This document shows, in pieces, positions 1-64,000 of a DNA stretch of 64,000 nt (positions are counted from its first letter, which is position 1; each line of letters starts with the position of its first letter). Both the position numbers and the translations under genes were made by a program. The notes under the pieces were generated by a model, which saw only the letters and a program-made list of their open reading frames with translations, searched no databases and had not been told where the DNA came from. Source of the DNA: Desulfuromonadales bacterium (GTDB taxonomy: Bacteria > Desulfobacterota > Desulfuromonadia > Desulfuromonadales > BM103); assembly GCA_014860225.1 (NCBI GenBank), contig JACZKE010000034.1, positions 1 through 64,000 of the forward strand, written 5' to 3'.

Positions 1-123
1 GTTCTGCTCGATAACCGTGCCGATGATCGAGGTCGTCGCGAGCAGAATCAGGATACTGATCGCCAGTTTCAGGGAACAGAAAAAATCCCACAACCGGTCA
101 GTGAAGCTCTGTTCTTTACTCAA
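1..123 (-). CDS. ResB-like cytochrome c biogenesis protein, N-terminal fragment
   Basis: This is the first 41 codons of a leftward gene that leaves the window. It starts with TTG, eight bases after an AGGAG ribosome-binding site. The peptide has a short charged N-terminus with the RLWDFFCSLKLA pattern, followed by a hydrophobic helix ending in SIIGTVIEQ. That is the typical opening of ResB/CcsB-type membrane proteins, which work with CcsA/ResC to attach haem to c-type cytochromes outside the membrane. Such a gene suits a cytochrome-rich deltaproteobacterium. The family call rests only on this first segment. Confidence 0.7.
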   Translation of the reverse strand, partial: MSKEQSFTDRLWDFFCSLKLAISILILLATTSIIGTVIEQN

Positions 124-315
124 ATTATTTACTCCTGAAAAGGTAAGTTAGCATCAAGCAGCCACAGTCGCTGAGCACAGTTGGCCATGAAATCCGATTA
201 AGAGCACCTTCCTGATTCTATTGATGTGCAGAAGGTTGGTTGTTCAGTTTTGGAATCGATTAAAATACCGGATAAAACGTCTGAGGGATTCAGTTGTTTA
301 CTACAACAAGAACCA

Positions 316-756
316 TCAATTACGAAGGACAATGGTGCGGTGGGCAAGAATGGTTTGAGAAACTCTTGGTTGAGGTTGAGGTATAAGATTGCCGGCAACC
401 GTGTCGACCTTATTTACAGCAATCCGGGCCACTCCTCCGGGGGATACCGTAACCTTAGAGACAGGTGTGATTCTTTTTAGACGCTTAAGAAAGACAACGT
501 CAACCGGTTGAGCAGAATAATTGAGACATAGACTACAGTGTTCACTTGATTGGTTGGTTGCAGGTACATCGTACCTGCCGAGTTTGTCGCTTTTGCACAC
601 ATCGGCGCAATAACCTTTGTCAGTGACGTAATCACTTCCTGCATGGCTACCGTTGCCCACACACCAGGCATAGCTGAACACATTGCCGACACTCGTTGCC
701 AGGAATGTCAGCATGAGCAGAAGAGCCCTTATTTTCGAGGAAGATATCAGTTTCAT
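316..756 (-). CDS. Small exported Cys-rich protein of unknown function
   Basis: A 146-residue protein. The chosen start gives a clear signal peptide (MKLISSSK, then a hydrophobic stretch ending near FSYA). The reading frame stays open further upstream to a GTG at 904-906, so the start is uncertain, and no strong ribosome-binding site is visible. The mature part has a WCVGNGSH motif, several cysteines (YCADVC, HCSLCLNY) and a basic C-terminal half. The Cys pattern loosely recalls small exported metal-related proteins near deltaproteobacterial metal genes, but I do not recognise a family. It lies between the ResB gene and the ABC/zinc-ribbon cluster, on the same strand. Confidence 0.5.
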   Translation of the reverse strand: MKLISSSKIRALLLMLTFLATSVGNVFSYAWCVGNGSHAGSDYVTDKGYCADVCKSDKLGRYDVPATNQSSEHCSLCLNYSAQPVDVVFLKRLKRITPVSKVTVSPGGVARIAVNKVDTVAGNLIPQPQPRVSQTILAHRTIVLRN

Positions 757-971
757 GGAGACGGAAGATAACACAAACAGCCCAAAGGATACAATTCCCA
801 GATTAACTTTATCTCGTAAAACAATCAGCTTTCGTGAAGCGAAGAACGCCTGCAGGGAGAACCTTATAATAACCTGAATCAGTGAAGTGTAAGGTGTGAG
901 GATCACCGATTAAATGAGTCAATAAAACTTTAAATCGACTGAACAAGTCACATCTTTTGTTCAACAGAGAT

Positions 972-1280
972 CTAAAGACAACGTTCACTACCACAACTCG
1001 GGCAATAAACCCAGGTGTCGCGCAGCCTTGTCCGACAGTTGCCGCAAGAATCAACATCAGGTTTGATGTTATTATGTCGCTTAATCAGAAATAGAGTCAT
1101 ACCGGCAATCAGGTTGGCAGCGATAATCCCCCAGCCGATAGGAGGAATGTGCAGGTAATCATTTATCACACAACGACCGCAGCAGAGCAGCCAGAGATTG
1201 CACGCTAGAATTGCCAGGATCGCCGCTGAACAAAAAACAGCAAACCAGGAATACCTGTGTTTTCTGAATCCTATTTTCAT
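972..1280 (-). CDS. Small membrane protein with C-terminal zinc ribbon
   Basis: A 102-residue protein with two predicted membrane helices (about residues 11-33 and 46-65). A zinc-ribbon-like tail follows, with SCGNC and YCPSCG knuckles. Its ATG overlaps the TGA of the upstream zinc-ribbon gene (ATGA), so translation is probably coupled. It is the last gene of the leftward ABC-transporter cluster. A longer frame starting at 1331 is possible, but the ATGA overlap favours this start. The function is unknown. Pairing with another membrane zinc-ribbon protein suggests the two form one complex or sense metal at the membrane; that is inference. Confidence 0.6.
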   Translation of the reverse strand: MKIGFRKHRYSWFAVFCSAAILAILACNLWLLCCGRCVINDYLHIPPIGWGIIAANLIAGMTLFLIKRHNNIKPDVDSCGNCRTRLRDTWVYCPSCGSERCL

Positions 1281-1534
1281 GTGCTCGCCGTGGCGTTCAA
1301 ATACCTGCACCAGGGACAGTACTTCACCCAACGGTCATGCACCTTGCCACATCCTTGACAGGTCTCGCGCAGAACCACCCGACACTGCGGGCATACCAGC
1401 CAACCCGACTCGACTTTCTCTGAGCAATCAGGGCATTCACCCATCAAAGGGTTCTCTGTAGGGGTCGGCTTGTCTATCTCCATACAGATAAAGTAGAAGA
1501 TGATCGAGAGACTGATAATAAATATCATGAACAT
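1277..1534 (-). CDS. Small membrane protein with double zinc ribbon
   Basis: An 85-residue protein with one N-terminal membrane helix (residues 1-18). Four CxxC knuckles follow (CPDC, CPQC, CQGC, CPWC), the pattern of a DZR-type double zinc ribbon. The start ATG comes six bases after the stop of the ABC ATPase gene, with a GAGG ribosome-binding site inside the ATPase end. Its stop overlaps the next gene's start. It is therefore part of the same transcript as the ABC transporter. No enzymatic function is implied; such domains usually act in protein-protein or nucleic-acid contacts. Confidence 0.65.
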   Translation of the reverse strand: MFMIFIISLSIIFYFICMEIDKPTPTENPLMGECPDCSEKVESGWLVCPQCRVVLRETCQGCGKVHDRWVKYCPWCRYLNATAST

Positions 1535-1540
1535 AGTGCC

Positions 1541-2251
1541 TCACATCGCTTGTGGAAATGTCCCGATGGAACCATCAACCGTATCCTTCTCAATCAAGCC
1601 ATCACGCAGATAAACAGTACGATCGACCCACTCGAGGTTCTCTCGGTTATGGGTCACCATGACAATGGTCTGCCCTCCCTGATGCAGCTCAGCAAGCAGG
1701 TTCATCACCTGCAGACTGGTTGCTGAATCGAGGCTACCGGTCGGTTCATCAGCCAAAAGTAATGGCGGATTATTGACTAGAGATCTGGCAATTGCCACCC
1801 GCTCCTGCTCACCTCCGGATAGCTGTTGCGGTAAATGCAGCATGCGGTCCGGCAGGCCAACCTTCTCCAGCATTGAGCTGGCACGCTGGCGTTTTTCAGT
1901 GGAAGAAAGTTTGGTTACGACCAGCGGCAGCATGACATTTTCCAGAGCATTCAGATAAGGAATCAAGTTATGTGACTGGAAGATAAAACCGAGGTATTCA
2001 CGCCGGAAATCTGCCTGCTTTTCGTGTGAGAGTCCATAGACGTCAATACCGTCGATATTGACCGTGCCGGAGGATGGGCTGGTCAAGCCGCCCAGCGCAC
2101 TCAACAGTGTGCTTTTGCCGCTCCCTGAAGGCCCCATAATGCCCAAAAAAGTACCCTCATCAACATCGATGGAGATCTCCTGGAGGGCGGTCACACAATC
2201 AGCGCCATTGATGTAACGCTTGGTCACCTGTTTCAGATTAATCAGATTCAT
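1541..2251 (-). CDS. ABC transporter ATP-binding protein, MacB/LolD family
   Basis: A 236-residue ATPase subunit. Visible motifs are Walker A GPSGSGKS (about 40-47), the signature LSGGE (144-148), Walker B LLLADEP (164-170) and the H-loop in VMVTH. The sequence type is that of LolD/MacB/FtsE ATPases, which drive permeases acting on periplasmic or membrane substrates rather than classical import. The gene lies 14 bases after the partner permease gene and just before the two zinc-ribbon proteins. A DUF2318 gene next door recalls the Cj1660-Cj1663 part of the Campylobacter P19 iron locus. The substrate is not known. Confidence 0.9.
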   Translation of the reverse strand: MNLINLKQVTKRYINGADCVTALQEISIDVDEGTFLGIMGPSGSGKSTLLSALGGLTSPSSGTVNIDGIDVYGLSHEKQADFRREYLGFIFQSHNLIPYLNALENVMLPLVVTKLSSTEKRQRASSMLEKVGLPDRMLHLPQQLSGGEQERVAIARSLVNNPPLLLADEPTGSLDSATSLQVMNLLAELHQGGQTIVMVTHNRENLEWVDRTVYLRDGLIEKDTVDGSIGTFPQAM

Positions 2252-2265
2252 TCTTTTATCCCTGT

Positions 2266-3423
2266 TTATAATGCACGGAGCGCTTCGTTTGGTTCAAGAC
2301 GACTGGCACGCAAAGCCGGCTGCAGCGAAGCCAGCAGGCCAACAAGCACTGCAGCGAAAACAGCGGCAACGGCAAGAGTCGGATTCCATTGCCAATGGAT
2401 TTCGCCGCCATCGAGTAAGGGCAGAGCAATCAGGGTCGCAAGCACCCCGGTCAGATATCCCAGCACTCCGGCTACCGCACTGACGATAGCCGCTTCCATC
2501 AGCACCAGATGCAGCACATGACGACGACGATAACCAATAGCCCGGAAAATCCCGATTTCACGGGTTCTTTCACTGATCGCTCCCATCATGGTAACGAAAA
2601 CCAGCAAGGCACCGATGATGACAACCGTCACGGCAACGCCCCATGCCAACATGCGAAACTGTCCGAGTGCATGCATGCGGGTTTTCACAACCTGCTGAAC
2701 AGCCTGCACATCCACCCCCGGCAAAACCTGCTGAAGTTGGTTGACCATATCGGCAACCGGGCAGTCATGACAGAGCGCAGCAATTTCGACCATGCTGACG
2801 AGACCTTGTTTGCCGAGCACTTCCTGGGCAACCGGCAACGGTGTGATCAGAAGATGGTCATCCTGCGAACCGGTTTTATCCAGCAGGCCAACCACTGTGA
2901 AGCTTTGGCCAGCGATTTCCAGAGTGTCACCCATGGTCAGATTGAAGCGCCGGGCAACCGTGTCACCAACAACCAGCTCGGGCCCCTGCTGGACATGGCG
3001 GCCAGCAATCGACCACCAGCGTTTCAATTTGAACTCCGCCTCAGGATCAACCCCCATCAGCATGGCGCGTTGACCTTTAACATCTATCGCGCCGAGCACC
3101 TTGGGAGCAATCATGGCGATATTGCGTCGGTTCGGTATTGAATCAATATTGACCAGGCTGCTCTGCTGAAGCTCCTCGGCAACCAGATTGACGCCGGCAA
3201 GCTGGACTCCGCCGTAGCTCAAGGCCATTTGCTCGCTATGGGGTGTGATAATGATATTTGCTCCGAACTTCTCCAGCTCGTGCTGGGCACGCATGCCGAG
3301 TGCATCCGTCAACGAAATCAGGGTAACCACAGTAGCGACGCCGATCAAGAGGCCGACCACAAGAAAGATCGCCCGCCCTTTACGGCGCCTCAGGTTATGC
3401 ATAACAATATGCTCCAGTCGCAC
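2266..3423 (-). CDS. ABC transporter permease, FtsX/MacB type
   Basis: A 385-residue permease with the FtsX/MacB layout. There is an N-terminal membrane helix (about residues 15-37), a large periplasmic domain, and three C-terminal helices (about 260-290, 310-335 and 350-375). The EIGIFRAIG sequence before the second helix is the usual cytoplasmic coupling segment. Four cysteines of the periplasmic part include CHDC, which could bind metal. It pairs with the ATPase gene downstream. P19-type iron loci usually have two such permeases; only one is present here. The start is the ATG at 3421-3423. Confidence 0.88.
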   Translation of the reverse strand: MRLEHIVMHNLRRRKGRAIFLVVGLLIGVATVVTLISLTDALGMRAQHELEKFGANIIITPHSEQMALSYGGVQLAGVNLVAEELQQSSLVNIDSIPNRRNIAMIAPKVLGAIDVKGQRAMLMGVDPEAEFKLKRWWSIAGRHVQQGPELVVGDTVARRFNLTMGDTLEIAGQSFTVVGLLDKTGSQDDHLLITPLPVAQEVLGKQGLVSMVEIAALCHDCPVADMVNQLQQVLPGVDVQAVQQVVKTRMHALGQFRMLAWGVAVTVVIIGALLVFVTMMGAISERTREIGIFRAIGYRRRHVLHLVLMEAAIVSAVAGVLGYLTGVLATLIALPLLDGGEIHWQWNPTLAVAAVFAAVLVGLLASLQPALRASRLEPNEALRAL

Positions 3424-3438
3424 GTTTAATCTCCTTCG

Positions 3439-3460
3439 TTAGTTTTCGTCCGGAAACTAG
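3439..3460. repeat. Minimal CTAG/CCGGAAAC repeat (family 1)
   Basis: A 22-bp palindrome-like element with TAGTTT and AAACTAG arms around TCGTCCGG. It is the shortest copy of the dispersed family described in the findings. Its right CTAG supplies the TAG stop codon of the DUF2318 gene. Confidence 0.6.
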
Positions 3461-3981
3461 TTAACTGCAACTTTGAAGTAACCGATACCGCGCTCGATAT
3501 CGCTCGCAGCGATAACCAGAGATTCACCAATCTGCTCCCGTTCTAACGGTGCCGGATTGCAGCCGCCCTTGACCACGTTCACCAGATCCGTACGGAAATG
3601 CTGGTCGCAATTATTACAGACCATGTCGTTGCCTTCCTGACGGTAGCCTTTGCGTTCACGGTAGCAAACGTCGCAGGTATCGAAAGCCGCGCGGATGACG
3701 CCATCCTGGCTGCGGACAATAAAGAAATCGATTGACCCTGAATTTCCTTCGAAACGGTAAAATCTGGCCTTTCCGTCAGCAAAGTCTGCCGAAGCAAAGC
3801 GAAGCTTGCCATCCTGGCCAGCCTGAACCGCTTCATGGCCGCCAAAGGTCTTTTGGCCAGAAAGAACCCAGCCGCCGCCTGCAACAACAGCTAGCACCAA
3901 CACGACGATGGGGATGAGAAATCTTTTTCTGGAAGATGCTTTTTCGTTAAACTGTGCTCGTTTTTCTTGGCGCTCAGACAT
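3457..3981 (-). CDS. DUF2318 membrane-anchored Cys protein (putative iron-transport partner)
   Basis: A 174-residue protein starting at an ATG with a GAGGAG ribosome-binding site. It has a basic N-terminus, one membrane helix (about 21-40) and a periplasmic domain. The DUF2318 cysteine pattern is visible: CDVC (103/106), CNNC (122/125) and GGCNP (Cys141). DUF2318 proteins occur beside FTR1/P19 iron-uptake genes and MacB-like ABC transporters, for example Cj1660 in Campylobacter. Here the permease and ATPase follow directly, but FTR1 and P19 are absent from the window. The stop codon lies in a short repeat that abuts the gene. An iron or other metal role is inferred from context. Confidence 0.8.
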   Translation of the reverse strand: MSERQEKRAQFNEKASSRKRFLIPIVVLVLAVVAGGGWVLSGQKTFGGHEAVQAGQDGKLRFASADFADGKARFYRFEGNSGSIDFFIVRSQDGVIRAAFDTCDVCYRERKGYRQEGNDMVCNNCDQHFRTDLVNVVKGGCNPAPLEREQIGESLVIAASDIERGIGYFKVAVN

Positions 3982-4040
3982 TGGTTTTTCTCCTCTTATT
4001 TTTAGTCTACGTCTCCCGGATATCCTGGAAGGAACAATCG

Positions 4041-4246
4041 CAGTTTTCGATCCGGAAACAACTGGTGTCCATCCGGAAACTCCGGACAACACAGGCACAG
4101 TTTTCAATCTGGAAACGAGCAATTTTTCGCAAGGTCAAGGAAATTAAGGATTTGAGCGGAGGCGTAGTACTTATACGCCGCACAATCAAATCCGCCGATT
4201 GACTCAGAGATTGCGGAAAAGGGCCGTTTCCTGACGAAAACTAACT
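4041..4246. repeat. Long copy of dispersed repeat family 1
   Basis: This stretch holds three CCGGAAAC/CTGGAAAC motifs. A 150-bp segment then matches 5311-5456 closely. Shared blocks include GGATTTGAGCGGAGGC, GCGCACAATCAAATCCGC (one change) and AAAAGGGCCGTTTC. It ends in GAAAACTAA, which contributes the TAG stop of the HMA gene on the minus strand. Confidence 0.75.
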
Positions 4247-5098
4247 ATTGCAGCAGGCACAGCCGCTACCACCCTGCCCGAGTGATTTGAGGCGCGGGTC
4301 AAAAATGATGACTTCGGTATTTTTCTGCAGTTCCGCATACCATCCCTGAAACCTGGCCTGCCGTTCGCCAGGGCTGTTAATGCCTGCATAAACATGGTCA
4401 TCGATATTACGATTGATAATCATGTCCTCACGTAGACGTTCACGAAAACTGTCCATGCTGCCATAACGCTCCATCACCAGCTGGTCAAGACCTTGATGTT
4501 CTTGCCGCAGTTCATCCAGGCGAACGTCAACCTCACCAGCCTGAATGATGATCTGATTCTGTTCGGCAGCAGCAAGCAAAAGTTCTCGCTGCAGAACATC
4601 TTTCCAGACGGCCTGCCAGAGTTGATCATTCTGCTCGGGCTCCACAGCACCCGCGGAACGTTGCTGGACAAGTTTCTCAAAATCGCTGCGGGCGAGCAGA
4701 CGATCACCGATACGCGCCAGATACTGCTGGCCGAGCCGGGATTGCTCCTGCTGCAATGCGGCATAATCTTGAGGCTCCAGTTCCAGGCGCAGGCTCGCAG
4801 GATAACCGGCATCCGTTATAGCCTTGGCGATCACCCGACTGTCGATCTCATTGGGATCATAAGTCACGCGGCCACGGTTGCTGGTCAGGTTGATCTCAAC
4901 AGAAACGACGCCATCGAGTCCTGACAAAGCCTTTTTAATGTTGCCGACACAGGAGCCACAGGTCATCTTTGCGATCTGATACTCGGCCAATGCAGCGTTG
5001 GCCGGATTGACACCTGAGGGGTAGAACATCCAGACAGCGGCAACAAAAGCTACACCTACCAGGCTGATCGACACGTAAAGTTTTGGGCGTTTAATCAT
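4241..5098 (-). CDS. Membrane-anchored HMA domain fused to a SurA-N-like region
   Basis: A 285-residue protein. An N-terminal signal anchor (about 8-28) is followed by a heavy-metal-associated domain (about 38-100) with MTCGSC ligands Cys47 and Cys50. A helical region of about 180 residues resembles the N-terminal chaperone part of SurA-type peptidyl-prolyl isomerases. The tail ends in GCACCNS and could bind metal. HMA domains carry Cu+ or similar ions, so a periplasmic metal or metalloprotein chaperone is plausible. It heads the leftward DUF2318/ABC/zinc-ribbon cluster, with about 260 bp of repeat DNA before the next gene. No separate PPIase catalytic domain is seen. The pairing of domains is what I see; the function is inferred. 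Confidence 0.75.
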   Translation of the reverse strand: MIKRPKLYVSISLVGVAFVAAVWMFYPSGVNPANAALAEYQIAKMTCGSCVGNIKKALSGLDGVVSVEINLTSNRGRVTYDPNEIDSRVIAKAITDAGYPASLRLELEPQDYAALQQEQSRLGQQYLARIGDRLLARSDFEKLVQQRSAGAVEPEQNDQLWQAVWKDVLQRELLLAAAEQNQIIIQAGEVDVRLDELRQEHQGLDQLVMERYGSMDSFRERLREDMIINRNIDDHVYAGINSPGERQARFQGWYAELQKNTEVIIFDPRLKSLGQGGSGCACCNS

Positions 5099-5310
5099 TG
5101 GTCACCACTCGTCTTAGTTGATGGTTACTGTTTGACAACAGCGGATAGAATTCTGATTAACAGATCAACTTTCATGCCAAACCGCGCAAAACATGCCAAT
5201 GCCTTGAAATCTCATCATTGCACGGTTTTTGGGCAGATATACCCTTAGTTCAGACCAAGCGATTTGTAGGATATCAGACAGTACAAAGCGGATTATTCTG
5301 CACATATCAG

Positions 5311-5456
5311 CTGTTTTCGATCTGGAAATGAACAATTTTTGACAAGACCAAGGAAGTCAAGGATTTGAGCGGAGGCATAGCCCTTTACGGCGCACAATCA
5401 AATCCGCACATTGAAACAGAGATTAAAGAAAAGGGCCGTTTCCGGATGAAAACTAG
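5311..5456. repeat. Second long copy of dispersed repeat family 1
   Basis: It aligns with 4100-4246 over about 145 bp, with scattered substitutions and few gaps. It ends in GGATGAAAACTAG. The final CTAG is also the first four bases of the neighbouring 167-bp inverted-repeat element. No open frame is shared by the copies, so the element is probably non-coding. Confidence 0.75.
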
Positions 5457-5619
5457 TACCCTGTAACCTATAGGATTTCGCAATATTGCGAAGGGATTTG
5501 GTGGGTCAGCAAGGCGCGCCTTCAGCTGCCCAGCCGTAGTTACTCAGCTGAAGGCGCAACGCCGCTGACGCGGCAAAGAACCAGCAAGATGCGATAGTTT
5601 ATGGGTTACAGGGTACTAG
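5453..5619. mobile_element. MITE-like element with 20-bp terminal inverted repeats
   Basis: A 167-bp element bounded by CTAG at both ends. The left terminus CTAGTACCCTGTAACCTATA is matched by the right terminus in inverted orientation, with one mismatch. Internal short palindromes (around GCAATATTGC and CTTCAGCTG/CAGCTGAAG) and no coding frame fit a miniature inverted-repeat element. No related transposase is in the window. It abuts the end of a family-1 repeat. Confidence 0.6.
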
Positions 5620-5635
5620 AAACAAATCCTGGCAA

Positions 5636-5666
5636 GAATAAAGGCCTCCGCGTTGCCGGGGAGGCC
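5636..5666 (-). terminator. Intrinsic terminator after M24 peptidase gene
   Basis: On the minus strand a GGCCTCC/GGAGGCC hairpin with a short GC-rich loop is followed by TTTATTC. It lies about 27 bases past the stop of the M24 peptidase gene. Confidence 0.7.
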
Positions 5667-5692
5667 CATAAACATTTTATACGTAATCTTTC

Positions 5693-6883
5693 TCAGAGAA
5701 CGATCAGCTCCTGATTCGAGAAAGTCAGATGTTTGAGGCCATTCTCGCCGACCCGGAAAGTGTTCTCGATACCAACAGCTCCCAGCCCGGGAAAGACGGC
5801 CTTTGGCTCAAAAGCAAACGTCATGTTTTCCTTTAACTTTTGGTCATTAAGTCCCCTGGCTATAAAAGGGTATTCATCAAGTTCCACGCCGACACCATGT
5901 CCGACAAAGGACACCTGGGCACCTTTCGAGCCCATGAAGTTGTCCCCGTAACCCATATCACACGCCATTGCCAGGCATTCGTCATACAAGTCCCCCCAAG
6001 CCACGCCCGGCTTGGCTGCCTGTTTGGCATGCTCCTGAATGACAACCATGTCAACGTAAGCCTTCATCAGCTTTTCCGGCAATTCACCAATGCTGAACAT
6101 GCGAGTCTGGTCAACAATGTAGCCGTCAAAAACGCCTACAAAATCGACAGTTATCGGCTCATTCCTGTGTATTTTCTTATAACTCGCTCCCTGCGGAAAA
6201 GAGGGGTTCAAGCCGACGCCGCCCAACGGCGTGTCCGAATAGGTTGGGACTGCACTGTCGGTCCCGGAAAAAGTATGGCCAAAAAATATTTCGTTGTTAA
6301 AACCACGCATACGAACCAACCCTTGATGACCGGCTTTTCTGGCAACGAATTCCAGTTCTGCGGCCAGTTCAAGATCTGTCAGACCCTCACAGAGCACATC
6401 AGGCACCCGCTTACAGACTTTATCGAGGATCAGTGCAGCATCCTTCATAATGTTGATTTCGTAGGCTGACTTAACAGCACGCACATTACGAATCAGAGGC
6501 GTCGCATCAAAGACGGCACACCCGCCAAGTCCTGCCTGGAATCTCTGCATCACGGCTACAGGAATGACGTCCAGCTCCATGCCGACCGTCTCCGGCATGG
6601 CATAACCGAAGCCTGCGAGGACACCCGGGATATCACGAGGACTTTTGAAAGGGATTATTTCCTTCAAACCCGACTCCATTCTCGCCCGTGCGTAATCCTT
6701 GCGCACCAGATAGAGCGCCTCACCTTCGGCCGGAACATACAGCGCACCCTGTTGAATTGCACCGGTGAAGTAAAAGAGATCAGCATTCTGCACCATAAGA
6801 ACCGCTTTCAGGCTGTGGATAACCATTTCATTTTGCAGCTTTGCAATACGAGTCTTCAGTTCTGAAGCAGGGGTTATACGCAT
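5693..6883 (-). CDS. M24 family metallopeptidase (Xaa-Pro peptidase-like)
   Basis: A 396-residue cytoplasmic protein. The N-terminal half is a creatinase/prolidase-type domain and the C-terminal half is a pita-bread M24 fold. Metal-ligand motifs are visible: VDFVGVFDGYIVDQTR (two Asp), GHGVGVELDE (His), FAFEPK (Glu) and GIENTF (Glu). All five expected ligands seem present. The start ATG has AAGGAGA eight bases upstream; a longer frame begins at 6931. Similar proteins cleave Xaa-Pro dipeptides, but exact specificity cannot be read from sequence. It is a single-gene unit with its own terminator and a 600-bp upstream gap. Confidence 0.85.
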   Translation of the reverse strand: MRITPASELKTRIAKLQNEMVIHSLKAVLMVQNADLFYFTGAIQQGALYVPAEGEALYLVRKDYARARMESGLKEIIPFKSPRDIPGVLAGFGYAMPETVGMELDVIPVAVMQRFQAGLGGCAVFDATPLIRNVRAVKSAYEINIMKDAALILDKVCKRVPDVLCEGLTDLELAAELEFVARKAGHQGLVRMRGFNNEIFFGHTFSGTDSAVPTYSDTPLGGVGLNPSFPQGASYKKIHRNEPITVDFVGVFDGYIVDQTRMFSIGELPEKLMKAYVDMVVIQEHAKQAAKPGVAWGDLYDECLAMACDMGYGDNFMGSKGAQVSFVGHGVGVELDEYPFIARGLNDQKLKENMTFAFEPKAVFPGLGAVGIENTFRVGENGLKHLTFSNQELIVL

Positions 6884-7180
6884 TTTCCATTCTCCTTGGA
6901 AGGTGTCAGCGGCAGCAGAGGCATAAAGCATAAACTATACATTAGATACAGAGTAAAACCCATTGATTTACAAGGTACAATTTGAAGATAAATGCCTGCG
7001 TGCAAAAAAAACGAAAACCAGCCCTGGAAACATACCAAAATAACGACATAGGAATAAGCCATTGTTATTTATAGACTTTTATACAAACCAATGACAACAC
7101 CATAGTTATCAAACACAAATAAATCCGAGCAATCACCAAGAAAAGACCTTGCAGACAAATAAATTTATCACAGCTGCCGC
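6884..7180. other. AT-rich intergenic region
   Basis: A long AT-rich spacer between the divergent M24 and ZIP genes. It must contain the leftward promoter of the M24 gene. No open frame with a convincing ribosome-binding site was found, and I could not single out one promoter. Confidence 0.4.
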
Positions 7181-7209
7181 TTGTTTATTCGATCTGATCT
7201 GGTTATGAT
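7181..7209 (+). promoter_or_regulatory. Putative distal sigma-70 promoter upstream of ZIP gene
   Basis: TTGTTT and TATGAT hexamers are separated by 17 bp. A transcript from here would have a leader of about 340 nt before the ZIP gene, with a small hairpin (TCCACAG/CTGTGGA, 7288-7305). Confidence 0.35.
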
Positions 7210-7334
7210 TTATTTCTGTGCAAAATGCTAAAAAGGTATACCTCTAAGGTGTTTCACTCGTACTCTCCCTCTCTTTCCACATATCTATCCACAGGCAGCT
7301 GTGGACTGTATACAATTCCTCACAAATATCTTAC

Positions 7335-7362
7335 AAAAAAACCGGCCGGGGAAATACCCGGC
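7335..7362 (-). terminator. Orphan minus-strand intrinsic terminator
   Basis: On the minus strand GCCGGG-TATTTC-CCCGGC is followed by CGG and seven T. No minus-strand gene lies immediately upstream (to the right), only the ZIP gene's 5' region. It may therefore end a small or antisense transcript. Confidence 0.5.
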
Positions 7363-7496
7363 AAGATCATTGTCATGGATATCAATCATGAAGATTCCGT
7401 TTGCAGGAACTGTTCGATATCATCAGAAAATAGAATATTATGACTCTAACCATCGCGTTGCCCTCACATAAATCATAACAGAGTCTCTGGACACAC

Positions 7497-7525
7497 TTGC
7501 CCTCGATAGACTTTGATCCTATACT
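7497..7525 (+). promoter_or_regulatory. Putative proximal promoter of ZIP transporter gene
   Basis: TTGCCC and TATACT are separated by 17 bp. The predicted start is about 25 bases before the ATG, just upstream of the GGGAG ribosome-binding site. Confidence 0.5.
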
Positions 7526-7556
7526 GCGGCATTTATTCACCAAGGGAGAAGTATTG

Positions 7557-8330
7557 ATGTCTGGACAATGGTGGCAAGTATTATTTGCTGGGAGCTTTGC
7601 GGGAGCCGCCACATTAGCGGGGATGTCGATGGTCCTTGCCTGCGAGACGTGGAGCCGCCGTTACTCTGCAGTCCTGGTTTCTTTCTCGGCAGGTGTTCTC
7701 CTCGGCGTTGGAGTTCTTCATATTCTCCCGGAAGCCATGGAGATGACCACCAGGGCGCCCTTTTTTATCCTCCTCGCTTTCATTCTTTTCTACTTCTTTG
7801 AGCACCACCTGTTGATCCACGCGGGACATGAAGAGCAGCACCATGTCAACCTGGAGATTGCTGATTGTCACGACGGTTGCTGCTTGCGCCCCCATCCTAT
7901 GGGCTGGGTGGCATTTGTCGGCATGGGGCTTCATTCATTGATTGACGGTGTGATCATCGGGACCAGCTTTGAAGTCAGTCAGGACCTTGGCTTGCTTGCT
8001 GCGCTGGGGGTCATCGCGCATGAAGTCCCTGAAGGAATCGCGATGGTCGCCATTTTGCTGCACTACGGCTGGCAGCGCCGGAGAGCTATTCAACTAACAG
8101 CCTTCGTCGCACTGGCGACTCCGGGAGCCGCCTTCCTTACCTTTGCTATGGTCAACAACCTTTCAGAACCACTTCTCGGCGACCTGCTCGCTACAGCCGG
8201 CGGCTCTTTCATCTACATCGCCGCATCAGACCTGATTCCGGAATCCCATCGCAGCCGTGGCCTGTCGGCGACTTTAGCCCTTTGTGGCGGCATCCTGCTT
8301 GCATGGTTGGCCGGTCATCTCGCCCACTAA
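7557..8330 (+). CDS. ZIP family divalent metal transporter
   Basis: A 257-residue polytopic membrane protein with about seven or eight helices. A His-rich cytoplasmic loop contains HHLLIHAGHEEQHH and CHDGCC. Core ZIP motifs are HSLIDGVIIG in the fourth helix and HEVPEGIAM in the fifth; these form the metal path. ZIP proteins bring Zn2+, Fe2+ or Mn2+ into the cytoplasm. The specificity cannot be decided here. The ATG was chosen for its AAGGGAG ribosome-binding site; an in-frame extension to 7497 overlaps the likely promoter. The gene stands alone between divergent and convergent neighbours. Confidence 0.88.
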   Translation: MSGQWWQVLFAGSFAGAATLAGMSMVLACETWSRRYSAVLVSFSAGVLLGVGVLHILPEAMEMTTRAPFFILLAFILFYFFEHHLLIHAGHEEQHHVNLEIADCHDGCCLRPHPMGWVAFVGMGLHSLIDGVIIGTSFEVSQDLGLLAALGVIAHEVPEGIAMVAILLHYGWQRRRAIQLTAFVALATPGAAFLTFAMVNNLSEPLLGDLLATAGGSFIYIAASDLIPESHRSRGLSATLALCGGILLAWLAGHLAH

Positions 8331-8350
8331 CGTTCGGTAAATCGCATTAG

Positions 8351-8409
8351 CTAGTGTCCATCTGGAAACTCCGGATGGCACGACCGCAGTTTCCGGACGA
8401 CTAGCTAGT
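8351..8409. repeat. Compact CTAG-bounded copy of repeat family 1
   Basis: About 59 bp bounded by CTAG. A left arm with CATCTGGAAACTCCGGA and a right arm with AGTTTCCGGACGACTAG form an imperfect inverted repeat. It lies between the convergent ZIP and Mog genes. Confidence 0.6.
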
Positions 8410-8501
8410 GGCAAGGCAGAAAGAGAAATAGCTTTGGAATTTGTTTTTTAGATTTTGTTCTATGCCTCGCTACCTGTAGCAATTCGCAGCTGAATGGTTG
8501 C

Positions 8502-9005
8502 TTATGCTTGGCCACAATCACTCGGATCCCCTGCCAACTTGGCCAGAGCATGTGGTAATGCCGGTAATACGGCTTCCAGGTTTTCCCTCGCGGCTCTGGG
8601 GCTTCCGGGCAGATTAACAATCAGTGTCTGACCTCGCACACCGACGACTGCACGTGAAAGCATCGCATGCGGCGTTTTACGGAGACTCTGCATACGCATC
8701 ACTTCCGCCATCCCTGGAATTTCGTAATCAATCACCTGCAAGGTTGCCTGGGGTGTCACGTCACGAGGTGTCAGACCTGTACCTCCCGTCGTCACAATCA
8801 GGCTGAGCTGCTCCTGATCAGCCCAGGCAGTCAGAATTTCGACAATTGATTTGATATCGTCAGGAAGGATAATAACATGAGTCACCTGGCCAACGGTATC
8901 GAGCAATTCGCGAACCACAGGGCCGCTCTCATCAACCCGTTGGCCCTGGGCGCCTTTATCTGACAGCGTCAGGACACCGATACGAAACGCATCTGTTGCT
9001 TTCAT
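8502..9005 (-). CDS. mog: Molybdopterin adenylyltransferase (MogA/MoaB family)
   Basis: A 167-residue MoaB/Mog-fold protein. The family motifs TTGGTGLTPRDVTPQA and LIVNLPGSPRAARENLE are intact. Mog adenylates molybdopterin before molybdenum insertion; MoaB paralogues do the same job with tungsten in some organisms. The start ATG overlaps the TGA of the upstream MOSC gene (ATGA), so the two are co-translated. The C-terminus is slightly extended (DPSDCGQA) compared with short MoaB proteins. A shared operon with a MOSC protein supports a molybdenum-cofactor role. Confidence 0.88.
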   Translation of the reverse strand: MKATDAFRIGVLTLSDKGAQGQRVDESGPVVRELLDTVGQVTHVIILPDDIKSIVEILTAWADQEQLSLIVTTGGTGLTPRDVTPQATLQVIDYEIPGMAEVMRMQSLRKTPHAMLSRAVVGVRGQTLIVNLPGSPRAARENLEAVLPALPHALAKLAGDPSDCGQA

Positions 9006-9472
9006 TGGCTACCTTCACCGGCAATTGGCTCAAGAATTTCTACAGCATCACCTGTTTTCACCGGGCCGCCCTCTAACACGATGGCAAAGATCCCTTCCCG
9101 CGGCATGACACAATCTCCGGCCTGATGGTAGATGGCACAGCGATCATGACAAACCTTGCCGATCTGGGTGATCTCCAGCAATGCACTCGCCCCGACCCGT
9201 AACCTTGTGCCTATAGGCAGGGAATACAGGTGAATCCCTCGTGTTGTGAGATTCTCGGCAAAATCACCGGCACCGACATCCAGTCCGGCGGCACGCATTT
9301 TTTCTATGCTCTCATCGGCCAGCAGACTGACCTGACGATGCCAGTCGCCACCATGGGCATCACCGACCAGGCCAAAGCCTTGTTGTAACTCCCCCTGACC
9401 AACATCGGTTTTGCGTTCACCCTTGGCCTTGCTGACACAAACAGCAATAATTTCTTTTTTGATTGTTTTCAT
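9002..9472 (-). CDS. MOSC domain protein
   Basis: A 156-residue single-domain MOSC protein. It shows the GDAHGG-W-RQVSLLA start region, GDFAENLTTRG, and the conserved Cys region GKVCHDRCAIYHQAGDCVMPREG. MOSC domains bind Mo/W cofactor or deliver sulfur, as in molybdenum-cofactor sulfurase C-termini and YiiM/YuaD proteins. It starts directly after the TAA of the HEAT-like gene and overlaps the mog gene. The short form often occurs fused or adjacent to MoaB/Mog in deltaproteobacteria. The exact reaction is unknown. Confidence 0.85.
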   Translation of the reverse strand: MKTIKKEIIAVCVSKAKGERKTDVGQGELQQGFGLVGDAHGGDWHRQVSLLADESIEKMRAAGLDVGAGDFAENLTTRGIHLYSLPIGTRLRVGASALLEITQIGKVCHDRCAIYHQAGDCVMPREGIFAIVLEGGPVKTGDAVEILEPIAGEGSQ

Positions 9473-10534
9473 TTATCCACCGGTTTTCTTGATTCGATGT
9501 TCCAGTTCCTTGCGTGCGGCAGTCGCAACGATATTGGAGACCTGACGACTCTTAGCCAACTCCTTGATATCCTTCATCGTCAGGTAGCTGATAAAGCGTA
9601 AAGCCTTTGGAGGCGGTGTCTTCGGATGTACGATCAGAGCTTTCTTGATTTCGTAGTTTTTCACCCAGTCTTTGTTTAGCAGGATCATACGGATCAACTC
9701 ATCGCTGGAAGTCTTGTTCTTGGCCACCATGAGAACCTCTCCGTCGCTGATTCTTGGATTCTTCATGACCGCACCCTGTATCAGTTTGTTCGACTCCTTC
9801 ATCATAATGGTACGCCATTCCTTATCACCGGTCAGCCCCATCTTGATTTTTTCAGCCACTTTAAGCTCGAGGGCGATCTGATATTTCGAGAGACCACTCC
9901 GCTCCGCCTCTTCCATCAACGACTCTATCTCTGTTTGTTCGGGACTCTCATCATCGGCATCCGCGTCTGCCTCAGCGCCAACTTCCTGGCATAACTCCTG
10001 AGATGAGTATTCCTGGTCGGCTTGATCAGGCTCCCGCCACCCCAACTTGACCTTCAAGTCCTTTTCTGCAGAGGGGTTGGCAATAATGGCCTCAACGAGC
10101 TGAGGGTGCTGAGACAGCAGTTCCTGATGGCCGGCAAGACACTCTAGCACATCAGATGGTGCTTTCCCGGCAAGATAGAGGAGTGTATTCAGAGTGGTTG
10201 CCGGATGCATGACGACCGCTCTCATCAGTTCGTCATCAGTCATTCTGGCTCTGACGAGCAGATCGAGCAGCTGCGGATGCAGCAAATCATCTTTGAGAAT
10301 CTCAATCAGGGTCGCTACAGGTGCCTCCCGTAAATTTTTCACAGCTGACGTCCTGATCTCGACATCGCTACTGCGACAAAGGAAGAAGAGAACGGTCAAA
10401 AAATCTTTTCCGGCAAGGGGAAGAGTACCGCGCGCGGCCGCTAGCTGGAGGTCACGGGGGGCTCCCGGTGTTACAATCCGTGCGCTTTCGGGTGAGACTT
10501 TCAAACGCACTGTGGTTGGCTGAACTTGTGCCAT
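9473..10534 (-). CDS. HEAT/leucine-rich-variant-like repeat protein, unknown function
   Basis: A 353-residue cytoplasmic protein built from helical repeats. Residues 40-165 contain HEAT-like units (for example SSDVEIRTSAVKNL). A Glu/Asp-rich linker follows at about 175-205. The C-terminal 140 residues contain further repeats with NPRISDGEVLMVAKNK and HPKTPPPKAL, of the kind common in deltaproteobacterial conserved hypotheticals. There is no enzyme motif. It precedes the MOSC and Mog genes in one operon with no spacer (TAA followed directly by ATG), so it may serve as a scaffold for cofactor handling. That is inference from position only. Confidence 0.7.
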   Translation of the reverse strand: MAQVQPTTVRLKVSPESARIVTPGAPRDLQLAAARGTLPLAGKDFLTVLFFLCRSSDVEIRTSAVKNLREAPVATLIEILKDDLLHPQLLDLLVRARMTDDELMRAVVMHPATTLNTLLYLAGKAPSDVLECLAGHQELLSQHPQLVEAIIANPSAEKDLKVKLGWREPDQADQEYSSQELCQEVGAEADADADDESPEQTEIESLMEEAERSGLSKYQIALELKVAEKIKMGLTGDKEWRTIMMKESNKLIQGAVMKNPRISDGEVLMVAKNKTSSDELIRMILLNKDWVKNYEIKKALIVHPKTPPPKALRFISYLTMKDIKELAKSRQVSNIVATAARKELEHRIKKTGG

Positions 10535-10586
10535 AAATCAATACAACTCCACCAGGAGAATGACCGACGATACAGGCCTTAGCGAA

Positions 10587-10712
10587 CATCTGGATGTTTG
10601 AGGATAGATTTCAGCTCATATGAAGGTTCATAGCCGTAGCTATGGACCAAAAAGAAGCTGGAACATGAACCAAACAGCCGGACTTGCAGCCGGCTCATGG
10701 ATGGTCCGACAG
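10587..10712. repeat. Dispersed repeat family 2, long copy A
   Basis: About 126 bp that align with 59509-59634. Conserved blocks include TCATAGC-GTAGCTATGG, CCAAAAAGA and GGCTCATGGAT-GTCCGAC. The last block also ends the short palindromic copy at 33540-33608. It lies between the SPOR and HEAT-like genes. A family-1-like AGTTTCCGGACG follows at 10725. Confidence 0.7.
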
Positions 10713-10741
10713 TCGTTTCATTCAGAGTTTCCGGACGGGCA

Positions 10742-11884
10742 TTATCTGGACTTAACAATGGCTGCCTTCAACCCTGTCTCGCCAGCCTCTCGGGCAGCGG
10801 TATCCGCCTCATCTTTCGTTGCAAAACTGCCGAATCGAACCCGACTCAAGGTTTTTACAACCTGAACCGGCTCGGGGTAGACCTTAACCCCCTGCTCGAG
10901 AAAACGTTGACTCAGTTTCTTGACACTGTTTGCTTCCAGAAACGTCCCTGCATAGATAACGAACCGATCTCCGGCAGGAGCGCTATAAGCTCCCGGCTCA
11001 ATCGATCGTGCCAAATCAAGGGCTTCCTGAACGTCAATACTGCTATAGGTCCCAAGACGCAGACGCGTCATGTTCAGGGTTACATCGACCGGTGTGATGA
11101 GAGGTTCATAGCCAAGCTTTCTGATTTTCATCACCAGCGCATCCCGGTTTGCCTCCAGCAGATAGGAACCGGCGTCCAGAGCAAAATTGCCTCCTGCCGT
11201 TTGCAGGACTGGTCCATCAGGGTTTGCCGAATCGGCGGGTTGAGACACCGCGCTAACAGTTGCTGCAACGTTCTGCTGAGTTGAACCAGCTTCGGCTGTT
11301 TGCCTGGCATCTGCAACCTTGGTCGACGATTGTTCAACTGGCTCCTCTTGCGGCTTTGCTTCAACCACCTTGTCCTCAGATCCCGTCGCAGGAATAGTCG
11401 GTGGGTTTATCACAGCTCCCGGCTGTTTGTCGGCAGAAATCCTGGCAACTGGCTCAGCAGGTGGCGGCGGCAAAGCAACAGTCTTTATGTTAGTCTGAGC
11501 AGCAGCCGGTATAGTCGGGGCCGGAGGCTTTGTACCACCCAGGCCAATGAAATAATAAGCGCCCGCTCCAACAACCAGCAACAGAACCATCAGAAGCATC
11601 CGTGTTCTGGGATTGCCGTCGCTGTTAATTTTAAGCTCAGCCTCATCCTGCACTGACTCTTCAACTGTGTGCTCACCATCTACAAACACTGCGTTCAAAT
11701 CCGTTTCCGGAAAGTCGTCATTATCATTCAAGTCCAACCCTTGAGACTTATTCTGACTGTCCAGACTGGTCCCCGGGAAATCATCATCACTCAAAGCTGA
11801 TTCTGGAGGCTCATTCTGGTCGTCAGGATTGATTACCGGAAAATCATCGTCGCCATCAAAAGTAAACTTGTTCTTTTCATGCAT
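10742..11884 (-). CDS. SPOR-domain membrane protein
   Basis: A 380-residue protein. The N-terminus (1-95) is acidic, with repeated DDDFP motifs. A single membrane helix (about 97-115) is followed by a Pro/Ala-rich periplasmic linker. The last 150 residues contain two SPOR-like units (around SYLLEANRDALVMKIRKLGYEP and FVIYAGTFLEANSVKKLSQRF). SPOR domains bind denuded peptidoglycan glycans and often sit at the division septum. The ATG is preceded by GGGAGA. The repeated acidic DDDFP motifs in the cytoplasmic part are unusual. The gene is followed by repeat DNA and preceded by the EF-G paralogue on the same strand. Confidence 0.78.
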   Translation of the reverse strand: MHEKNKFTFDGDDDFPVINPDDQNEPPESALSDDDFPGTSLDSQNKSQGLDLNDNDDFPETDLNAVFVDGEHTVEESVQDEAELKINSDGNPRTRMLLMVLLLVVGAGAYYFIGLGGTKPPAPTIPAAAQTNIKTVALPPPPAEPVARISADKQPGAVINPPTIPATGSEDKVVEAKPQEEPVEQSSTKVADARQTAEAGSTQQNVAATVSAVSQPADSANPDGPVLQTAGGNFALDAGSYLLEANRDALVMKIRKLGYEPLITPVDVTLNMTRLRLGTYSSIDVQEALDLARSIEPGAYSAPAGDRFVIYAGTFLEANSVKKLSQRFLEQGVKVYPEPVQVVKTLSRVRFGSFATKDEADTAAREAGETGLKAAIVKSR

Positions 11885-11966
11885 ATAAAAGTCTCCCGTC
11901 CCACTATGCAACCAGCCCTGAGAGGCCAATGAATTTGCAACGCACTTGCAAAAATACAAATAGCAG

Positions 11967-11998
11967 AGGGTTCACCCGGGATTTACCGGGCGAACCCT
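11967..11998 (-). terminator. Hairpin after EF-G paralogue gene
   Basis: An AGGGTTC/GAACCCT outer stem and CCCGG/CCGGG inner stem surround a short loop. The following minus-strand T content is weak (CTGCTATTTGTATTTTT). Confidence 0.5.
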
Positions 11999-12008
11999 GG
12001 CTCGGCAA

Positions 12009-14090
12009 CTATTCGTCGTTCTTTTTAAACTGCTCCAGCAATTTCGCCATCATATGCGAAGGAACTTCTTCATAATGTGAGAACTCCATGGTAAAGAGCC
12101 CACGGTCAGATGTCATGGAACGGAGTTCAGGAGCGTATTTAAGCACTTCAGACATTGGCACCTGCGCCTTGACCACCTGGCTGCCTGCTTGCGGTTCCAT
12201 GCCAAGGACTTTGCCGCGGCGCGAGTTCATATCTCCGATGACATCACCAACGCATTCGTCAGGGATGGTGATTGTCATTTCCATAACCGGCTCAAGCAAG
12301 ACCGGACTAGCTGCCTCGCACGCTTTTTTGAAAGCCATGGAGCCAGCAATTTTGAAGGCCATCTCCGACGAGTCAACAGAGTGATGGGACCCGTCATAGA
12401 GCGTAACACTGAAGTCCTGAACAGGGAAACCTGCCAGAGTGCCCTTATGCATTGTCTCCTGAATACCTTTGTCGACCGCAGGAATATATTGGCGAGGCAC
12501 CACTCCGCCGACAACCTTGTCTATAAAGAGATAGCCTTCACCGCGTTTTCTGGGTTCCAGACGAATATGCACATCGGCAAACTGACCGCGGCCGCCCGAC
12601 TGCTTTTTGTGACGATAGTGCTGATCGACACTCTTTTTGATTGCTTCGCGATAAGGGACCTTCGGCTCCTTGAGAATAACGTCAGCACCAAACTTACGCT
12701 TCAGCTTTTCAATAGCAACCTCAACATGGACTTGGCCCATGCCCGAGATGATCATCTCTTTGGTTTCTTCATCCCGCTGGATATGCAGGGCCGGATCTTC
12801 TTCTGTCAATCGTGAAAGTCCGCTGAAGATTTTTTCTTCATCGCCTTTGCTTTTTGGCTCCAGAGCAAAGGAGATAACCGGTTTCATGGTCATTGGACAT
12901 TCGTAAATGATTGGCTTGCCCGCATCGCACAGAGTATCGCCAGTCGTCGTCTCCTTCAACTTGGCAACTGCAACAATGTCTCCAGCCACGGCTTCGCTGA
13001 CTGCCTTCTGTTTTTTGCCTTCCGGCAACAGGATCTGGCCAATTCTTTCGCTACAGCCTTTATTGGGGTTATAAACGGTGGAATCCGACTTGACGGTCCC
13101 GGAATAGACCCTGAAGAGACTCAACCTTCCGGTAAACGGGTCACTGACGGTTTTGAAAACCATCGCCGAAAAGGGTTCTTTCGGATCGGGACGACGTTCT
13201 TCCGGCTCATCGGTCTTGGGATTGGTCCCGTACTGGATACCTTTGTCGATCGGTGAAGGCATACAGATAACAATATAATCAAGCAGTTGGCGAATGCCGA
13301 TATTGGCGGTGGCACTGCCGCAGAAAACAGGGGTAAAGACTCCCGTCAGAGTTCCCTCGCGCAAGCCACGCAGAATCTCCTCCTGGGACAATTCTTCGGT
13401 TTCAAGATACTTTTCCATCAGCTCGTCATCAGCTTCCGCACAGGCTTCCATCAGCATCATATGCAGCCGATCAGCCTCAGAGCGATATTCTTCAGGGATT
13501 TCGATTTCGTCATAAGTGCCCTTATCATCAAATGTAAAGAGCCGGGCCTTCATCGTGATCAGATCGATGACCCCTTTAAAGTTCTCCTCCTGACCGATTG
13601 GCATGTTGACCGCCACCGGGCGACATCCCAGGGAAGTTTCCATGTCGTCGACAGCCTTAAGGTAGTTAGCACGCTCACGATCAATTTTATTGATAAAGGC
13701 GATGCGCGGAACTTCGAATTCATCAGCCCACTTCCAGAGAGTCTGGGTCTGGGCCTTGACACCATCTACGGCTGAGATCAGCAGTACGACACCACCGAGC
13801 ACGCGCATGCAGCCACGGGTGTCATGCAGGAAATTGGTGTAACCGGGAGTATCAACGATATGCAGTTCATGGTCGTTCCACTCGCAGTGATGCAGTTTTG
13901 AGGAAATCGTGATTTTGCGCTTGGTCTCTTCGGGTTCAAAGTCCATGTTGGACGAGCCATCGTCAACCTTGCCGAGTCGATCGGTCATGCCGGTGTTAAA
14001 CAGTATCGCTTCGACCAGAGAGGTTTTCCCTGCATCCCCTTGTCCGACGATGCCCAGATTCCGCAACTTTTCAGTTTCGAACTTTGCCAT
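12009..14090 (-). CDS. Elongation factor G-like GTPase (second EF-G type)
   Basis: A 693-residue protein with all EF-G domains. The P-loop reads GQGDAGKTSL (about 16-25), where typical EF-G has AHIDHGKT. Other G motifs are HIVDTPGYTNF and NKID. Domain IV (about 470-600) and the C-terminal RSMTSDRGLFTMEFSHYEEVP are complete. The altered P-loop and the position away from ribosomal-protein genes indicate the EF-G2/EF-G-like paralogue. Such paralogues may act in translocation, recycling or stress rather than as the main EF-G. The start has an AAAAGGAGAGATT leader. The gene is single and followed by a terminator-like hairpin. Confidence 0.85.
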   Translation of the reverse strand: MAKFETEKLRNLGIVGQGDAGKTSLVEAILFNTGMTDRLGKVDDGSSNMDFEPEETKRKITISSKLHHCEWNDHELHIVDTPGYTNFLHDTRGCMRVLGGVVLLISAVDGVKAQTQTLWKWADEFEVPRIAFINKIDRERANYLKAVDDMETSLGCRPVAVNMPIGQEENFKGVIDLITMKARLFTFDDKGTYDEIEIPEEYRSEADRLHMMLMEACAEADDELMEKYLETEELSQEEILRGLREGTLTGVFTPVFCGSATANIGIRQLLDYIVICMPSPIDKGIQYGTNPKTDEPEERRPDPKEPFSAMVFKTVSDPFTGRLSLFRVYSGTVKSDSTVYNPNKGCSERIGQILLPEGKKQKAVSEAVAGDIVAVAKLKETTTGDTLCDAGKPIIYECPMTMKPVISFALEPKSKGDEEKIFSGLSRLTEEDPALHIQRDEETKEMIISGMGQVHVEVAIEKLKRKFGADVILKEPKVPYREAIKKSVDQHYRHKKQSGGRGQFADVHIRLEPRKRGEGYLFIDKVVGGVVPRQYIPAVDKGIQETMHKGTLAGFPVQDFSVTLYDGSHHSVDSSEMAFKIAGSMAFKKACEAASPVLLEPVMEMTITIPDECVGDVIGDMNSRRGKVLGMEPQAGSQVVKAQVPMSEVLKYAPELRSMTSDRGLFTMEFSHYEEVPSHMMAKLLEQFKKNDE

Positions 14091-14167
14091 AATCTCTCCT
14101 TTTAGTGCTCCACATGATTTCCGATAGTCAGTTGATCACAATGAATTCTGTGTTTATTGAATTGCCG

Positions 14168-14938
14168 CTACGCAACCACATTGCGCTCATAGATGATCCG
14201 CAAACCTTCCAGTGTGAGACAATTATCAACTTCATCGATGGCCTGGCTGTAGGGTGCAATCAGGTTGGCCAACCCCCCTGTGGCAATGACATAGGGGTTC
14301 TCCCGCGTTTCCTGCTTCATGCGGCCGACGATGCCGTCAACCAGGCCGACATAACCGTAAAACAGTCCGGACTGCATACTGTTGACCGTATTCTTGGCAA
14401 CCACCTGTGGCGGACAGCAGATCTCGACTCTGGGCAGCTTGCTGGCCCGCTCATAGAGAGCCTCAGCAGAGATGCTCAACCCCGGCGCAATGGCACCGCC
14501 CAGGTATTCACCCCGTTTCGAAAGATAATCGAAGGTTGTGGCCGTTCCGAAGTCCACCACAATCAGACTGGAGGGCTTCTTGGCATAAGCAGCCACGGCA
14601 TTGACGATGCGGTCGGCGCCCACCTCACGGGGATTGTCATACATGATCGGCATACCGGTTTTGATCCCCGGACCAACCACGAGAGGCCGCAACTTGAAAT
14701 ATGTGTCGCAGAGGGATTCCAGAGTATTCAGCAATGGAGGTACGACACAGGAAATGATCACGTTGTCAATATCAGGGAAATGCAACCCGCTGATACTGAA
14801 CAATTCATGCGTCACAAGAGCCCATTCATCCGTGGTACGAGCCTTGTCAGTCGTCAGTCGCCAACTGCGCACAAGTTCTTTACCCCGATACAAGCCGAGA
14901 ACCGTATTGGTATTGCCGACATCTATGACTAAAAGCAT
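14168..14938 (-). CDS. coaX: Type III pantothenate kinase
   Basis: A 256-residue ASKHA-fold kinase that phosphorylates pantothenate in coenzyme A synthesis. The phosphate-1 motif [14 protein letters not shown], the [10 protein letters not shown] region and the [25 protein letters not shown] motif are present. This is the expected length for CoaX. It follows the BirA gene on the same strand by about 110 bp, the usual birA-coaX order in many bacteria. No strong ribosome-binding site is visible before the ATG. Confidence 0.93.
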
Positions 14939-14954
14939 AAAAATCCGTGAGTCC

Positions 14955-14982
14955 TGAGGTGTGAAGCGTGAGGCGTGAACAC
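14955..14982. repeat. Short tandem repeat between birA and coaX
   Basis: Two 14-bp imperfect units, TGAGGTGTGAAGCG and TGAGGCGTGAACAC. This small GTGAGGCGTGAA-type repeat is probably non-functional. Confidence 0.5.
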
Positions 14983-15049
14983 TCTATATGCAGCAGACAT
15001 CATAAGTAAACTTCCTGCAAGCGAGCTAGATGACTCTGTTTTTCTCGAC

Positions 15050-16054
15050 TCAGGCCTCATCTTTCTCAAACGAGAGCGGCCGCACATCGCCGGCATAAAT
15101 GATCTCTACCTTACCGGTCGCAGTCTTGACCAGCAAGGCTCCGTCTTCGGCAAGTCCGATCATGGTCCCGCTGATCTGCCGTTCATTGCAATCCACCTGC
15201 ACTGTATTACCGGTCAAATCACAGAGCTCCTCCCAGGCGGACATGATCGGTGCGCTGCCCTGTTCCAGGTAAGTTTGGTACAAGGCATCAATTTCCTGCA
15301 AAAGGGTTCGGGTAAAATCAAGCCGCGAAACGATCTGACCTGAAACCATAAAAAGCGATGTTGCCGGGTAACGCAGATCATCAGGAAACTGTTCCTGGCG
15401 CATATTCAGGTTAACGCCAATCCCCAGGACAACGTAATGAACCTGATCGGTTTCCGAACTCATCTCATTAAGAAGTCCTGCAACCTTGGCGCCATGCAAG
15501 AGAATGTCATTGGGCCATTTGACTGTCGGTTGCAGACCGGTGCAATGCATGATGGCACGGCAAACAGCAACGGCCGAAAGGAATGTCAGCTTGGGTGCTT
15601 CAAAAGGAAGGACAGGTGGGCGCAAAAGAATCGAAGCATAAAGATTGACACCGCCGGGAGACTCCCATTGGCGCCCCATCCGACCTTTACCTGAAGTTTG
15701 ACGGTCCGCAATCACCACCAGGCCATCAACGCCTCCCTCATCACCCATACGACAGGCTTGCATATTGGTGGAATCGGTCTCATCGAAGCAGCGCACCCGG
15801 GAGCCAACCAATCGGCTGTCAAGGCCGGTCTGAATAGATTCCGGCATCAGGACATCAGGTGACTTGAGTAATTGATAACCACGTGAAGGTATCGCTTCAA
15901 TCAGATAACCTGCTTGACGCAGATTGCGAATATGCTTCCAGACCGCTGCCCGCGAAATCCCCAAGTTTGTACTGATGCGTTCACCGGAGACAAAGCCGTC
16001 AGGAGTCTGGCTGAAAAGAGACAGTATGGTTTCGCGCGGCGCGGGATTCTTCAT
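15050..16054 (-). CDS. birA: Biotin-protein ligase / biotin operon repressor
   Basis: A 334-residue bifunctional BirA. An N-terminal winged-helix domain (about 1-65, with LGISRAAVWKHIRNLRQAGY) is followed by the ligase domain. Catalytic motifs GKGRMGRQWESPGG and KWPNDILL are visible, along with a C-terminal SH3-like domain. It makes biotinyl-AMP, loads biotin onto carboxylases and can repress biotin genes. A GTG directly precedes the chosen ATG in frame. It lies between nadC and coaX on one strand, so all three cofactor genes may be co-transcribed. Confidence 0.93.
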   Translation of the reverse strand: MKNPAPRETILSLFSQTPDGFVSGERISTNLGISRAAVWKHIRNLRQAGYLIEAIPSRGYQLLKSPDVLMPESIQTGLDSRLVGSRVRCFDETDSTNMQACRMGDEGGVDGLVVIADRQTSGKGRMGRQWESPGGVNLYASILLRPPVLPFEAPKLTFLSAVAVCRAIMHCTGLQPTVKWPNDILLHGAKVAGLLNEMSSETDQVHYVVLGIGVNLNMRQEQFPDDLRYPATSLFMVSGQIVSRLDFTRTLLQEIDALYQTYLEQGSAPIMSAWEELCDLTGNTVQVDCNERQISGTMIGLAEDGALLVKTATGKVEIIYAGDVRPLSFEKDEA

Positions 16055-16131
16055 CACTTACAGATTGCAGCTCCTTGAGTCGTTTCCCATACTAAACTAA
16101 TGAATGCTTGTCCGGTGTTTCCGGCTGGAGG

Positions 16132-16962
16132 CTAAGTAAACAGCATTGAGATATCAACAGCACGACAGGAGTGGGTCAGTGCACCGACAGAAATCAGCTG
16201 GACACCTGTTTCGGCGATTTCACGAACAGTTTCAAGGTTGACGCCGCCGGAAGCTTCCGTAATCGCCTGATCGCCAACCAGTTCAACCGCTGCAGTCAAT
16301 TCTGTCAATGACATGTTGTCGAGGAGCAGAATATCGGCGCCGGCTGCAAGAGCTTCTGCGACCTCATCCTGATTGCGGACCTCGACTTCTATTTTCTGAG
16401 TATGTGGGACACGTTGCCTGGCACGACTGACAGCTGCCGTAATCCCGCCGGCTGCGGCAACGTGGTTTTCCTTGATCAAGACAGCATCATACAGTGCCAT
16501 CCGGTGGTTGCCACCACCCCCCATGCGCACCGCATACTTTTCCAGAACGCGCAACCCCGGAGTCGTTTTACGGGTATCAACAACAACGGCCCGGGTACCT
16601 GCAATTTCTTGCACAAAAGTCGAGGTGAGCGTGGCGACACCACACATCCGCTGCAATAGATTCAAGGCCACTCGTTCACCCTGAAGCAATGTGGCAGCAT
16701 CACCTTTGATCCAGGCGATTACATCACCGCGTTTAGCGGTCTGGCCGTCAGAGATAAGTTTTTCGAAAGCGGTTTCTGCAGAAAGCAATTGAAAGACACG
16801 CCGGGCAACATCGATACCGGCCAGGACAAAATCTTCCTTGGCCACCAACTCGGCACCTGCCTGGGTACCGGGCTCGATAGTTGCCATAGTGGTCACATCG
16901 CCGGTGCCGATATCCTCTTCAAGGGCACGGCGCAGAATGGGGTCAAGGATAAATGGGTTCAT
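16132..16962 (-). CDS. nadC: Nicotinate-nucleotide pyrophosphorylase (quinolinate phosphoribosyltransferase)
   Basis: A 276-residue enzyme that converts quinolinate and PRPP to nicotinate mononucleotide in de novo NAD synthesis. Motifs seen are LEEDIGTGDVTT, LNLLQRMCGVATLT, DTRKTTPGLRVLEKYAVRMGGG, EVEVRN and LLLDNM. The chosen start gives the usual family length; an in-frame extension reaches 17010. It is immediately upstream of birA. Confidence 0.93.
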   Translation of the reverse strand: MNPFILDPILRRALEEDIGTGDVTTMATIEPGTQAGAELVAKEDFVLAGIDVARRVFQLLSAETAFEKLISDGQTAKRGDVIAWIKGDAATLLQGERVALNLLQRMCGVATLTSTFVQEIAGTRAVVVDTRKTTPGLRVLEKYAVRMGGGGNHRMALYDAVLIKENHVAAAGGITAAVSRARQRVPHTQKIEVEVRNQDEVAEALAAGADILLLDNMSLTELTAAVELVGDQAITEASGGVNLETVREIAETGVQLISVGALTHSCRAVDISMLFT

Positions 16963-17194
16963 AGTATTAGATTCCGGCTGGCTTCCGAATGGTGACTTCA
17001 TTGCGACCATCTAAATGATCTTCGAATGGATGCTGACACGTTTAAAGTAATTTTTTATAACATAGCGAAACTTAGACAAGCAACTGAAAACCCTGTAACC
17101 ATGCCTATTTCAGTACCAATACATTTGTGCTAAGATCACCAACAATGGCTGTTGACACGCATCCTCAATTTCTCTTTCTATCAAGGAGCTCCTT

Positions 17195-18082
17195 GTGAAA
17201 TCCTACATCAAATTCTGTCTGATTCTCATGGTAACGCAGGCACTGTCCGCCTGCGTCAGCCAGTCTGCACACCAGCTGAAACTCGATGAAAACCAGCACC
17301 TCCAATCGGTCATTAATAGTCTCAAGAACGATTACGAACGCTTGAAAGCCGACAAAAACCAGTTAGCAGAACGCAACGACAGCCTCAACCAACGCCTGCT
17401 CGAAGCGATTGATCGCAACAAACAGCTGCAAGAGGATCTCATGCGTGCCCGGGCAGATCTGGATCGGGTAGAGAAAGTCCTTGCTGACCGCAGTGCCGAG
17501 ACCGGTGCCGCCATGACTGAAATGCGTCAGGAGGTTGATCGCCTCACGACAGAGAGCAACCTGCTGGAACAGCAGCTAGAGGTTGAACGTCAGGCGCGTG
17601 AAGCTCGCCTCGCAGAAGTTCAAGGTACATATGATGAGCTGGTCGGCAAGCTTGAGGAGGAGATTCAACGGGGCGAAATAAAGATATCAGATCTCAAAGG
17701 AAAGCTGACAGTGAACGTTGTCGACAAAATCCTCTTCGACTCCGGCAAAGCTGTTCTCAAGCCGGCCGGCATCAGGGTATTGCAACAGATCGGCGACATA
17801 CTCAAGTCAACAGCCGACAAAGATATTCAGGTCGAAGGGCACACCGATAATGTACCTATTCGCGGTACGCTTACCGAAAAATACCCGACTAACTGGGAGC
17901 TCTCAACAGCACGGGCGACCACAGTTCTGCACTTTCTCCAGGGTGAAGTCGACATCCCTGGCGAACGACTCTCAGCTGTCGGCTATGGCGAGTACCGGCC
18001 CATCGCTACCAACAGTACACCAGAAGGTCGCGCCCAGAACCGCCGCATCCAGATTGTACTGACTGCGACCAAAGACCGTTAG
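17195..18082 (+). CDS. OmpA-family lipoprotein with coiled coil
   Basis: A 295-residue protein starting at GTG with an AAGGAGCTCC ribosome-binding site. The lipobox LSAC places the lipidated Cys at residue 20. Residues 30-160 are a long predicted coiled coil rich in Glu, Arg and Leu. The C-terminal OmpA/MotB domain (about 170-290) has VEGHTDNVPI and NWELSTARA, which bind peptidoglycan. It is probably an outer-membrane lipoprotein anchored to the wall. Rightward transcription is isolated between leftward neighbours. Confidence 0.88.
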   Translation: MKSYIKFCLILMVTQALSACVSQSAHQLKLDENQHLQSVINSLKNDYERLKADKNQLAERNDSLNQRLLEAIDRNKQLQEDLMRARADLDRVEKVLADRSAETGAAMTEMRQEVDRLTTESNLLEQQLEVERQAREARLAEVQGTYDELVGKLEEEIQRGEIKISDLKGKLTVNVVDKILFDSGKAVLKPAGIRVLQQIGDILKSTADKDIQVEGHTDNVPIRGTLTEKYPTNWELSTARATTVLHFLQGEVDIPGERLSAVGYGEYRPIATNSTPEGRAQNRRIQIVLTATKDR

Positions 18083-18108
18083 AAAAACAGATAACGGGAG
18101 CGTTGCTG

Positions 18109-18146
18109 TTAAGTGTTCATCCGGAGTTTCCGGATGAACACGAGCT
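18109..18146. repeat. Perfect palindromic copy of repeat family 1
   Basis: Arms GTGTTCATCCGGA and TCCGGATGAACAC are perfect, 13 bp each, around a three-base loop (18113-18141). It has the family's core but no T-run, so it is not an obvious terminator. Confidence 0.6.
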
Positions 18147-18170
18147 AAAATCTGTTCTCTAACATCCAGA

Positions 18171-18207
18171 TTTTCGCTTCAGCCCGTATAGTCCGGCAAG
18201 CTTCTAG
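18171..18207. repeat. Half copy of repeat family 2 at the end of the MinD/ParA-like gene
   Basis: It matches the left half of the 69-bp palindrome at 33540-33608 in reverse orientation at 34 of 37 positions. The terminal CTAG provides the TAG stop of the MinD/ParA-like gene. Confidence 0.65.
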
Positions 18208-19502
18208 AATAATCCTGCATCGCGAAGTTCTCTCGCAATCTGTCGGCGCCGAAGCGAAAAGTGACGATAAGCACTATCAGCCAACTGGGCAGCGGCATTC
18301 TGGGCGACACGGTCCACCAGAATGAATTCACGGTAAGCCACATCCAGCGATCGACCGGTTATCATCGACAACAAGTCGACCAGAAACTGCCGGCCGCTGA
18401 GGTCTACTTCCTCGCTGTCAATCAAGCTTCCTTCGCTGTCAAACATGTGAGCCGTCAGTCGACATTCAGGTGCAACCAGTCCCTGCCCCTCAATCGTCAA
18501 AGCAAACAGATGATCCGGATCATCAGTATCACCCAGATTGAGATCATCGGATATCTGCTCGAAACAGTCCGGATGAATGAAGCCTCGTCTGCGGCTGCGC
18601 AGATCGAAGTAAAAATGGCCGGCATCCGGCAGGGACAGTCGACAGCAGAGTGGGCACTCAAGAACCAGGCGACGACGATGCCCGACTGACATTTCAGTGA
18701 GATCGGCCGGCATCATTCCGGACCGGAAGCCGCTTCCATGTCTGGACTTTACGCCAGATCGGGACAGGGCAAATTCTGCCAGTTGTTTTAACTGGCCATG
18801 CACTGCGGTGTTGCGGGCGTGCGTGAGAACCGGCCGGATACTACTGGAAAAACCGGAGGACAGGCTCTCCACCTTGGGACTTTTGCTGATACAGATATCC
18901 AGAACCTGATAATCGCGTTCTCGAGCAGCATAGACAAGAAATTCGTGGACACGCACTTCAGCGTTTAGCCGGGCGCGGGAGTCAACCAGGCTGGGAAGCA
19001 ACCAGAGCCGGTCGGAGTGCTCAACCGCGGTAAGAACTTGCCGCAAAGCGTCCGCGTTGACCAGCGACGCACGATCCTTGACCGGCACCAGCACCAGGTC
19101 AGCGGCCAGCAATGCTGCTTCGGTAAACCAATCGAGAATCGGCCGCGTATCAAGGATCAAGATGCCCGGGAGTACAGCTGCGTGTAATTGCTGACTTAAC
19201 CAGCCCGGGGAATGCGATGGTGCCTGCATCTGACGGGACGAGGCGATATATTGCACACCGTACTGGCCGAGAACAGCGAGTTCATCAGAAGAATCTCCTA
19301 CGAGGAGATCAGCAACGCTGTTTTTTGGACGTGGGCCAAGAGCAAACATCTGGTCGACACTAAAATGGTTGTCGAAGGAAGCTATCGTTACCGGCAGGTC
19401 TTCACGCAAAGCCTTAAGGTAAACCGCGAGGTTGGTGGCAATCGTTGTCTTTCCCACCCCGCCTTTTTCGCTGGCGATGGTCACCACAAATGGACGGTTC
19501 AC
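18204..19502 (-). CDS. MinD/ParA-like ATPase with C-terminal Cys/His domain
   Basis: A 432-residue protein. The N-terminal 240 residues are a deviant-Walker ATPase with SEKGGVGKTTIATNLAVYL (residues 11-29) and ILDTRP at the switch region. The next part carries LECPLCCRL and FIHPDCF motifs that could bind zinc. It ends with an Arg-rich helix. The start GTG overlaps the TGA of the ABC-F gene (GTGA), so the pair is translationally coupled. No ParB partner or MinC/E gene is nearby, so a chromosome-partition or septum role is unsupported. The stop codon lies in a repeat edge. The function is unknown. Confidence 0.75.
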   Translation of the reverse strand: MNRPFVVTIASEKGGVGKTTIATNLAVYLKALREDLPVTIASFDNHFSVDQMFALGPRPKNSVADLLVGDSSDELAVLGQYGVQYIASSRQMQAPSHSPGWLSQQLHAAVLPGILILDTRPILDWFTEAALLAADLVLVPVKDRASLVNADALRQVLTAVEHSDRLWLLPSLVDSRARLNAEVRVHEFLVYAARERDYQVLDICISKSPKVESLSSGFSSSIRPVLTHARNTAVHGQLKQLAEFALSRSGVKSRHGSGFRSGMMPADLTEMSVGHRRRLVLECPLCCRLSLPDAGHFYFDLRSRRRGFIHPDCFEQISDDLNLGDTDDPDHLFALTIEGQGLVAPECRLTAHMFDSEGSLIDSEEVDLSGRQFLVDLLSMITGRSLDVAYREFILVDRVAQNAAAQLADSAYRHFSLRRRQIARELRDAGLF

Positions 19503-21439
19503 GAAGCATCATCCTCAGTCAATAACTCCTGCAGGACCTCCCAGCGTTCCAGGCAGTCATCCAGCTCCGTCTGCAGGTTGGTATGCTTGTCGATCAGCTT
19601 GCCGAGACGGCTATGATCGACAGCCATAGCCGGATCCTGCATTTCATTTGTCAGCTCAGCCAGCGCCTGTTCAAGATCCTCAATGCGTTTTTCAACCTCG
19701 GCCAACTGCTTTTGCCGTTTTTGCTCTTCTCTTCGTTCCGCCTTGCGTTCCGCATGGGAGATACTGCGGGAGTTTTTGTCATTTACCTTTGCAGAAGTCT
19801 TCTTCGCGTTAACTTGTTCAACTCGCAACGTCGAGTGGCTGGCATCGCCTTCGCCACTTTTGGACCTTAGAAAATCAGCGTAATTGCCGGGATAAGAAGT
19901 CGCCCGGTGTGCAGCGACCTCAACAACCCGACTGGCCAGTGCATCGACAAAATAACGATCATGGGAAACGAACACCAGGGTCCCCTGATAACCTTTCAAT
20001 GCCTGCAGGAGAACTTCCTTGGAGGCAAGGTCAAGATGGTTGGTCGGCTCATCCAGCAACAACAGGTTGGCCGGTTTAAGCAGCAGAATCGCCAGGGCCA
20101 GCCGATTGCGTTCACCTCCGGAGAGGACTGCAACTTTCTTGTGTACATCATCACCATGAAACAGGAAGGCACCGAGCAGGTTGCGGACTTTAGGTACCAT
20201 ATCGTAAGGCGCTACCCGGGTGATCTGCTCAAGGACCGTCAGACTCGAGTCCAAAGTACGCGCCTGGTCCTGAGCAAAATAAGCCATGTTCAGGTTATGC
20301 CCTTCCTCACGTTCACCTTTGAGAGGGGTCTCCACACCGGCCAACAGTCGCATCATGGTCGACTTACCGGCGCCATTGGCGCCAACCAGAGCGATGCGTT
20401 CTCCGCGCTCGATGACAAGATCGACCTCTTCGATGACTGACACGTCACCGTAGCCATGTGACACCCCGGAGAGGCTGAGCGAGAGACGCCCGCTTTTGGG
20501 TGGGATCGGGAAAGAGAACCCGATCTTTTTACGTTCCGGCGGAAGTTCGATGCGTTCGATTTTTTCCAACTGTTTGACCCTGCTCTGCACCAGAGACGCC
20601 TTGTTGGCATTGTAGCGAAACTTGTTGATGAACGCTTCAAGGCGGGCGATTTCTTCGTCCTGACGACTTTTGAGCTCCCGCAAAGCCGTGACGCGCTCAT
20701 CGCGGGCGATCAGGTATCGGGAATAGTTGCCGGGATAATCCGTGAGTTTGGCATGCCAGATTTCGACAATGCGCGTCACCACCTGGTCCAGGAAGAAACG
20801 GTCATGGGAAACCAGCACTACGGCATGCGGATAGGTAGCCAAATAACTTTCAAGCCAGTCACGAGCCGGCAGATCAAGGTGGTTGGTCGGCTCATCAAGG
20901 AGCAGTAGGTTTGGTTTTTGCAGCAACAGCTTGGCCAGGGCGATACGCATCTGCCATCCGCCGGAAAACTGTTCACACGGTTTGTGCCAGTCCTGTTCCT
21001 CAAAACCCAGGCCTTTAAGGACACGGCCGATTTCAGCCTCGATGGTATAGCCACCGCGCTGACGGAAGAATTCCTGCAACTCGGAGTAGCGATCGAGGTC
21101 TGCCTGCTCTGCTCCACGGCTGATCTGTTCTTCAAGCATCCGCAGCTCGTTTTCAACAGACAGAAGTTCCGCGAGCGCCGAACGCACCTCGGTAAACAGG
21201 TTCCTGCCGCGGTGCTCCAGGCCTTCCTGTGGCAGATAGCCGATAGTGGTTCCGCGTGCAATCTGAATCTTGCCGGAATCAACCTCTGATTGCCCGGCCA
21301 GCAAGCGCAACAGGGTGGTTTTGCCGGCACCATTCTCACCACAAAGGCCGATGCGGTCTGTCGGACGGACATGCCAGTCAACGTGACGCAGAACCACCTG
21401 GTCGGCGAACTGTTTGATAACATCTTTAAGTTGCAACAT
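19499..21439 (-). CDS. ABC-F family ATPase (Uup/YheS-like)
   Basis: A 646-residue soluble protein with two ABC cassettes. Each has Walker A (GENGAGKTT, GANGAGKST), a signature (FSGGW, LSGGE) and Walker B (LLLDEPTNHLDL, twice). There are no membrane helices, as is typical of ABC-F translation factors. The C-terminal 100 residues form a basic coiled coil (from about residue 545). ABC-F proteins act on ribosomes, often rescuing stalls. The frame is open 172 codons further upstream, but that part overlaps the divergent DRTGG gene and lacks family similarity. The start ATG has only a weak ribosome-binding site. It is coupled to the MinD-like gene. Confidence 0.9.
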   Translation of the reverse strand: MLQLKDVIKQFADQVVLRHVDWHVRPTDRIGLCGENGAGKTTLLRLLAGQSEVDSGKIQIARGTTIGYLPQEGLEHRGRNLFTEVRSALAELLSVENELRMLEEQISRGAEQADLDRYSELQEFFRQRGGYTIEAEIGRVLKGLGFEEQDWHKPCEQFSGGWQMRIALAKLLLQKPNLLLLDEPTNHLDLPARDWLESYLATYPHAVVLVSHDRFFLDQVVTRIVEIWHAKLTDYPGNYSRYLIARDERVTALRELKSRQDEEIARLEAFINKFRYNANKASLVQSRVKQLEKIERIELPPERKKIGFSFPIPPKSGRLSLSLSGVSHGYGDVSVIEEVDLVIERGERIALVGANGAGKSTMMRLLAGVETPLKGEREEGHNLNMAYFAQDQARTLDSSLTVLEQITRVAPYDMVPKVRNLLGAFLFHGDDVHKKVAVLSGGERNRLALAILLLKPANLLLLDEPTNHLDLASKEVLLQALKGYQGTLVFVSHDRYFVDALASRVVEVAAHRATSYPGNYADFLRSKSGEGDASHSTLRVEQVNAKKTSAKVNDKNSRSISHAERKAERREEQKRQKQLAEVEKRIEDLEQALAELTNEMQDPAMAVDHSRLGKLIDKHTNLQTELDDCLERWEVLQELLTEDDAS

Positions 21440-21595
21440 GGGGCTGTTATAGCACATTTGTATGACTGCGAGAATCTCCATTGTTGATATTACCTTCATC
21501 ACCTTCATCATTGACAGAGGCAGCCAACACTTGCAGAATGAGTGTGCGTTCATCCGGAAGAAGACCAGCAGCAGGCAAGCATAATGGAGTTTAAA

Positions 21596-22690
21596 ATGGC
21601 ACGAAAAGTATTTATTGCAGCAACCGGCCAGGATTGCGGCAAAACGACCACCAGCCTCTCCCTTCTCCACCTCGCACGCAAAAAATATCGCCGGGTTGGA
21701 TTTATCAAGCCGGTTGGTCCGAAACCTACCCGTCATGAAGACTTCTGGATCGACAAGGACGCTGCACTGGTCGCCAGGGTCTTCGATCTTGAAGACAATA
21801 TCCGGCTGATGTCGCCGGTAGTAGTACAACCCGGGGATACACGCAAGGTTCTCGATGGCGTGATAACCAGAGCACAACTGGAGGTGCAGCTGCTCGAAGC
21901 CTGTCGAGAACTCGATAAATGTTGCGATTTTCTGATCATCGAAGGTGCCGGGCACAGTGGTGTCGGGTCAGTACTCGGCCTGAGCAACGCCCGGGTGGCG
22001 AAGCTTCTTGATGCACCGGTATTGATGGTCAGTGGTGGCGGCATCGGTCACGTGATTGACGACGTGAGTATGAATCTTGCCCTGTACAAGATGGAAGGGG
22101 CGAACGTACGCATCGTCATGCCGAACAAGTTGATTGCCGAAAAGCGCGCTCAAACTCTCGGCTATATGACCAAAGCATTTGCCGGGCAGGACTTCATCGT
22201 TCATGGCGGCTTCAACTATTCACCGATCCTCGCAGGTCCTACCCTGCTACACATCGCCAAGCTCTTCGACCAGCCGCTACGGGCAACCCATGATCAGGCG
22301 ATGCACATTATCAAGCACATCCAGCTTGCAGCAGCATCCACCGAAAAGGTTGTCGAATATCTCAAGGACTCGACCCTCCTGCTGGTCAACAGCAGCCGGG
22401 ACGAACTTCTGGTCATGCTCGCTTCGCTCTACCATATCCACGAGTATCGTGAAAAGCTCTCCGGGGTTCTGATCTCCGGTGTCAACCCGATCGCGAGACT
22501 GACCCAGCAGGTCCTTGATGACAGCGAGCTGCCATTCATACGAACCGCACAGCTGACATCGACAGTTTTTCAGACGGTTACGCGGGATGTTTCCAAGATT
22601 ACTGCTGATGATCAGGAGAAGATCAACCTGGTCAAAGAACTTGCCGAGCAGGATCTCGATTTTGACCTGATCGACAGCATGCTGGACTAG
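21596..22690 (+). CDS. AAA_26/DRTGG-domain protein (phosphotransacetylase N-domain-like)
   Basis: A 364-residue protein. The N-terminal P-loop domain is of the dethiobiotin-synthetase type (ATGQDCGKTTTSLSLL, about residues 8-23). It is followed by a DRTGG-like domain (about 210-320). The same pair makes up the N-terminal part of long phosphate acetyltransferases, but no catalytic Pta domain is present. It may be a regulatory or CobB/BioD-like paralogue. The start has GGAG six bases upstream. It is divergent from the ABC-F gene and 290 bp upstream of the RNase E/G gene. Confidence 0.8.
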   Translation: MARKVFIAATGQDCGKTTTSLSLLHLARKKYRRVGFIKPVGPKPTRHEDFWIDKDAALVARVFDLEDNIRLMSPVVVQPGDTRKVLDGVITRAQLEVQLLEACRELDKCCDFLIIEGAGHSGVGSVLGLSNARVAKLLDAPVLMVSGGGIGHVIDDVSMNLALYKMEGANVRIVMPNKLIAEKRAQTLGYMTKAFAGQDFIVHGGFNYSPILAGPTLLHIAKLFDQPLRATHDQAMHIIKHIQLAAASTEKVVEYLKDSTLLLVNSSRDELLVMLASLYHIHEYREKLSGVLISGVNPIARLTQQVLDDSELPFIRTAQLTSTVFQTVTRDVSKITADDQEKINLVKELAEQDLDFDLIDSMLD

Positions 22691-22774
22691 AACTTAACGC
22701 TACTGTCTCGCTCAGCTTCGACAAATACTACGCGCTCCTGAAAAGTGGCCTCGTGGTATTTTTCTGTGCAAACC

Positions 22775-22804
22775 TTGCTGTTTTTGTTATAGTTTGCCTA
22801 TATA
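22775..22804 (+). promoter_or_regulatory. Putative promoter of the RNase E/G gene
   Basis: TTGCTG and TATATA are spaced by 18 bp. The predicted transcript begins near 22811 with a CCTTTTTTAAAAAGG hairpin and has a leader of about 170 nt. Long leaders are used for autoregulation of rne in enterobacteria; whether that holds here is unknown. Confidence 0.4.
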
Positions 22805-22981
22805 CCTTTTTTAAAAAGGCTTTTTCGATCTTAAGGGTCATGATGACCCCGTGGATATACAGTTTCGGCATTTGTTCTTCCCCTGAGTGAGCTCCCAATT
22901 CCGGTTGAGCCAAAAACTCGGGTCAGGATATATGCCCCCAACAGATCAAGGTTGTCGTTCACGACAACCGGAAAGTTTTAC

Positions 22982-25513
22982 ATGTCTAAAAAGATGCTGG
23001 TTAACGCCACCCTTCCAGAAGAAAACCGGGTGGCTATTGTAGAAGACGGTATCCTCACTGAGCTAGATATCGAGGTCGCCGGAAGGGAACCCTCCAAAGG
23101 GAACATCTACAAAGCGGTTGTCGTCCGGGTTGAGACCGGCCTGCAGGCCGCTTTCGTCGATTACGGGGCTGAAAGACTCGGCTTTTTGCAGATCGACGAG
23201 ATCAATTACACCACTGTCAAGCCTGACTACAAGCCAGCGGAAGATGTCCGCCGGCCACGCATCAACGACCTGTTGCACCGCGGTCAGGAACTTCTGGTGC
23301 AGATCACCAAGGAAGAGCGTGGCACCAAGGGTGCTGCCCTGACCACCTACCTCTCACTGGCCGGACGCTACATGGTCCTCATGCCCGGCAGTCAGACACG
23401 TGGTGTCTCCCGCAAAGCCGAGAGCGATTCGCAGCGTAAAGAGCTGAAAAAGGCGATGTCATCGCTCGATCTGGCTGAAGGCATCGGCTATATCGTTCGA
23501 ACGGCCGCTCTTGACCAAACCCGCGAGGAGTTGGAGCGCGACTATCTCTATCTGATCCGCCTCTATGAAAGCATCAAAGAACTTGAACAGAAATCCAAAG
23601 CCCCTGCCCTGATCTATAAAGAATCCAACCTGATGATCCGGTCGATTCGGGATTACTTCACCACGGACATGGATGAAGTCATGATCGATGATCCTCTGGT
23701 ATTCAAGGAAGCCAAAGATTTCTTTCAGATGGTCATGCCTGATCAGGTTAAGCTGGTCAAACTCCATCAGGAGCGCCGACCAATCTTCTCCCGTTACCAG
23801 ATTGAAGATCAGATCGAAACCTTGAACCACAACAAGGTGAACCTTCCCTCGGGTGGTTCGATTGTTATCGACCCGACAGAAGCCTTGGTTGCCATAGATG
23901 TCAACAGTGGCAAGATGGCGTCTGAACAGGGGGTTGAAGCCACGGCGACCAAAACCAACCTGGAAGCCGCTACGGAAATCGGACGACAACTGCGCCTCCG
24001 GGACCTCGGCGGGCTGATTGTCATTGACTTCATCGACATGCGCGAACGCAAAAATATGCGTCAGGTCGAGAACCAGGTCAAGAAATCTCTGGAAAACGAC
24101 AAAGCGCGGGTTAATGTCGGACGTATCAGCAAGTTCGGGCTGCTGGAGTTGAGCCGCCAACGGATTAAAGCTGCCTTGACTCAAGGCTCCTACCTGCCAT
24201 GCCCGCACTGTCATGGGTCCGGTCACCTGAAAAGTCCGGAGAGTCAGGCTGTCTCTCTCTTGAGAAAAATTCACGCCAGCGCCGCCAAGGGGCAAGTCAG
24301 CCGGATCGATGCCAAGTTGCCCATGGAAGTTGCAGCCTATCTGCTGAACAACAACCGTGAAGAACTCGTTGACATGGAGCGACGCTACCAACTTCAGATT
24401 CATATCCACGGCAACCGGGATTTCCTGGCTGATCAGGTCGAGATCGAAATCCAGAAGAAAGAGAAAGAAAAAGCGCCTCAACTTGAATATGTAGAAGCCG
24501 GTACCCTGCCAATGGCCATTGAAGAGGCCGTTATGGAAGAGGACATCGTAACTGAACAGCCTGATACAGCGGCAACCGAAGCCGAACCGGGCAAAAAGCG
24601 CCGTCGCAGGAGACGGCGCAAACCTGTAGCAGCGGAGGCTTCAGAGGCGCCACCGTTGTCTGAACAGAGCCCCGCAGAATCTCAGGAATCAATATTGGAA
24701 GCCGGCAACACTGATCTAGCTGATGCTCCTGACGAGACAACAGCAGAACAAACAGACAATGAGTCTTCGGCGAAGAAACCACAAAAACGTCGTCGCTCTA
24801 GCAGCAGGGCAAAGACCGCCGCGAAGAGTAGCGAAACAATTGTAGAGGTTCCTCTGACAGATGTCCCTGCAGCAGCAGGCGAAGCAGAAGAAGCAACAGC
24901 AGAGGGACAAGACGTTGTGGCAACAAAACCGAAGCGCCGCAGAAGTCGCCGCAAGACCAGGGCTACCGGTGACACAGCACAAACAGAAACACTTTCAGAC
25001 ACAACGGAGCAAGCGCAACCCGACTCGATAACCAAGCCAGCTGAACAGCCCGGGGCAGAGCCGATTGCAGAAGAAAAGACCACGGCAGAAGCCGGGCCCA
25101 AACCGAAGCGTCCTCGCCGCACCACCAAAAAGTCTGAATCGATTGTCGAAATGCCGGAGATGGCACAAGACAAAGTCGTTACGGAAACCATGCCAGACGT
25201 CGCGCAAGCATCCCAGCCTGCAGCCTTGTCGACAGAGAAGCCGAAGCGCCGCCAAGCCAGTCGAGGAAAGCCAAAACCGGAAACGACCGGGGAAGAAAAC
25301 GAAACACCGGCAGCAACAGTAGCCAAACCTGCAGAGAAGAAGCCTGCCCGAAAGGCGCCTGCCAAAAAAACCACGGTAACCGACAAGACAGCCGAAGCAA
25401 CGGCAGTAAAGATCAGCTTTTCCGAGAGTCCTTTGGATGAGAAAGACAAATCAAAACGAACCAGAGCTGTCAAAAAGAAGCCGGCGGAAGCGGATCCTGC
25501 TACGAATGCTTGA
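22982..25513 (+). CDS. Ribonuclease E/G with long basic-patch tail
   Basis: An 843-residue RNase E/G. The S1 domain is at about 37-125. The catalytic DNase I-like part has AIDVNSG (Asp near 306) and IDFIDM (Asp near 348), the Mg2+ ligands. The Zn-link CPHCHG is near 405. The last 320 residues are low complexity, Ala/Glu/Thr/Pro-rich, with at least five Arg/Lys patches. RNase E/G processes rRNA and starts mRNA decay. The tail is longer than in RNase G and could form a degradosome-like scaffold. Whether it is rne or rng cannot be settled. The ATG was chosen because the product begins like family members. Confidence 0.9.
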   Translation: MSKKMLVNATLPEENRVAIVEDGILTELDIEVAGREPSKGNIYKAVVVRVETGLQAAFVDYGAERLGFLQIDEINYTTVKPDYKPAEDVRRPRINDLLHRGQELLVQITKEERGTKGAALTTYLSLAGRYMVLMPGSQTRGVSRKAESDSQRKELKKAMSSLDLAEGIGYIVRTAALDQTREELERDYLYLIRLYESIKELEQKSKAPALIYKESNLMIRSIRDYFTTDMDEVMIDDPLVFKEAKDFFQMVMPDQVKLVKLHQERRPIFSRYQIEDQIETLNHNKVNLPSGGSIVIDPTEALVAIDVNSGKMASEQGVEATATKTNLEAATEIGRQLRLRDLGGLIVIDFIDMRERKNMRQVENQVKKSLENDKARVNVGRISKFGLLELSRQRIKAALTQGSYLPCPHCHGSGHLKSPESQAVSLLRKIHASAAKGQVSRIDAKLPMEVAAYLLNNNREELVDMERRYQLQIHIHGNRDFLADQVEIEIQKKEKEKAPQLEYVEAGTLPMAIEEAVMEEDIVTEQPDTAATEAEPGKKRRRRRRRKPVAAEASEAPPLSEQSPAESQESILEAGNTDLADAPDETTAEQTDNESSAKKPQKRRRSSSRAKTAAKSSETIVEVPLTDVPAAAGEAEEATAEGQDVVATKPKRRRSRRKTRATGDTAQTETLSDTTEQAQPDSITKPAEQPGAEPIAEEKTTAEAGPKPKRPRRTTKKSESIVEMPEMAQDKVVTETMPDVAQASQPAALSTEKPKRRQASRGKPKPETTGEENETPAATVAKPAEKKPARKAPAKKTTVTDKTAEATAVKISFSESPLDEKDKSKRTRAVKKKPAEADPATNA

Positions 25514-25537
25514 TAGTCGTATCATAGGATAAAGCAT

Positions 25538-25577
25538 TAAAAGGGCTGGCATTGAAAATCAACGCCAGCCCTTTTAG
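25538..25577. terminator. Bidirectional terminator between RNase E/G and Smr genes
   Basis: AAAAGGGCTGGC and GCCAGCCCTTTT arms surround a 13-base loop, with A-run and T-run on each side. It serves the convergent RNase E/G and Smr genes. Confidence 0.85.
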
Positions 25578-25583
25578 ATCGTA

Positions 25584-25602
25584 GCTAGTGCCCATCCGCA
25601 AA
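25584..25602. repeat. Partial copy of repeat family 1
   Basis: CTAGTGCCCATCCGCAAAC resembles the left end of the copy at 8351, with two changes. Confidence 0.4.
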
Positions 25603-25612
25603 CCTGCACGCA

Positions 25613-26332
25613 TCAAGTTTCTGCAGCTACCTGACGCAAAAAGACCATCAATGCCCCATCCCCACCGAAGCGTCGCGGTGCCACGCTCCATTCAAGTACG
25701 TGTTCGCGTTGCTGATTCAGCAGTTTCTCCATCGCCTGACGCAACACCGGGCCATCGCTTGAATGCAAGCCTTTGCCGGTTATGATCAAAACCGTCAGAA
25801 AACCCTGATAGCGAACATCCCGCAGGAAGAATTTGACTTTTGCTGAGGCCTCATCAACAGTCAGACCGTGCAGGTCAAGCTCGGCCTCCGGCTTGAGTTG
25901 GCCACGCTCCACCTGTTTCATGCGTCGGGGAACAGCCTGTTTGACAGGTCCGTCTTCAGGCCACTCATCTTTAAAGACCTTTTCCACGCAGCCGACAGCA
26001 TCAAGAAAAACAGCCGTTTCGCGCTCTTCACGGGACATAGTCGCTGACGGCGGCACCATTCTCTCAGGTCCCCGTGCAGAAACCGGTTCCTGAACAACAC
26101 GCTCTGCCAACGGCTTGACACCAAGAAAACTCATTTCTTCAGCAAAGACATCGTAGCCGCTGGATGAGGCTGGCGGTTCTTTGACGTCAGCGGTCGCTTG
26201 TCTGACCGCAGGACCATGCGTCAGAGGCTTCGGCTCCACCAACGCAGACAACCCCTTCAAATCCTTGAAGGGGCTGCTGGAGAATTCTTGTGGTGACGCG
26301 ACTTTCTGTTTCGAAGATTTCTTTCTGGCCAT
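25613..26332 (-). CDS. Smr domain protein
   Basis: A 239-residue protein with a disordered N-terminal half and a C-terminal Smr domain (about 145-235). Diagnostic motifs are LDLHGLTVDEA, ITGKGLHSSDGPVL and a final GGDGALMVFLR. Stand-alone Smr proteins are nucleases acting on DNA or on mRNA at stalled or collided ribosomes (SmrB in E. coli). It begins 38 bases after the TPR membrane protein gene, with GAGGGC upstream. Confidence 0.85.
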   Translation of the reverse strand: MARKKSSKQKVASPQEFSSSPFKDLKGLSALVEPKPLTHGPAVRQATADVKEPPASSSGYDVFAEEMSFLGVKPLAERVVQEPVSARGPERMVPPSATMSREERETAVFLDAVGCVEKVFKDEWPEDGPVKQAVPRRMKQVERGQLKPEAELDLHGLTVDEASAKVKFFLRDVRYQGFLTVLIITGKGLHSSDGPVLRQAMEKLLNQQREHVLEWSVAPRRFGGDGALMVFLRQVAAET

Positions 26333-26369
26333 GGTTTGCTGCCCTCAATAAACACAACTGGCTAAGCCA

Positions 26370-27098
26370 TTATCTTCTGACCATCTTGCGCCGACCCTGC
26401 ATTGCCTTGGTATGCTTGCGGATCAGATCGCCCTGCTTCTCAAGCTGGAACTGATGCCAGAGATCGCCGTAACCCTGCATTTTCATTTTCCCGCCTGCCT
26501 TGAGTGATTCAAGATTGGCTTTCATCAGATCGTCATTTCCGACCTTTTTCAAGCCTTTCTCCATGACACTGACCGCCTTGTTGCGATCACCGATCTTCTC
26601 CAGGCAGAAAGCATAGAGGCTCCAGAGGAGTGCTTCTTTGCGGGTGGCTGCCAACGTCTTCTCAAAAGTGGCGATCATCTTTTTCGGCTGGTTGCGTTTC
26701 ATGTGAATAATGGCCAGCATCGCCATAGCGATCCAATGACGGACGAACCCCTGATCGAGATATTCATAAGCCTTGTTGAAGTCCCGACGCATGTAGTAGA
26801 TCATGCCGATCTGGGCGTTCATTTGCTTTTTGATGAAAAATTGCCAGTAAGCATACTTTTTCTGCACCGCTTCCAGTTTATGGATCGCCGCTTCCGGACG
26901 GTTCGCCATGAGGTCTTTCTGCACCGTATCCATGGACTCTCCAACTCGCTTCATGACCTGTTTCAGCAAAAGGATATAGATAAGCGTGAAAGCGGCCAGG
27001 CCGGTAACGACAGGAACGACGGGGTGCAGACTGGTGGTAAAGAAAATTGCGGCGCCAAAGACAGCGGCGATAATAAATGAAATAAGTGCAGACAACAT
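26370..27098 (-). CDS. TPR-type membrane protein, unknown function
   Basis: A 242-residue protein with two N-terminal membrane helices (about 3-21 and 27-47). A cytoplasmic helical region follows with three or four TPR-like units (for example MIYYMRRDFNKAYEYLDQGF and YAFCLEKIGDRNKAVSVME). It ends in a basic tail. TPR parts mediate protein contacts. It is upstream of the Smr gene on the same strand and may be co-transcribed. Confidence 0.7.
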   Translation of the reverse strand: MLSALISFIIAAVFGAAIFFTTSLHPVVPVVTGLAAFTLIYILLLKQVMKRVGESMDTVQKDLMANRPEAAIHKLEAVQKKYAYWQFFIKKQMNAQIGMIYYMRRDFNKAYEYLDQGFVRHWIAMAMLAIIHMKRNQPKKMIATFEKTLAATRKEALLWSLYAFCLEKIGDRNKAVSVMEKGLKKVGNDDLMKANLESLKAGGKMKMQGYGDLWHQFQLEKQGDLIRKHTKAMQGRRKMVRR

Positions 27099-27361
27099 GA
27101 GAACAAAGTCCTTTCAAGTGATGAGAAGCGGCGTATTCTATCAGCCTGTCCCGGTGTTGTCAAAACAAACCAAGGTCTTGATCAGGGGCCTTTTGCCTGG
27201 TTCAACAGTTCATGAGAGAATGCGCACCCAAACTCTGGCCGCAATGATCTTTTCGATAGACCGCAAGCGCCAGGAGCAGAGCCCGGCAGCACCATAGAGG
27301 CGGGAACAGCCGACAGGCGTTTCCCTGGGGAGAACCGTTCAGGCAACAGTCTTGTTCAAGT

Positions 27362-29083
27362 TCAGCTGCGACTGCCGCTACTCACATGCAACGTCAGCTG
27401 TTCACCCGGTTGCAGCACATGGTTTTCAGCCAGATTGTTCCAGTTGCGAATCTGACCTGTCTCCACGGCAAACTCACGACCGATCGCCCAGAGGGTGTCG
27501 CCGGGGCGCACCTTGTAGACTACTTGTCTTAAAGATTTCGTTCTCTGGGCAGACGTGGCTTTAACAGCCGCCGTTTTAACCGGGGCGGCTTTAGAAGAAA
27601 CAATCAGATGCTGGCCAGGGCGAATGACGTTGCTCCAGCCGAGCCGATTCCAGACCCGTAATTGCTTTTCTGTGACATTGAACTTCTGGGAGATCTTCCA
27701 GAGGGAGTCGCCTGAACGCACCTTGTAGGAGACTTTCCGCGAACGCTTAAAATCATCTTTAAGTTCAGCAAGGGCATTAGTTCCGTTTGCATCCGGATTC
27801 AGCGGTACAATCAGATCGGTGCCGATCTGCAAAGCCCGCGCGTTACGAATCCCGTTGAGACGCTGGATGTCCTGCACACGGACACCATGACGTTTCGCCA
27901 GGGCCAGCAAAGTGTCCCCCGACTTGACCTTATGACGGGCATAATTGGCCCGTTGCCGCTTGGGCAATCTGGAATATGCTTCCCAAAAAACATCCTTGCT
28001 GCCAACAGGCAGGCGCACCAGGTAGTCTTTTGCTTCAGGTGGCGTGGACCAGCGTTTAAGCTCCGGATTGAGCTTTTTAATCAACTGATAATCGGAAGCG
28101 CTCAGCCGCGCAATAACTTCAAGATCAGTATTGCTCGGCAGGGGCACTGTGTCATAAGCGATCGGCTCATGATACTCGAGATCGGCAAAACCGTACTTGT
28201 CCGCTTGTTTGGCGATCATCAGCACTGCCAACAGCTTGGGCAGGTAGTTCTTGGTCTCTTCCTGCAGGTATTCGCCGCGGCACAGCTCCCAGAAATCCCT
28301 GGAATTGTAGCGTTTTACAGCTTGACGAAGCTTGCCGGGACCAGCATTGTAGGAAGCCACCGCCAAGTACCAGTCACCATCAAAAGCGGCATAAAGATCC
28401 GAGAGAAAATGGGCAGCGGCACGCGTTGCTTTCTCCGGGTCACGACGCTCATCGTGCCACCAATCATTCTGCAGACCATAATGACGCCCGGTACTTTCGA
28501 TAAACTGCCAGGGGCCCACCGCGTGAGCCCAACTGTAAGCCTTGTCGTTGAAACCGGATTCGACCATCGCCAGGTATGCAAGGTCCTTGGGCAGACCGGC
28601 CTCGGCAAAGATAGCACGCATCATCGGCAGATAACGACCGGAGCGCTCCAGCCAGGTTCTGAAGGTGTTTTTAGCCTGGCCGCTGTAATAATCGACAAAA
28701 TAACGAACCTTGTCGTTCTCCACAACCGGGAAATCGTAGATTGGCTCCTCGTGAGCAAGCACTTGACCTGGATCCTCGGGTGGCAGCTGATCTTCACCTT
28801 GCAGCAGCTGGTTGTCAGCCAACGTCTCTGCATCGAGAGGTTCGACATCCTCGAGCATGACTTCAGCTTCAATGCCCTGCGTGAGCGAATCGGCCAGGAG
28901 AACCTCGGCTCTTTCCTCTTCATTCACGGGAGCGGCTGGATCTTGTGCATCTGCAACCTCTTGCTGAAATGCCGACGATGGTACAAAGGCATGATCAGAC
29001 GATGTGGACCAGGGAGCACCCGAAAAACAGCCTGTCAGGATAATCCCGGACAGCAGACAAATAAGGAGCTGGAAGAGCCGCAT
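27362..29083 (-). CDS. mltD: Membrane-bound lytic transglycosylase D with LysM repeats
   Basis: A 573-residue lipoprotein. The lipobox LTGC places the lipid Cys at 19. An acidic linker is followed by an SLT goose-type lysozyme domain (about 150-290), with catalytic Glu in AMVESGFNDKAYS and the AVGPWQF motif. Three LysM modules then follow (HKVKSGDTLLALAK, YKVRSGDSLWKIS and YKVRPGDTLWAIG). It cleaves peptidoglycan glycan strands to give anhydro ends. The ATG has a GGAGG ribosome-binding site; an in-frame start at 29107 is less likely. Confidence 0.9.
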   Translation of the reverse strand: MRLFQLLICLLSGIILTGCFSGAPWSTSSDHAFVPSSAFQQEVADAQDPAAPVNEEERAEVLLADSLTQGIEAEVMLEDVEPLDAETLADNQLLQGEDQLPPEDPGQVLAHEEPIYDFPVVENDKVRYFVDYYSGQAKNTFRTWLERSGRYLPMMRAIFAEAGLPKDLAYLAMVESGFNDKAYSWAHAVGPWQFIESTGRHYGLQNDWWHDERRDPEKATRAAAHFLSDLYAAFDGDWYLAVASYNAGPGKLRQAVKRYNSRDFWELCRGEYLQEETKNYLPKLLAVLMIAKQADKYGFADLEYHEPIAYDTVPLPSNTDLEVIARLSASDYQLIKKLNPELKRWSTPPEAKDYLVRLPVGSKDVFWEAYSRLPKRQRANYARHKVKSGDTLLALAKRHGVRVQDIQRLNGIRNARALQIGTDLIVPLNPDANGTNALAELKDDFKRSRKVSYKVRSGDSLWKISQKFNVTEKQLRVWNRLGWSNVIRPGQHLIVSSKAAPVKTAAVKATSAQRTKSLRQVVYKVRPGDTLWAIGREFAVETGQIRNWNNLAENHVLQPGEQLTLHVSSGSRS

Positions 29084-29133
29084 AAATAAACCTCCAAAAG
29101 CGCGCACAAATTACAAGAAAAAAGCAGTGAGTG

Positions 29134-30804
29134 TCAATTATCCTGAGCGGTAGTCACTGATGGATCCAAGGTTCCCCGGGCCTCTTCACCCCAGCAACGC
29201 TCTTCCATTTCACGTAAAAGATCGGTAAAGGTTGCCCGCTGGAAGGCACTGACTGCAATTGCATCGAAACGCCGACATAGCGGAGCGACCTCTTCAGCAG
29301 GAATCAGGTCGATCTTATTAAAAACCAGAATCCGGTCAATTTCATGAAGATCAAGATCCTGCAGGATGCGGTCAACAGCGCGAATCTGCTCTTCGAAACG
29401 CGGGTTGGAAATATCGACTATGTGCAGAAGAAGATGAGCGTCAACCAGTTCTTCCAGAGTTGCCTTGAAAGCCCCCAGCAGGCTTTTCGGCAGTTCTCTG
29501 ATAAATCCAACTGTATCGGTAATAATCACCTCGCGTTCCCTGGGGAAGCGCAGGCGGCGGGTCGAAGTGTCCAGAGTGGCGAAAAGCAGATCTTCGGTAA
29601 AAACCTTGCTCTGGGTTAAGGCATTGAGAAGTGTTGACTTACCGGCATTGGTATAACCGACGATAGAGACAATAGGCACACCGGTTTTAATGCGTTTCTG
29701 TCGCCGCTGCAAACGCCCCTTACTGAGTGTAGTGAGCTGCCTTTCCAGACGGCTGATCCGATCACGAATCCGTCGCCGGTCGGTTTCCAACTTGGTTTCG
29801 CCGGGACCACGGCCACCGATGCCGCCCATCAGACGTGACATGGCCGTTCCCTTGCCGCTCAGGCGTGGCAAAATGTACTTGAGCTGAGCCAGCTCAACCT
29901 GAACTTTGCCGTCCAGGGTATGCGCTCGACGGGCAAAAATATCGAGGATCAACTGGCTGCGGTCAACTACTTTCAAATCAGTCATAGCCGCAATTGTACG
30001 CACCTGAACCGGACTGAGGTCCTGGTCAAACACCAGCAGGGTCGCCCCTTTGTGTAAGGCGCTGATGACAACTTCCTTGAGCTTGCCCTCGCCGATCAGG
30101 GTACGCGGATTCAACTTGCGTGAACGCTGCATGATACGGTCGAGGACGACCACGTCGGCAGTGCGGGCCAGCTCAATCAATTCGTCCATTGAATCTTCGG
30201 CTTCACGGTGTGGCGCCTGGGTTACGGAAAGCAGAATCGCTTTTTCCCGGTTATCACCCAGGTCGACTGTTTCCGAGCGCGATTGTTCCAACTCCGCATC
30301 GAGAGCACGGATGAATGCAGTAAAATCAAGGTCCCAAGCGTATATTGACGGTATTTTCTGCAGCAGGTAAATTTGTCCATCAGGATTGGGTGGTATCAGA
30401 TGGGCGTAATGCAACGGGCCGGGCAGTCCATCCTCACCAACGGCCAGGCTAACCATCATGTCAAGCCGCAAAAGCGCCAGGTCATTGAGGTCGTCCTGAG
30501 ACAAGGGTTCGCCCTTGAGGTGAGTATGAATACAGCGCAAGCCGCGCAAGCCGCTGCGTCCAAGACCAAAGCCGGTCAGATCGGGGATGACAAGTTCACG
30601 ATCATCGCCAAGGATGACAAATTTCACCTCGCCGCTCCGATCGACAATCAGGCCGATCTGGCGACGCAGAGCGCGGGACTGCTCCGTCAGGTAGCGGGCC
30701 AACTCAGGGGTAATCACCACACCAGCCGGTATACGGCGATGGTAGATTCTTTCTAGAGCCTTGATTAGACTGGATTTCAGCCCTGTTGTACTGCCGTAGA
30801 TCAT
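29134..30804 (-). CDS. hflX: GTPase HflX, long form
   Basis: A 556-residue GTPase. The first 185 residues are an extra N-terminal domain not found in E. coli HflX. The HflX N-domain follows (about 190-350, with GRGPGETKLETDRR). The GTPase domain comes next, with GYTNAGKST (P-loop), DTVGFIRELP and NKID. HflX splits stalled or heat-shocked 70S ribosomes. The extended form is common in Geobacter relatives. It is followed 50 bp later by mltD on the same strand. Confidence 0.9.
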   Translation of the reverse strand: MIYGSTTGLKSSLIKALERIYHRRIPAGVVITPELARYLTEQSRALRRQIGLIVDRSGEVKFVILGDDRELVIPDLTGFGLGRSGLRGLRCIHTHLKGEPLSQDDLNDLALLRLDMMVSLAVGEDGLPGPLHYAHLIPPNPDGQIYLLQKIPSIYAWDLDFTAFIRALDAELEQSRSETVDLGDNREKAILLSVTQAPHREAEDSMDELIELARTADVVVLDRIMQRSRKLNPRTLIGEGKLKEVVISALHKGATLLVFDQDLSPVQVRTIAAMTDLKVVDRSQLILDIFARRAHTLDGKVQVELAQLKYILPRLSGKGTAMSRLMGGIGGRGPGETKLETDRRRIRDRISRLERQLTTLSKGRLQRRQKRIKTGVPIVSIVGYTNAGKSTLLNALTQSKVFTEDLLFATLDTSTRRLRFPREREVIITDTVGFIRELPKSLLGAFKATLEELVDAHLLLHIVDISNPRFEEQIRAVDRILQDLDLHEIDRILVFNKIDLIPAEEVAPLCRRFDAIAVSAFQRATFTDLLREMEERCWGEEARGTLDPSVTTAQDN

Positions 30805-30909
30805 ATTTGATCATCCATGAACGCAGAATTCTGTCTTAGATATTCAGTCTGATGCATTCTGTGTTCCAAACTGCTCTGTCCAAACAAATTATCATTGTTT
30901 ATCATACGC

Positions 30910-30937
30910 AAAAAAGGCCCTACAAGGGGCCTTTTTT
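30910..30937. terminator. Bidirectional terminator after fabI
   Basis: AAAAAAGGCCC and GGGGCCTTTTTT arms lie about 27 bases past the fabI stop. They can terminate on both strands. Confidence 0.8.
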
Positions 30938-30963
30938 ACGTACTGTATATGCAATAAGAATAA

Positions 30964-31731
30964 TCATTCCGCTGAGATATTGAAGCCGCCATCGACATAA
31001 TGGATTTCACCAGTGACCCCGGTAGAAAGATCTGAGAGAAGATAGAGGCTTGCCTTGCCAACTTCCTCCTGGGTGACTGTCCGCCGCAATGGACTACGCA
31101 CCTCCATGATGTGCAGCTTTTCTTTGAAATTACCGACACCGGATGCTGCCAGTGTTTTGATCGGTCCCGCAGAGACGGCGTTGACCCGGATTTTTTGCGG
31201 ACCAAGCTCGGCAGCCAGGTAGCGAACCGAGGCTTCCAAAGCAGCCTTGGCTACTCCCATCACGTTATAGCCGGGAACGGCCAGCACGGCACCGAGGTAG
31301 GTCATAGTGACGATACTGCCACCTTCCGGCATCAAGGGCAGGGCGTAACGGGTCATGGCGACCAGCGAATAGGCGCTGACGTCCAGTGCCAGGGCGAAAC
31401 CTTCGCGACTGGTCTGGGTGAAGGGGTTTTTCAGCTCCTCACGATTGGCAAAGGCAACCGCATGAACGACAAAGTCGATTGTTCCCCACTGCTGCTCAAG
31501 CTCTTTAAAAACCGCAGCAATCTCATCATCAGAGCCAACATCGCACGGCAGGATAACCGTGGATCCCATACTCGCAGCCAAAGGGCGAACACGTTTTTCC
31601 AGCGCCCCGTTTAAATAGGTAAAAGCCAGTTCGGCACCGGCAGCGTGCAACTGCTGGGCAATACCCCAAGCAATGCTCTTGTCGTTAGCGACCCCGAAAA
31701 TAACGCCACGCTTGCCATCCATCAAGCCCAT
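30964..31731 (-). CDS. fabI: Enoyl-[acyl-carrier-protein] reductase (NADH)
   Basis: A 255-residue SDR enzyme that reduces enoyl-ACP in the last step of each fatty-acid elongation cycle. It has the FabI cofactor motif GVANDKSIAWGIAQQL, a catalytic Tyr-x6-Lys in YNVMGVAK, and the substrate loop AGPIKTLAASG. The start ATG has GGGAGG seven bases upstream. This is the normal length for the family. A short inverted repeat lies upstream. Confidence 0.95.
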   Translation of the reverse strand: MGLMDGKRGVIFGVANDKSIAWGIAQQLHAAGAELAFTYLNGALEKRVRPLAASMGSTVILPCDVGSDDEIAAVFKELEQQWGTIDFVVHAVAFANREELKNPFTQTSREGFALALDVSAYSLVAMTRYALPLMPEGGSIVTMTYLGAVLAVPGYNVMGVAKAALEASVRYLAAELGPQKIRVNAVSAGPIKTLAASGVGNFKEKLHIMEVRSPLRRTVTQEEVGKASLYLLSDLSTGVTGEIHYVDGGFNISAE

Positions 31732-31777
31732 GAATCTTGCCTCCCGAGAGAAAAATAGAACATCTAAACGTACCCGT

Positions 31778-31803
31778 CCAAAGTCTATACACGGATACTT
31801 TGG
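31778..31803. promoter_or_regulatory. Inverted repeat upstream of fabI
   Basis: CCAAAGT and ACTTTGG arms, 12 bp apart, lie about 47 bases before the fabI start codon. They could be an operator or a leader hairpin. No known regulator can be assigned. Confidence 0.25.
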
Positions 31804-31853
31804 TAGGTTGTCATATCAGATAGACGGACTAAAGGCAAGGGGCAGCACATTTT

Positions 31854-32636
31854 TTATTGCACAGCCGCTTGTGCGACATTCACACCTATCAGCGTCAAGA
31901 GTGCTTCAGCCGTTTTGTAGCCAGGGACAATCAGGCCGTCAGGCAGCACCAGAGTCGGGGTTGAACTGATGCCCAGATCAGCGGCCAGGGCCAACGTTTG
32001 ATCGACCGCAGAAGTATCGCAATTTGCCGGCGGCACCGGCTTGCCGGCAAAGCTGATTTCAAGGAGTTCCATGGAATTATTGCAGACAATACTCCTGGAG
32101 ATTTCATAGGCATTGGGATGCATTTTGAGTGGGTAGAGTTTGATCAGAAAAGCAATCTCAGGATCACGCCGCACAACGTCTTTGAGCTCCTCATGAAGTT
32201 TCTTACAGTAGGGGCATTCCGGATCAGTGAAGACAATCACCTTGGTTCTGGCCGACGGCTTGCCAAGAAGCAGCGCATCTGCCAATGGAATCTTACTAAC
32301 ATCGACCCTATTCATCCGGGCACTGTACTCGCTTGTAATATTTTCCTTGTTATTTAGACGGATCACATTGCCCGAGACCAGATATTGCTTGGAAAAATCG
32401 ATATAGACCGGTAACTTCCTCTTGTCCTTTTCAACCTCCGCCACCCACAAGCCAGGGACTTCTGAAAACTCTACGCTGTTGACCTTGTCAACCATACTGC
32501 CGAGCAGTTGTTCGGTTTCGGTCTTGCTAAGGCTGTGGCAATCGACACAGGAACCGGCGCCGCACCCGTCAGAAGACATAGCAAGAGCATTAGTCGCTGC
32601 GAAAAGGACCGCAATAAGGATAAGTAAAGAACGCAT
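31854..32636 (-). CDS. DsbC-like disulfide isomerase with haem-type CXXCH
   Basis: A 260-residue exported protein with a signal peptide (cleavage near NALA). Immediately after it comes GAGSCVDCHS, a CXXCH motif that could carry covalent haem c. A DsbC/DsbG-type dimerisation part (about 40-115) precedes the thioredoxin fold, with active site CPYCK and cis-Pro in STPTL. DsbC proteins shuffle wrong disulfides in the periplasm. The CXXCH near the mature N-terminus is an unusual addition, though related Geobacter-type proteins may share it. The start was chosen for the signal peptide; the frame is open to 32729. Confidence 0.85.
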   Translation of the reverse strand: MRSLLILIAVLFAATNALAMSSDGCGAGSCVDCHSLSKTETEQLLGSMVDKVNSVEFSEVPGLWVAEVEKDKRKLPVYIDFSKQYLVSGNVIRLNNKENITSEYSARMNRVDVSKIPLADALLLGKPSARTKVIVFTDPECPYCKKLHEELKDVVRRDPEIAFLIKLYPLKMHPNAYEISRSIVCNNSMELLEISFAGKPVPPANCDTSAVDQTLALAADLGISSTPTLVLPDGLIVPGYKTAEALLTLIGVNVAQAAVQ

Positions 32637-32850
32637 AAGTTCATCTATCTCCAACATTGTTACCGGCAGACATTTGCCATATAATTCTTCCCCAAAATAA
32701 AAAGCCAGGATGTATTCTAACGGATACAACCGGCATTAGACAAGGGTGGGATTACGAAAAATTCAAATTATTGAAATACTGGTCTGTCTTTCATAATAAC
32801 TCGCCTTATGCTCGACAACAGATCACTGAAAGCTCTGAAGTGGAAAAAAA

Positions 32851-33417
32851 ATGGATACCATTACCCTTTTAGGACTAGCATTGGCGTTGGCAATGGATGC
32901 CTTTGCCGTCGCCCTCGGTACCGGGGCTGTGCTGTCGCGTCTGACGGGACGCCACCTGTTTCGCCTTGGTTTCCACTTCGGACTTTTCCAGGCCATGATG
33001 CCGGTGATCGGCTGGCTGGCCGGACTGACTATCATTCAGTGGGTCTCGGCCTGGGATCACTGGATTGCCTTCGGTTTACTGGCACTGATCGGCGGACGCA
33101 TGATTCACGAGGCATGCAGTAATGAAGAAAAGTCTGCTGACCGTGATCCGACCAGAGGTTTAAGACTGGTTCTGCTCTCCATTGCCACCAGCATTGATGC
33201 CCTTGCAGTCGGCTTTTCTCTGAGCGTTATCGGCGTGTCGATCTGGATACCGGCTCTGGTCATTGGCCTGGTTGCTGGATCGCTGACCATCGCCGGCATG
33301 TTGATGGGCGGTCGCATCGGTAATCGATGGGGCTCCAGAGTGGAAATATTGGGGGGGTGCATTCTGATTGGCATCGGTTTCAAAATTCTTGCCGAACATC
33401 TGCTGATGGCATCGTAA
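32851..33417 (+). CDS. mntP: Manganese efflux pump MntP
   Basis: A 188-residue protein with six membrane helices arranged as two similar halves. The conserved Asp motifs AMDAFAVALG (first helix) and ATSIDALAVGFSLS (fourth helix) are present. MntP exports Mn2+ to prevent toxicity. I looked for the Mn-sensing yybP-ykoY riboswitch in the 210-bp leader and saw no convincing match. It is a single gene with its own terminator, divergent from the DsbC-like gene. Confidence 0.9.
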   Translation: MDTITLLGLALALAMDAFAVALGTGAVLSRLTGRHLFRLGFHFGLFQAMMPVIGWLAGLTIIQWVSAWDHWIAFGLLALIGGRMIHEACSNEEKSADRDPTRGLRLVLLSIATSIDALAVGFSLSVIGVSIWIPALVIGLVAGSLTIAGMLMGGRIGNRWGSRVEILGGCILIGIGFKILAEHLLMAS

Positions 33418-33448
33418 AAAGCAACCCTATGGCGTCATAGTGCTTTTT
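33416..33448 (+). terminator. Intrinsic terminator of mntP
   Basis: Nested arms AAAAAGCA/TGCTTTTT and CTATG/CATAG directly follow, and partly include, the stop codon region. A T-run closes it. Confidence 0.75.
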
Positions 33449-33539
33449 CAGGACTTCGACATTTTCATATGCCATCATCCCTGAAAGTCACCATGACACG
33501 AAAAAAACACTTGTTCCTGCAAACATCAAAATTCGAGAT

Positions 33540-33608
33540 CTAGAAGCCTGCCGGACTATACGGGCCGAAGCGAAATTCCGGCTCATGGATAGTCCGACAG
33601 GCTTCTAG
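33540..33608. repeat. Compact palindromic copy of repeat family 2
   Basis: A 69-bp element bounded by CTAG. The 20-bp terminal inverted repeats (CTAGAAGCCTGCCGGACTAT on the left) match with one difference, around a 29-base centre. It may represent the full short form of family 2. It lies between convergent genes. Confidence 0.7.
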
Positions 33609-33658
33609 GAAAATTTTATCAGGAAAGACTCTCAAGGAAAGCATCGCAACTGAACGGG

Positions 33659-34291
33659 TTACTGTTTCTTACTCACTTTGGGTCTCAGTTTGATGATCAT
33701 CATTCCCTGCTTCGCCTGTATATCAACCAACTTCAGATTGATAGGTATGTCACGGTTGCCCACCCGGGCCAGTAGTGGCTTAATCGCATCAAACTCGACC
33801 GGGTGTTCCCTGTCCGCAAAGGCCGTGAGAACCGGCAGGAGCACATCGCCGAGCTCGGCCCCACCTCCGGCTTCATCCGGTTTAGAAAATCGGGGGGTCA
33901 GGTACAGGATCTTCCCGATTTTATCAAAACGCATGAGAAGCTCACAGGTCACCGGCAAAATGGCGGTTCCCAGTTTCATGTTGAGATCCCTCCCTGCAAT
34001 TCTGGTGCTCATGGACAGATTTTCACCCTTGACCACTCCCTGCAGAACGATTGAATTATTTTTCACTTGAAGTTTGTCCAGAGTAACTATCGTGATATTT
34101 CCATTCACCAGCTCCTGGTTCCCCTCAAGCGGTATCGGCAGTGCATCGCTGATGATCTCGTAGAGGATTTCTGCGGGCAGTGATATGTTGATGGCCATCT
34201 CTTCCGAGGCGAATGTGTTTTCACAAACCGGGGCTGCGACTAACAGGGTCAAAAAAAAGACCGACAGAAACATCTTTTGAATCGATTTCAT
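33659..34291 (-). CDS. Exported protein of unknown function
   Basis: A 210-residue protein with a clear signal peptide (about 1-29, ending ENTFASEE). The ATG has an AAGGA ribosome-binding site; a longer frame reaches 34384. The mature domain shows alternating hydrophobic strands and ends in a basic tail. It has no cysteines and no known motif. The pattern of beta strands binding a nonpolar face resembles periplasmic lipid-binding folds, but I cannot assign a family. Confidence 0.6.
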   Translation of the reverse strand: MKSIQKMFLSVFFLTLLVAAPVCENTFASEEMAINISLPAEILYEIISDALPIPLEGNQELVNGNITIVTLDKLQVKNNSIVLQGVVKGENLSMSTRIAGRDLNMKLGTAILPVTCELLMRFDKIGKILYLTPRFSKPDEAGGGAELGDVLLPVLTAFADREHPVEFDAIKPLLARVGNRDIPINLKLVDIQAKQGMMIIKLRPKVSKKQ

Positions 34292-34380
34292 AAATTTTTC
34301 CTTGTAAACAGGAGAATCATGCGGGAGTCTTGCAGAAATGCCCGGAATTACTCCTTCCCGGACACGGCGGTTGCAGCGCC

Positions 34381-34422
34381 TCATATCAACCGGATCATAT
34401 CAACCGGATCATATCAACCGGA
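34381..34422. repeat. Triplicated 14-bp tandem repeat
   Basis: Three perfect copies of TCATATCAACCGGA stand head to tail. They lie between the PHP gene and the exported-protein gene, about 90 bp upstream of the latter. They could hold repeated regulator sites or be simple slippage. Confidence 0.8.
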
Positions 34423-34439
34423 GAGAAGTTGAACGGAGA

Positions 34440-35321
34440 CTACAAATCATTACTTTGTTGATCGACTCTTCGTGCAACTGCCTCCCGAATCTCCTCAACA
34501 CAGCGATAGGGAATCTTCAGGTTGCCTCGGCCAGCCCCCATGACAATACCACCTTTGACCGGCTGATGGAAATCAGAGCCGCCAGTCACGATCAGGTTCT
34601 TCCTGCGAGCCATGGTGATGTAGCGATCGATGCCATCATTGCCAGCCCCGGAGCTGTGTGCTTCCAGGCCATCAAGGCCTAATGCGATGAATTCGTCGAG
34701 TAACTCCGACAGGCGATTATCGCTGACGTTGATAAATGGCGGATGGGCAAGCACCGAACAACCACCGGCGGTATGAATCAGGCTGATTGCCTCCGCTAGA
34801 GGAAAAAATCGTTTCGGCTCATTGCAGGGGACAAGATAGCGGATGAAAGCTTCCTCCATATCGCGTACATAACCTCCTGCAACCAGTGCCTGACCGATAT
34901 GAGGACGCCCGAGGGTTCCCCCGGCCCGTCGGCTGACATCCATGAAATCAAGAGGCTGTCGACCCTCGGCCATGAGTCGCAGGTTAATATTAGCGAGGAT
35001 GCGTTGATTACGTCCGGCCCGGAAATCACGAAACTCGCCGAGGGCCTTTTGCAGTGCAGCGTTTTCGTGATCGAAGGCGTAACCGAGCAGGTGCAGATCG
35101 TTTTGGTCCTGCCAGTGGACCGAAAGCTCAACGGCCGGAATTATCTCGACACCATACTTTCTTCCGGCAGCGAGTGCTTCAGGGATGCCGTCCACATTGT
35201 CGTGATCAGCCAGGGCAATCGCCCGCAAACCAAGGTCTGCGGCTCCGGCGACCAGTTCGGTCGGAGTCAGAACACCATCAGAAAAGGTGCTGTGAAGATG
35301 AAGATCGACATAATTATTCAT
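34440..35321 (-). CDS. PHP-domain phosphoesterase (RNase AM/TrpH-like)
   Basis: A 293-residue PHP protein. The metal-site motifs DLHLHSTFSDG (N-terminus), ALADHDNVDG, HLLGYAFD and the final SDFH are visible. E. coli YciV (RNase AM) of this family trims 5' ends of rRNA and degrades pAp or short RNAs. The sequence supports the family; the substrate is inferred. The ATG is the first one next to the conserved DLHLH start. Confidence 0.83.
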   Translation of the reverse strand: MNNYVDLHLHSTFSDGVLTPTELVAGAADLGLRAIALADHDNVDGIPEALAAGRKYGVEIIPAVELSVHWQDQNDLHLLGYAFDHENAALQKALGEFRDFRAGRNQRILANINLRLMAEGRQPLDFMDVSRRAGGTLGRPHIGQALVAGGYVRDMEEAFIRYLVPCNEPKRFFPLAEAISLIHTAGGCSVLAHPPFINVSDNRLSELLDEFIALGLDGLEAHSSGAGNDGIDRYITMARRKNLIVTGGSDFHQPVKGGIVMGAGRGNLKIPYRCVEEIREAVARRVDQQSNDL

Positions 35322-35545
35322 AGAGTGCCTGTCAGCAGATAATAATGTCACTTTAACATGAAGCGCTGCGAAGAGGCGAGAAACAAGGAATGCGTAAAAT
35401 CAAGCTCTCAGATTTCTCGACTTTCTCACTCTGTATCCCTCACTTCGTGCCGGCGTTTCTAGCCGTTTTTAGCAGCTTTAAGATTGACATCCCTTGCCGG
35501 GCATGCTTCCATTTACACACAATCTGAGCCCTTCAACAGGACATC

Positions 35546-36508
35546 ATGAGTACACTTCTCGAAGTCAGCAATCTGCAGACCTTTTTCTTTACCCGCGATG
35601 GCCTGGTCAAGGCAATTGCCGGTATCGATTTCATCATTAACCGGGGTGAGACCCTGGCGTTGGTGGGTGAATCCGGCTGTGGTAAATCAATGACCGCCCT
35701 CTCCCTGCTGCGTCTGGTCCCCGAACCGGGACGCATCGTTCAGGGAAATATCCGCTTTGATGGTCTCGATCTGCTGCATATGCCTGAGGCTGAGATCCGA
35801 CGGGTTCGCGGCAACCGCATCGGCATGATCTTCCAGGAACCGATGACCTCACTCAACCCGGTCTTTCGCATCGGCGACCAGATTATGGAAAGCCTGCGAT
35901 TACATCGCGGCCACAACAAACGAGAGGCAACTGAAATCGCAACAGAACTGTTGCACAAGGTAGGTATCCCGGCAGCGGGACAAAGGTTTAAGGATTATCC
36001 TCATCAACTTTCCGGCGGCATGCGCCAGAGGGTCATGATCGCCATGGCCCTGGCCTGCGATCCGCAATTGCTGATCGCCGACGAACCTACCACCGCTCTT
36101 GATGTCACCATACAGGCGCAGATCATGGACCTGCTTGGTCAGATCAAGGCAGATCACAATATGGCAACCCTGTTGATCACCCACGACCTGGGCGTAGTTG
36201 CCGAGAATGCAGACCGGGTGGCCATTATGTACGCCGGATTAATCCTCGAAACTGCACCTGTGAAAGAACTCTACGCAAATCCACGGCATCCTTACACACG
36301 GGGCCTTTTAGCCTGCATCCCTGTTGTCGGTGAACGCCGCAAACGGCTGGTGCCCATCGAAGGGAGTGTTCCCAGAATCGGCGCCACAGATCATGGTTGC
36401 TCTTTTCTTGAACGTTGTCCTGAAACCTTTGCCCCATGCCGCGGTGAGTTGCCGTCACTCAAGGAAGTGCAGCCAGGTCACTGGGTACGCTGTTGGCAGG
36501 TACAATGA
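35546..36508 (+). CDS. Peptide ABC transporter ATPase, DppD/OppD type
   Basis: A 320-residue ATPase with Walker A GESGCGKS, signature LSGGM, Walker B LIADEPTT and the oligopeptide-transporter C-terminal domain with a Cys cluster (CSFLERCPE). It would power uptake of di- or oligopeptides or nickel. Its stop overlaps the start of the partner ATPase. No permease or substrate-binding gene is beside it, so the membrane components must be elsewhere. Confidence 0.88.
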
Positions 36509-37503
36509 TGACAGTCCTCCTAACGGTTCAAAATCTGCGCAAAGCATTTAAAGTCAGCGCCAATCGTCCCGGCGCGGCAAGGCAACTGCTCAAGGCTGTA
36601 GACGGTGTATCTTTTGAACTTAAAGCCGGTGAGACCCTCGGACTTGTAGGTGAATCCGGTTGCGGCAAATCGACCACGGGCAAACTTCTGCTGCGCCTGA
36701 TCGAGCCGGACAGTGGCACGATCCTCTTCGACGGTCAGCCGGTCACCGGTTTGCCGAAGCGCAAACTGACCGCCCTTCGCCGCGACATGCAGATAATCTT
36801 TCAGGACCCCTATTCATCGCTCAATCCGCGCATGCGGGTTGGCGAGATCATCGGTGAGCCGCTGGTGATTCATGGCTTGGCCCGCGGCAAACAGATCCGC
36901 GAGCAGGTTCTTACGCTGATGAACAAAGTCGGTCTTTCTCCTGAACACTACGACCGCTACCCCCATGAATTCTCTGGGGGCCAGCGTCAGCGGATCGGCA
37001 TCGCCCGCACCCTGGCAGTGCAACCGCGCCTGGTTGTCGCCGACGAGCCGGTCTCAGCCCTGGATCTGTCCATCCAGGCCCAGATCGTCAACCTGCTCAA
37101 AGACCTTCAGCAGGAATTCGGCTTGACTTACCTTTTTATCTCCCATGATCTGGGTGTAATCGAGCATGTCTGTGACAGAGTGGCAGTGATGTACCTGGGT
37201 AAGATCGTCGAAGTGGCTGATGCCGATCAGCTTTATCAAAAACCGCGCCACCCCTATACCGAGGCTCTGCTTAATGCAGTGCCGATTCCCGATCCGCAAC
37301 GGGTCCGCAAGCATCAGGTTTTAAGCGGCGAGATCCCCTCACCGATCGATCCGCCGGATGGCTGCCATTTTCATCCACGCTGTCCCTATATGCAAGAGAT
37401 CTGTCGGCAGGAATATCCTCCGCTGCTCGAGCAGGCACCGGGGCATCAGGCGGCTTGCCATTTCAGCAGGGAGGTCGGACGATTTCGCAACCCCGGGAAT
37501 TAA
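36505..37503 (+). CDS. Peptide ABC transporter ATPase, DppF/OppF type
   Basis: A 332-residue ATPase with [25 protein letters not shown] and the C-terminal [12 protein letters not shown] motif typical of DppF/OppF. The ATGA overlap (36505-36508) couples it to the preceding ATPase. The two form the heterodimeric engine of a peptide importer. A second ATG follows directly and could also start it. Confidence 0.88.
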
Positions 37504-37561
37504 CAGGGCCACATTAAGCTATCTATCAGCGACACAAACGATATGACAGGAGAAATATGAT

Positions 37562-38047
37562 ATGCCGAGTTTTGATATTGTTTTCAAGGTTGACCTGCAG
37601 GAAGTCGACAATGCCGTGAATCTGGCCCGCAAGGAAGTCGGTCAACGCTACGATTTCAAAGGCACGCACAACGAAATCGATCTGGAAAAGGACTGCATCG
37701 TCATCCTCGCCGCCGACGACTACAAACTGACTGCTGTAGTCGATATCCTGCGCGGCAAACTGGCACAACGCAGCGTCTCTCCCACCTGTCTCGACTTCGG
37801 CAAGAAGGAGCCCGCCTCGCACGGCGCCATGCGCCAACGGATCGACCTTCTACAGGGGATCGACAAGGAGCGCGGCAAGGAGATCGTCAAGGCTATCAAG
37901 GAAAGCAAGCTCAAGGTTCAGGCGCAGATCATGGAGGACCAGGTGCGCGTAAGCGGCAAGAAAATCGACGATCTGCAGGATGTTATTCAATTGCTCAAAA
38001 GCAAGGAATTTGGTATCGATCTTCAATTCATCAATATGCGCAGCTGA
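37562..38047 (+). CDS. YajQ family nucleotide-binding protein
   Basis: A 161-residue protein with the full YajQ pattern: [30 protein letters not shown], and the final [20 protein letters not shown]. YajQ proteins bind nucleotides; some (Xanthomonas XC_3703) bind cyclic di-GMP. The ATG has AGGAG upstream. It is 12 bp upstream of the sigma-54 regulator gene and may be co-transcribed with it. Confidence 0.92.
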
Positions 38048-38059
38048 GACAACTTAACC

Positions 38060-40330
38060 ATGGGCCAGATACTGACCATCAGGGAAAACTGCAGAAAATG
38101 CTACGCCTGTGTCCGCAATTGTCCGGTCAAGGCGATTCGCGTCCACCGCAATCATGCTGAAGTCATCGACGACCGCTGCATCGGCTGCGGCAAATGCATC
38201 AAAAGCTGCTCGCAGAAGGCCAAGGTTATCGCCGATCATGTCAGCGAGTGCCGTCACCTGCTTGCAGCCGACAAACCACCTATTGCCATCCTCGGCTGCT
38301 CACACCCGGCCTTCTTCCACGACCTTCGCTCGGGCCAACTGGTCACAGGTCTGCGCCGGCTCGGTTTTGCCGAAGTCCATGAGGGAGCTGCCGGTGTCGA
38401 CCTGCTTCGCGACAGTTACCGTACGTATCTGGAAAAGAACCGGTCCTACCCGCTGATTACAACTCACTGCCCGACAATCGTCGACCTGATTCAAAGACAC
38501 TACCCGCAGCTGCTCAAGAATCTGATCGGTCTGGTCTCACCGATGGTTGCCATCGGTCGCTTCATCAAGAGTCGAACCACGACCGACACCCCGGTTGTCT
38601 ACATCAGCTCCTGCATTGCCGGAAAATTCGAGATCACTGCCGAGCAGACCGAAGGCGCTATTGACTGTGTCATCTCCTACCAGGAACTCAGCGAGTTGTT
38701 CAAAGGCCGCAATCTCGACTTGAAGCGTCTTGGCGAAACAGCCTTTGATGGCATGCAGCCGCAACGTGGCCGGCTCTTTGCGATTTCCGGAGGTCCATTC
38801 AAGTCTTTTGATATCGCCAGTGAAATCACCAATCAGGATTACGTGGAAACCGAAGGTGAAGAAAATGCCATGGAGGTGATAAAAGACCTTGCGGCAGGCC
38901 GAATTTCACCGAAAGTGGTTGATATCCGCTTCTGCAACGGCGGTTGCATCGGAGGACCAGGCAAGAACAATCGTCTGACCACCTTCTCCAAACGCAACCT
39001 GATTATCGAGCAGCACCTGAACCAGAACCTTTACTACCGGACCAAATCGAATTACCTGGCCGATACGCAATTACCAGCCTTTAGCAAAACTTTTATCAAC
39101 AAACATGTACGTCCCAAAACGCCAAGCAGTGAACGTCTACGGCAAATTCTCCAGGCAACCGACAAGTATGAGACAAAAGACGAACTGAACTGCGGCGCCT
39201 GTGGTTACACAACCTGTCGTGAACATGCCGTTGCAGTATACCGGGAATTGGCTGATGGCGACATGTGTCTTCCATACTCGCTAAAGCGTCTCAAAGAAGA
39301 CAACATCAAGCTCACCCAGAAATACGAGCTTGCCCAACACGCTTTGAAGCAGGAATTTGGCGCGACGGTGATCATAGGCAATGACCAGCGTACGAGAGAA
39401 GTTATCAAGCTGATCCATCAGGTTGGACCAACACCAACGACAGTACTGATTCGAGGTGAAAGCGGCACTGGCAAAGAGCTGACTGCACGCGCAATCCATG
39501 CCCAGAGTCAACGGTCCGATAAGCCGCTGGTCTCGGTCAATTGCACAACCTTGACAGACAGCCTTCTTGAAAGTGAACTGTTTGGGCATAAGAGAGGTGC
39601 GTTTACTGGAGCAATCAGTGAGAAACGCGGCCTCTTCGAAGCAGCCGATGGCGGCACAATTTTTCTCGATGAAGTCGGTGACATCACACCCAAGCTTCAA
39701 GCTGAACTCCTGCGCGTTCTCGACAGTGGCGAAATTCGTCCGGTCGGCGACACAGCTTCAGCCAAAGTAGACGTACGCCTGATTGCAGCGACCAATCGTA
39801 ACCTCGAACAAGGTGTAGAAGAAGGCTGGTTTCGCGAGGACCTTTTTTACCGATTAAACGTATTCACCATTACCATGCCGCCATTGCGCAGTCGGCTCGA
39901 ATCCCTTGATGAACTGCTGCAGACTTTTATTGCCAAAGCCAGCACTCGTGTCAACAAGACCCTATTGGGAATTGAAGATCGAGCCGTTCAGGCCATGCGC
40001 CAGTACCATTGGCCCGGCAATGTCCGTGAATTGCAGAACATAATCGAGCGGGCCGCGGTACTGACTCACGACAAAATTGTCAGGTTGGAGAATCTTCCCG
40101 TGATTTTTGCAGATCTGGTCTTGCAGTCGCCGGATCGAACGAATCAAGACAACTTGCGCAGTCAACGTCAGCAACATGTTAACCAGATCGAAAAGAATTT
40201 GCTGACTCGCTACCTGCGTGAAGCTGAAGGCAACGTCTCTGCAGCAGCACGTTTGTCCGGAATCCCCAGACGCAGCTTTTATCGAATGCTTAATCGCAAC
40301 GGCCTTAACGGGACAAACTTCAAGCAATAA
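38060..40330 (+). CDS. Sigma-54 activator with [FeFe]-hydrogenase-like sensory domain
   Basis: A 756-residue protein. Residues 1-60 are a 2x[4Fe-4S] ferredoxin (Cys 11, 14, 17, 21 and 40, 43, 46, 50). Residues 60-330 are a [FeFe]-hydrogenase large-domain relative. Here TSCCP is changed to THCPT, but the four cluster-ligating Cys seem kept (137, 185, 292, 296). An Fe-S domain follows (CGACGYTTC, from 378). The AAA+ domain has GESGTGKE and the sigma-54 contact GAFTGA (about 512-517). A Fis-type helix-turn-helix ends it. It probably senses redox state or H2 and activates sigma-54 promoters. A perfect such promoter lies 220 bp downstream. Confidence 0.88.
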
Positions 40331-40550
40331 AACAACATGAAATTATTTTAAGACAATTCTCGTCATAAATCGTCAGCGCCATGTGACAATAATGGCACAG
40401 TCATTTTTCCAGGTTTTTCAGTACCTTCCCCGCTGTCGTCAATATTGCGTGCCAATTTCGGCACATACCCCTCAAAACACATCAGGTCACCAGCACCAGA
40501 AAAGCCTTCAGCAACAAGGGGTTTACAGATTTTCCGTCAGCCATGAATCT
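40331..40550 (+). promoter_or_regulatory. Likely activator-binding region upstream of sigma-54 promoter
   Basis: This spacer holds two short inverted repeats, GCCAT-N9-ATGGC (40378-40396) and GTGCC-N6-GGCAC (40449-40464). They sit 85-190 bp before the -24/-12 promoter, the normal distance for enhancer sites of sigma-54 activators. Binding by the adjacent regulator is an inference. No gene is seen here. Confidence 0.35.
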
Positions 40551-40566
40551 TGGCACATTAGTTGCT
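40551..40566 (+). promoter_or_regulatory. Sigma-54 (-24/-12) promoter
   Basis: TGGCAC-ATTAG-TTGCT matches the sigma-54 consensus exactly, including the invariant GG and GC spacing. The predicted transcript starts near 40577. It follows the gene of a sigma-54 activator. Confidence 0.65.
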
Positions 40567-40576
40567 AACATACTTG

Positions 40577-40670
40577 ACTAACTGTCTAGGGACACCAGTT
40601 TCCGATCCAAGGATTCCCGCTCCCTTGTTTGCGCCGCCAGGGACCTCTCTCCCCCGGGCGGCGTTTTTTT
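40577..40670 (+). ncRNA. Candidate sigma-54-dependent small RNA
   Basis: About 94 nt between the predicted start of the sigma-54 promoter and the end of the T-run. No open frame with a ribosome-binding site fits inside. Two C-rich stretches (CCCGCTCCC and the terminator-loop CCTCTCTCCCCC) could pair with Shine-Dalgarno sequences. The alternative is an attenuated leader of ptsP, which starts 124 bp later. No family was recognised. Confidence 0.4.
40632..40670 (+). terminator. Strong intrinsic terminator upstream of ptsP
   Basis: CGCCGCC and GGCGGCG arms, with an inner GGG/CCC pairing, are followed by seven T. Confidence 0.85.
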
Positions 40671-40793
40671 ATCCAGCACCGGACGCCACCCCCTGATTTT
40701 TTACTCCTGCACTTTTCCTGAATTTTTTGTTCGCCAAAAAAACTTCCGTCAGCTATCATACCTGCGTCAACAACAACTAACTCCGACAATCCC

Positions 40794-43139
40794 ATGCCAC
40801 GCAATCCAAACTCAAAAATAGGCATTACCACTCTTGAGGATATCAGTGCACTGATTCTCCAGTCACATGATCTCGATGAGACCTTGCGCAACATTGTAAA
40901 TCTTGTTGCACGCCGCATGCATACGGATGTCTGTTCGATCTATCTCCTCGATGCTGACAATGAAACCTTACGTTTGCAGGCCTCCAAAGGACTTTCCCGC
41001 AAAGCAGTGGGCAAGGTAACTCTGCGCATCGGCGAAGGGCTCACAGGCATGGCCGCCCAGAAGCGTCATGCAATAGCCATTGAGGAACCCCATGAGCACC
41101 CCAGCTATCGTTACTTTAAAGAGACAGGCGAGGAGCGTTTTCACTCGTTCCTCGGCATCCCTCTCTTTGATCGCAATAACCCTCTTGGCGTCATAGTACT
41201 GCAGACCAAAGACCCCCGACAGTTCAGCAAAGAAGAAATCAGTGCCCTGTCGACGATAGCCTTTCAGATCACCTCAATTGTCGTCAACGCGCGACTGCTG
41301 GATTCCATTCGCCTGCATCAGGAAGAAAGTCAACGTGTCAACAACGCCCTTGCCCAGGCACAACAGACCTTAACAACACAGGGAAGAGTAACCGAACCCC
41401 TTCCGCAGAATGTTTTGACAGGTTGCGTCGCCTACCCCGGCGTCGCCATTGGACCAGCAGCAATCCTCGAAGAGCGGCTCGGCTTCACTGATATTCTTCA
41501 CGAAGAAGAAGTCGACATAAAAGCGGAACTAAGCAACCTTGAAAGCGCTCTGGAAAAGACCTGTATCCAGACGATCTTCCTTGAGAAGCGCGTAGCAGAG
41601 CGCCTCAGCGAGAGCGATGCAGCAATTTTTCATACGCACCTGATGATTCTTGAAGACCGCAGTTTTATCAACAAACTTCAAAATGAGATATCAAACGGCC
41701 ACAGTGCTGCTTATGCGCTGGGCAAAATCGTTTCTGACTACATTGAAGTTTTCCATAAAATGGAAGACCCCTACCTCCGCGAGCGTGCGTCGGACATGGA
41801 AGATATCGGGCGCCGCATCCTCGCCAACCTGATCGGCAATTCTTCAGAACAGAATCTGCATTTGAAGCATCCAGGCATCCTGGTTGCCAGACAGATTCTG
41901 CCCTCGGATATGGCCGCACTGGATAATGAGCAGATCCTCGGTATCATCACCGAGGCCGGAGAGATGAATGCTCATGCTGTCATCATGGCAAAATCTATGG
42001 GTATCCCTGCGCTTGTTGCTGTGCAGGGAGCCCTTAAGCACATTGCCCCGGATGACAACCTGATCATCGATGCCAACACCGGACGTATCTATATCAATCC
42101 ATTGGAGACAGTCAAGGAAGAGTACCGACGACTGCTGCAGGATCAGACCCGTGAACTCAACCGCCTCGATGAGTACCGCGACCATCCGGCCATGACTAGC
42201 GATGGCGTACGCATCACCTTGCGTGCCAACATCGGTCTGATCAGCGACATCAGCGTTGCCAAGCGCTTTGGTGCCGAGGGTGTCGGTCTCTACCGGACGG
42301 AATTCCCCTACATGGCTCGCGGTGACTTTCCCGGCCGCAATGACCAGTACGAGCTCTACAGTCGGGTGGTTAAAGAATTCGATGGCCAGCCGGTAACCAT
42401 TCGCACACTGGATATCGGTGGCGACAAGGCGTTGCCTTATTTCAGCCCTCCGAAAGAGGACAACCCCTTCATGGGTTGGCGTTCCGTGAGAGTCTCTCTC
42501 GATAATCGTGACATTTTCCGCACCCAGATCGAAGCCATCCTCATGGCAGGCATGCACGGCCCGGTCAAATTACTCTTTCCGATGATCTCCAGCATGGATG
42601 AGACCCGCGATTGCCTGGAAGTGATCAAAGAGGCTCGACAAAATCTTTTGAATGAAGGTATCGATTGTCCCGCCAAGGTTCCCGTCGGCGTCATGATCGA
42701 AGTCCCCGCTGCGGTACGCCTGGTTCCACAGCTGGCAAACCTGGTTGATTTCTTTGCTCTTGGCACCAACGACCTGATTCAATACCTGTTGGCCGCCGAC
42801 CGCAACAACCCTCTGGTCAGCAAGTATTATGACCCACTGCATCCCGCTGTCCTGCAGGTTCTCAACGAGGTGACCAGGACGGCTCATTCGATGGGCAAGG
42901 GAGTCAGTCTGTGCGGCGAAATGGCAACAGATCCTCTGACTCTGCTGTTACTGATCGGCATGGGTTTGCGTGAATTCTCAATGCCTGCTCCCTTTATTCC
43001 TCGGACCAAGGCATTTCTCAAGGGCGTTTCCATGGAAATTGCTTGCCGGCGTTATGCTCAGATTGACAGTATGGACAGCAGCATACAAATCCGCAAACAC
43101 CTTGCAGAGGTTCTTGAAGAGGTTGAGTTGGGACATTAA
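40794..43139 (+). CDS. ptsP: PtsP: phosphoenolpyruvate-protein phosphotransferase with GAF domain (enzyme I-Ntr)
   Basis: A 781-residue protein. An N-terminal GAF domain (about 17-165) is followed by a coiled linker, the enzyme I N-domain, the phospho-His swivel (EMNAHAVIMAKS, His about 394) and the PEP-binding barrel. The barrel has the LGTNDLIQYLLAADRNN signature and the catalytic Cys in LCGEMA (about 705). It passes phosphate from PEP to NPr and EIIA-Ntr, linking carbon and nitrogen state to regulation. The GAF domain may sense glutamine or 2-oxoglutarate. There is no clear ribosome-binding site before the ATG. Confidence 0.93.
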   Translation: MPRNPNSKIGITTLEDISALILQSHDLDETLRNIVNLVARRMHTDVCSIYLLDADNETLRLQASKGLSRKAVGKVTLRIGEGLTGMAAQKRHAIAIEEPHEHPSYRYFKETGEERFHSFLGIPLFDRNNPLGVIVLQTKDPRQFSKEEISALSTIAFQITSIVVNARLLDSIRLHQEESQRVNNALAQAQQTLTTQGRVTEPLPQNVLTGCVAYPGVAIGPAAILEERLGFTDILHEEEVDIKAELSNLESALEKTCIQTIFLEKRVAERLSESDAAIFHTHLMILEDRSFINKLQNEISNGHSAAYALGKIVSDYIEVFHKMEDPYLRERASDMEDIGRRILANLIGNSSEQNLHLKHPGILVARQILPSDMAALDNEQILGIITEAGEMNAHAVIMAKSMGIPALVAVQGALKHIAPDDNLIIDANTGRIYINPLETVKEEYRRLLQDQTRELNRLDEYRDHPAMTSDGVRITLRANIGLISDISVAKRFGAEGVGLYRTEFPYMARGDFPGRNDQYELYSRVVKEFDGQPVTIRTLDIGGDKALPYFSPPKEDNPFMGWRSVRVSLDNRDIFRTQIEAILMAGMHGPVKLLFPMISSMDETRDCLEVIKEARQNLLNEGIDCPAKVPVGVMIEVPAAVRLVPQLANLVDFFALGTNDLIQYLLAADRNNPLVSKYYDPLHPAVLQVLNEVTRTAHSMGKGVSLCGEMATDPLTLLLLIGMGLREFSMPAPFIPRTKAFLKGVSMEIACRRYAQIDSMDSSIQIRKHLAEVLEEVELGH

Positions 43140-43154
43140 AAGCTGATCAATTGA

Positions 43155-43199
43155 GACGACAAAGGGCGGCAGATATAAAATCTGCCGCCCTTTGTCGTC
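43155..43199. terminator. Long bidirectional terminator-like hairpin between ptsP and valS
   Basis: A perfect 20-bp stem (arms GACGACAAAGGGCGGCAGAT and its complement) has a five-base loop. It separates two convergent genes. The T-runs are short (TTT), but the stem is very strong. Confidence 0.75.
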
Positions 43200-43214
43200 A
43201 ACTACTTCCGGTAT

Positions 43215-45872
43215 CTACTTTAAAGTCTGAATCTTCTTCAAGCTTTCCTTGAGAACCATCATCTTCTCCTCAGCGTCCTTCAATTTACCACGATCCTTTT
43301 CCAGAACATGTTCAGGGGCATTTGCGACAAATTTTTCGTTGGAGAGCTTTCTGGTGAAGAGATCGACATCTTTCTGCCCTTTGGCGATCTCTTTCTGAAG
43401 ACGTTTTTCTTCTTCAGCGACATCCACCAAGCCGGCCAGCGGCAGAGAAATCTCTACATCACCGGCAACCTGAGTCGCTGATTGCTCTGCCCGGTCAAGG
43501 ACCTGACCAATGACCAGTTTCCCGACCTTGCCAAGGACCCGGATTGCCGCAGCCCCTTCTTCGAGAATTTTCTGGGCTTTATCGGACTTACAATCCAACA
43601 ACGCAGTGATCTGCTTGCCGGGTGGCACATCCATCTCACCACGGATATTCCTTATCGCCCTGATGACCTCCATGACCAGTTCCATCCGTTCGGCACCGAC
43701 GACATCAGTCGGAAGCCCTGACCCATCAGGGTAATCGGCCCGCATGATCGATGCGCATGGACGCTCACCGGGCAGAGCCTGCCAGATCTCTTCGGTAACA
43801 AACGGCATGAACGGATGCAGCAGGCGCAGCAACACTTCCAGCACAGTAAAAAGGACACTTTGTACGCGCACCCTGGCCTGGAGATCTTCGCCGTAGAGAT
43901 CATCCTTGGCCATCTCGATATACCAGTCGCAGAAGTTATGCCAGGTAAACGCGTAAAGAGTGCTGGCAGCCTCGTTGAATTTATAGTCTTCAAGAGCCTG
44001 ACTGGTCTGGCGAATTGTTTCTTCAAGCCGCGTCAGGATCCAGCGATCGGCATCAGAGAGTTCGAGAGTTTTCAGATCGATCCCGTCTGGATCGAATCCT
44101 TCGAGGTTCATTAAGGTAAAGCGACTTGCATTCCAGAGCTTGTTACAGAAATTACGATAACCGGCAATGCGGTCCGTAGAGAGCTTGATGTCGCGTCCCA
44201 TGGCGGCAAATGATGCCAGGGTGAAGCGAAAGGCATCGGCCCCGTACTCATCAATCACGTGCAGGGGGTCTATGACATTCCCCTTGCTTTTGCTCATCTT
44301 CTGTCCCTGGGCGTCGCGTACCAGAGCATGGATATAGACATCCTTGAACGGCACATCCTTCATGAATTTGAGCCCCATCATCATCATGCGGGCCACCCAG
44401 AAAAACAGAATATCAAACCCGGTCACCAAACAGGATGTCGGGTAAAACTTTTCCAGAGTCTCAGTCTGCTCGGGCCATCCCATGGTCGAGAATGGCCAGA
44501 GTGCCGAAGAGAACCAGGTGTCGAGGACATCCGTTTCCTGACAGATATCGTTGCTGCCGCAGTGGCTACAAGCGGTTGCATCTTCACGGCTGACGGTCAG
44601 CTCACCACAGGCGGCACAATACCACACCGGTATGCGGTGTCCCCACCAGATCTGTCGACTGATGCACCAGTCCTGGAGGTTGAACATCCATTCAAAGTAG
44701 GTCTTCTCCCATTGCTGCGGGATAATACGGGTATCCCCGTTCTGAACAGCCTTGATAGCCTCTTCAGCCAGGGGTCCGACCTTGACATACCATTGCAGTG
44801 ACAGATAAGGTTCAATCACAGTTCTGCAGCGATAGCACTCGCCGACGGCATTGGCATAGTCGTCAATTTTTTCCAGCAGGCCCTGGTTTTCCAGATCGGC
44901 AATCACATTGGCACGCGCCTCATAGCGCTCCTGCCCCTGGTAGGGGCCGCCATTTTCATTGACAATACCCGATTCATCTAAAACATTGATCGTCTCGAGG
45001 TTGTGCCGCTTGCCGAGCTCGAAGTCGTTGAAATCATGGGCCGGCGTGATTTTCACCGCACCACTACCGAACTCCTTGTCAACGTAATCATCGGCAACAA
45101 TCGGAATCTCGCGATTAAGCAGTGGTAAAAGAATCTTCTTCCCAATCAGGTCCTGATAACGTTCATCTTCGGGGTGCACCGCAACAGCCGTATCACCGAG
45201 CATGGTTTCTGGACGGGTGGTCGCCACCACCAGATAACGATTTGTGCCGACAACCGGATAGCGCAGGTGCCAGAGATGCCCCCTCTTGTCCTCATGTTCA
45301 ACCTCAAGATCAGACAATGCGGTATGACAGCGCGGACACCAGTTAATCAAACGATTGGCCCGATAGATCAAGCCATCCTCATAAAGACGAACGAAGACTT
45401 CGCGCACTGCAGTGGAGAGACCCTCGTCCATGGTAAAACGTTCACGCTGCCAATCACAGGAGGCACCCAGGCGCTTCAACTGTTCGATAATCTGCCCGCC
45501 TGACTCTTCACGCCATTTCCAGACACGCGCGACAAACTCTTCCCGGCCGATGGCGTGGCGATCAAACCCTTCTGAGGCCAATTGCTTCTCAACAACATTC
45601 TGCGTGGCGATCCCTGCATGGTCGGTACCTGGCATCCAAAGAACTTCATAGCCGCACATCCGCTTCCAGCGGGCCAGGATATCTTGTATGGTGTTATTAA
45701 GAGCGTGCCCCATGTGCAACACGCCGGTAACGTTCGGCGGAGGGATGACGATCGAGTAATGTGGCTTAGCAGACTTTTCATCGGCACAGAAATATCCATC
45801 TTCTTCCCATTTCCGGTACCACTTGCGCTCAACAGCATGCGGTTCATATCCCTTGTTCAACTTCTGTTCCAT
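43215..45872 (-). CDS. valS: Valyl-tRNA synthetase
   Basis: An 885-residue class I synthetase. The HIGH-type motif is in PPNVTGVLHMGHAL and the KMSKS motif in GQKMSKSKGNVIDP. The editing domain (HPEDERYQDL region), a zinc-type CAACGE-CSHCG insert and the C-terminal coiled-coil arm (last 70 residues) are present. It attaches valine to tRNA-Val. The start at the MEQKLNKGYEP methionine has AAGGA upstream; the open frame extends to 45962. No T-box is seen upstream. Confidence 0.96.
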   Translation of the reverse strand: MEQKLNKGYEPHAVERKWYRKWEEDGYFCADEKSAKPHYSIVIPPPNVTGVLHMGHALNNTIQDILARWKRMCGYEVLWMPGTDHAGIATQNVVEKQLASEGFDRHAIGREEFVARVWKWREESGGQIIEQLKRLGASCDWQRERFTMDEGLSTAVREVFVRLYEDGLIYRANRLINWCPRCHTALSDLEVEHEDKRGHLWHLRYPVVGTNRYLVVATTRPETMLGDTAVAVHPEDERYQDLIGKKILLPLLNREIPIVADDYVDKEFGSGAVKITPAHDFNDFELGKRHNLETINVLDESGIVNENGGPYQGQERYEARANVIADLENQGLLEKIDDYANAVGECYRCRTVIEPYLSLQWYVKVGPLAEEAIKAVQNGDTRIIPQQWEKTYFEWMFNLQDWCISRQIWWGHRIPVWYCAACGELTVSREDATACSHCGSNDICQETDVLDTWFSSALWPFSTMGWPEQTETLEKFYPTSCLVTGFDILFFWVARMMMMGLKFMKDVPFKDVYIHALVRDAQGQKMSKSKGNVIDPLHVIDEYGADAFRFTLASFAAMGRDIKLSTDRIAGYRNFCNKLWNASRFTLMNLEGFDPDGIDLKTLELSDADRWILTRLEETIRQTSQALEDYKFNEAASTLYAFTWHNFCDWYIEMAKDDLYGEDLQARVRVQSVLFTVLEVLLRLLHPFMPFVTEEIWQALPGERPCASIMRADYPDGSGLPTDVVGAERMELVMEVIRAIRNIRGEMDVPPGKQITALLDCKSDKAQKILEEGAAAIRVLGKVGKLVIGQVLDRAEQSATQVAGDVEISLPLAGLVDVAEEEKRLQKEIAKGQKDVDLFTRKLSNEKFVANAPEHVLEKDRGKLKDAEEKMMVLKESLKKIQTLK

Positions 45873-45931
45873 CGGTGTCGCATCCTTCCAGTATGGCAAT
45901 TTCGGTGTTTTTGTGAACCCGGACAAAAGGA

Positions 45932-45956
45932 AATGGGGATTTTCGCAATCCCCATT
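45932..45956 (-). terminator. Hairpin after response-regulator gene
   Basis: AATGGGGATT and AATCCCCATT arms surround a five-base loop about 33 bases past the stop. The following minus-strand sequence TCCTTTTG is moderately T-rich. Confidence 0.5.
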
Positions 45957-45988
45957 ACACACGTTAATCTATTGGCTGCAAGCCATTA

Positions 45989-47386
45989 TCAGGCCGCGGC
46001 ATCCTTGATTTTGCGAATTTCTTCACGAATCAGATTTTCGGCCAGATCAGGAACAACCTCCCAAGCGACACGTTCAAGGATCGACCCGGCCAGATTTTCC
46101 ACGACCCGGGTAACAATCTTTTCAATAATTTTCTCAACATCTTCCTCGCTCAATGCAGACGCTTGTGCCTCAAATTTCTCGATGGACGCGGCGGCTGCAG
46201 CAGGCTCCGGCTTCTCAACGACAGGCGCTGACTCCTCCACAGGAGCGGGCGCTGCAACCGGGACCGGGGAAAACGGGGTCTCTCCTGCGACAGGTTCATC
46301 ATCGAAAAAGACGGGAGCTTCTTCTGCTGAGGCAGGTTCAACGGGAGTCGCAAAATCTGGTTCACTTTCGAAAGCAGGCTCTTCCTCGAGAGGCCCGGCG
46401 AAGATATCCTCGACAGCGGCTTCATCTCGTGACCAGGCAGCAAGCGTCTGCTCCGGCATTATTGGTTCAAGGTCTTCTTCACCAAGGATATCTTCGTCAC
46501 CAAGGGACATAATTTCGTCATCATCCATTTCGAAATCATCGAAGGCAGTCTCAGCAAATGGAACCTCTTTTACAGATGCGAAGTCATCAGCAGTTGCCGA
46601 GGCCTCTTCTGTATAACCGAAATTATCGATAACCTCTGTATCAGCATCTTCTGCAAAGTTGAAATCATCAGCAATAGCAAAAGCATCTTCAGCAACAGGT
46701 GCGGTAGTAGCAGGCTCTTCAGCAACATCACTCCAGTCATCAGTAACAGCGAAGTCACTCCATTCATCTGCAACAGCAGCCGACTCTGCTTCTAATTCTG
46801 GCTCTATCTCTGGTTCTGCGACCGGGACCTCTTCTTCAAAAGAAATATCAGCAAAAGGGTCTTCTACAGATGCAGCTATATCAGGCTCGGCACTGACAGA
46901 CACATCGAAAGCTGTCACAGGCATTTCGAAAGCAGCGTCGTCTGCAACACCTGCCGGCTCAACAGCAGCAAACGGCTCCGGCTCTGCAACAGGCGCCGGG
47001 ATTTCAGCTGCCGGTCGGGCTGCATTGAGCAGTTCTGCAACCTTATCGATCAGGCTCTGGGACTCAAAAGGTTTTTCAATCCAGGCATCAGCGTTACAGC
47101 TCCGGGCCTTATCTTCGTCAAAAGGTTCGAATGAACCGACCAGCAGCAACACGGGAACATGACGGAGGGCAGGATCCTGTTTGATGGCACTGGTCAATTC
47201 GTAGCCATTTTTACCTGGCATATAGATATCCGTCATAATCAGATCAGGCTTGATTTCCCGGGCCTTGACCAGAGCGGCATCACCATTGTCAGTAATGGTC
47301 AGTTCATAATCTTCATGCGCAAAGGTGATCTGAATAACTTTTTGAATCGTTATACTGTCATCGGCCAACAGCAGCTTCTTGCTCAT
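45989..47386 (-). CDS. Response regulator with long acidic linker and C-terminal helix
   Basis: A 465-residue protein. The CheY-like receiver (1-120) has acidic pair Asp9/Asp10, phospho-acceptor Asp53 in MTDIYMP and Lys in EKPF. About 290 residues of Ala/Glu/Pro/Phe-rich acidic sequence follow. The last 55 residues form a conserved amphipathic helix pair ending in LIREEIRKIKDAAA. There is no DNA-binding domain. The layout resembles FrzS-type or polarity proteins and may work through protein contacts. A clear AAGGAG precedes the ATG. A small open frame lies directly upstream. Confidence 0.82.
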   Translation of the reverse strand: MSKKLLLADDSITIQKVIQITFAHEDYELTITDNGDAALVKAREIKPDLIMTDIYMPGKNGYELTSAIKQDPALRHVPVLLLVGSFEPFDEDKARSCNADAWIEKPFESQSLIDKVAELLNAARPAAEIPAPVAEPEPFAAVEPAGVADDAAFEMPVTAFDVSVSAEPDIAASVEDPFADISFEEEVPVAEPEIEPELEAESAAVADEWSDFAVTDDWSDVAEEPATTAPVAEDAFAIADDFNFAEDADTEVIDNFGYTEEASATADDFASVKEVPFAETAFDDFEMDDDEIMSLGDEDILGEEDLEPIMPEQTLAAWSRDEAAVEDIFAGPLEEEPAFESEPDFATPVEPASAEEAPVFFDDEPVAGETPFSPVPVAAPAPVEESAPVVEKPEPAAAAASIEKFEAQASALSEEDVEKIIEKIVTRVVENLAGSILERVAWEVVPDLAENLIREEIRKIKDAAA

Positions 47387-47396
47387 GCCAATCTCC

Positions 47397-47630
47397 TTAG
47401 TCCTTCAACCCGCAAACCGTATATTTGGGATCTTTCAATACTCGAGTCACCAACCCACACGTCAGTTCCGCAGCAGGATAAAGAGGAGTTGAAGTGCATT
47501 GGAAGATTGAACTTGCGGGGTCGAGTCTTCCCCTCCAAGCTTCGGATTGCCAGCGGAACAGCGCCAACATGATGACATCGACACCGTTCACTCGAGAAAC
47601 GGTACGCAAGCGATCAGCTTCAACCGTCAT
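47397..47630 (-). CDS. Possible small protein upstream of response regulator
   Basis: A 77-residue frame ends 10 bases before the response-regulator start, so the regulator's AAGGAG sits just after its stop. The C-terminal half has two cysteines and reads like a protein (CTSTPLYPAAELTCGLVTRV), but the first half is less convincing. The ribosome-binding site GGAG is only two bases from the ATG. An alternative TTG start is at 47652-47654. I recognise no family, and it could be chance. Confidence 0.3.
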   Translation of the reverse strand: MTVEADRLRTVSRVNGVDVIMLALFRWQSEAWRGRLDPASSIFQCTSTPLYPAAELTCGLVTRVLKDPKYTVCGLKD

Positions 47631-47742
47631 TTCTCCGGTCACCGGTGCTGGCAAATAGCTGTAAAGGCGCTAAAAAACTATCATATTGCCTTCTCGGGTG
47701 TCAAGCATCCCGGCAGATGCTGCATCATTTGCAAGCGCCCTT

Positions 47743-48783
47743 CTAAAGAGTCTTCCAGGGTTGAGGGAAAAACAGCTTCTGGTAAAGGTTCATGGCATAG
47801 CGATCCGTCATCCCGGCAATGAAATCAGCAACCACAATTTCAATATTCTCGTTATCCACACAGTCGCCACCGCACGCGATGAGTTCCTGTGGTTTTTCAA
47901 TAAAATACGCAAAAATCTCCCTGAGTACCCGACTGGCCTTGCGAAATTCATCCTCGACCGCTTCTGCACAATAGACATTGGTGTACAGCCAGTTACGGAG
48001 CTCGGTGACATGCTCGGCAACTGAAGTCGAGAGTTGCACGACAGCATATTCCTTTGCCAAAGTTGTCTCAATCAGGTCGGTAATCATGACATTCAGCCGT
48101 TGCGAGGAATTATCGCCTAAAGCATTACGCAATGTTGATGGTACGTCCTCGTTACAGATCAATCCGCCGCGAATTGCATCGTCCAGGTCGTGATTAACAT
48201 ACGCAATTACATCGGAAAGGCGCACAAGCTGGCCTTCAAGTGTTGCGGGAAGGTCGTTGCAACTCCGGCCCTGCAATGCACCCTTCCCTTTGGAATGCCT
48301 TAGAATTCCATCACGGACTTCCCAGGAGAGGTTGAGTCCGGCACCATTTTTTTCAAGCAGAGTAACCACTCTCAAGCTTTGATTTACATGATGGAACCCG
48401 TCAGGCAGCAGCTCAGCAAGGACGCGTTCGCCAGCATGTCCGAATGGTGTATGTCCAAGATCGTGTCCAAGCGCGATCGCTTCGGTAAGGTCTTCATTCA
48501 ATCGCAGAGCCCGAGCCATGGTCCTGGCAACCTGACTGACTTCCAGGGTGTGGGTGAGACGTGTACGATAATGGTCTCCCTCTGGCGCCAGAAAAACCTG
48601 GGTTTTATATTTCAGGCGTCGGAAAGCCTTGCTATGCAGTATGCGATCACGATCGACCTGAAAGATCGTGCGAACCGAGCAGGCATCTTCAGCAATACGT
48701 CGACCCTTTGAAGTCTGACTGTGAGAAGCATATTCACTCAGTAGACTGGCTTCAGAAGACTCAATAGCATGTCTTATATGCAT
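47743..48783 (-). CDS. dgt: dNTP triphosphohydrolase (Dgt-like HD protein)
   Basis: A 346-residue HD-superfamily enzyme of the dGTPase type 2 group. Metal ligands appear in RTRLTHTLEVSQVAR and ALGHDLGHTPFGHAGE, followed later by VNHDLDDA. These enzymes hydrolyse dNTPs to deoxynucleosides and triphosphate, affecting dNTP pools. The ATG has GAAGGAAAG upstream. Substrate specificity is inferred from the family. Confidence 0.88.
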   Translation of the reverse strand: MHIRHAIESSEASLLSEYASHSQTSKGRRIAEDACSVRTIFQVDRDRILHSKAFRRLKYKTQVFLAPEGDHYRTRLTHTLEVSQVARTMARALRLNEDLTEAIALGHDLGHTPFGHAGERVLAELLPDGFHHVNQSLRVVTLLEKNGAGLNLSWEVRDGILRHSKGKGALQGRSCNDLPATLEGQLVRLSDVIAYVNHDLDDAIRGGLICNEDVPSTLRNALGDNSSQRLNVMITDLIETTLAKEYAVVQLSTSVAEHVTELRNWLYTNVYCAEAVEDEFRKASRVLREIFAYFIEKPQELIACGGDCVDNENIEIVVADFIAGMTDRYAMNLYQKLFFPQPWKTL

Positions 48784-49163
48784 ATAGTCTTTCCTTCTTA
48801 TACAAAACAAACAATTCCAAGAGACGAATAATGGCTACATTTGATTTTATGCGACAAAAAACACAGAAAGATGGTTCATAGAATGAAAGATCACCTTTTC
48901 AACGTTTGGGTTTAATGCTGTCCGTAAAAGTCAAATATTTCTTGCTTCTTGGTAACTTGATAGCTAACCTTTATTTGTGTTAAGGGATTTGGAAATGCTA
49001 TAAGAGTTAAGTTTTGAAAAAACGATTTTTTATATTTATGGTATGTGCAGCAGCAGTTTTATGTTTTTTTTCTTGATTATACAAAAATAACTTGTATTAC
49101 TAAAGCTTCTTCAAACAAATATAATTTAAATGATCAACATCATAACAAAATTCGGAGGAACAG
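48784..49163 (+). promoter_or_regulatory. AT-rich region upstream of MucR-like regulator gene
   Basis: This 380-bp gap, mainly from 48820, is clearly richer in A and T than its surroundings, with many short T-tracts. MucR/Ros proteins bind AT-rich DNA and often repress their own genes, so autoregulation is plausible. No gene and no single convincing promoter stood out. Confidence 0.4.
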
Positions 49164-49604
49164 ATGGCAACAATCTTGGAAATGGCAGCTGAAATCGTTG
49201 CGGCACACGCATCGACAACCAATATGACTGGAGAGGAACTCATTTCTGAGCTTTCTGATGTCTACAACGCACTCAGCAACCTGGACAAAGGTGAAGCTGT
49301 CACAGAAACTTTACCCGAAGAGCAGGGTCCGGCAGTTTCGCGAAAAAAAGCTTTTGGTAAAGACAAAATTTTCTGCATGATTTGTGGCAAAGGCATGAAA
49401 ACCTTGTCGCGCCACCTCAAAACATCACACGATATGACAGCATCTGAGTATCGTAAACAGTTTGACATCCCCCGTTCACAGTCGCTTGCATCAAAAAGTT
49501 ACTCAGAGACTCGCCGTCAGATGGCAATCGATCGTGGCCTCGGCGAAAAACTTGCAATGGCCCGAGCAGCACAAAGCAAAGGAAGAAGTAAAAAGAAAGC
49601 ATAA
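49164..49604 (+). CDS. MucR/Ros family zinc-finger transcriptional regulator
   Basis: A 146-residue protein. The C-terminal part has the MucR/Ros zinc finger FCMICGKGMKTLSRHLKTSH (Cys2His2), followed by MTASEYRKQFDIP. The N-terminal helical part (1-60) matches the oligomerisation region of this family. It ends in a basic tail. Such proteins act as H-NS-like regulators of surface, motility or cell-cycle genes. The ATG has GGAGG nearby. An AT-rich upstream gap supports autoregulation. Confidence 0.88.
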   Translation: MATILEMAAEIVAAHASTTNMTGEELISELSDVYNALSNLDKGEAVTETLPEEQGPAVSRKKAFGKDKIFCMICGKGMKTLSRHLKTSHDMTASEYRKQFDIPRSQSLASKSYSETRRQMAIDRGLGEKLAMARAAQSKGRSKKKA

Positions 49605-49631
49605 TCCTGTTCCCGCCAGAAACAGCAAAGA

Positions 49632-49659
49632 GCCGTCTGAGTATTTCAGGCGGCCCTTT
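49632..49659 (+). terminator. Terminator-like hairpin after MucR-like gene
   Basis: GCCGTCTGA and TCAGGCGGC (one G-T pair) form a stem followed by CCTTTA. Confidence 0.55.
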
Positions 49660-49669
49660 AGTCAGTAAT

Positions 49670-49840
49670 TCAGACAGTCTTTTGGTGACAAGTGCATTCA
49701 CCAGCAACATAACGCCCGAACCGCAGACAGCATTCAACACAACCGGAGTTGAACTTTCTGCAGTAAGTTAATTTCCACAATCTGAAGGATTTGCCAGGAA
49801 ATTTGCATGTAGGGCACTTACGCTCACCTGCAGAGAGCAA
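49670..49840 (-). CDS. Possible small Cys-rich zinc-ribbon protein
   Basis: A 56-residue frame begins at TTG, 12 bases after AGGAG. It holds eight cysteines arranged as CPTC, YC, CVECC and CTC, in a basic protein (ERKCPTCKFPGKSFRLWKL). The pattern looks like a small zinc ribbon. It lies convergent to the MucR-like gene. The TTG start and wide spacing make it uncertain; codon use could not be compared rigorously. Confidence 0.45.
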   Translation of the reverse strand: MLSAGERKCPTCKFPGKSFRLWKLTYCRKFNSGCVECCLRFGRYVAGECTCHQKTV

Positions 49841-49958
49841 TCGTGCATTTTTCTCCTTTGATCATTTTGGTGAATAAGTTAAATTACTGCCACTTTGTCG
49901 CAAAAGGCAATAACAGATAACAAGCATAGAAATCATCGCAAAGAAACTGAACGAAAAC

Positions 49959-50696
49959 ATGAAAAGTATTTTAGTTGCCGACAATCGCCACGACCTGCTG
50001 GCAACGCTGGAACCGATTCTCAAACACTGGGGATATCGTGTTTTATCAGCCCGCAAAGCCGACCAGGCAATGGCTTTTCTTCGGGAAAGTTCGCCCTGCC
50101 TGTTGATCATCGGTGAGGGCATTTTTAACACCCCAAGTCTGGTTTTTAATGCAGAGACGACACAAAGAGTCCAATCGGGAGATTTGCCCGTTATCACCCT
50201 CAAACAGGAGTCCGCAGGGGTTACCCGGCTGGATCGCAGCGAAACAATTGAAGTCCCTGTCGAACTTTTTGAGCTTTTCTCTTTCATTCAACGTCACGTC
50301 GAAAAACATCCGCGACAAAACCTGCGGCTTCGTTTGAAACTCCCCGGGATGTACTGCATTGAAGACAACGAATTTATCCTCGCAGACATCCTTAATCTCA
50401 GCATGCACGGCCTTTTTTTCAAAGCACCGACAAGAGTCAAAGAAGGTGATCGGGTTACCGTTGTCTTCCCCCTGTTTGGTCATTGCAAGGAGATCGAAGT
50501 CAAAGCAACGGTTCTATACATGATTCAACCGGACGCTGAGAACAATTTTTTCCAGGGGTTCGGCGTCGGCTTTGATAATCTCCCCGATGACCATAGAGGA
50601 CACCTGCAAAAGTTTATCAGGGAACATTTTCTCAGAGAGGTCTCGGCCTGTAACGATGGCGTCGGCGACTTTGCAGAAGCACAACTCAAAAGCTGA
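49959..50696 (+). CDS. PilZ protein with degenerate receiver domain
   Basis: A 245-residue protein. The N-terminal 115 residues resemble a CheY receiver, but the phospho-acceptor Asp is Gly52 (LLIIGEG), so it is probably not phosphorylated. The C-terminal PilZ domain begins with RQNLR (RxxxR) and has NLSMHG, so cyclic di-GMP binding is likely. Such proteins pass second-messenger signals to motility or envelope machines. Its last 11 bases overlap the end of deoB on the other strand. Confidence 0.83.
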   Translation: MKSILVADNRHDLLATLEPILKHWGYRVLSARKADQAMAFLRESSPCLLIIGEGIFNTPSLVFNAETTQRVQSGDLPVITLKQESAGVTRLDRSETIEVPVELFELFSFIQRHVEKHPRQNLRLRLKLPGMYCIEDNEFILADILNLSMHGLFFKAPTRVKEGDRVTVVFPLFGHCKEIEVKATVLYMIQPDAENNFFQGFGVGFDNLPDDHRGHLQKFIREHFLREVSACNDGVGDFAEAQLKS

Positions 50697-51876
50697 ATCT
50701 GCCACGCAGATCCAGTGCATCGAGAAAACTCTCACCAGCCGACAACGGGACGCCGAAATATGCAGCCAGAGTTGCGCCTAGATCGGCGAAGGACTGACGA
50801 TCACCCAGAGCAGCCCCCTCCTGCATCGACTTGGACCAGACCAGAACCGGTACATACTCACGGGTATGATCCGTACCCGGCGTTGTAGGATCACAACCAT
50901 GGTCTGCACTGATCACAAGAATATCATCTGATTGCATTTGCTCGTACAGTCGTGGCAACCAGGTGTCGAACGCCTCAAGGGCCCGACCGAAGCCAACGGC
51001 ATCATTACGATGTCCATAAGCCATATCGAAATCAATCAGGTTGACCAGCAACAGTCCCTTGTCCAGGGCGTTCAGCTCTGTCAGAGTTTTACTCATGCCA
51101 TCGGCATTATCAAATGTTGTTGTGCTGCGTGAGATTCCCCGCCCGGCAAAAAGATCACTGATCTTGCCCACAGCCGAGACCGTATAGTCCTGCGCGATCA
51201 AAGCTTCCAGAAGAGTCGTCCGGGGTGGCGGTACAGTGAAATCCTTGCGGTGCGGTGTACGACGAAAGCCTTGCTGTTCACTACCAACAAAGGGCCTGGC
51301 AATCACCCGTGCTATATTGTATTCAGCAACGAGAGATTTTGCGGCCTGGCACAGTTCATATAACCTTTCCCGCGGCAAAACCTCTTCATGTGCGGCAACC
51401 TGAAACACTGAATCAACGCTGGTGTAAAGTATCGGTCGGCCTGTTCTGACATGCTCAGCCCCATACTCTTTGAGAATCGAAATACCACCTGCCGGTACGT
51501 TGCCGAGAGGTTGCACTCCGGCAACTTCAGCAAACGCCGCAACCAGCTTATCCGGAAAACCCTGTGGAAAAATTGCAAAAGGTTTCTCGACAACAATCCC
51601 GGCAAGTTCCCAGTGACCAACGATGCTATCCTTGCCCGCCGAACGCTCGGCAAGACGCCCATAAGCACCGCAAGGGTTCACAAGGAGAGGTACACCCTTT
51701 ATCTCTACCAGGTTTCCGATTCCGAGACGCTGAAGATTCGGCAGATTCAAGCCACCACACACTGATGCCACGTGGGGCAAGGTAGCAGCACCTTCATCAC
51801 CATAGTCTTTCGCGTCCGGCAAGGCTTCAAGCCCGACACCGTCGAGAATTATCCAGACAACACGCCCTCTGTTCAT
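50686..51876 (-). CDS. deoB: Phosphopentomutase
   Basis: A 396-residue alkaline-phosphatase-fold enzyme interconverting ribose-1-P/ribose-5-P and the deoxyribose forms. Motifs include the metal site IILDGVGLEALPDA, GKDSIVGHWEL, DFDMAYGHRND and SADHGCDPTTPGTDHTREY. The ATG overlaps the deoC TGA (ATGA); a GTG two codons earlier is also possible. With deoC it forms a deoxynucleoside catabolic pair. Confidence 0.94.
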   Translation of the reverse strand: MNRGRVVWIILDGVGLEALPDAKDYGDEGAATLPHVASVCGGLNLPNLQRLGIGNLVEIKGVPLLVNPCGAYGRLAERSAGKDSIVGHWELAGIVVEKPFAIFPQGFPDKLVAAFAEVAGVQPLGNVPAGGISILKEYGAEHVRTGRPILYTSVDSVFQVAAHEEVLPRERLYELCQAAKSLVAEYNIARVIARPFVGSEQQGFRRTPHRKDFTVPPPRTTLLEALIAQDYTVSAVGKISDLFAGRGISRSTTTFDNADGMSKTLTELNALDKGLLLVNLIDFDMAYGHRNDAVGFGRALEAFDTWLPRLYEQMQSDDILVISADHGCDPTTPGTDHTREYVPVLVWSKSMQEGAALGDRQSFADLGATLAAYFGVPLSAGESFLDALDLRGRFSF

Positions 51877-52550
51877 CGACACGGCAACTCTGCGTTCTCA
51901 TTTTGCCACTGCTGCATGATGATCACTCCGGCGCTGGTACCGATACGGCTGGCACCGGCCGTCAGCATAGCCTTGCAAGTCGGCCAGTCTCGGATACCTC
52001 CTGCTGCCTTGACTTTGACCCTTGCAGATGCTGTCTGATATAAAAGGCTGACATCCTCAACAGTGGCCCCCGAGGCTGCAAAACCGGTTGAGGTCTTAAC
52101 ATAGCCAGCACCGCTCAAAGCAACAATTTCAGTTAATCTGCGATTAGCCTCATCGCCGAACAAGCAGCATTCGATAATCACCTTGATCAAAGCTGTCTCT
52201 GCGACTGCAATAACCCGGCGAATATCCTCCATAACATATTCATAATCTGCCGCCCGGGCTGCACCAAGGTTGATGACCATATCAATTTCGTCGGCACCCA
52301 GCTCAATTGCCTGGTGTGCTTCAAATACCTTAGTTGCCGTTGTCTGATAGCCGAAGGGAAACCCGATCACGCTACCGACCGCTATTTCAGAGCCGTAGAG
52401 CAGCCTGTTTGCTTGAGCGACGAAGCAAGGGGGAATGCAAACCGAGGCAAATCCGCATTCGACAGCCTCTTCGCAAAGCCTGGCAATATCCTCACCTGTG
52501 GCGTCAGCCCTTAACAGGGTATGATCTATAAACTTTGCGGGAGAATTCAT
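51873..52550 (-). CDS. deoC: Deoxyribose-phosphate aldolase
   Basis: A 225-residue TIM-barrel aldolase splitting deoxyribose-5-phosphate into acetaldehyde and glyceraldehyde-3-phosphate. It has FIDHTLLRADAT at the start. The Schiff-base Lys lies in YVKTSTGFAASGAT, and the catalytic Lys in KVKAAGGIRD. It is coupled to deoB. The start is ambiguous; the chosen ATG gives the usual family N-terminus. Confidence 0.94.
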   Translation of the reverse strand: MNSPAKFIDHTLLRADATGEDIARLCEEAVECGFASVCIPPCFVAQANRLLYGSEIAVGSVIGFPFGYQTTATKVFEAHQAIELGADEIDMVINLGAARAADYEYVMEDIRRVIAVAETALIKVIIECCLFGDEANRRLTEIVALSGAGYVKTSTGFAASGATVEDVSLLYQTASARVKVKAAGGIRDWPTCKAMLTAGASRIGTSAGVIIMQQWQNENAELPCR

Positions 52551-52604
52551 CAAGGGGACTTCAGAGACTGCCTGTTTATAAACGATCACTCCGGTAGATT
52601 GTCA

Positions 52605-53801
52605 TCAGGAGCGATAATCTGCGTTGATCCGCACATAATCGTATGTGAGATCAGAGGTATAGTAATACGCGCTGCCTTCGCCCAGGGCGAGATCGATTGT
52701 TACTGTAAACTCAGGCTGTTTCAGTATCTCGCTGGCTTTGGCTTCCTGTTCAGAGCCGAGGCCAAGACCTTTGGAAACCATTGCGACATTGTCAAACATT
52801 ATGCTCACCTGGTCAGGGTCCACATCGGCGCCCGAATAACCGACCGCAGCAATGATCCGGCCCCAGTTGGCGTCTTCACCGAAGAAAGCCGTCTTAACCA
52901 GCTGCGACGTTGCCACACTGCGGGCAGCAATCAGCGCATCGTTACCGTTTGCGGCACCGTTTATCTGGATGCGCACGAGCTTTGTCGCGCCTTCGCCATC
53001 ACGCGCAATCATCTTTGCCAGATCCAGCATGATTTCATTCAGGGCGCCATTGAATTGTTCCGACGCTGAAGTACCTTCGGTAATCTCCTGATTTTCCGCT
53101 TCACCACTGGCAAGCAGCAGAGCCATATCATTCGTCGAGGTATCACGATCAACAGTAATCCGGTTAAATGATCCGTTTACTGCCTGTCGCAAAGATTGCT
53201 CCAGTAAACCATCAGCAAGCAACGCGTCAGTAATGACAAAGGCAAGCATGGTTGCCATATCAGGGTGAATCATCCCTGCACCCTTGGCCAGTCCCAACAG
53301 GCGAACTTCCTGACCGTCGACAATTATCGTGCGACCGCTCATTTTCGGAAACGCGTCAGTTGTCATCATGGCTCTGGACACCCCATCAAACTGATCATGC
53401 TTCAACATCCTGCAGAGGGTCGGCACATGGTCCTCGAAACAGTACATCGGCAAAGGGACACCGATCACCCCTGTCGAGGAAACGGCGACCAGTGCTGGTG
53501 CGATATCGAGACTTTCCGCAACCAGATCACCACAGCGCCGCGCGTCCCGAAGACCCTGGGCGCCGGTACATGCGTTCGCATTACCACTGTTGATCAGAAT
53601 CGCCTGGCAGAGACCTTGGCGCACCCGGGACTCGGTAATTTTGACCGGTGCCGCAACGACTTTGTTAGTCGTAAAAACTCCAGCGCACTCTAACGGTTTG
53701 TCAGCACAGATCAGAGCCAGATCAAGTTTCCCGGACTTTTTGATCCCGGCACTGCATGCTGCGGCCTTAAAACCTTTTGGTATAGCAAAAGCTTCAGCCA
53801 T
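52605..53801 (-). CDS. argJ: Bifunctional glutamate N-acetyltransferase/amino-acid acetyltransferase
   Basis: A 398-residue ArgJ. It has GNANACTGAQG, SSTGVIGVPLP, and the autocleavage Ala-Thr in HPDMATMLAF. VDRDTSTNDM and the C-terminal YTSDLTYDYVRINADYRS are also present. It recycles the acetyl group in arginine synthesis and splits into alpha and beta chains. GGAG precedes the ATG. With the short N-acetyltransferase at 61 kb it indicates a linear/cyclic arginine route. Confidence 0.95.
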   Translation of the reverse strand: MAEAFAIPKGFKAAACSAGIKKSGKLDLALICADKPLECAGVFTTNKVVAAPVKITESRVRQGLCQAILINSGNANACTGAQGLRDARRCGDLVAESLDIAPALVAVSSTGVIGVPLPMYCFEDHVPTLCRMLKHDQFDGVSRAMMTTDAFPKMSGRTIIVDGQEVRLLGLAKGAGMIHPDMATMLAFVITDALLADGLLEQSLRQAVNGSFNRITVDRDTSTNDMALLLASGEAENQEITEGTSASEQFNGALNEIMLDLAKMIARDGEGATKLVRIQINGAANGNDALIAARSVATSQLVKTAFFGEDANWGRIIAAVGYSGADVDPDQVSIMFDNVAMVSKGLGLGSEQEAKASEILKQPEFTVTIDLALGEGSAYYYTSDLTYDYVRINADYRS

Positions 53802-53890
53802 TGGTCGACTCCATAAGTGTTTGCCTGGTTGGCAATCAGCAGTTAAACGGCAGGGAATCTAGCAACCCCGCCCGGTTCCTTATCGCAGGC

Positions 53891-56581
53891 CTATTGCCCG
53901 CAACATCGCTTATATTTCTTGCCACTGCCACAGGAGCAGGCTTCGTTACGACCAACCTTGTCCACATCACGCTTGGTCGGCTCCTTGGCCGCAGGCTGCG
54001 GCCCTGCCTGACGGGCCAGAGCAAGACGCTCACGGCGCTGCTCAGCTTCCATTTCAGCAACTTCTTCCTCACGAGCCAGCTGGACGCGGAACAGCTTCTG
54101 CGCTACCTCCTGACGGATACGGCCCATCATCTCCATAAAGAGGGCGTAAGCTTCACGCTTGTACTCTTCTTTCGGGTTGCGTTGTGCATAAGCACGCATG
54201 CCGATGCCTTCTTTGAGATGGTCGATCGACAGCAGGTGATCCTTCCACTTGTTATCAATGGTTTGCAGCAGCAGAACCTTCATCAGATGTTCCATCACCG
54301 GAGGCGTAAATGTTTCTGTTCGCTCAGCCAGGCGTTTTGCAACCTGCTCCTTGAGGCTCTCTTCGAGATCAACGGGTTTAAGGCCTTTATGAGGCTCAGG
54401 CATATCAGCCATAAAGTTGAACTGGCTGATAAAATCAGCCGTCAGGCTCTCCCAGTTCCATTCGTGCGGATCCGTCTTGTCAGGACAAAAAGTCGCCACC
54501 ATATCATCAACCATCTCATCGAGAATCGCCTCAATGGTTCCACGAATGTTTTCACCGGCCAGCACCTCCTTGCGCTGGGTATAGATAACCTCACGCTGGC
54601 GGTTCATGACATCATCGTAGTCGATCAGGTGTTTGCGGATTTCAAAGTTGTGTGCTTCAACTTTTTTCTGGGCGCCTTCAATCGCCTTGGAAATCATGCC
54701 ATGCTCAATCGCTTCATTTTCCGGAACTTTGAGCTTTTCCATTACGAAAGAGACCCGGTGAGAACCAAAGATGCGCAACAGATCATCCTCAAGACTCAGG
54801 TAGAAGCGGCTTTCTCCGGGGTCTCCCTGACGCCCGGAACGACCGCGCAACTGATTATCAATACGTCGAGATTCATGCCGCTCGGTGCCCAGGATGTATA
54901 ATCCGCCAGCAGCAATCACTTCCAGCTTTTCTGCAGCACAAAGCGCGGTATGTTTTTCCAGGGCCTGCGCATACGCCTGCTGCGGATCGTCAGCTTTCGC
55001 AGCCTCGCGTTTGGCCATCATTTCGGGATTTCCTCCAAGAACGATATCGGTACCACGACCGGCCATGTTGGTCGCGATGGTGATCGCACCCTTGCGGCCA
55101 GCCTGGGCAACGATTTCTGCTTCCCGCTCATGCTGCTTGGCATTTAGTACGTTATGTGTAATGCCGCGTTTCTTCAGGAGTTCAGAGAGTTTTTCTGAAT
55201 CCTCGATGGTGATGGTACCGACGAGAGCCGGCTGGCCGGATTCATGGCTATGGACGATATCTCCAATGACCGCCCGAAATTTTTCCTGCTTGGTTTTATA
55301 GATAACATCGGCCTGGTCGATGCGGATCATCGGCTGATTGGTCGGGATAACTACGACGTCGAGCTTGTAAATCTGGTTGAATTCGGCAGCTTCAGTATCA
55401 GCAGTACCTGTCATCCCTGCCAGTTTCTCATACATGCGGAAATAATTCTGGAAGGTAATCGTCGCCAGGGTCTGGTTCTCCCGCTCGACTTTCAGACCTT
55501 CTTTCGCCTCGATCGCCTGATGCTGGCCATCACTCCAACGTCGCCCCGGCATGAGTCGCCCGGTAAACTCATCAACGATGATGACCTCGCCGTCCTTGAC
55601 CACGTAATCAACATCACGCTTAAAGATGGCGTGAGCTCTCAGGGCCTGGTTAACGTGATGAAGAATCGCCATGTTACCGGGTTCGTACAGGTTGTCGACT
55701 CCCAACAGTTTTTCGAGATTCAGGACACCCTCTTCGGTGAGGGTTGCCGATTTGGACTTTTCATCCACGGTGTAGTCGCCGGTATAGGTTCGCACCGTCC
55801 GACTGATAGTGCCATCGCGTTCCTCTATCATTTCGCCTTTTTTCAAGAGGGGGATCACTTTTTCCGCAGTGTAATAAAGATCGCTGGTCACGTTGCTTGG
55901 CCCGGAGATAATCAAGGGGGTCCTGGCCTCGTCAATCAGGATCGAGTCAACTTCGTCAACAATGGCATAGTAGAGGTCGCGCTGCACGTAATCCTCAAGA
56001 GCGAACTTCATGTTATCGCGCAGGTAATCAAAGCCGAACTCGTTATTGGTGCCATAGGTGATGTCGGCCCGGTAAGCAGCTTTTCGCTCATTGTCATTCA
56101 AGCCGTGTACGACACAGTCAACGTCCATGCCCAGGAAGTTATAGACCTTGCCCATCCACTCAGCGTCACGTTTGGCCAGATAATCGTTGACCGTAATAAC
56201 GTGCACCCCTTTGCCGGCCAGAGCATTGAGGTAAACGGGCAAGGTCGCCATAAGGGTCTTGCCTTCACCGGTCTTCATTTCGGCAATTTTGCCGGAATGC
56301 AGTACTATGCCACCGATCAATTGAACATCGAAGTGACGCATTCCCAGAACACGCAGTGCAGCCTCACGGACTACGGCAAAGGCCTCGGCCAAAAGGTCAT
56401 CAATTGTTTCGCCCTTCTGTAGTCGAGAGCGGAATTCAACCGTTTTTCCCGCCAGTTCGGAATCTGAAAGTCCCTTGATTTCCGCTTCCAGGGCGTTGAT
56501 CTGGTCAACCGTCTGTTGCAGTCGTTTCAGTTCACGATCATTCTTGCTGCCAACAATTTTCTTCAGGACACTACCAATCAT
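53891..56581 (-). CDS. secA: Protein translocase ATPase SecA
   Basis: An 896-residue SecA. Visible parts are the N-terminal lipid-binding helix, Walker [28 protein letters not shown], the [13 protein letters not shown] motif and the C-terminal zinc-binding SEC-C tail [14 protein letters not shown]. It drives preproteins through SecYEG and binds SecB through the SEC-C tail. The start ATG has GGAG nearby. A longer frame to 56611 lies in repeat DNA. Confidence 0.97.
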
Positions 56582-56617
56582 GTGCAACTCCATAGCCGGC
56601 AAAAATACCAATGCTAA

Positions 56618-56636
56618 TTAGTTTTCATTCGGAAAC
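56618..56636. repeat. Partial copy of repeat family 1 upstream of secA
   Basis: TTAGTTTTCATTCGGAAAC closely matches the family-1 left end. It lies just upstream of secA. The 56637-57020 gap also holds the fragment at 56774 and the hairpin at 56936; I see no gene in it. Confidence 0.55.
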
Positions 56637-56773
56637 ATTTCTTCACGCGATCTCTGCGTCAACAATCGTACTTACCTTGTGCGGCATATCAAACGATTTG
56701 CCTCTTCGCTTATTGGTCCGATTTCCTTGCGCCCCCGAAAAGCCCCTCGTTTCCGGGCTTAAAACTGGAGCTC

Positions 56774-56805
56774 ATCCATCCGAAGTTTCCGGAATGGTGC
56801 TCATT
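56774..56805. repeat. Second family-1 fragment in the secA upstream region
   Basis: CCATCCGAAGTTTCCGGAATGG is a short inverted repeat with the family's AGTTTCCGGA core. With 56618 it may mark the two ends of one decayed element. Confidence 0.45.
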
Positions 56806-56935
56806 GCAAGAAAACATCCGACATAACTGTCAGTCGGAACTGCGTATTTTAGCACACAGAAGAGATGACTCACAAGGCTAAAGGGGCATTTTTAGAGTGT
56901 CTTCAAGGAGTTCATTTCGCACTGGTTGGCACAAA

Positions 56936-56985
56936 GCAAGAAACGTCACATCCTGGAACAATAGCCGGGAAGTGACGTTTCTTGC
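56936..56985. terminator. Long inverted repeat after exported-protein gene
   Basis: 14-bp perfect arms GCAAGAAACGTCAC and complement are 22 bases apart, about 36 bases past the stop of the leftward exported-protein gene. No long T-run follows, so the terminator role is tentative. Confidence 0.4.
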
Positions 56986-57020
56986 TTATCTTTGCAACTA
57001 TGCCAATACGTGACTGCCTG

Positions 57021-57506
57021 CTAGTCCCAGATTCCTTTCCGGTAGCTGAAGATGTGACGGTTAGGAATAACTTCCACAAGGGCAAATAAACTCTTATCGA
57101 ATTGTTCAGGAGTGGCAGCGGAGGATTCAAATACTTGCTCTTTATAGGAGAGCACACCAACGAAAGGAATCGAACTGGATTGTGAACGACGGACTTTAAC
57201 ACCTAGCGTGGAGTCGTCAATTTGATGGTAGCGGGCACGAAACGTACCGTCCGGTTGCCTGGTGATTTTCATACGAGAGCGGGAGAATCTGAGATTTCGG
57301 TTGAACTGCTGAACTTTCGACTTGGCAAAATTCTCAAATTCAGAATATTTGCTGGCAAGCGCTTTATCTTTGTCGACAGGTTGTTTAACATCTTGTGGGT
57401 TTATGATCGCGTAACTGACCTTGTCTAATTGATCACCTGCGACCGCCGGCATAGTCAGCAAAAGAAAGGCGGCTGGAACTAGAACTGATCGGGTAATAAT
57501 CTTCAT
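57021..57506 (-). CDS. Exported protein of unknown function
   Basis: A 161-residue protein with a signal peptide (cleavage near AVAG) and a GGAGG ribosome-binding site. The mature part is basic, with helices then beta strands (SRMKITRQPDGTFRARYHQI). It has no Cys and no known motif. It may be an envelope protein. It is isolated between secA and the VWA-OmpA gene. Confidence 0.6.
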   Translation of the reverse strand: MKIITRSVLVPAAFLLLTMPAVAGDQLDKVSYAIINPQDVKQPVDKDKALASKYSEFENFAKSKVQQFNRNLRFSRSRMKITRQPDGTFRARYHQIDDSTLGVKVRRSQSSSIPFVGVLSYKEQVFESSAATPEQFDKSLFALVEVIPNRHIFSYRKGIWD

Positions 57507-57742
57507 AAAGCACCTCCTGCAGAATAATTCAAGTTGACCATCTAATCTAGCAATGATCATACCAAAATGAAACTGCATCAGGTTAACCTCTAGTTTTCGC
57601 AGAAACAAACGCCAGTGATCTGTATTTCGCCATCAGGCAAGAAGCCTTTCCAGGCCAAATTGTGACATTCTATGTCAGATGACCCGGTCAAATCAAACCT
57701 GCTCTGCAGCCGTGAGTCTATAGCAGACGATCTATCCAGCAT
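57507..57742. other. Intergenic region with no identified feature
   Basis: The space between the exported-protein gene and the terminator of the VWA-OmpA gene. It must contain the promoter of the former. I see no gene. Confidence 0.4.
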
Positions 57743-57778
57743 AAAAAACCGGCCAGGCGCTGAAGAGTGCCTGGCCGG
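57743..57778 (-). terminator. Intrinsic terminator of VWA-OmpA gene
   Basis: CCGGCCAGGC and GCCTGGCCGG arms are followed on the minus strand by TTTTTT. It lies about 40 bases past the stop. Confidence 0.85.
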
Positions 57779-57816
57779 GTGTGGCTACATGTTTCTATCT
57801 GGCACGAGCAACCCCA

Positions 57817-58884
57817 CTATTTTGACTGAATCTCTACACGCCGATTGAGTTTACGGCCTTCTCTCGTGCTGTTGTCATACTTCGGGCGCGTCTCACCATA
57901 TCCTACCGTCTCCAGGCGCTCATCGGAAATCCCGTTTTTGACAAGCCAGTCCTTCACCGAAGCAGCGCGCCGCTCGGAGAGACCCTGGTTGTAGGCTTCC
58001 GGCCCAGTTGAATCAGCATGTCCGGAAATGACGTAGGTAACACCGGGATCTTCTTCCAGAATCATCTTGGCCTGTTCCAGAACGGGTACCATCTCATCCG
58101 TGATCGCCCACTTGTCAAAACCGAAGAGAAGGTTGAAGGTGATCACCTCTTTGGTAACAACAGGGGCAGGAGCAGGAGCTACGACTACCGGTGGCGGTAC
58201 AACGACAGCCGGCTTCGGTGCAACTTCCTCATATAGGACATCCTTGGCGAATTGGGTCATTGCCGCATCGGTTACCAGGGCTTTGCCATCTGCAACGACA
58301 CTGCAGCCGTTAAGGGCGCGAATCGCGTCTATGGTCTGCTGGCCTTCAGGAGTGTCAGCATAACTGACCACATGGAGACAGAGGTTGGATCCATACTTGC
58401 CGTACAATGCTTGGGCAGCGGCAACCGGATCTGTACCTTGATTCGACTCTCCGTCAGTGAACAAGATCAAGGCTGTTTTTCCGGAAAGTTTGCTGATGAC
58501 AGGATCTATATTGTTCAGGCCATCGCCCAGGGGAGTCATGTTATTGAAAGGAGGATCGATGCTGGTCGCAGCGGAACCGAGCGAACCGGTTTTATACGTA
58601 GCCGGATCGCTGACGACCTTATAGGGGGCAAAAACAGCAACTGAGCTGGTATAACCAAGCTCTGGGGTGACTTTGTCCAGAAGGATGGTGGCATCTATAG
58701 CCTGGTCCAATTTCTGGTGCCCTGCCGGAGCCTTAGCCCAGGCCATGGAACCCGACTGGTCCATGATAACTATAAAGTTATCTACTTTTTTCACCATTTC
58801 GGCTGAGGCCGTAAACGGAATGACCAGACTGAGTGCCATAAAAACAGCCATTACTAAAACCGGAAGCCTGCAAATTTGTTTCAT
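57817..58884 (-). CDS. VWA-OmpA fusion protein, exported
   Basis: A 355-residue protein with a signal peptide (cleavage near ASAE). A von Willebrand A domain (about 30-215) has MIDAS DQSGS, Thr in MTPLGDG and TDGES. A Pro/Val linker follows, then a C-terminal OmpA domain (about 245-355, FGFDKW, ISGHADSTGPEAYN). It probably binds peptidoglycan and holds a partner through the metal site. AAAGGAG precedes the ATG. The pairing of VWA with OmpA in one periplasmic protein is uncommon. Confidence 0.85.
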   Translation of the reverse strand: MKQICRLPVLVMAVFMALSLVIPFTASAEMVKKVDNFIVIMDQSGSMAWAKAPAGHQKLDQAIDATILLDKVTPELGYTSSVAVFAPYKVVSDPATYKTGSLGSAATSIDPPFNNMTPLGDGLNNIDPVISKLSGKTALILFTDGESNQGTDPVAAAQALYGKYGSNLCLHVVSYADTPEGQQTIDAIRALNGCSVVADGKALVTDAAMTQFAKDVLYEEVAPKPAVVVPPPVVVAPAPAPVVTKEVITFNLLFGFDKWAITDEMVPVLEQAKMILEEDPGVTYVISGHADSTGPEAYNQGLSERRAASVKDWLVKNGISDERLETVGYGETRPKYDNSTREGRKLNRRVEIQSK

Positions 58885-58929
58885 TTTATTGCTCCTTTAC
58901 GTTAAGACCTTACTGTCCCGTGCTAATGA

Positions 58930-58948
58930 ATGATCCTGAATGGATCAT
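58930..58948. promoter_or_regulatory. Inverted repeat upstream of VWA-OmpA gene
   Basis: ATGATCC and GGATCAT arms with a five-base spacer, about 45 bases before the start codon. It may be an operator or leader hairpin. Confidence 0.3.
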
Positions 58949-59142
58949 GAAATTCATGCAATTTAGCTAAATGTTAGCGGAAGCCGTCAATTAGTCAAGC
59001 ATCTGAATACATTATTATTAATGGGATTACGCTCCCAAAAGGTTAGCATTCAATATCTGTCTATTGTCAGATGCTCAGTTACTGTCAGCATTTGGTGGCA
59101 AGAGCCATTAAGCATCTATTATCACTGGGTTATATACTGATT

Positions 59143-59170
59143 TTTTTGGTTACAGCCTCGAACCTATAAT
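59143..59170 (+). promoter_or_regulatory. Possible sigma-70 promoter in the long gap
   Basis: A perfect TATAAT (59165-59170) lies 16 bp after TTTTTG. A 41-codon frame follows. Confidence 0.35.
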
Positions 59171-59214
59171 AAATATACACACATGAACAAAATTTTATAT
59201 TGGAACAGTTTCCT

Positions 59215-59340
59215 ATGAGTCAATTATTTTATATTTCCAGCAGATTAAACCAACCTGCCGTTCAGATTAAAATTCAAGAATCGACAGCGCAACCACGCGA
59301 AAATTGCACTCAAATGTCACAAAACCAAAACAATAGATAA
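59215..59340 (+). CDS. Possible 41-residue peptide
   Basis: The frame starts MSQLFYISSRLNQ and ends in a Gln/Asn-rich tail. It follows a TATAAT-type promoter by about 45 bp, with only a weak ribosome-binding site. It has no known motif and may be chance in AT-rich DNA. Confidence 0.2.
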   Translation: MSQLFYISSRLNQPAVQIKIQESTAQPRENCTQMSQNQNNR

Positions 59341-59508
59341 AAACATTTCCACCAAGGTTAGAGACTCCCTTCACCAGGCATTTTTAGCAACACGTTTTAT
59401 TCAGGAGACTGCATTTGTGGCATCCGAAGGTTTCCGAATTTACGCTTCGGCCCTTATTAGTCCAACAAGTTCTTTGGTGAAGTTAGTGATTCGAGCCAGG
59501 TGCATAAG

Positions 59509-59634
59509 CATATTTGGATATTTGAAAGCAAATTTTAGCTCGCTTGCAGGCTCATAGCAGTAGCTATGGTCCAAAAAGAGCTGAACATGGGCCAAATAGT
59601 CGGATTTACAGCAGGCTCATGGATCGTCCGACTC
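59509..59634. repeat. Dispersed repeat family 2, long copy B
   Basis: It aligns with 10587-10712 over its full length, with about one change in five. Another fragment (59436-59480, CCGAATTTACGCTTCGGCCC) matches the 33540/18171 copies in reverse orientation. Confidence 0.7.
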
Positions 59635-59828
59635 CTGAGACATTATACTTATCGCAACGAACGTGCCAATGAAAACTAGCTGCTGTTTTATTTTCAAGTA
59701 TCTGTTTTTATTAGATAATCACGAAATGGAGAGGGAGGGATGATCAAATTCCGCTACTGATATATGTTATATTTAACAGAATTGTCAAATCTGGCGGACA
59801 CAACTGAAGCGACTGCTTTTTTATTTAT

Positions 59829-59866
59829 CTAGTTTGCATCCGGAAACTCCGGACGAAAACTATCTA
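59829..59866. repeat. Compact copy of repeat family 1
   Basis: CTAGTTTGCATCCGGAAACT and CCGGACGAAAACTATC form an imperfect inverted repeat starting in CTAG. Confidence 0.6.
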
Positions 59867-60020
59867 CCAGCATCTATGATCAATCCAGAGTGTCACTCAC
59901 AAAAATCATGGGATGGCGAATCAAAAAACTCGTTCTGCAGCAAGACAGGTCAATAGAATTTATTAATGGCCTCGAACAGATTCAACCCTTACAGGCAATC
60001 AGGTCTTAGCCACAGGCAAT

Positions 60021-60041
60021 AAAAAACCCGACGTTGACGGG
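60021..60041 (-). terminator. Terminator after M23 peptidase gene
   Basis: A CCCG/CGGG hairpin with a seven-base loop is followed on the minus strand by TTTTTT. Confidence 0.65.
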
Positions 60042-60058
60042 CGAAGGTAATCTTGCGT

Positions 60059-60931
60059 TTAAAGGTATTTCTGCGGGTTGACAGGCACCCCATTAAGACG
60101 AATCTCATAATGGACATGAGAACCCGTTGAGCGGCCGGTATTACCTACTGACGCAATCCGGTCGCCGCGTCTGACACGCTGGCCGACCTTAACGTTATAT
60201 TGGGAGTTGTGCCCATAAAAAGTACGATAGCCGTAACCATGATCTATCGTCACCAGCTTGCCATAGCCGGCTGCTGTCTTGACGCTGCTGACGATACCAT
60301 CTGCCGTAGCAATCACAGGGGTTCCGGTCCGCGCAGCGATATCAAGTCCTTCATGAATCTTGCGCTTGCCAGTAAACGGATCAGGGCGCAAGCCAAAGTT
60401 GGAGGTCAACCAGCCTTTAACCGGCCAACCCGAGGGCTTGGCAGCCAACAATGAGCGTTGGTCGTTAAGAATGCCCTGGATCTCTTCCTGACTTTCACGA
60501 CGCAGATCAATCTGTCGGCGTACCTCGTCTATGCGCTGTTGAATATTATTGAACTCGCGGTTGACGTCATCTTCCCTTGCCGGACCGCCGACTCCGGCAA
60601 TGCTGTCACTCTTTGGGGCCGAAAGCTTTGCCATAACACGTACCTTGGCATCATTTTGCGCCAAAACAACCATTTCCTGACGCAAATCTTCCAGTTTGAC
60701 AACCAGTCGATGCAACTCTTCACGCTGCGAAAGGTTCTCAACTTGCAGGCGTTGCAGTTCATTGCGGTCAAAATTAGTCATGACGTAATCAGCTATCAGC
60801 CCGGTAAGCCCAAGGGCCAGAATGACGGACACAGCGAGAGCACGCCTTACAACTGTGCTGCGGATACCAAAACGACGCACCTGATGGGAGCCTTCCGGTA
60901 TAATCAATATGGTATAACGCTTTGCAGCCAA
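60059..60931 (-). CDS. M23 family metalloendopeptidase, membrane anchored
   Basis: A 290-residue protein starting at TTG with a GGGAGG ribosome-binding site nine bases away. One membrane helix (about 30-49) is followed by a coiled coil (about 55-165) and an M23/LytM domain (about 175-285). Zinc ligands are seen in HEGLDIA (His, Asp) and HVHYEI (His-x-His). It would cut peptide cross-links or act as an amidase activator in the periplasm. The domain order matches MepM/NlpD-like regulators of wall growth. Confidence 0.88.
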   Translation of the reverse strand: MAAKRYTILIIPEGSHQVRRFGIRSTVVRRALAVSVILALGLTGLIADYVMTNFDRNELQRLQVENLSQREELHRLVVKLEDLRQEMVVLAQNDAKVRVMAKLSAPKSDSIAGVGGPAREDDVNREFNNIQQRIDEVRRQIDLRRESQEEIQGILNDQRSLLAAKPSGWPVKGWLTSNFGLRPDPFTGKRKIHEGLDIAARTGTPVIATADGIVSSVKTAAGYGKLVTIDHGYGYRTFYGHNSQYNVKVGQRVRRGDRIASVGNTGRSTGSHVHYEIRLNGVPVNPQKYL

Positions 60932-61066
60932 AACTTAAAGCCTCCCAAGAACCTCGTATTTACTGGGTTCAGATGCTAATTAATAAAGGAATGACAAGTA
61001 AACTGTCAAGGTTAAATGCTCACATTGGCATTTATGTTGTTCCGCTCTACTCATCAAACGTTGGAA

Positions 61067-61516
61067 TCATAGAGACAAGCTGAGTGCAATTTCGTCGCAC
61101 TCTGGAAACTTCGCACACTTGATGCAGTCTCCCCAGATTTTCTGGGGTAACTCTGACTTTTCTATAACCTGGAAACCAAGTTTTTCAAAAAAAGTCTGTT
61201 GATAAGTTAAAGCAAAAATCCTGCCAATACCCAACTGTCGTGCTTCGGCAATGCAGGCTTCAACCAGATACCTTCCGATACCACGACCATTATAGTTCTC
61301 ATCCACCACCAGGGAGCGTACTTCAGCCAGATCTTCCCAACAGATATTCAGGGCGGCAGCACCAACAACCCGACCATCTTCTACAAATACATAAAAATCA
61401 CGAATCGCTTCAAAGATATCCATGAGCGATCTCGGCAGGACCAGTCCATCTTTTGCATAATTCAGTAGTAACTTGTGAATTTGACGGGCATCCTGAAGTA
61501 TAGCTTTGCGAATCAT
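61067..61516 (-). CDS. argA: Short N-acetylglutamate synthase (GNAT)
   Basis: A 149-residue GNAT enzyme. The acetyl-CoA loop is RGIGRYLVE. The C-terminal signature KIWGDCIKCAKFPECDEIAL is typical of short NAGS proteins as in Mycobacterium and Geobacter relatives. It starts the arginine pathway by acetylating glutamate. It lacks the kinase-like domain of E. coli ArgA. AGGAG precedes the ATG. A conserved CxxC and C could bind metal. Confidence 0.8.
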   Translation of the reverse strand: MIRKAILQDARQIHKLLLNYAKDGLVLPRSLMDIFEAIRDFYVFVEDGRVVGAAALNICWEDLAEVRSLVVDENYNGRGIGRYLVEACIAEARQLGIGRIFALTYQQTFFEKLGFQVIEKSELPQKIWGDCIKCAKFPECDEIALSLSL

Positions 61517-61546
61517 AAATGCTCCTGATGAACAGCAACGGTTATA

Positions 61547-63214
61547 TTAAACAGCAGTCGAAACTGAAATCAGTTCTTTTGCATGCAGCAGGGTCTGGTC
61601 TGTCACTTGTGCTCCACCAAGCATACGCGCCATTTCCCGCACCCTTTCGTCACCTGTGATGCACTCCATTTCGGTCAGTGTGCGGCCCTCACGTTCACGC
61701 TTTATAACGCGATGATGGTGGTCGGCAAACGCCGCAACCTGAGGCAGATGTGTAACACAAAGGATCTGGGATGAACGGCTCACAGCCCGCAGTTTACGAC
61801 CGACGGCAGTTGCAGCCGCACCGCCAATTCCTGCATCCACTTCATCAAAAATGACAGTCGGGACATTATCGGCATCTGGTGCAAGGCGCTTGAGAGCCAG
61901 CATCAACCGTGAAAGTTCACCACCTGAGGCAACCCTGGCTAACGGCATGAGAGGCTCGCCCGGGTTAAGACTGACCATAAATTCAATGCGCTCAAGTCCA
62001 TCATGCCCGGGTTGGCTCAAGGCCGTGAAAGAAACCTCAAATGAAGCTCCGGGCATCGCCAGGTCACTTAACTCGCTGACAAGAGTTGTCACAAGTTGTC
62101 CGGCAGCCTGCCTACGGCCGGCAGAAAGCTCTTCAGCCAGGAGTCGGTTGCTTGCAGAGAGCTTGACAAGTTCATCGGCAAGACCCCCCCGGGTAGCACC
62201 AGCATTTTCCAGCTCTGCGATTTCACGGTCGAAGTCCTCTCTTAATTTCATGACTTCATGCAAACTCGGCGCGTATTTACGCTTGAGGCGAGTCAGGCTA
62301 GCGAGCCTTTCCTCAATAGCCTCAAGACGGTCCGGTTCGAAAGTGATGCGGCCGAGGTAAGAACGCAGCTGCGTGGACACGTCTTCGAGTTCGAAGAGGC
62401 TGCGCTGAACTGTCTCGGCAAGCGAGCCCAGTTCCTTATCAACTCCGGCGACTGATTGCAGTTCTGTCGTCAACCCACCCAAAACCTCACAAACGGCTCC
62501 GTCACTTTCATAGAGCACTTCGTAACCACCGCGAGTGATTGCCGTCAGGCGCTCAGCATTCTGCAGCAGCAGGCGCTCAGCCAGAAGTGACTCCTCCTCA
62601 TTGGGTGTCAATTGCGCTGCACTGATTTCTTCAGACTGATGGCGCAAAAAATCGAGTCGTTGCTGACGGTCACGTTCCGCATCTTCCAGACGTTCAAGCT
62701 TTTGTGCCACAGCCTGCATGGCGCGATAGGAATCCCGATAAGCATTCACCTGCTTATCGAGAGCGCCATATCGGTCAAGAATGGTCAGATGCAGGTTTCT
62801 CTGCAACAGCGATTGATGTTCGTGCTGACCGCACACTGTCACCAACTGCTCTGTCAGGGGCTGCATTTGAGAGAGCGTTACCAGTTGGCCATTAATGTAT
62901 GCTCTGCTGCGGCCACCGCTTTGCACAACACGCCTTAAAACGAGTTCTTCATCGACATGAAAGCCAGACTCGATAAATGAGTGCCGGATATCATCCCTTC
63001 CTGCCAGGTCGAATAACGCTTCAACTGTCGCTTCGGCAGCACCGGCTCGAACCAGATCGGGACGTGCCCGGTCCCCCAGCAACAGTCCGAACGCATCAAG
63101 AACGATCGACTTGCCAGCACCGGTTTCTCCGGTGAGCACGTTGAAGCCCTCGTCAAACTGAACCTCGAGACGATCGATGATGGCAAAGTTGGTAATGGTC
63201 AGATTGAGAAGCAT
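61547..63214 (-). CDS. recN: DNA repair protein RecN
   Basis: A 555-residue SMC-like ATPase. Walker A GETGAGKS (about 30-37) is followed by long coiled-coil arms and the C-terminal signature ASGGELSRLMLAL and Walker B TVIFDEVDAGIGG. RecN gathers DNA ends for double-strand break repair. The start follows the usual LLNLTITNFAIID N-terminus; the open frame extends to 63244. It is downstream of the NAD kinase gene on the same strand. Confidence 0.94.
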   Translation of the reverse strand: MLLNLTITNFAIIDRLEVQFDEGFNVLTGETGAGKSIVLDAFGLLLGDRARPDLVRAGAAEATVEALFDLAGRDDIRHSFIESGFHVDEELVLRRVVQSGGRSRAYINGQLVTLSQMQPLTEQLVTVCGQHEHQSLLQRNLHLTILDRYGALDKQVNAYRDSYRAMQAVAQKLERLEDAERDRQQRLDFLRHQSEEISAAQLTPNEEESLLAERLLLQNAERLTAITRGGYEVLYESDGAVCEVLGGLTTELQSVAGVDKELGSLAETVQRSLFELEDVSTQLRSYLGRITFEPDRLEAIEERLASLTRLKRKYAPSLHEVMKLREDFDREIAELENAGATRGGLADELVKLSASNRLLAEELSAGRRQAAGQLVTTLVSELSDLAMPGASFEVSFTALSQPGHDGLERIEFMVSLNPGEPLMPLARVASGGELSRLMLALKRLAPDADNVPTVIFDEVDAGIGGAAATAVGRKLRAVSRSSQILCVTHLPQVAAFADHHHRVIKREREGRTLTEMECITGDERVREMARMLGGAQVTDQTLLHAKELISVSTAV

Positions 63215-63388
63215 AGAATCCGGGATGCGAAGCACGCGGTGCATGCGAAAAAGAAAAGTTTCCGGGTTAAAACCTGCATTGTGCCAGTCCGGAGTTACAG
63301 GAAGGCATTATTTAGATGAATTCGTTCGCACAAAACTTGTCAAAAGACATCACTGCAACGCGTGGAAGGACAAGGCACGACTCACACT

Positions 63389-64000
63389 TCATCTTTCTCC
63401 CCAACGCAGTTTAGTGCGCAGCACCTGAAAGTAGTCCTTGCTCGGACTTTTTATCAGCAGGGTAGAATGATTCGACTTGCGCAGTTCAACAACATCACCG
63501 GCCTCTAAAGGCATTCCTTCCTGACCATCTGCTGTGAATGCCACATCCTCGTCCTGGGACTTGATCTCGATTCGTATCAGGGCTTCATCGGAAATGACGA
63601 TCGGCCGATTCGTCAACATATGCGGACAGATCGGCGAGATAACATGGCAATGATTCCCTGGATAGATAATCGGTCCCCCGGCGGCCAGATTATAGCCGGT
63701 CGAGCCGGTCGGCGTCGAAACGATCAGTCCATCAGCCTTGAAAGTGGTCAGGTAAGCATCGTCGATCCAGGCTTCCATGTCTATAATACGTGCCAGGGCA
63801 CCTTTATTGATTACCACATCGTTGAGTACACGATAGCGTGCGACCTCCAGACCCTTACGACGGATGACAGCCAAGAGACGCATCCGCTCAGAAACCGCAA
63901 AGTCACCTCTAACAACCTGCTCCAGCATCGGGAAGAGTTCAGATCGGGTTATTTCAGTGAGGAAGCCGAGGCTGCCGAGATTGACACCCAGAATCGGGGT
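63389..64000 (-). CDS. nadK: NAD kinase, C-terminal part (cut by window end)
   Basis: The frame runs to the window edge (204 codons visible including the stop). It has the PILGVNLGSLGFLTE motif at the edge, the STPTGSTGYNLAAGGPI catalytic/NAD-binding motif, and SDGQEG-type TADGQEGMPL. NAD kinase makes NADP from NAD and ATP or polyphosphate. The N-terminus with the GGDGT motif lies outside. The next gene on the strand is recN, a common neighbour order. Confidence 0.93.
   Translation of the reverse strand, partial: TPILGVNLGSLGFLTEITRSELFPMLEQVVRGDFAVSERMRLLAVIRRKGLEVARYRVLNDVVINKGALARIIDMEAWIDDAYLTTFKADGLIVSTPTGSTGYNLAAGGPIIYPGNHCHVISPICPHMLTNRPIVISDEALIRIEIKSQDEDVAFTADGQEGMPLEAGDVVELRKSNHSTLLIKSPSKDYFQVLRTKLRWGER

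Follow-up and report, generated by a model that had tools for sequence, protein, structure and literature searches.

A candidate sigma-54-dependent small RNA beside a hydrogenase-like activator gene, with predicted targets among TCA-cycle mRNAs in Desulfuromonadales

What occupies the gap between a sigma-54 activator gene and ptsP in a Desulfuromonadales genome, and what might it control? The window, that is, the whole stretch of 64,000 nucleotides analyzed here, carries in this order a DUF520 gene, which we take to be yajQ-like, the gene of a 756-amino-acid sigma-54 activator (38060–40330, forward strand, assigned by its Pfam domains), a gap of 463 bp, and ptsP, encoding a GAF domain and PTS enzyme I (40794–43139, forward strand), which we regard as a neighbor outside the proposed unit. 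A preliminary description of this DNA had placed a sigma-54-dependent small RNA in the gap. We examined its sequence, its occurrence in related genomes and the mRNAs with which it could pair.

The intergenic region and its predicted RNA

The -24/-12 promoter that had been claimed, TGGCAC-N5-TTGCT, is present as a perfect match (TGGCAC-ATTAG-TTGCT) at positions 40551–40566 of the forward strand. With the start placed from this promoter and the end from the terminator, the RNA would extend over about 94 nt of the same strand, from 40577 to 40670. This agrees with the span proposed before, since the terminator's run of seven T begins at 40664 and its last T is 40670. That no gene lies between was also borne out: from the activator stop (40330) to ptsP (40794), the sole open reading frame of at least 80 amino acids is a mechanical one on the reverse strand (40586–40918). 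A protein-coding reading of the RNA itself was not supported, as ATG and GTG are absent from the 94 nt by reading, and two of the three forward frames contain stops, frame 0 alone being stop-free. Across the 3.94-Mb genome of this bacterium, we counted 13 exact copies of the promoter pattern, compared with three of a reversed control, so the promoter by itself is weak evidence. An Rfam scan of the window gave no match at the gathering level, and a simple terminator scan of 39500–41500, whose rule allows only loops of 3–8 nt, missed the hairpin of the RNA.

The 3' hairpin with its T-run (40631–40670, forward strand) was delineated from covariation, a near-invariant loop and the predicted fold. 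In the alignment, 96.7% of the cells of this hairpin are paired and both sides change in 6 of its 11 pairs; the covariation score was reached by none of 500 shuffles, and sliding the partners against each other destroys it. CUCUCUCC is retained in the loop region of nearly every aligned sequence, and on the basis of fold and alignment we propose ACCTCTCTCC (40643–40652, forward strand) as an anti-Shine-Dalgarno seed. Part of this seed is paired in the window's own minimum-energy fold, where CCUCUC alone is unpaired in the loop region; many relatives leave about 10 nt of the loop region free, the free length depending on the register. A 5' hairpin, in which AGGGA and TCCCT would pair around a small inner hairpin, is predicted at 40588–40625 of the forward strand. 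Most sequences are predicted to form its stem, in which GGG(G)A pairs with (U)CCC(C), but the gain over mononucleotide shuffles is small (mean z -1.4, n=52). Consensus folding of the MAFFT alignment recovered the 3' hairpin alone, and the 5' stem was checked per sequence. Both C-rich stretches of the RNA had been suggested to pair with Shine-Dalgarno sequences. The suggestion suits the second stretch, which sits in and beside the terminator loop, better than the first (CCCGCTCCC), the 3' half of which (TCCC) is taken up by the 5' GGGA in the predicted fold.

Distribution of the RNA and its link to the activator

We compared the region at the DNA level with 58 genomes, that of the window included, and 39 gave a match. 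The best matches covered the stretch from promoter to terminator and weaker ones its terminator, and in a few cases the start of ptsP was matched separately. Among 57 loci examined, including that of the window, 54 carry a CTCTC terminator, and a promoter precedes it in 53 of the 54. The automatic call had given 52, and a second look corrected L065, which was mis-called there; some of these promoters depart from the consensus, and that of L052 is weak. The preliminary description had suggested comparing the same intergenic region in relatives, and the outcome is that promoter and terminator recur at the same place (53/54 loci) with a near-invariant loop. The one exception, L075 (genome G031), has an RNA-like hairpin before ptsP with neither a sigma-54 promoter nor an activator, and is perhaps a decaying copy.

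To cover the order more broadly, we used a covariance model, R1, built from an alignment of 42 sequences. R1 matched 90 of 136 genomes of the order at E-values up to 0.001, of which the 42 training members match by construction; seven genomes also have a weak second match. Two genomes first counted as positive, G104 and G131, were reclassified, as their matches turned out on reading to be other hairpins. In a sample of the phylum searched with strict filters, R1 matched 8 of 395 genomes, seven of them inside the order, and the eighth match (G358) reads as an ordinary terminator. E-values near 1e-4 are unreliable without the neighborhood. A lenient search of 38 genomes scored as lacking the RNA, together with G104 and G131, gave matches in 29; neither the activator nor ptsP adjoins any of the 30 loci examined, and those hairpins that were read by eye are different elements rather than the small RNA.

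A separate hairpin-pattern scan of named genomes yielded 51 stretches, 49 of them titled Desulfuromonadales, genera of that kind or Deltaproteobacteria. Among these 49, the promoter score was at least 12 in 47, the activator was visible within the DNA examined in 40, and upstream inverted repeats numbered at least one in 46 and at least two in 39. A contig titled Chloroflexi (L160) carries the activator, the promoter and the repeats, and is probably misbinned; another stretch from the scan, L168, shows no sign of the system beyond the hairpin. Among cultured strains, Malonomonas rubra DSM 5091 (L154) has the activator, the promoter and the repeats, and Geothermobacter hydrogeniphilus HR-1 (L171) has the RNA and the promoter, no activator having been found in the 8-kb locus.

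The RNA and the activator gene occur together. With G104 and G131 removed as RNA carriers, 81 of the 136 genomes have both, seven the RNA only, six the activator only and 42 neither, so that 81 of the 87 genomes with the activator also have the RNA (Fisher p = 2.8e-21, kinship ignored). The RNA lies 188–680 nt downstream of the activator gene on the same strand in 80 of the 81, and on a different contig in the remaining genome. The region upstream of the promoter in the window contains two inverted repeats resembling TGTGCC-N6-GGCACA, TGTGACAATAATGGCACA (40382–40399) and CGTGCCAATTTCGGCACA (40448–40465), both on the forward strand, which are candidate binding sites of the activator. Searching for this consensus with up to two mismatches and leaving out L065, we found at least one repeat in 48 of 48 activator-linked loci and at least two in 42 of the 48, compared with 0.008 per region in mononucleotide shuffles; among five activator-less loci, two have one repeat and none has two. 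No perfect copy exists in the window's genome. Nine sites there have one mismatch, the window's two being the only ones that lie together, and 157 have up to two mismatches, versus 84 for the reversed control. Fifteen sites of this genome were looked at, including the window's two, and none of the 13 others has a sigma-54 promoter (at most two mismatches) within about 1.5 kb. The view that sensor, activator and small RNA form one unit thus gained ground on two sides, from adjacency in 80 of 81 genomes and from repeats that are present in every linked locus and lost or reduced in 5/5 activator-less ones. Comparison among genomes gives good support both to the small RNA gene and to its link with the activator.

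Some loci depart from this arrangement. The RNA occurs without the activator in seven genomes, and its promoter is intact in four of the five inspected (G059 and G130 were left out), so another activator may drive the RNA there. In these four loci (L071–L074), the RNA and the sigma-54 promoter are kept, the activator gene was not found, and the upstream repeats number one or none. Three loci of the f4 family (L069, L070 and L076) have a diverged activator, 38–43% identical, directly before ptsP, with a gap of about 70–110 nt and no RNA; their genomes have HydF, a hydrogenase maturase.

Sensor domain, candidate targets and competing readings

Pfam assigns the N-terminal half of the activator two 4Fe-4S ferredoxin motifs, an Fe-hydrogenase large-subunit C-terminal-like domain and an FeS domain (PF04060), and the output part an AAA+ sigma-54 interaction domain and a Fis-type helix-turn-helix. 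The best solved relatives of the sensor half are [FeFe] hydrogenases. All 16 predicted cluster-ligand cysteines are present in every one of the 60 loci outside f4 and of the three within it, several loci sharing a genome; the former figure also holds for the four predicted cubane cysteines of the H-domain together with the PF04060 cluster cysteines. A lysine neighbors the H-domain cluster cysteines in 58 of the 60 loci and an arginine in the other two. The residue before the first H-domain cluster ligand is a histidine in all 60; in hydrogenases, the residue beside this ligand is a proton-path cysteine.

To identify mRNAs with which the loop could pair, we searched seven genomes for GGAGAGAG-N2..12-ATG. 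Site counts exceeded those of the reversed control in all seven, from 15 versus 8 in the window's genome to 32 versus 4 in G040. Starts were read for all hits in G000 (15), G012 (25) and G040 (32), for 35 of 38 in G001, 17 of 22 in G067, 4 of 15 in G069 and 4 of 38 in G033, and an open frame was found at 87 of the hits so read. Close orthologues recurred for citrate synthase (five of the seven genomes), malate dehydrogenase (four), fumarase (three), monomeric isocitrate dehydrogenase (two, both relatives), a class III cytochrome c (three) and an orotate phosphoribosyltransferase-like protein (two, named by eye), and the remaining matches between hits of different genomes were weak (24–32% identity). 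Overall, four of the six recurring orthologous genes encode enzymes of one pathway, the TCA cycle. As background, GGAGAGA was found in 5 of 247 genes, and GGAGAGAG is also plausible simply as a strong ribosome-binding site. A class III cytochrome c gene with a GGAGAGAG ribosome-binding site was seen in three genomes (L224 of G000, L200 and L278) and is a possible further target.

We propose that 40577–40670 gives rise to a trans-acting small RNA from the sigma-54 promoter, which the adjacent activator would switch on by binding the upstream inverted repeats. The activator would read the state of its four predicted iron-sulfur sites, with redox or iron-sulfur status, not H2, as the probable signal. 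The loop region of the terminator hairpin, ACCUCUCUCC, would pair with GGAGAGAG at the ribosome-binding sites of target mRNAs and block translation of citrate synthase, malate dehydrogenase, fumarase and, in relatives, isocitrate dehydrogenase, so that the unit would act as a brake on acetate oxidation via the TCA cycle. The proposal is built on comparison, namely on the conserved RNA gene, its promoter, the adjacency, the upstream repeats, the covarying hairpin and the complementarity, from which we infer transcription, activator binding, the signal and repression. Repression of TCA enzymes by the small RNA is, on these sequences, a good prediction, and we consider the proposal as a whole probable. 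A further idea is offered tentatively, as a possibility that we hold to be rather less than even: the hydrogenase-like domain, lacking a maturation system, may have become a one-protein iron-sulfur sensor that sets how fast acetate is burned, such that once acceptors are exhausted and the cell is over-reduced, the RNA simultaneously shuts down citrate synthase, isocitrate dehydrogenase, fumarase and malate dehydrogenase. Should the proposal hold, a small RNA governed by a hydrogenase-like iron-sulfur domain would curb the TCA cycle throughout an order that comprises metal reducers and related bacteria, giving a directly testable answer to how acetate oxidation slows when acceptors are scarce.

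Three other readings were weighed against this proposal. The element could be a conserved attenuated leader of ptsP, in which the sigma-54 transcript stops at the hairpin unless a signal permits it to run into the gene, an alternative that the preliminary description had raised. Indeed, the gene that follows in the window, as in most loci examined, is ptsP, and where the activator is lost (L071–L075, the last of these without the promoter) the RNA stays between dppF-like genes, named by eye, and ptsP. However, ptsP is not next in seven RNA loci (L015, L057–L059, L064, L079 and L080) in which promoter, loop and terminator persist; the following gene, named by eye, is yebC-like in L057–L059 and DedA-like in L079 and L080. 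In L080, and probably in L079, two genes intervene and ptsP follows on the same strand about 3.5 kb later, which makes read-through possible there, but in G006 (L015) some 40 kb and a change of strand separate the RNA from the ptsP-start region. Conservation, moreover, covers the loop sequence and not the stem alone. A single sigma-70-like site before ptsP (40731–40759) scored no better than shuffles. The leader reading is thus disfavored, and we consider it improbable. A hydrogen sensor, in which the hydrogenase-like domain would carry a full H-cluster and switch the RNA on or off with H2, draws on the conserved H-domain cysteines with their neighboring lysine or arginine, and on the group C and D hydrogenases, which are described as proposed H2 sensors in the parts of the literature consulted (PMC8163306, PMC13104023). 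Against it stand the invariant histidine beside the first cluster ligand and the distribution of the maturase HydF. We found HydF in 18 of the 136 genomes, comprising two with RNA and activator, six with the activator only and ten others. It was not found in the window's genome nor in 79 of the 81 carriers, many of these genomes being drafts; the two positive carriers are G065 and G093, the latter with a stop-bearing fragment. HydF is present in all six genomes that have a diverged activator and no RNA. As HydF was not found in most carriers, their activators are probably unable to mature an H-cluster by the known route. Iron-sulfur or redox state is therefore the more likely input on sequence grounds, and a true H2 sensor is highly improbable.

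The third reading keeps the activator-driven sigma-54 small RNA and supposes that it acts mainly on mRNAs other than those of TCA enzymes, or on a protein (CsrA, for instance). Pairing of the loop is possible with many purine-rich ribosome-binding sites, the class III cytochrome c (three genomes) and the orotate phosphoribosyltransferase-like gene (two) recur among the hits, and GGA motifs, of interest with regard to CsrA, are visible in the RNA by eye. This is countered by the four enzymes of a single pathway among six recurring close orthologues, and, for CsrA, by the GGGA of the 3' stem, which is not kept in all members, whereas the loop nearly is. We regard this reading as unlikely.

A search of open-licence PubMed Central articles, among the matches listed where result sets were large, found no description of this RNA. 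The Neisseria RNAs NmsRA and NmsRB (NgncR_162/163), likened here by published description, have UC-rich single-stranded anti-Shine-Dalgarno stretches that act directly against several central-metabolism mRNAs, and in the portions of the reports used, these stretches repress six of eight tested mRNAs, including gltA, sdhC, sucC and fumC (PMC5362039, PMC9973317). In contrast to the RNA proposed here, they are encoded by twin genes, form three stem-loops and are under stringent-response control in meningococcus, and those portions of the reports mention neither a sigma-54 promoter nor an adjacent activator (PMC5362039, PMC9973317). RoxS/RsaE of Bacillus and Staphylococcus, as portrayed in the excerpts of PMC4409812, likewise has C-rich regions able to pair with ribosome-binding sites and targets in the TCA cycle and central metabolism, and its redox-linked induction offers a further parallel; it differs in being a Firmicute RNA under two-component control (ResDE, SrrAB) and induced by NO. 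Judged by analogy, NmsR is the nearest functional parallel. Because the loop is complementary to the ribosome-binding sites of TCA-enzyme genes, we infer a sigma-54 RNA that would block their translation, as NmsR does.

GlrR, LuxO, CbrB and NtrC are sigma-54-class activators, and several of them adjoin their small RNA. The pairs GlmY/GlmZ-GlrR, Qrr-LuxO, CrcZ-CbrB and NrsZ-NtrC are listed as small RNAs under NtrC-type regulators in the sections of PMC7602753 drawn on here; those regulators belong to two-component systems, whereas in the protein of the window sensor and activator form a single chain, the sensor being iron-sulfur and hydrogenase-like, and the targets differ. The sensor half resembles the group C/D [FeFe] proteins TmHydS and TamHydS, which, in the descriptions available to us, have N-terminal 4Fe-4S motifs, an H-domain and a C-terminal 4Fe-4S cluster, with a PAS domain or none as output in place of the AAA+ domain found in the window's activator (PMC8163306, PMC13104023). 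It further differs from them in the histidine that precedes the first H-domain ligand and in the genomes around it, in most of which HydF was not found.

Predicted target sites across the order

To ask whether the sites accompany the RNA, we read the start regions of citrate synthase in 73 genomes and of malate dehydrogenase in 52, with counts corrected for G104 and G131; 5 of the 69 start regions from RNA carriers came from the site search itself. For citrate synthase, at least 7 nt of the site are present in 35 of 36 start regions of RNA carriers, compared with 24 of 37 in genomes scored as RNA-less (Fisher p = 0.0006); for malate dehydrogenase, the corresponding figures are 30 of 33 and 11 of 19 (p = 0.011), kinship being ignored in both tests. 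The citrate synthase site is missing in 11 f4 genomes, in G037 and G121 and, among carriers, in G038; the malate dehydrogenase site is missing despite the RNA in G029, G036 and G133. Since the site-less genomes mostly belong to one distant family (f4), the association between RNA and site is confounded by descent. The RNA-less genomes that keep a site, mostly members of family f8 and in part incomplete drafts, weaken the argument for co-evolution.

Individual genomes add detail. In G038, both the loop and the citrate synthase site differ from the usual form, and they match each other over 8 nt, versus 6 nt with the window's loop. G037, which has no RNA, carries GGAGAAA sites, whereas the citrate synthase site of its relative G051 reads GGAGAGA.

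Two further kinds of C-rich hairpin were seen in passing. In several f8 loci (L444, at about 1455–1520, and L447, L454, L457, L461, L462 and L472, near 1500), two such hairpins follow a lactate-utilization-like operon (LUD/Fe-S protein, by reading), one with a CTCTCTC-type loop and the other a terminator with a CTCCTCC loop. They may represent another RNA with targets of this kind, and our guess is that the hairpins with the CTCTCTC loop may substitute for the small RNA in this family. In G104, a terminator behind a porin-like gene, named by eye (L443, about 1500–1560, reverse strand), has a near-identical loop, AACTCTCTCCCC.
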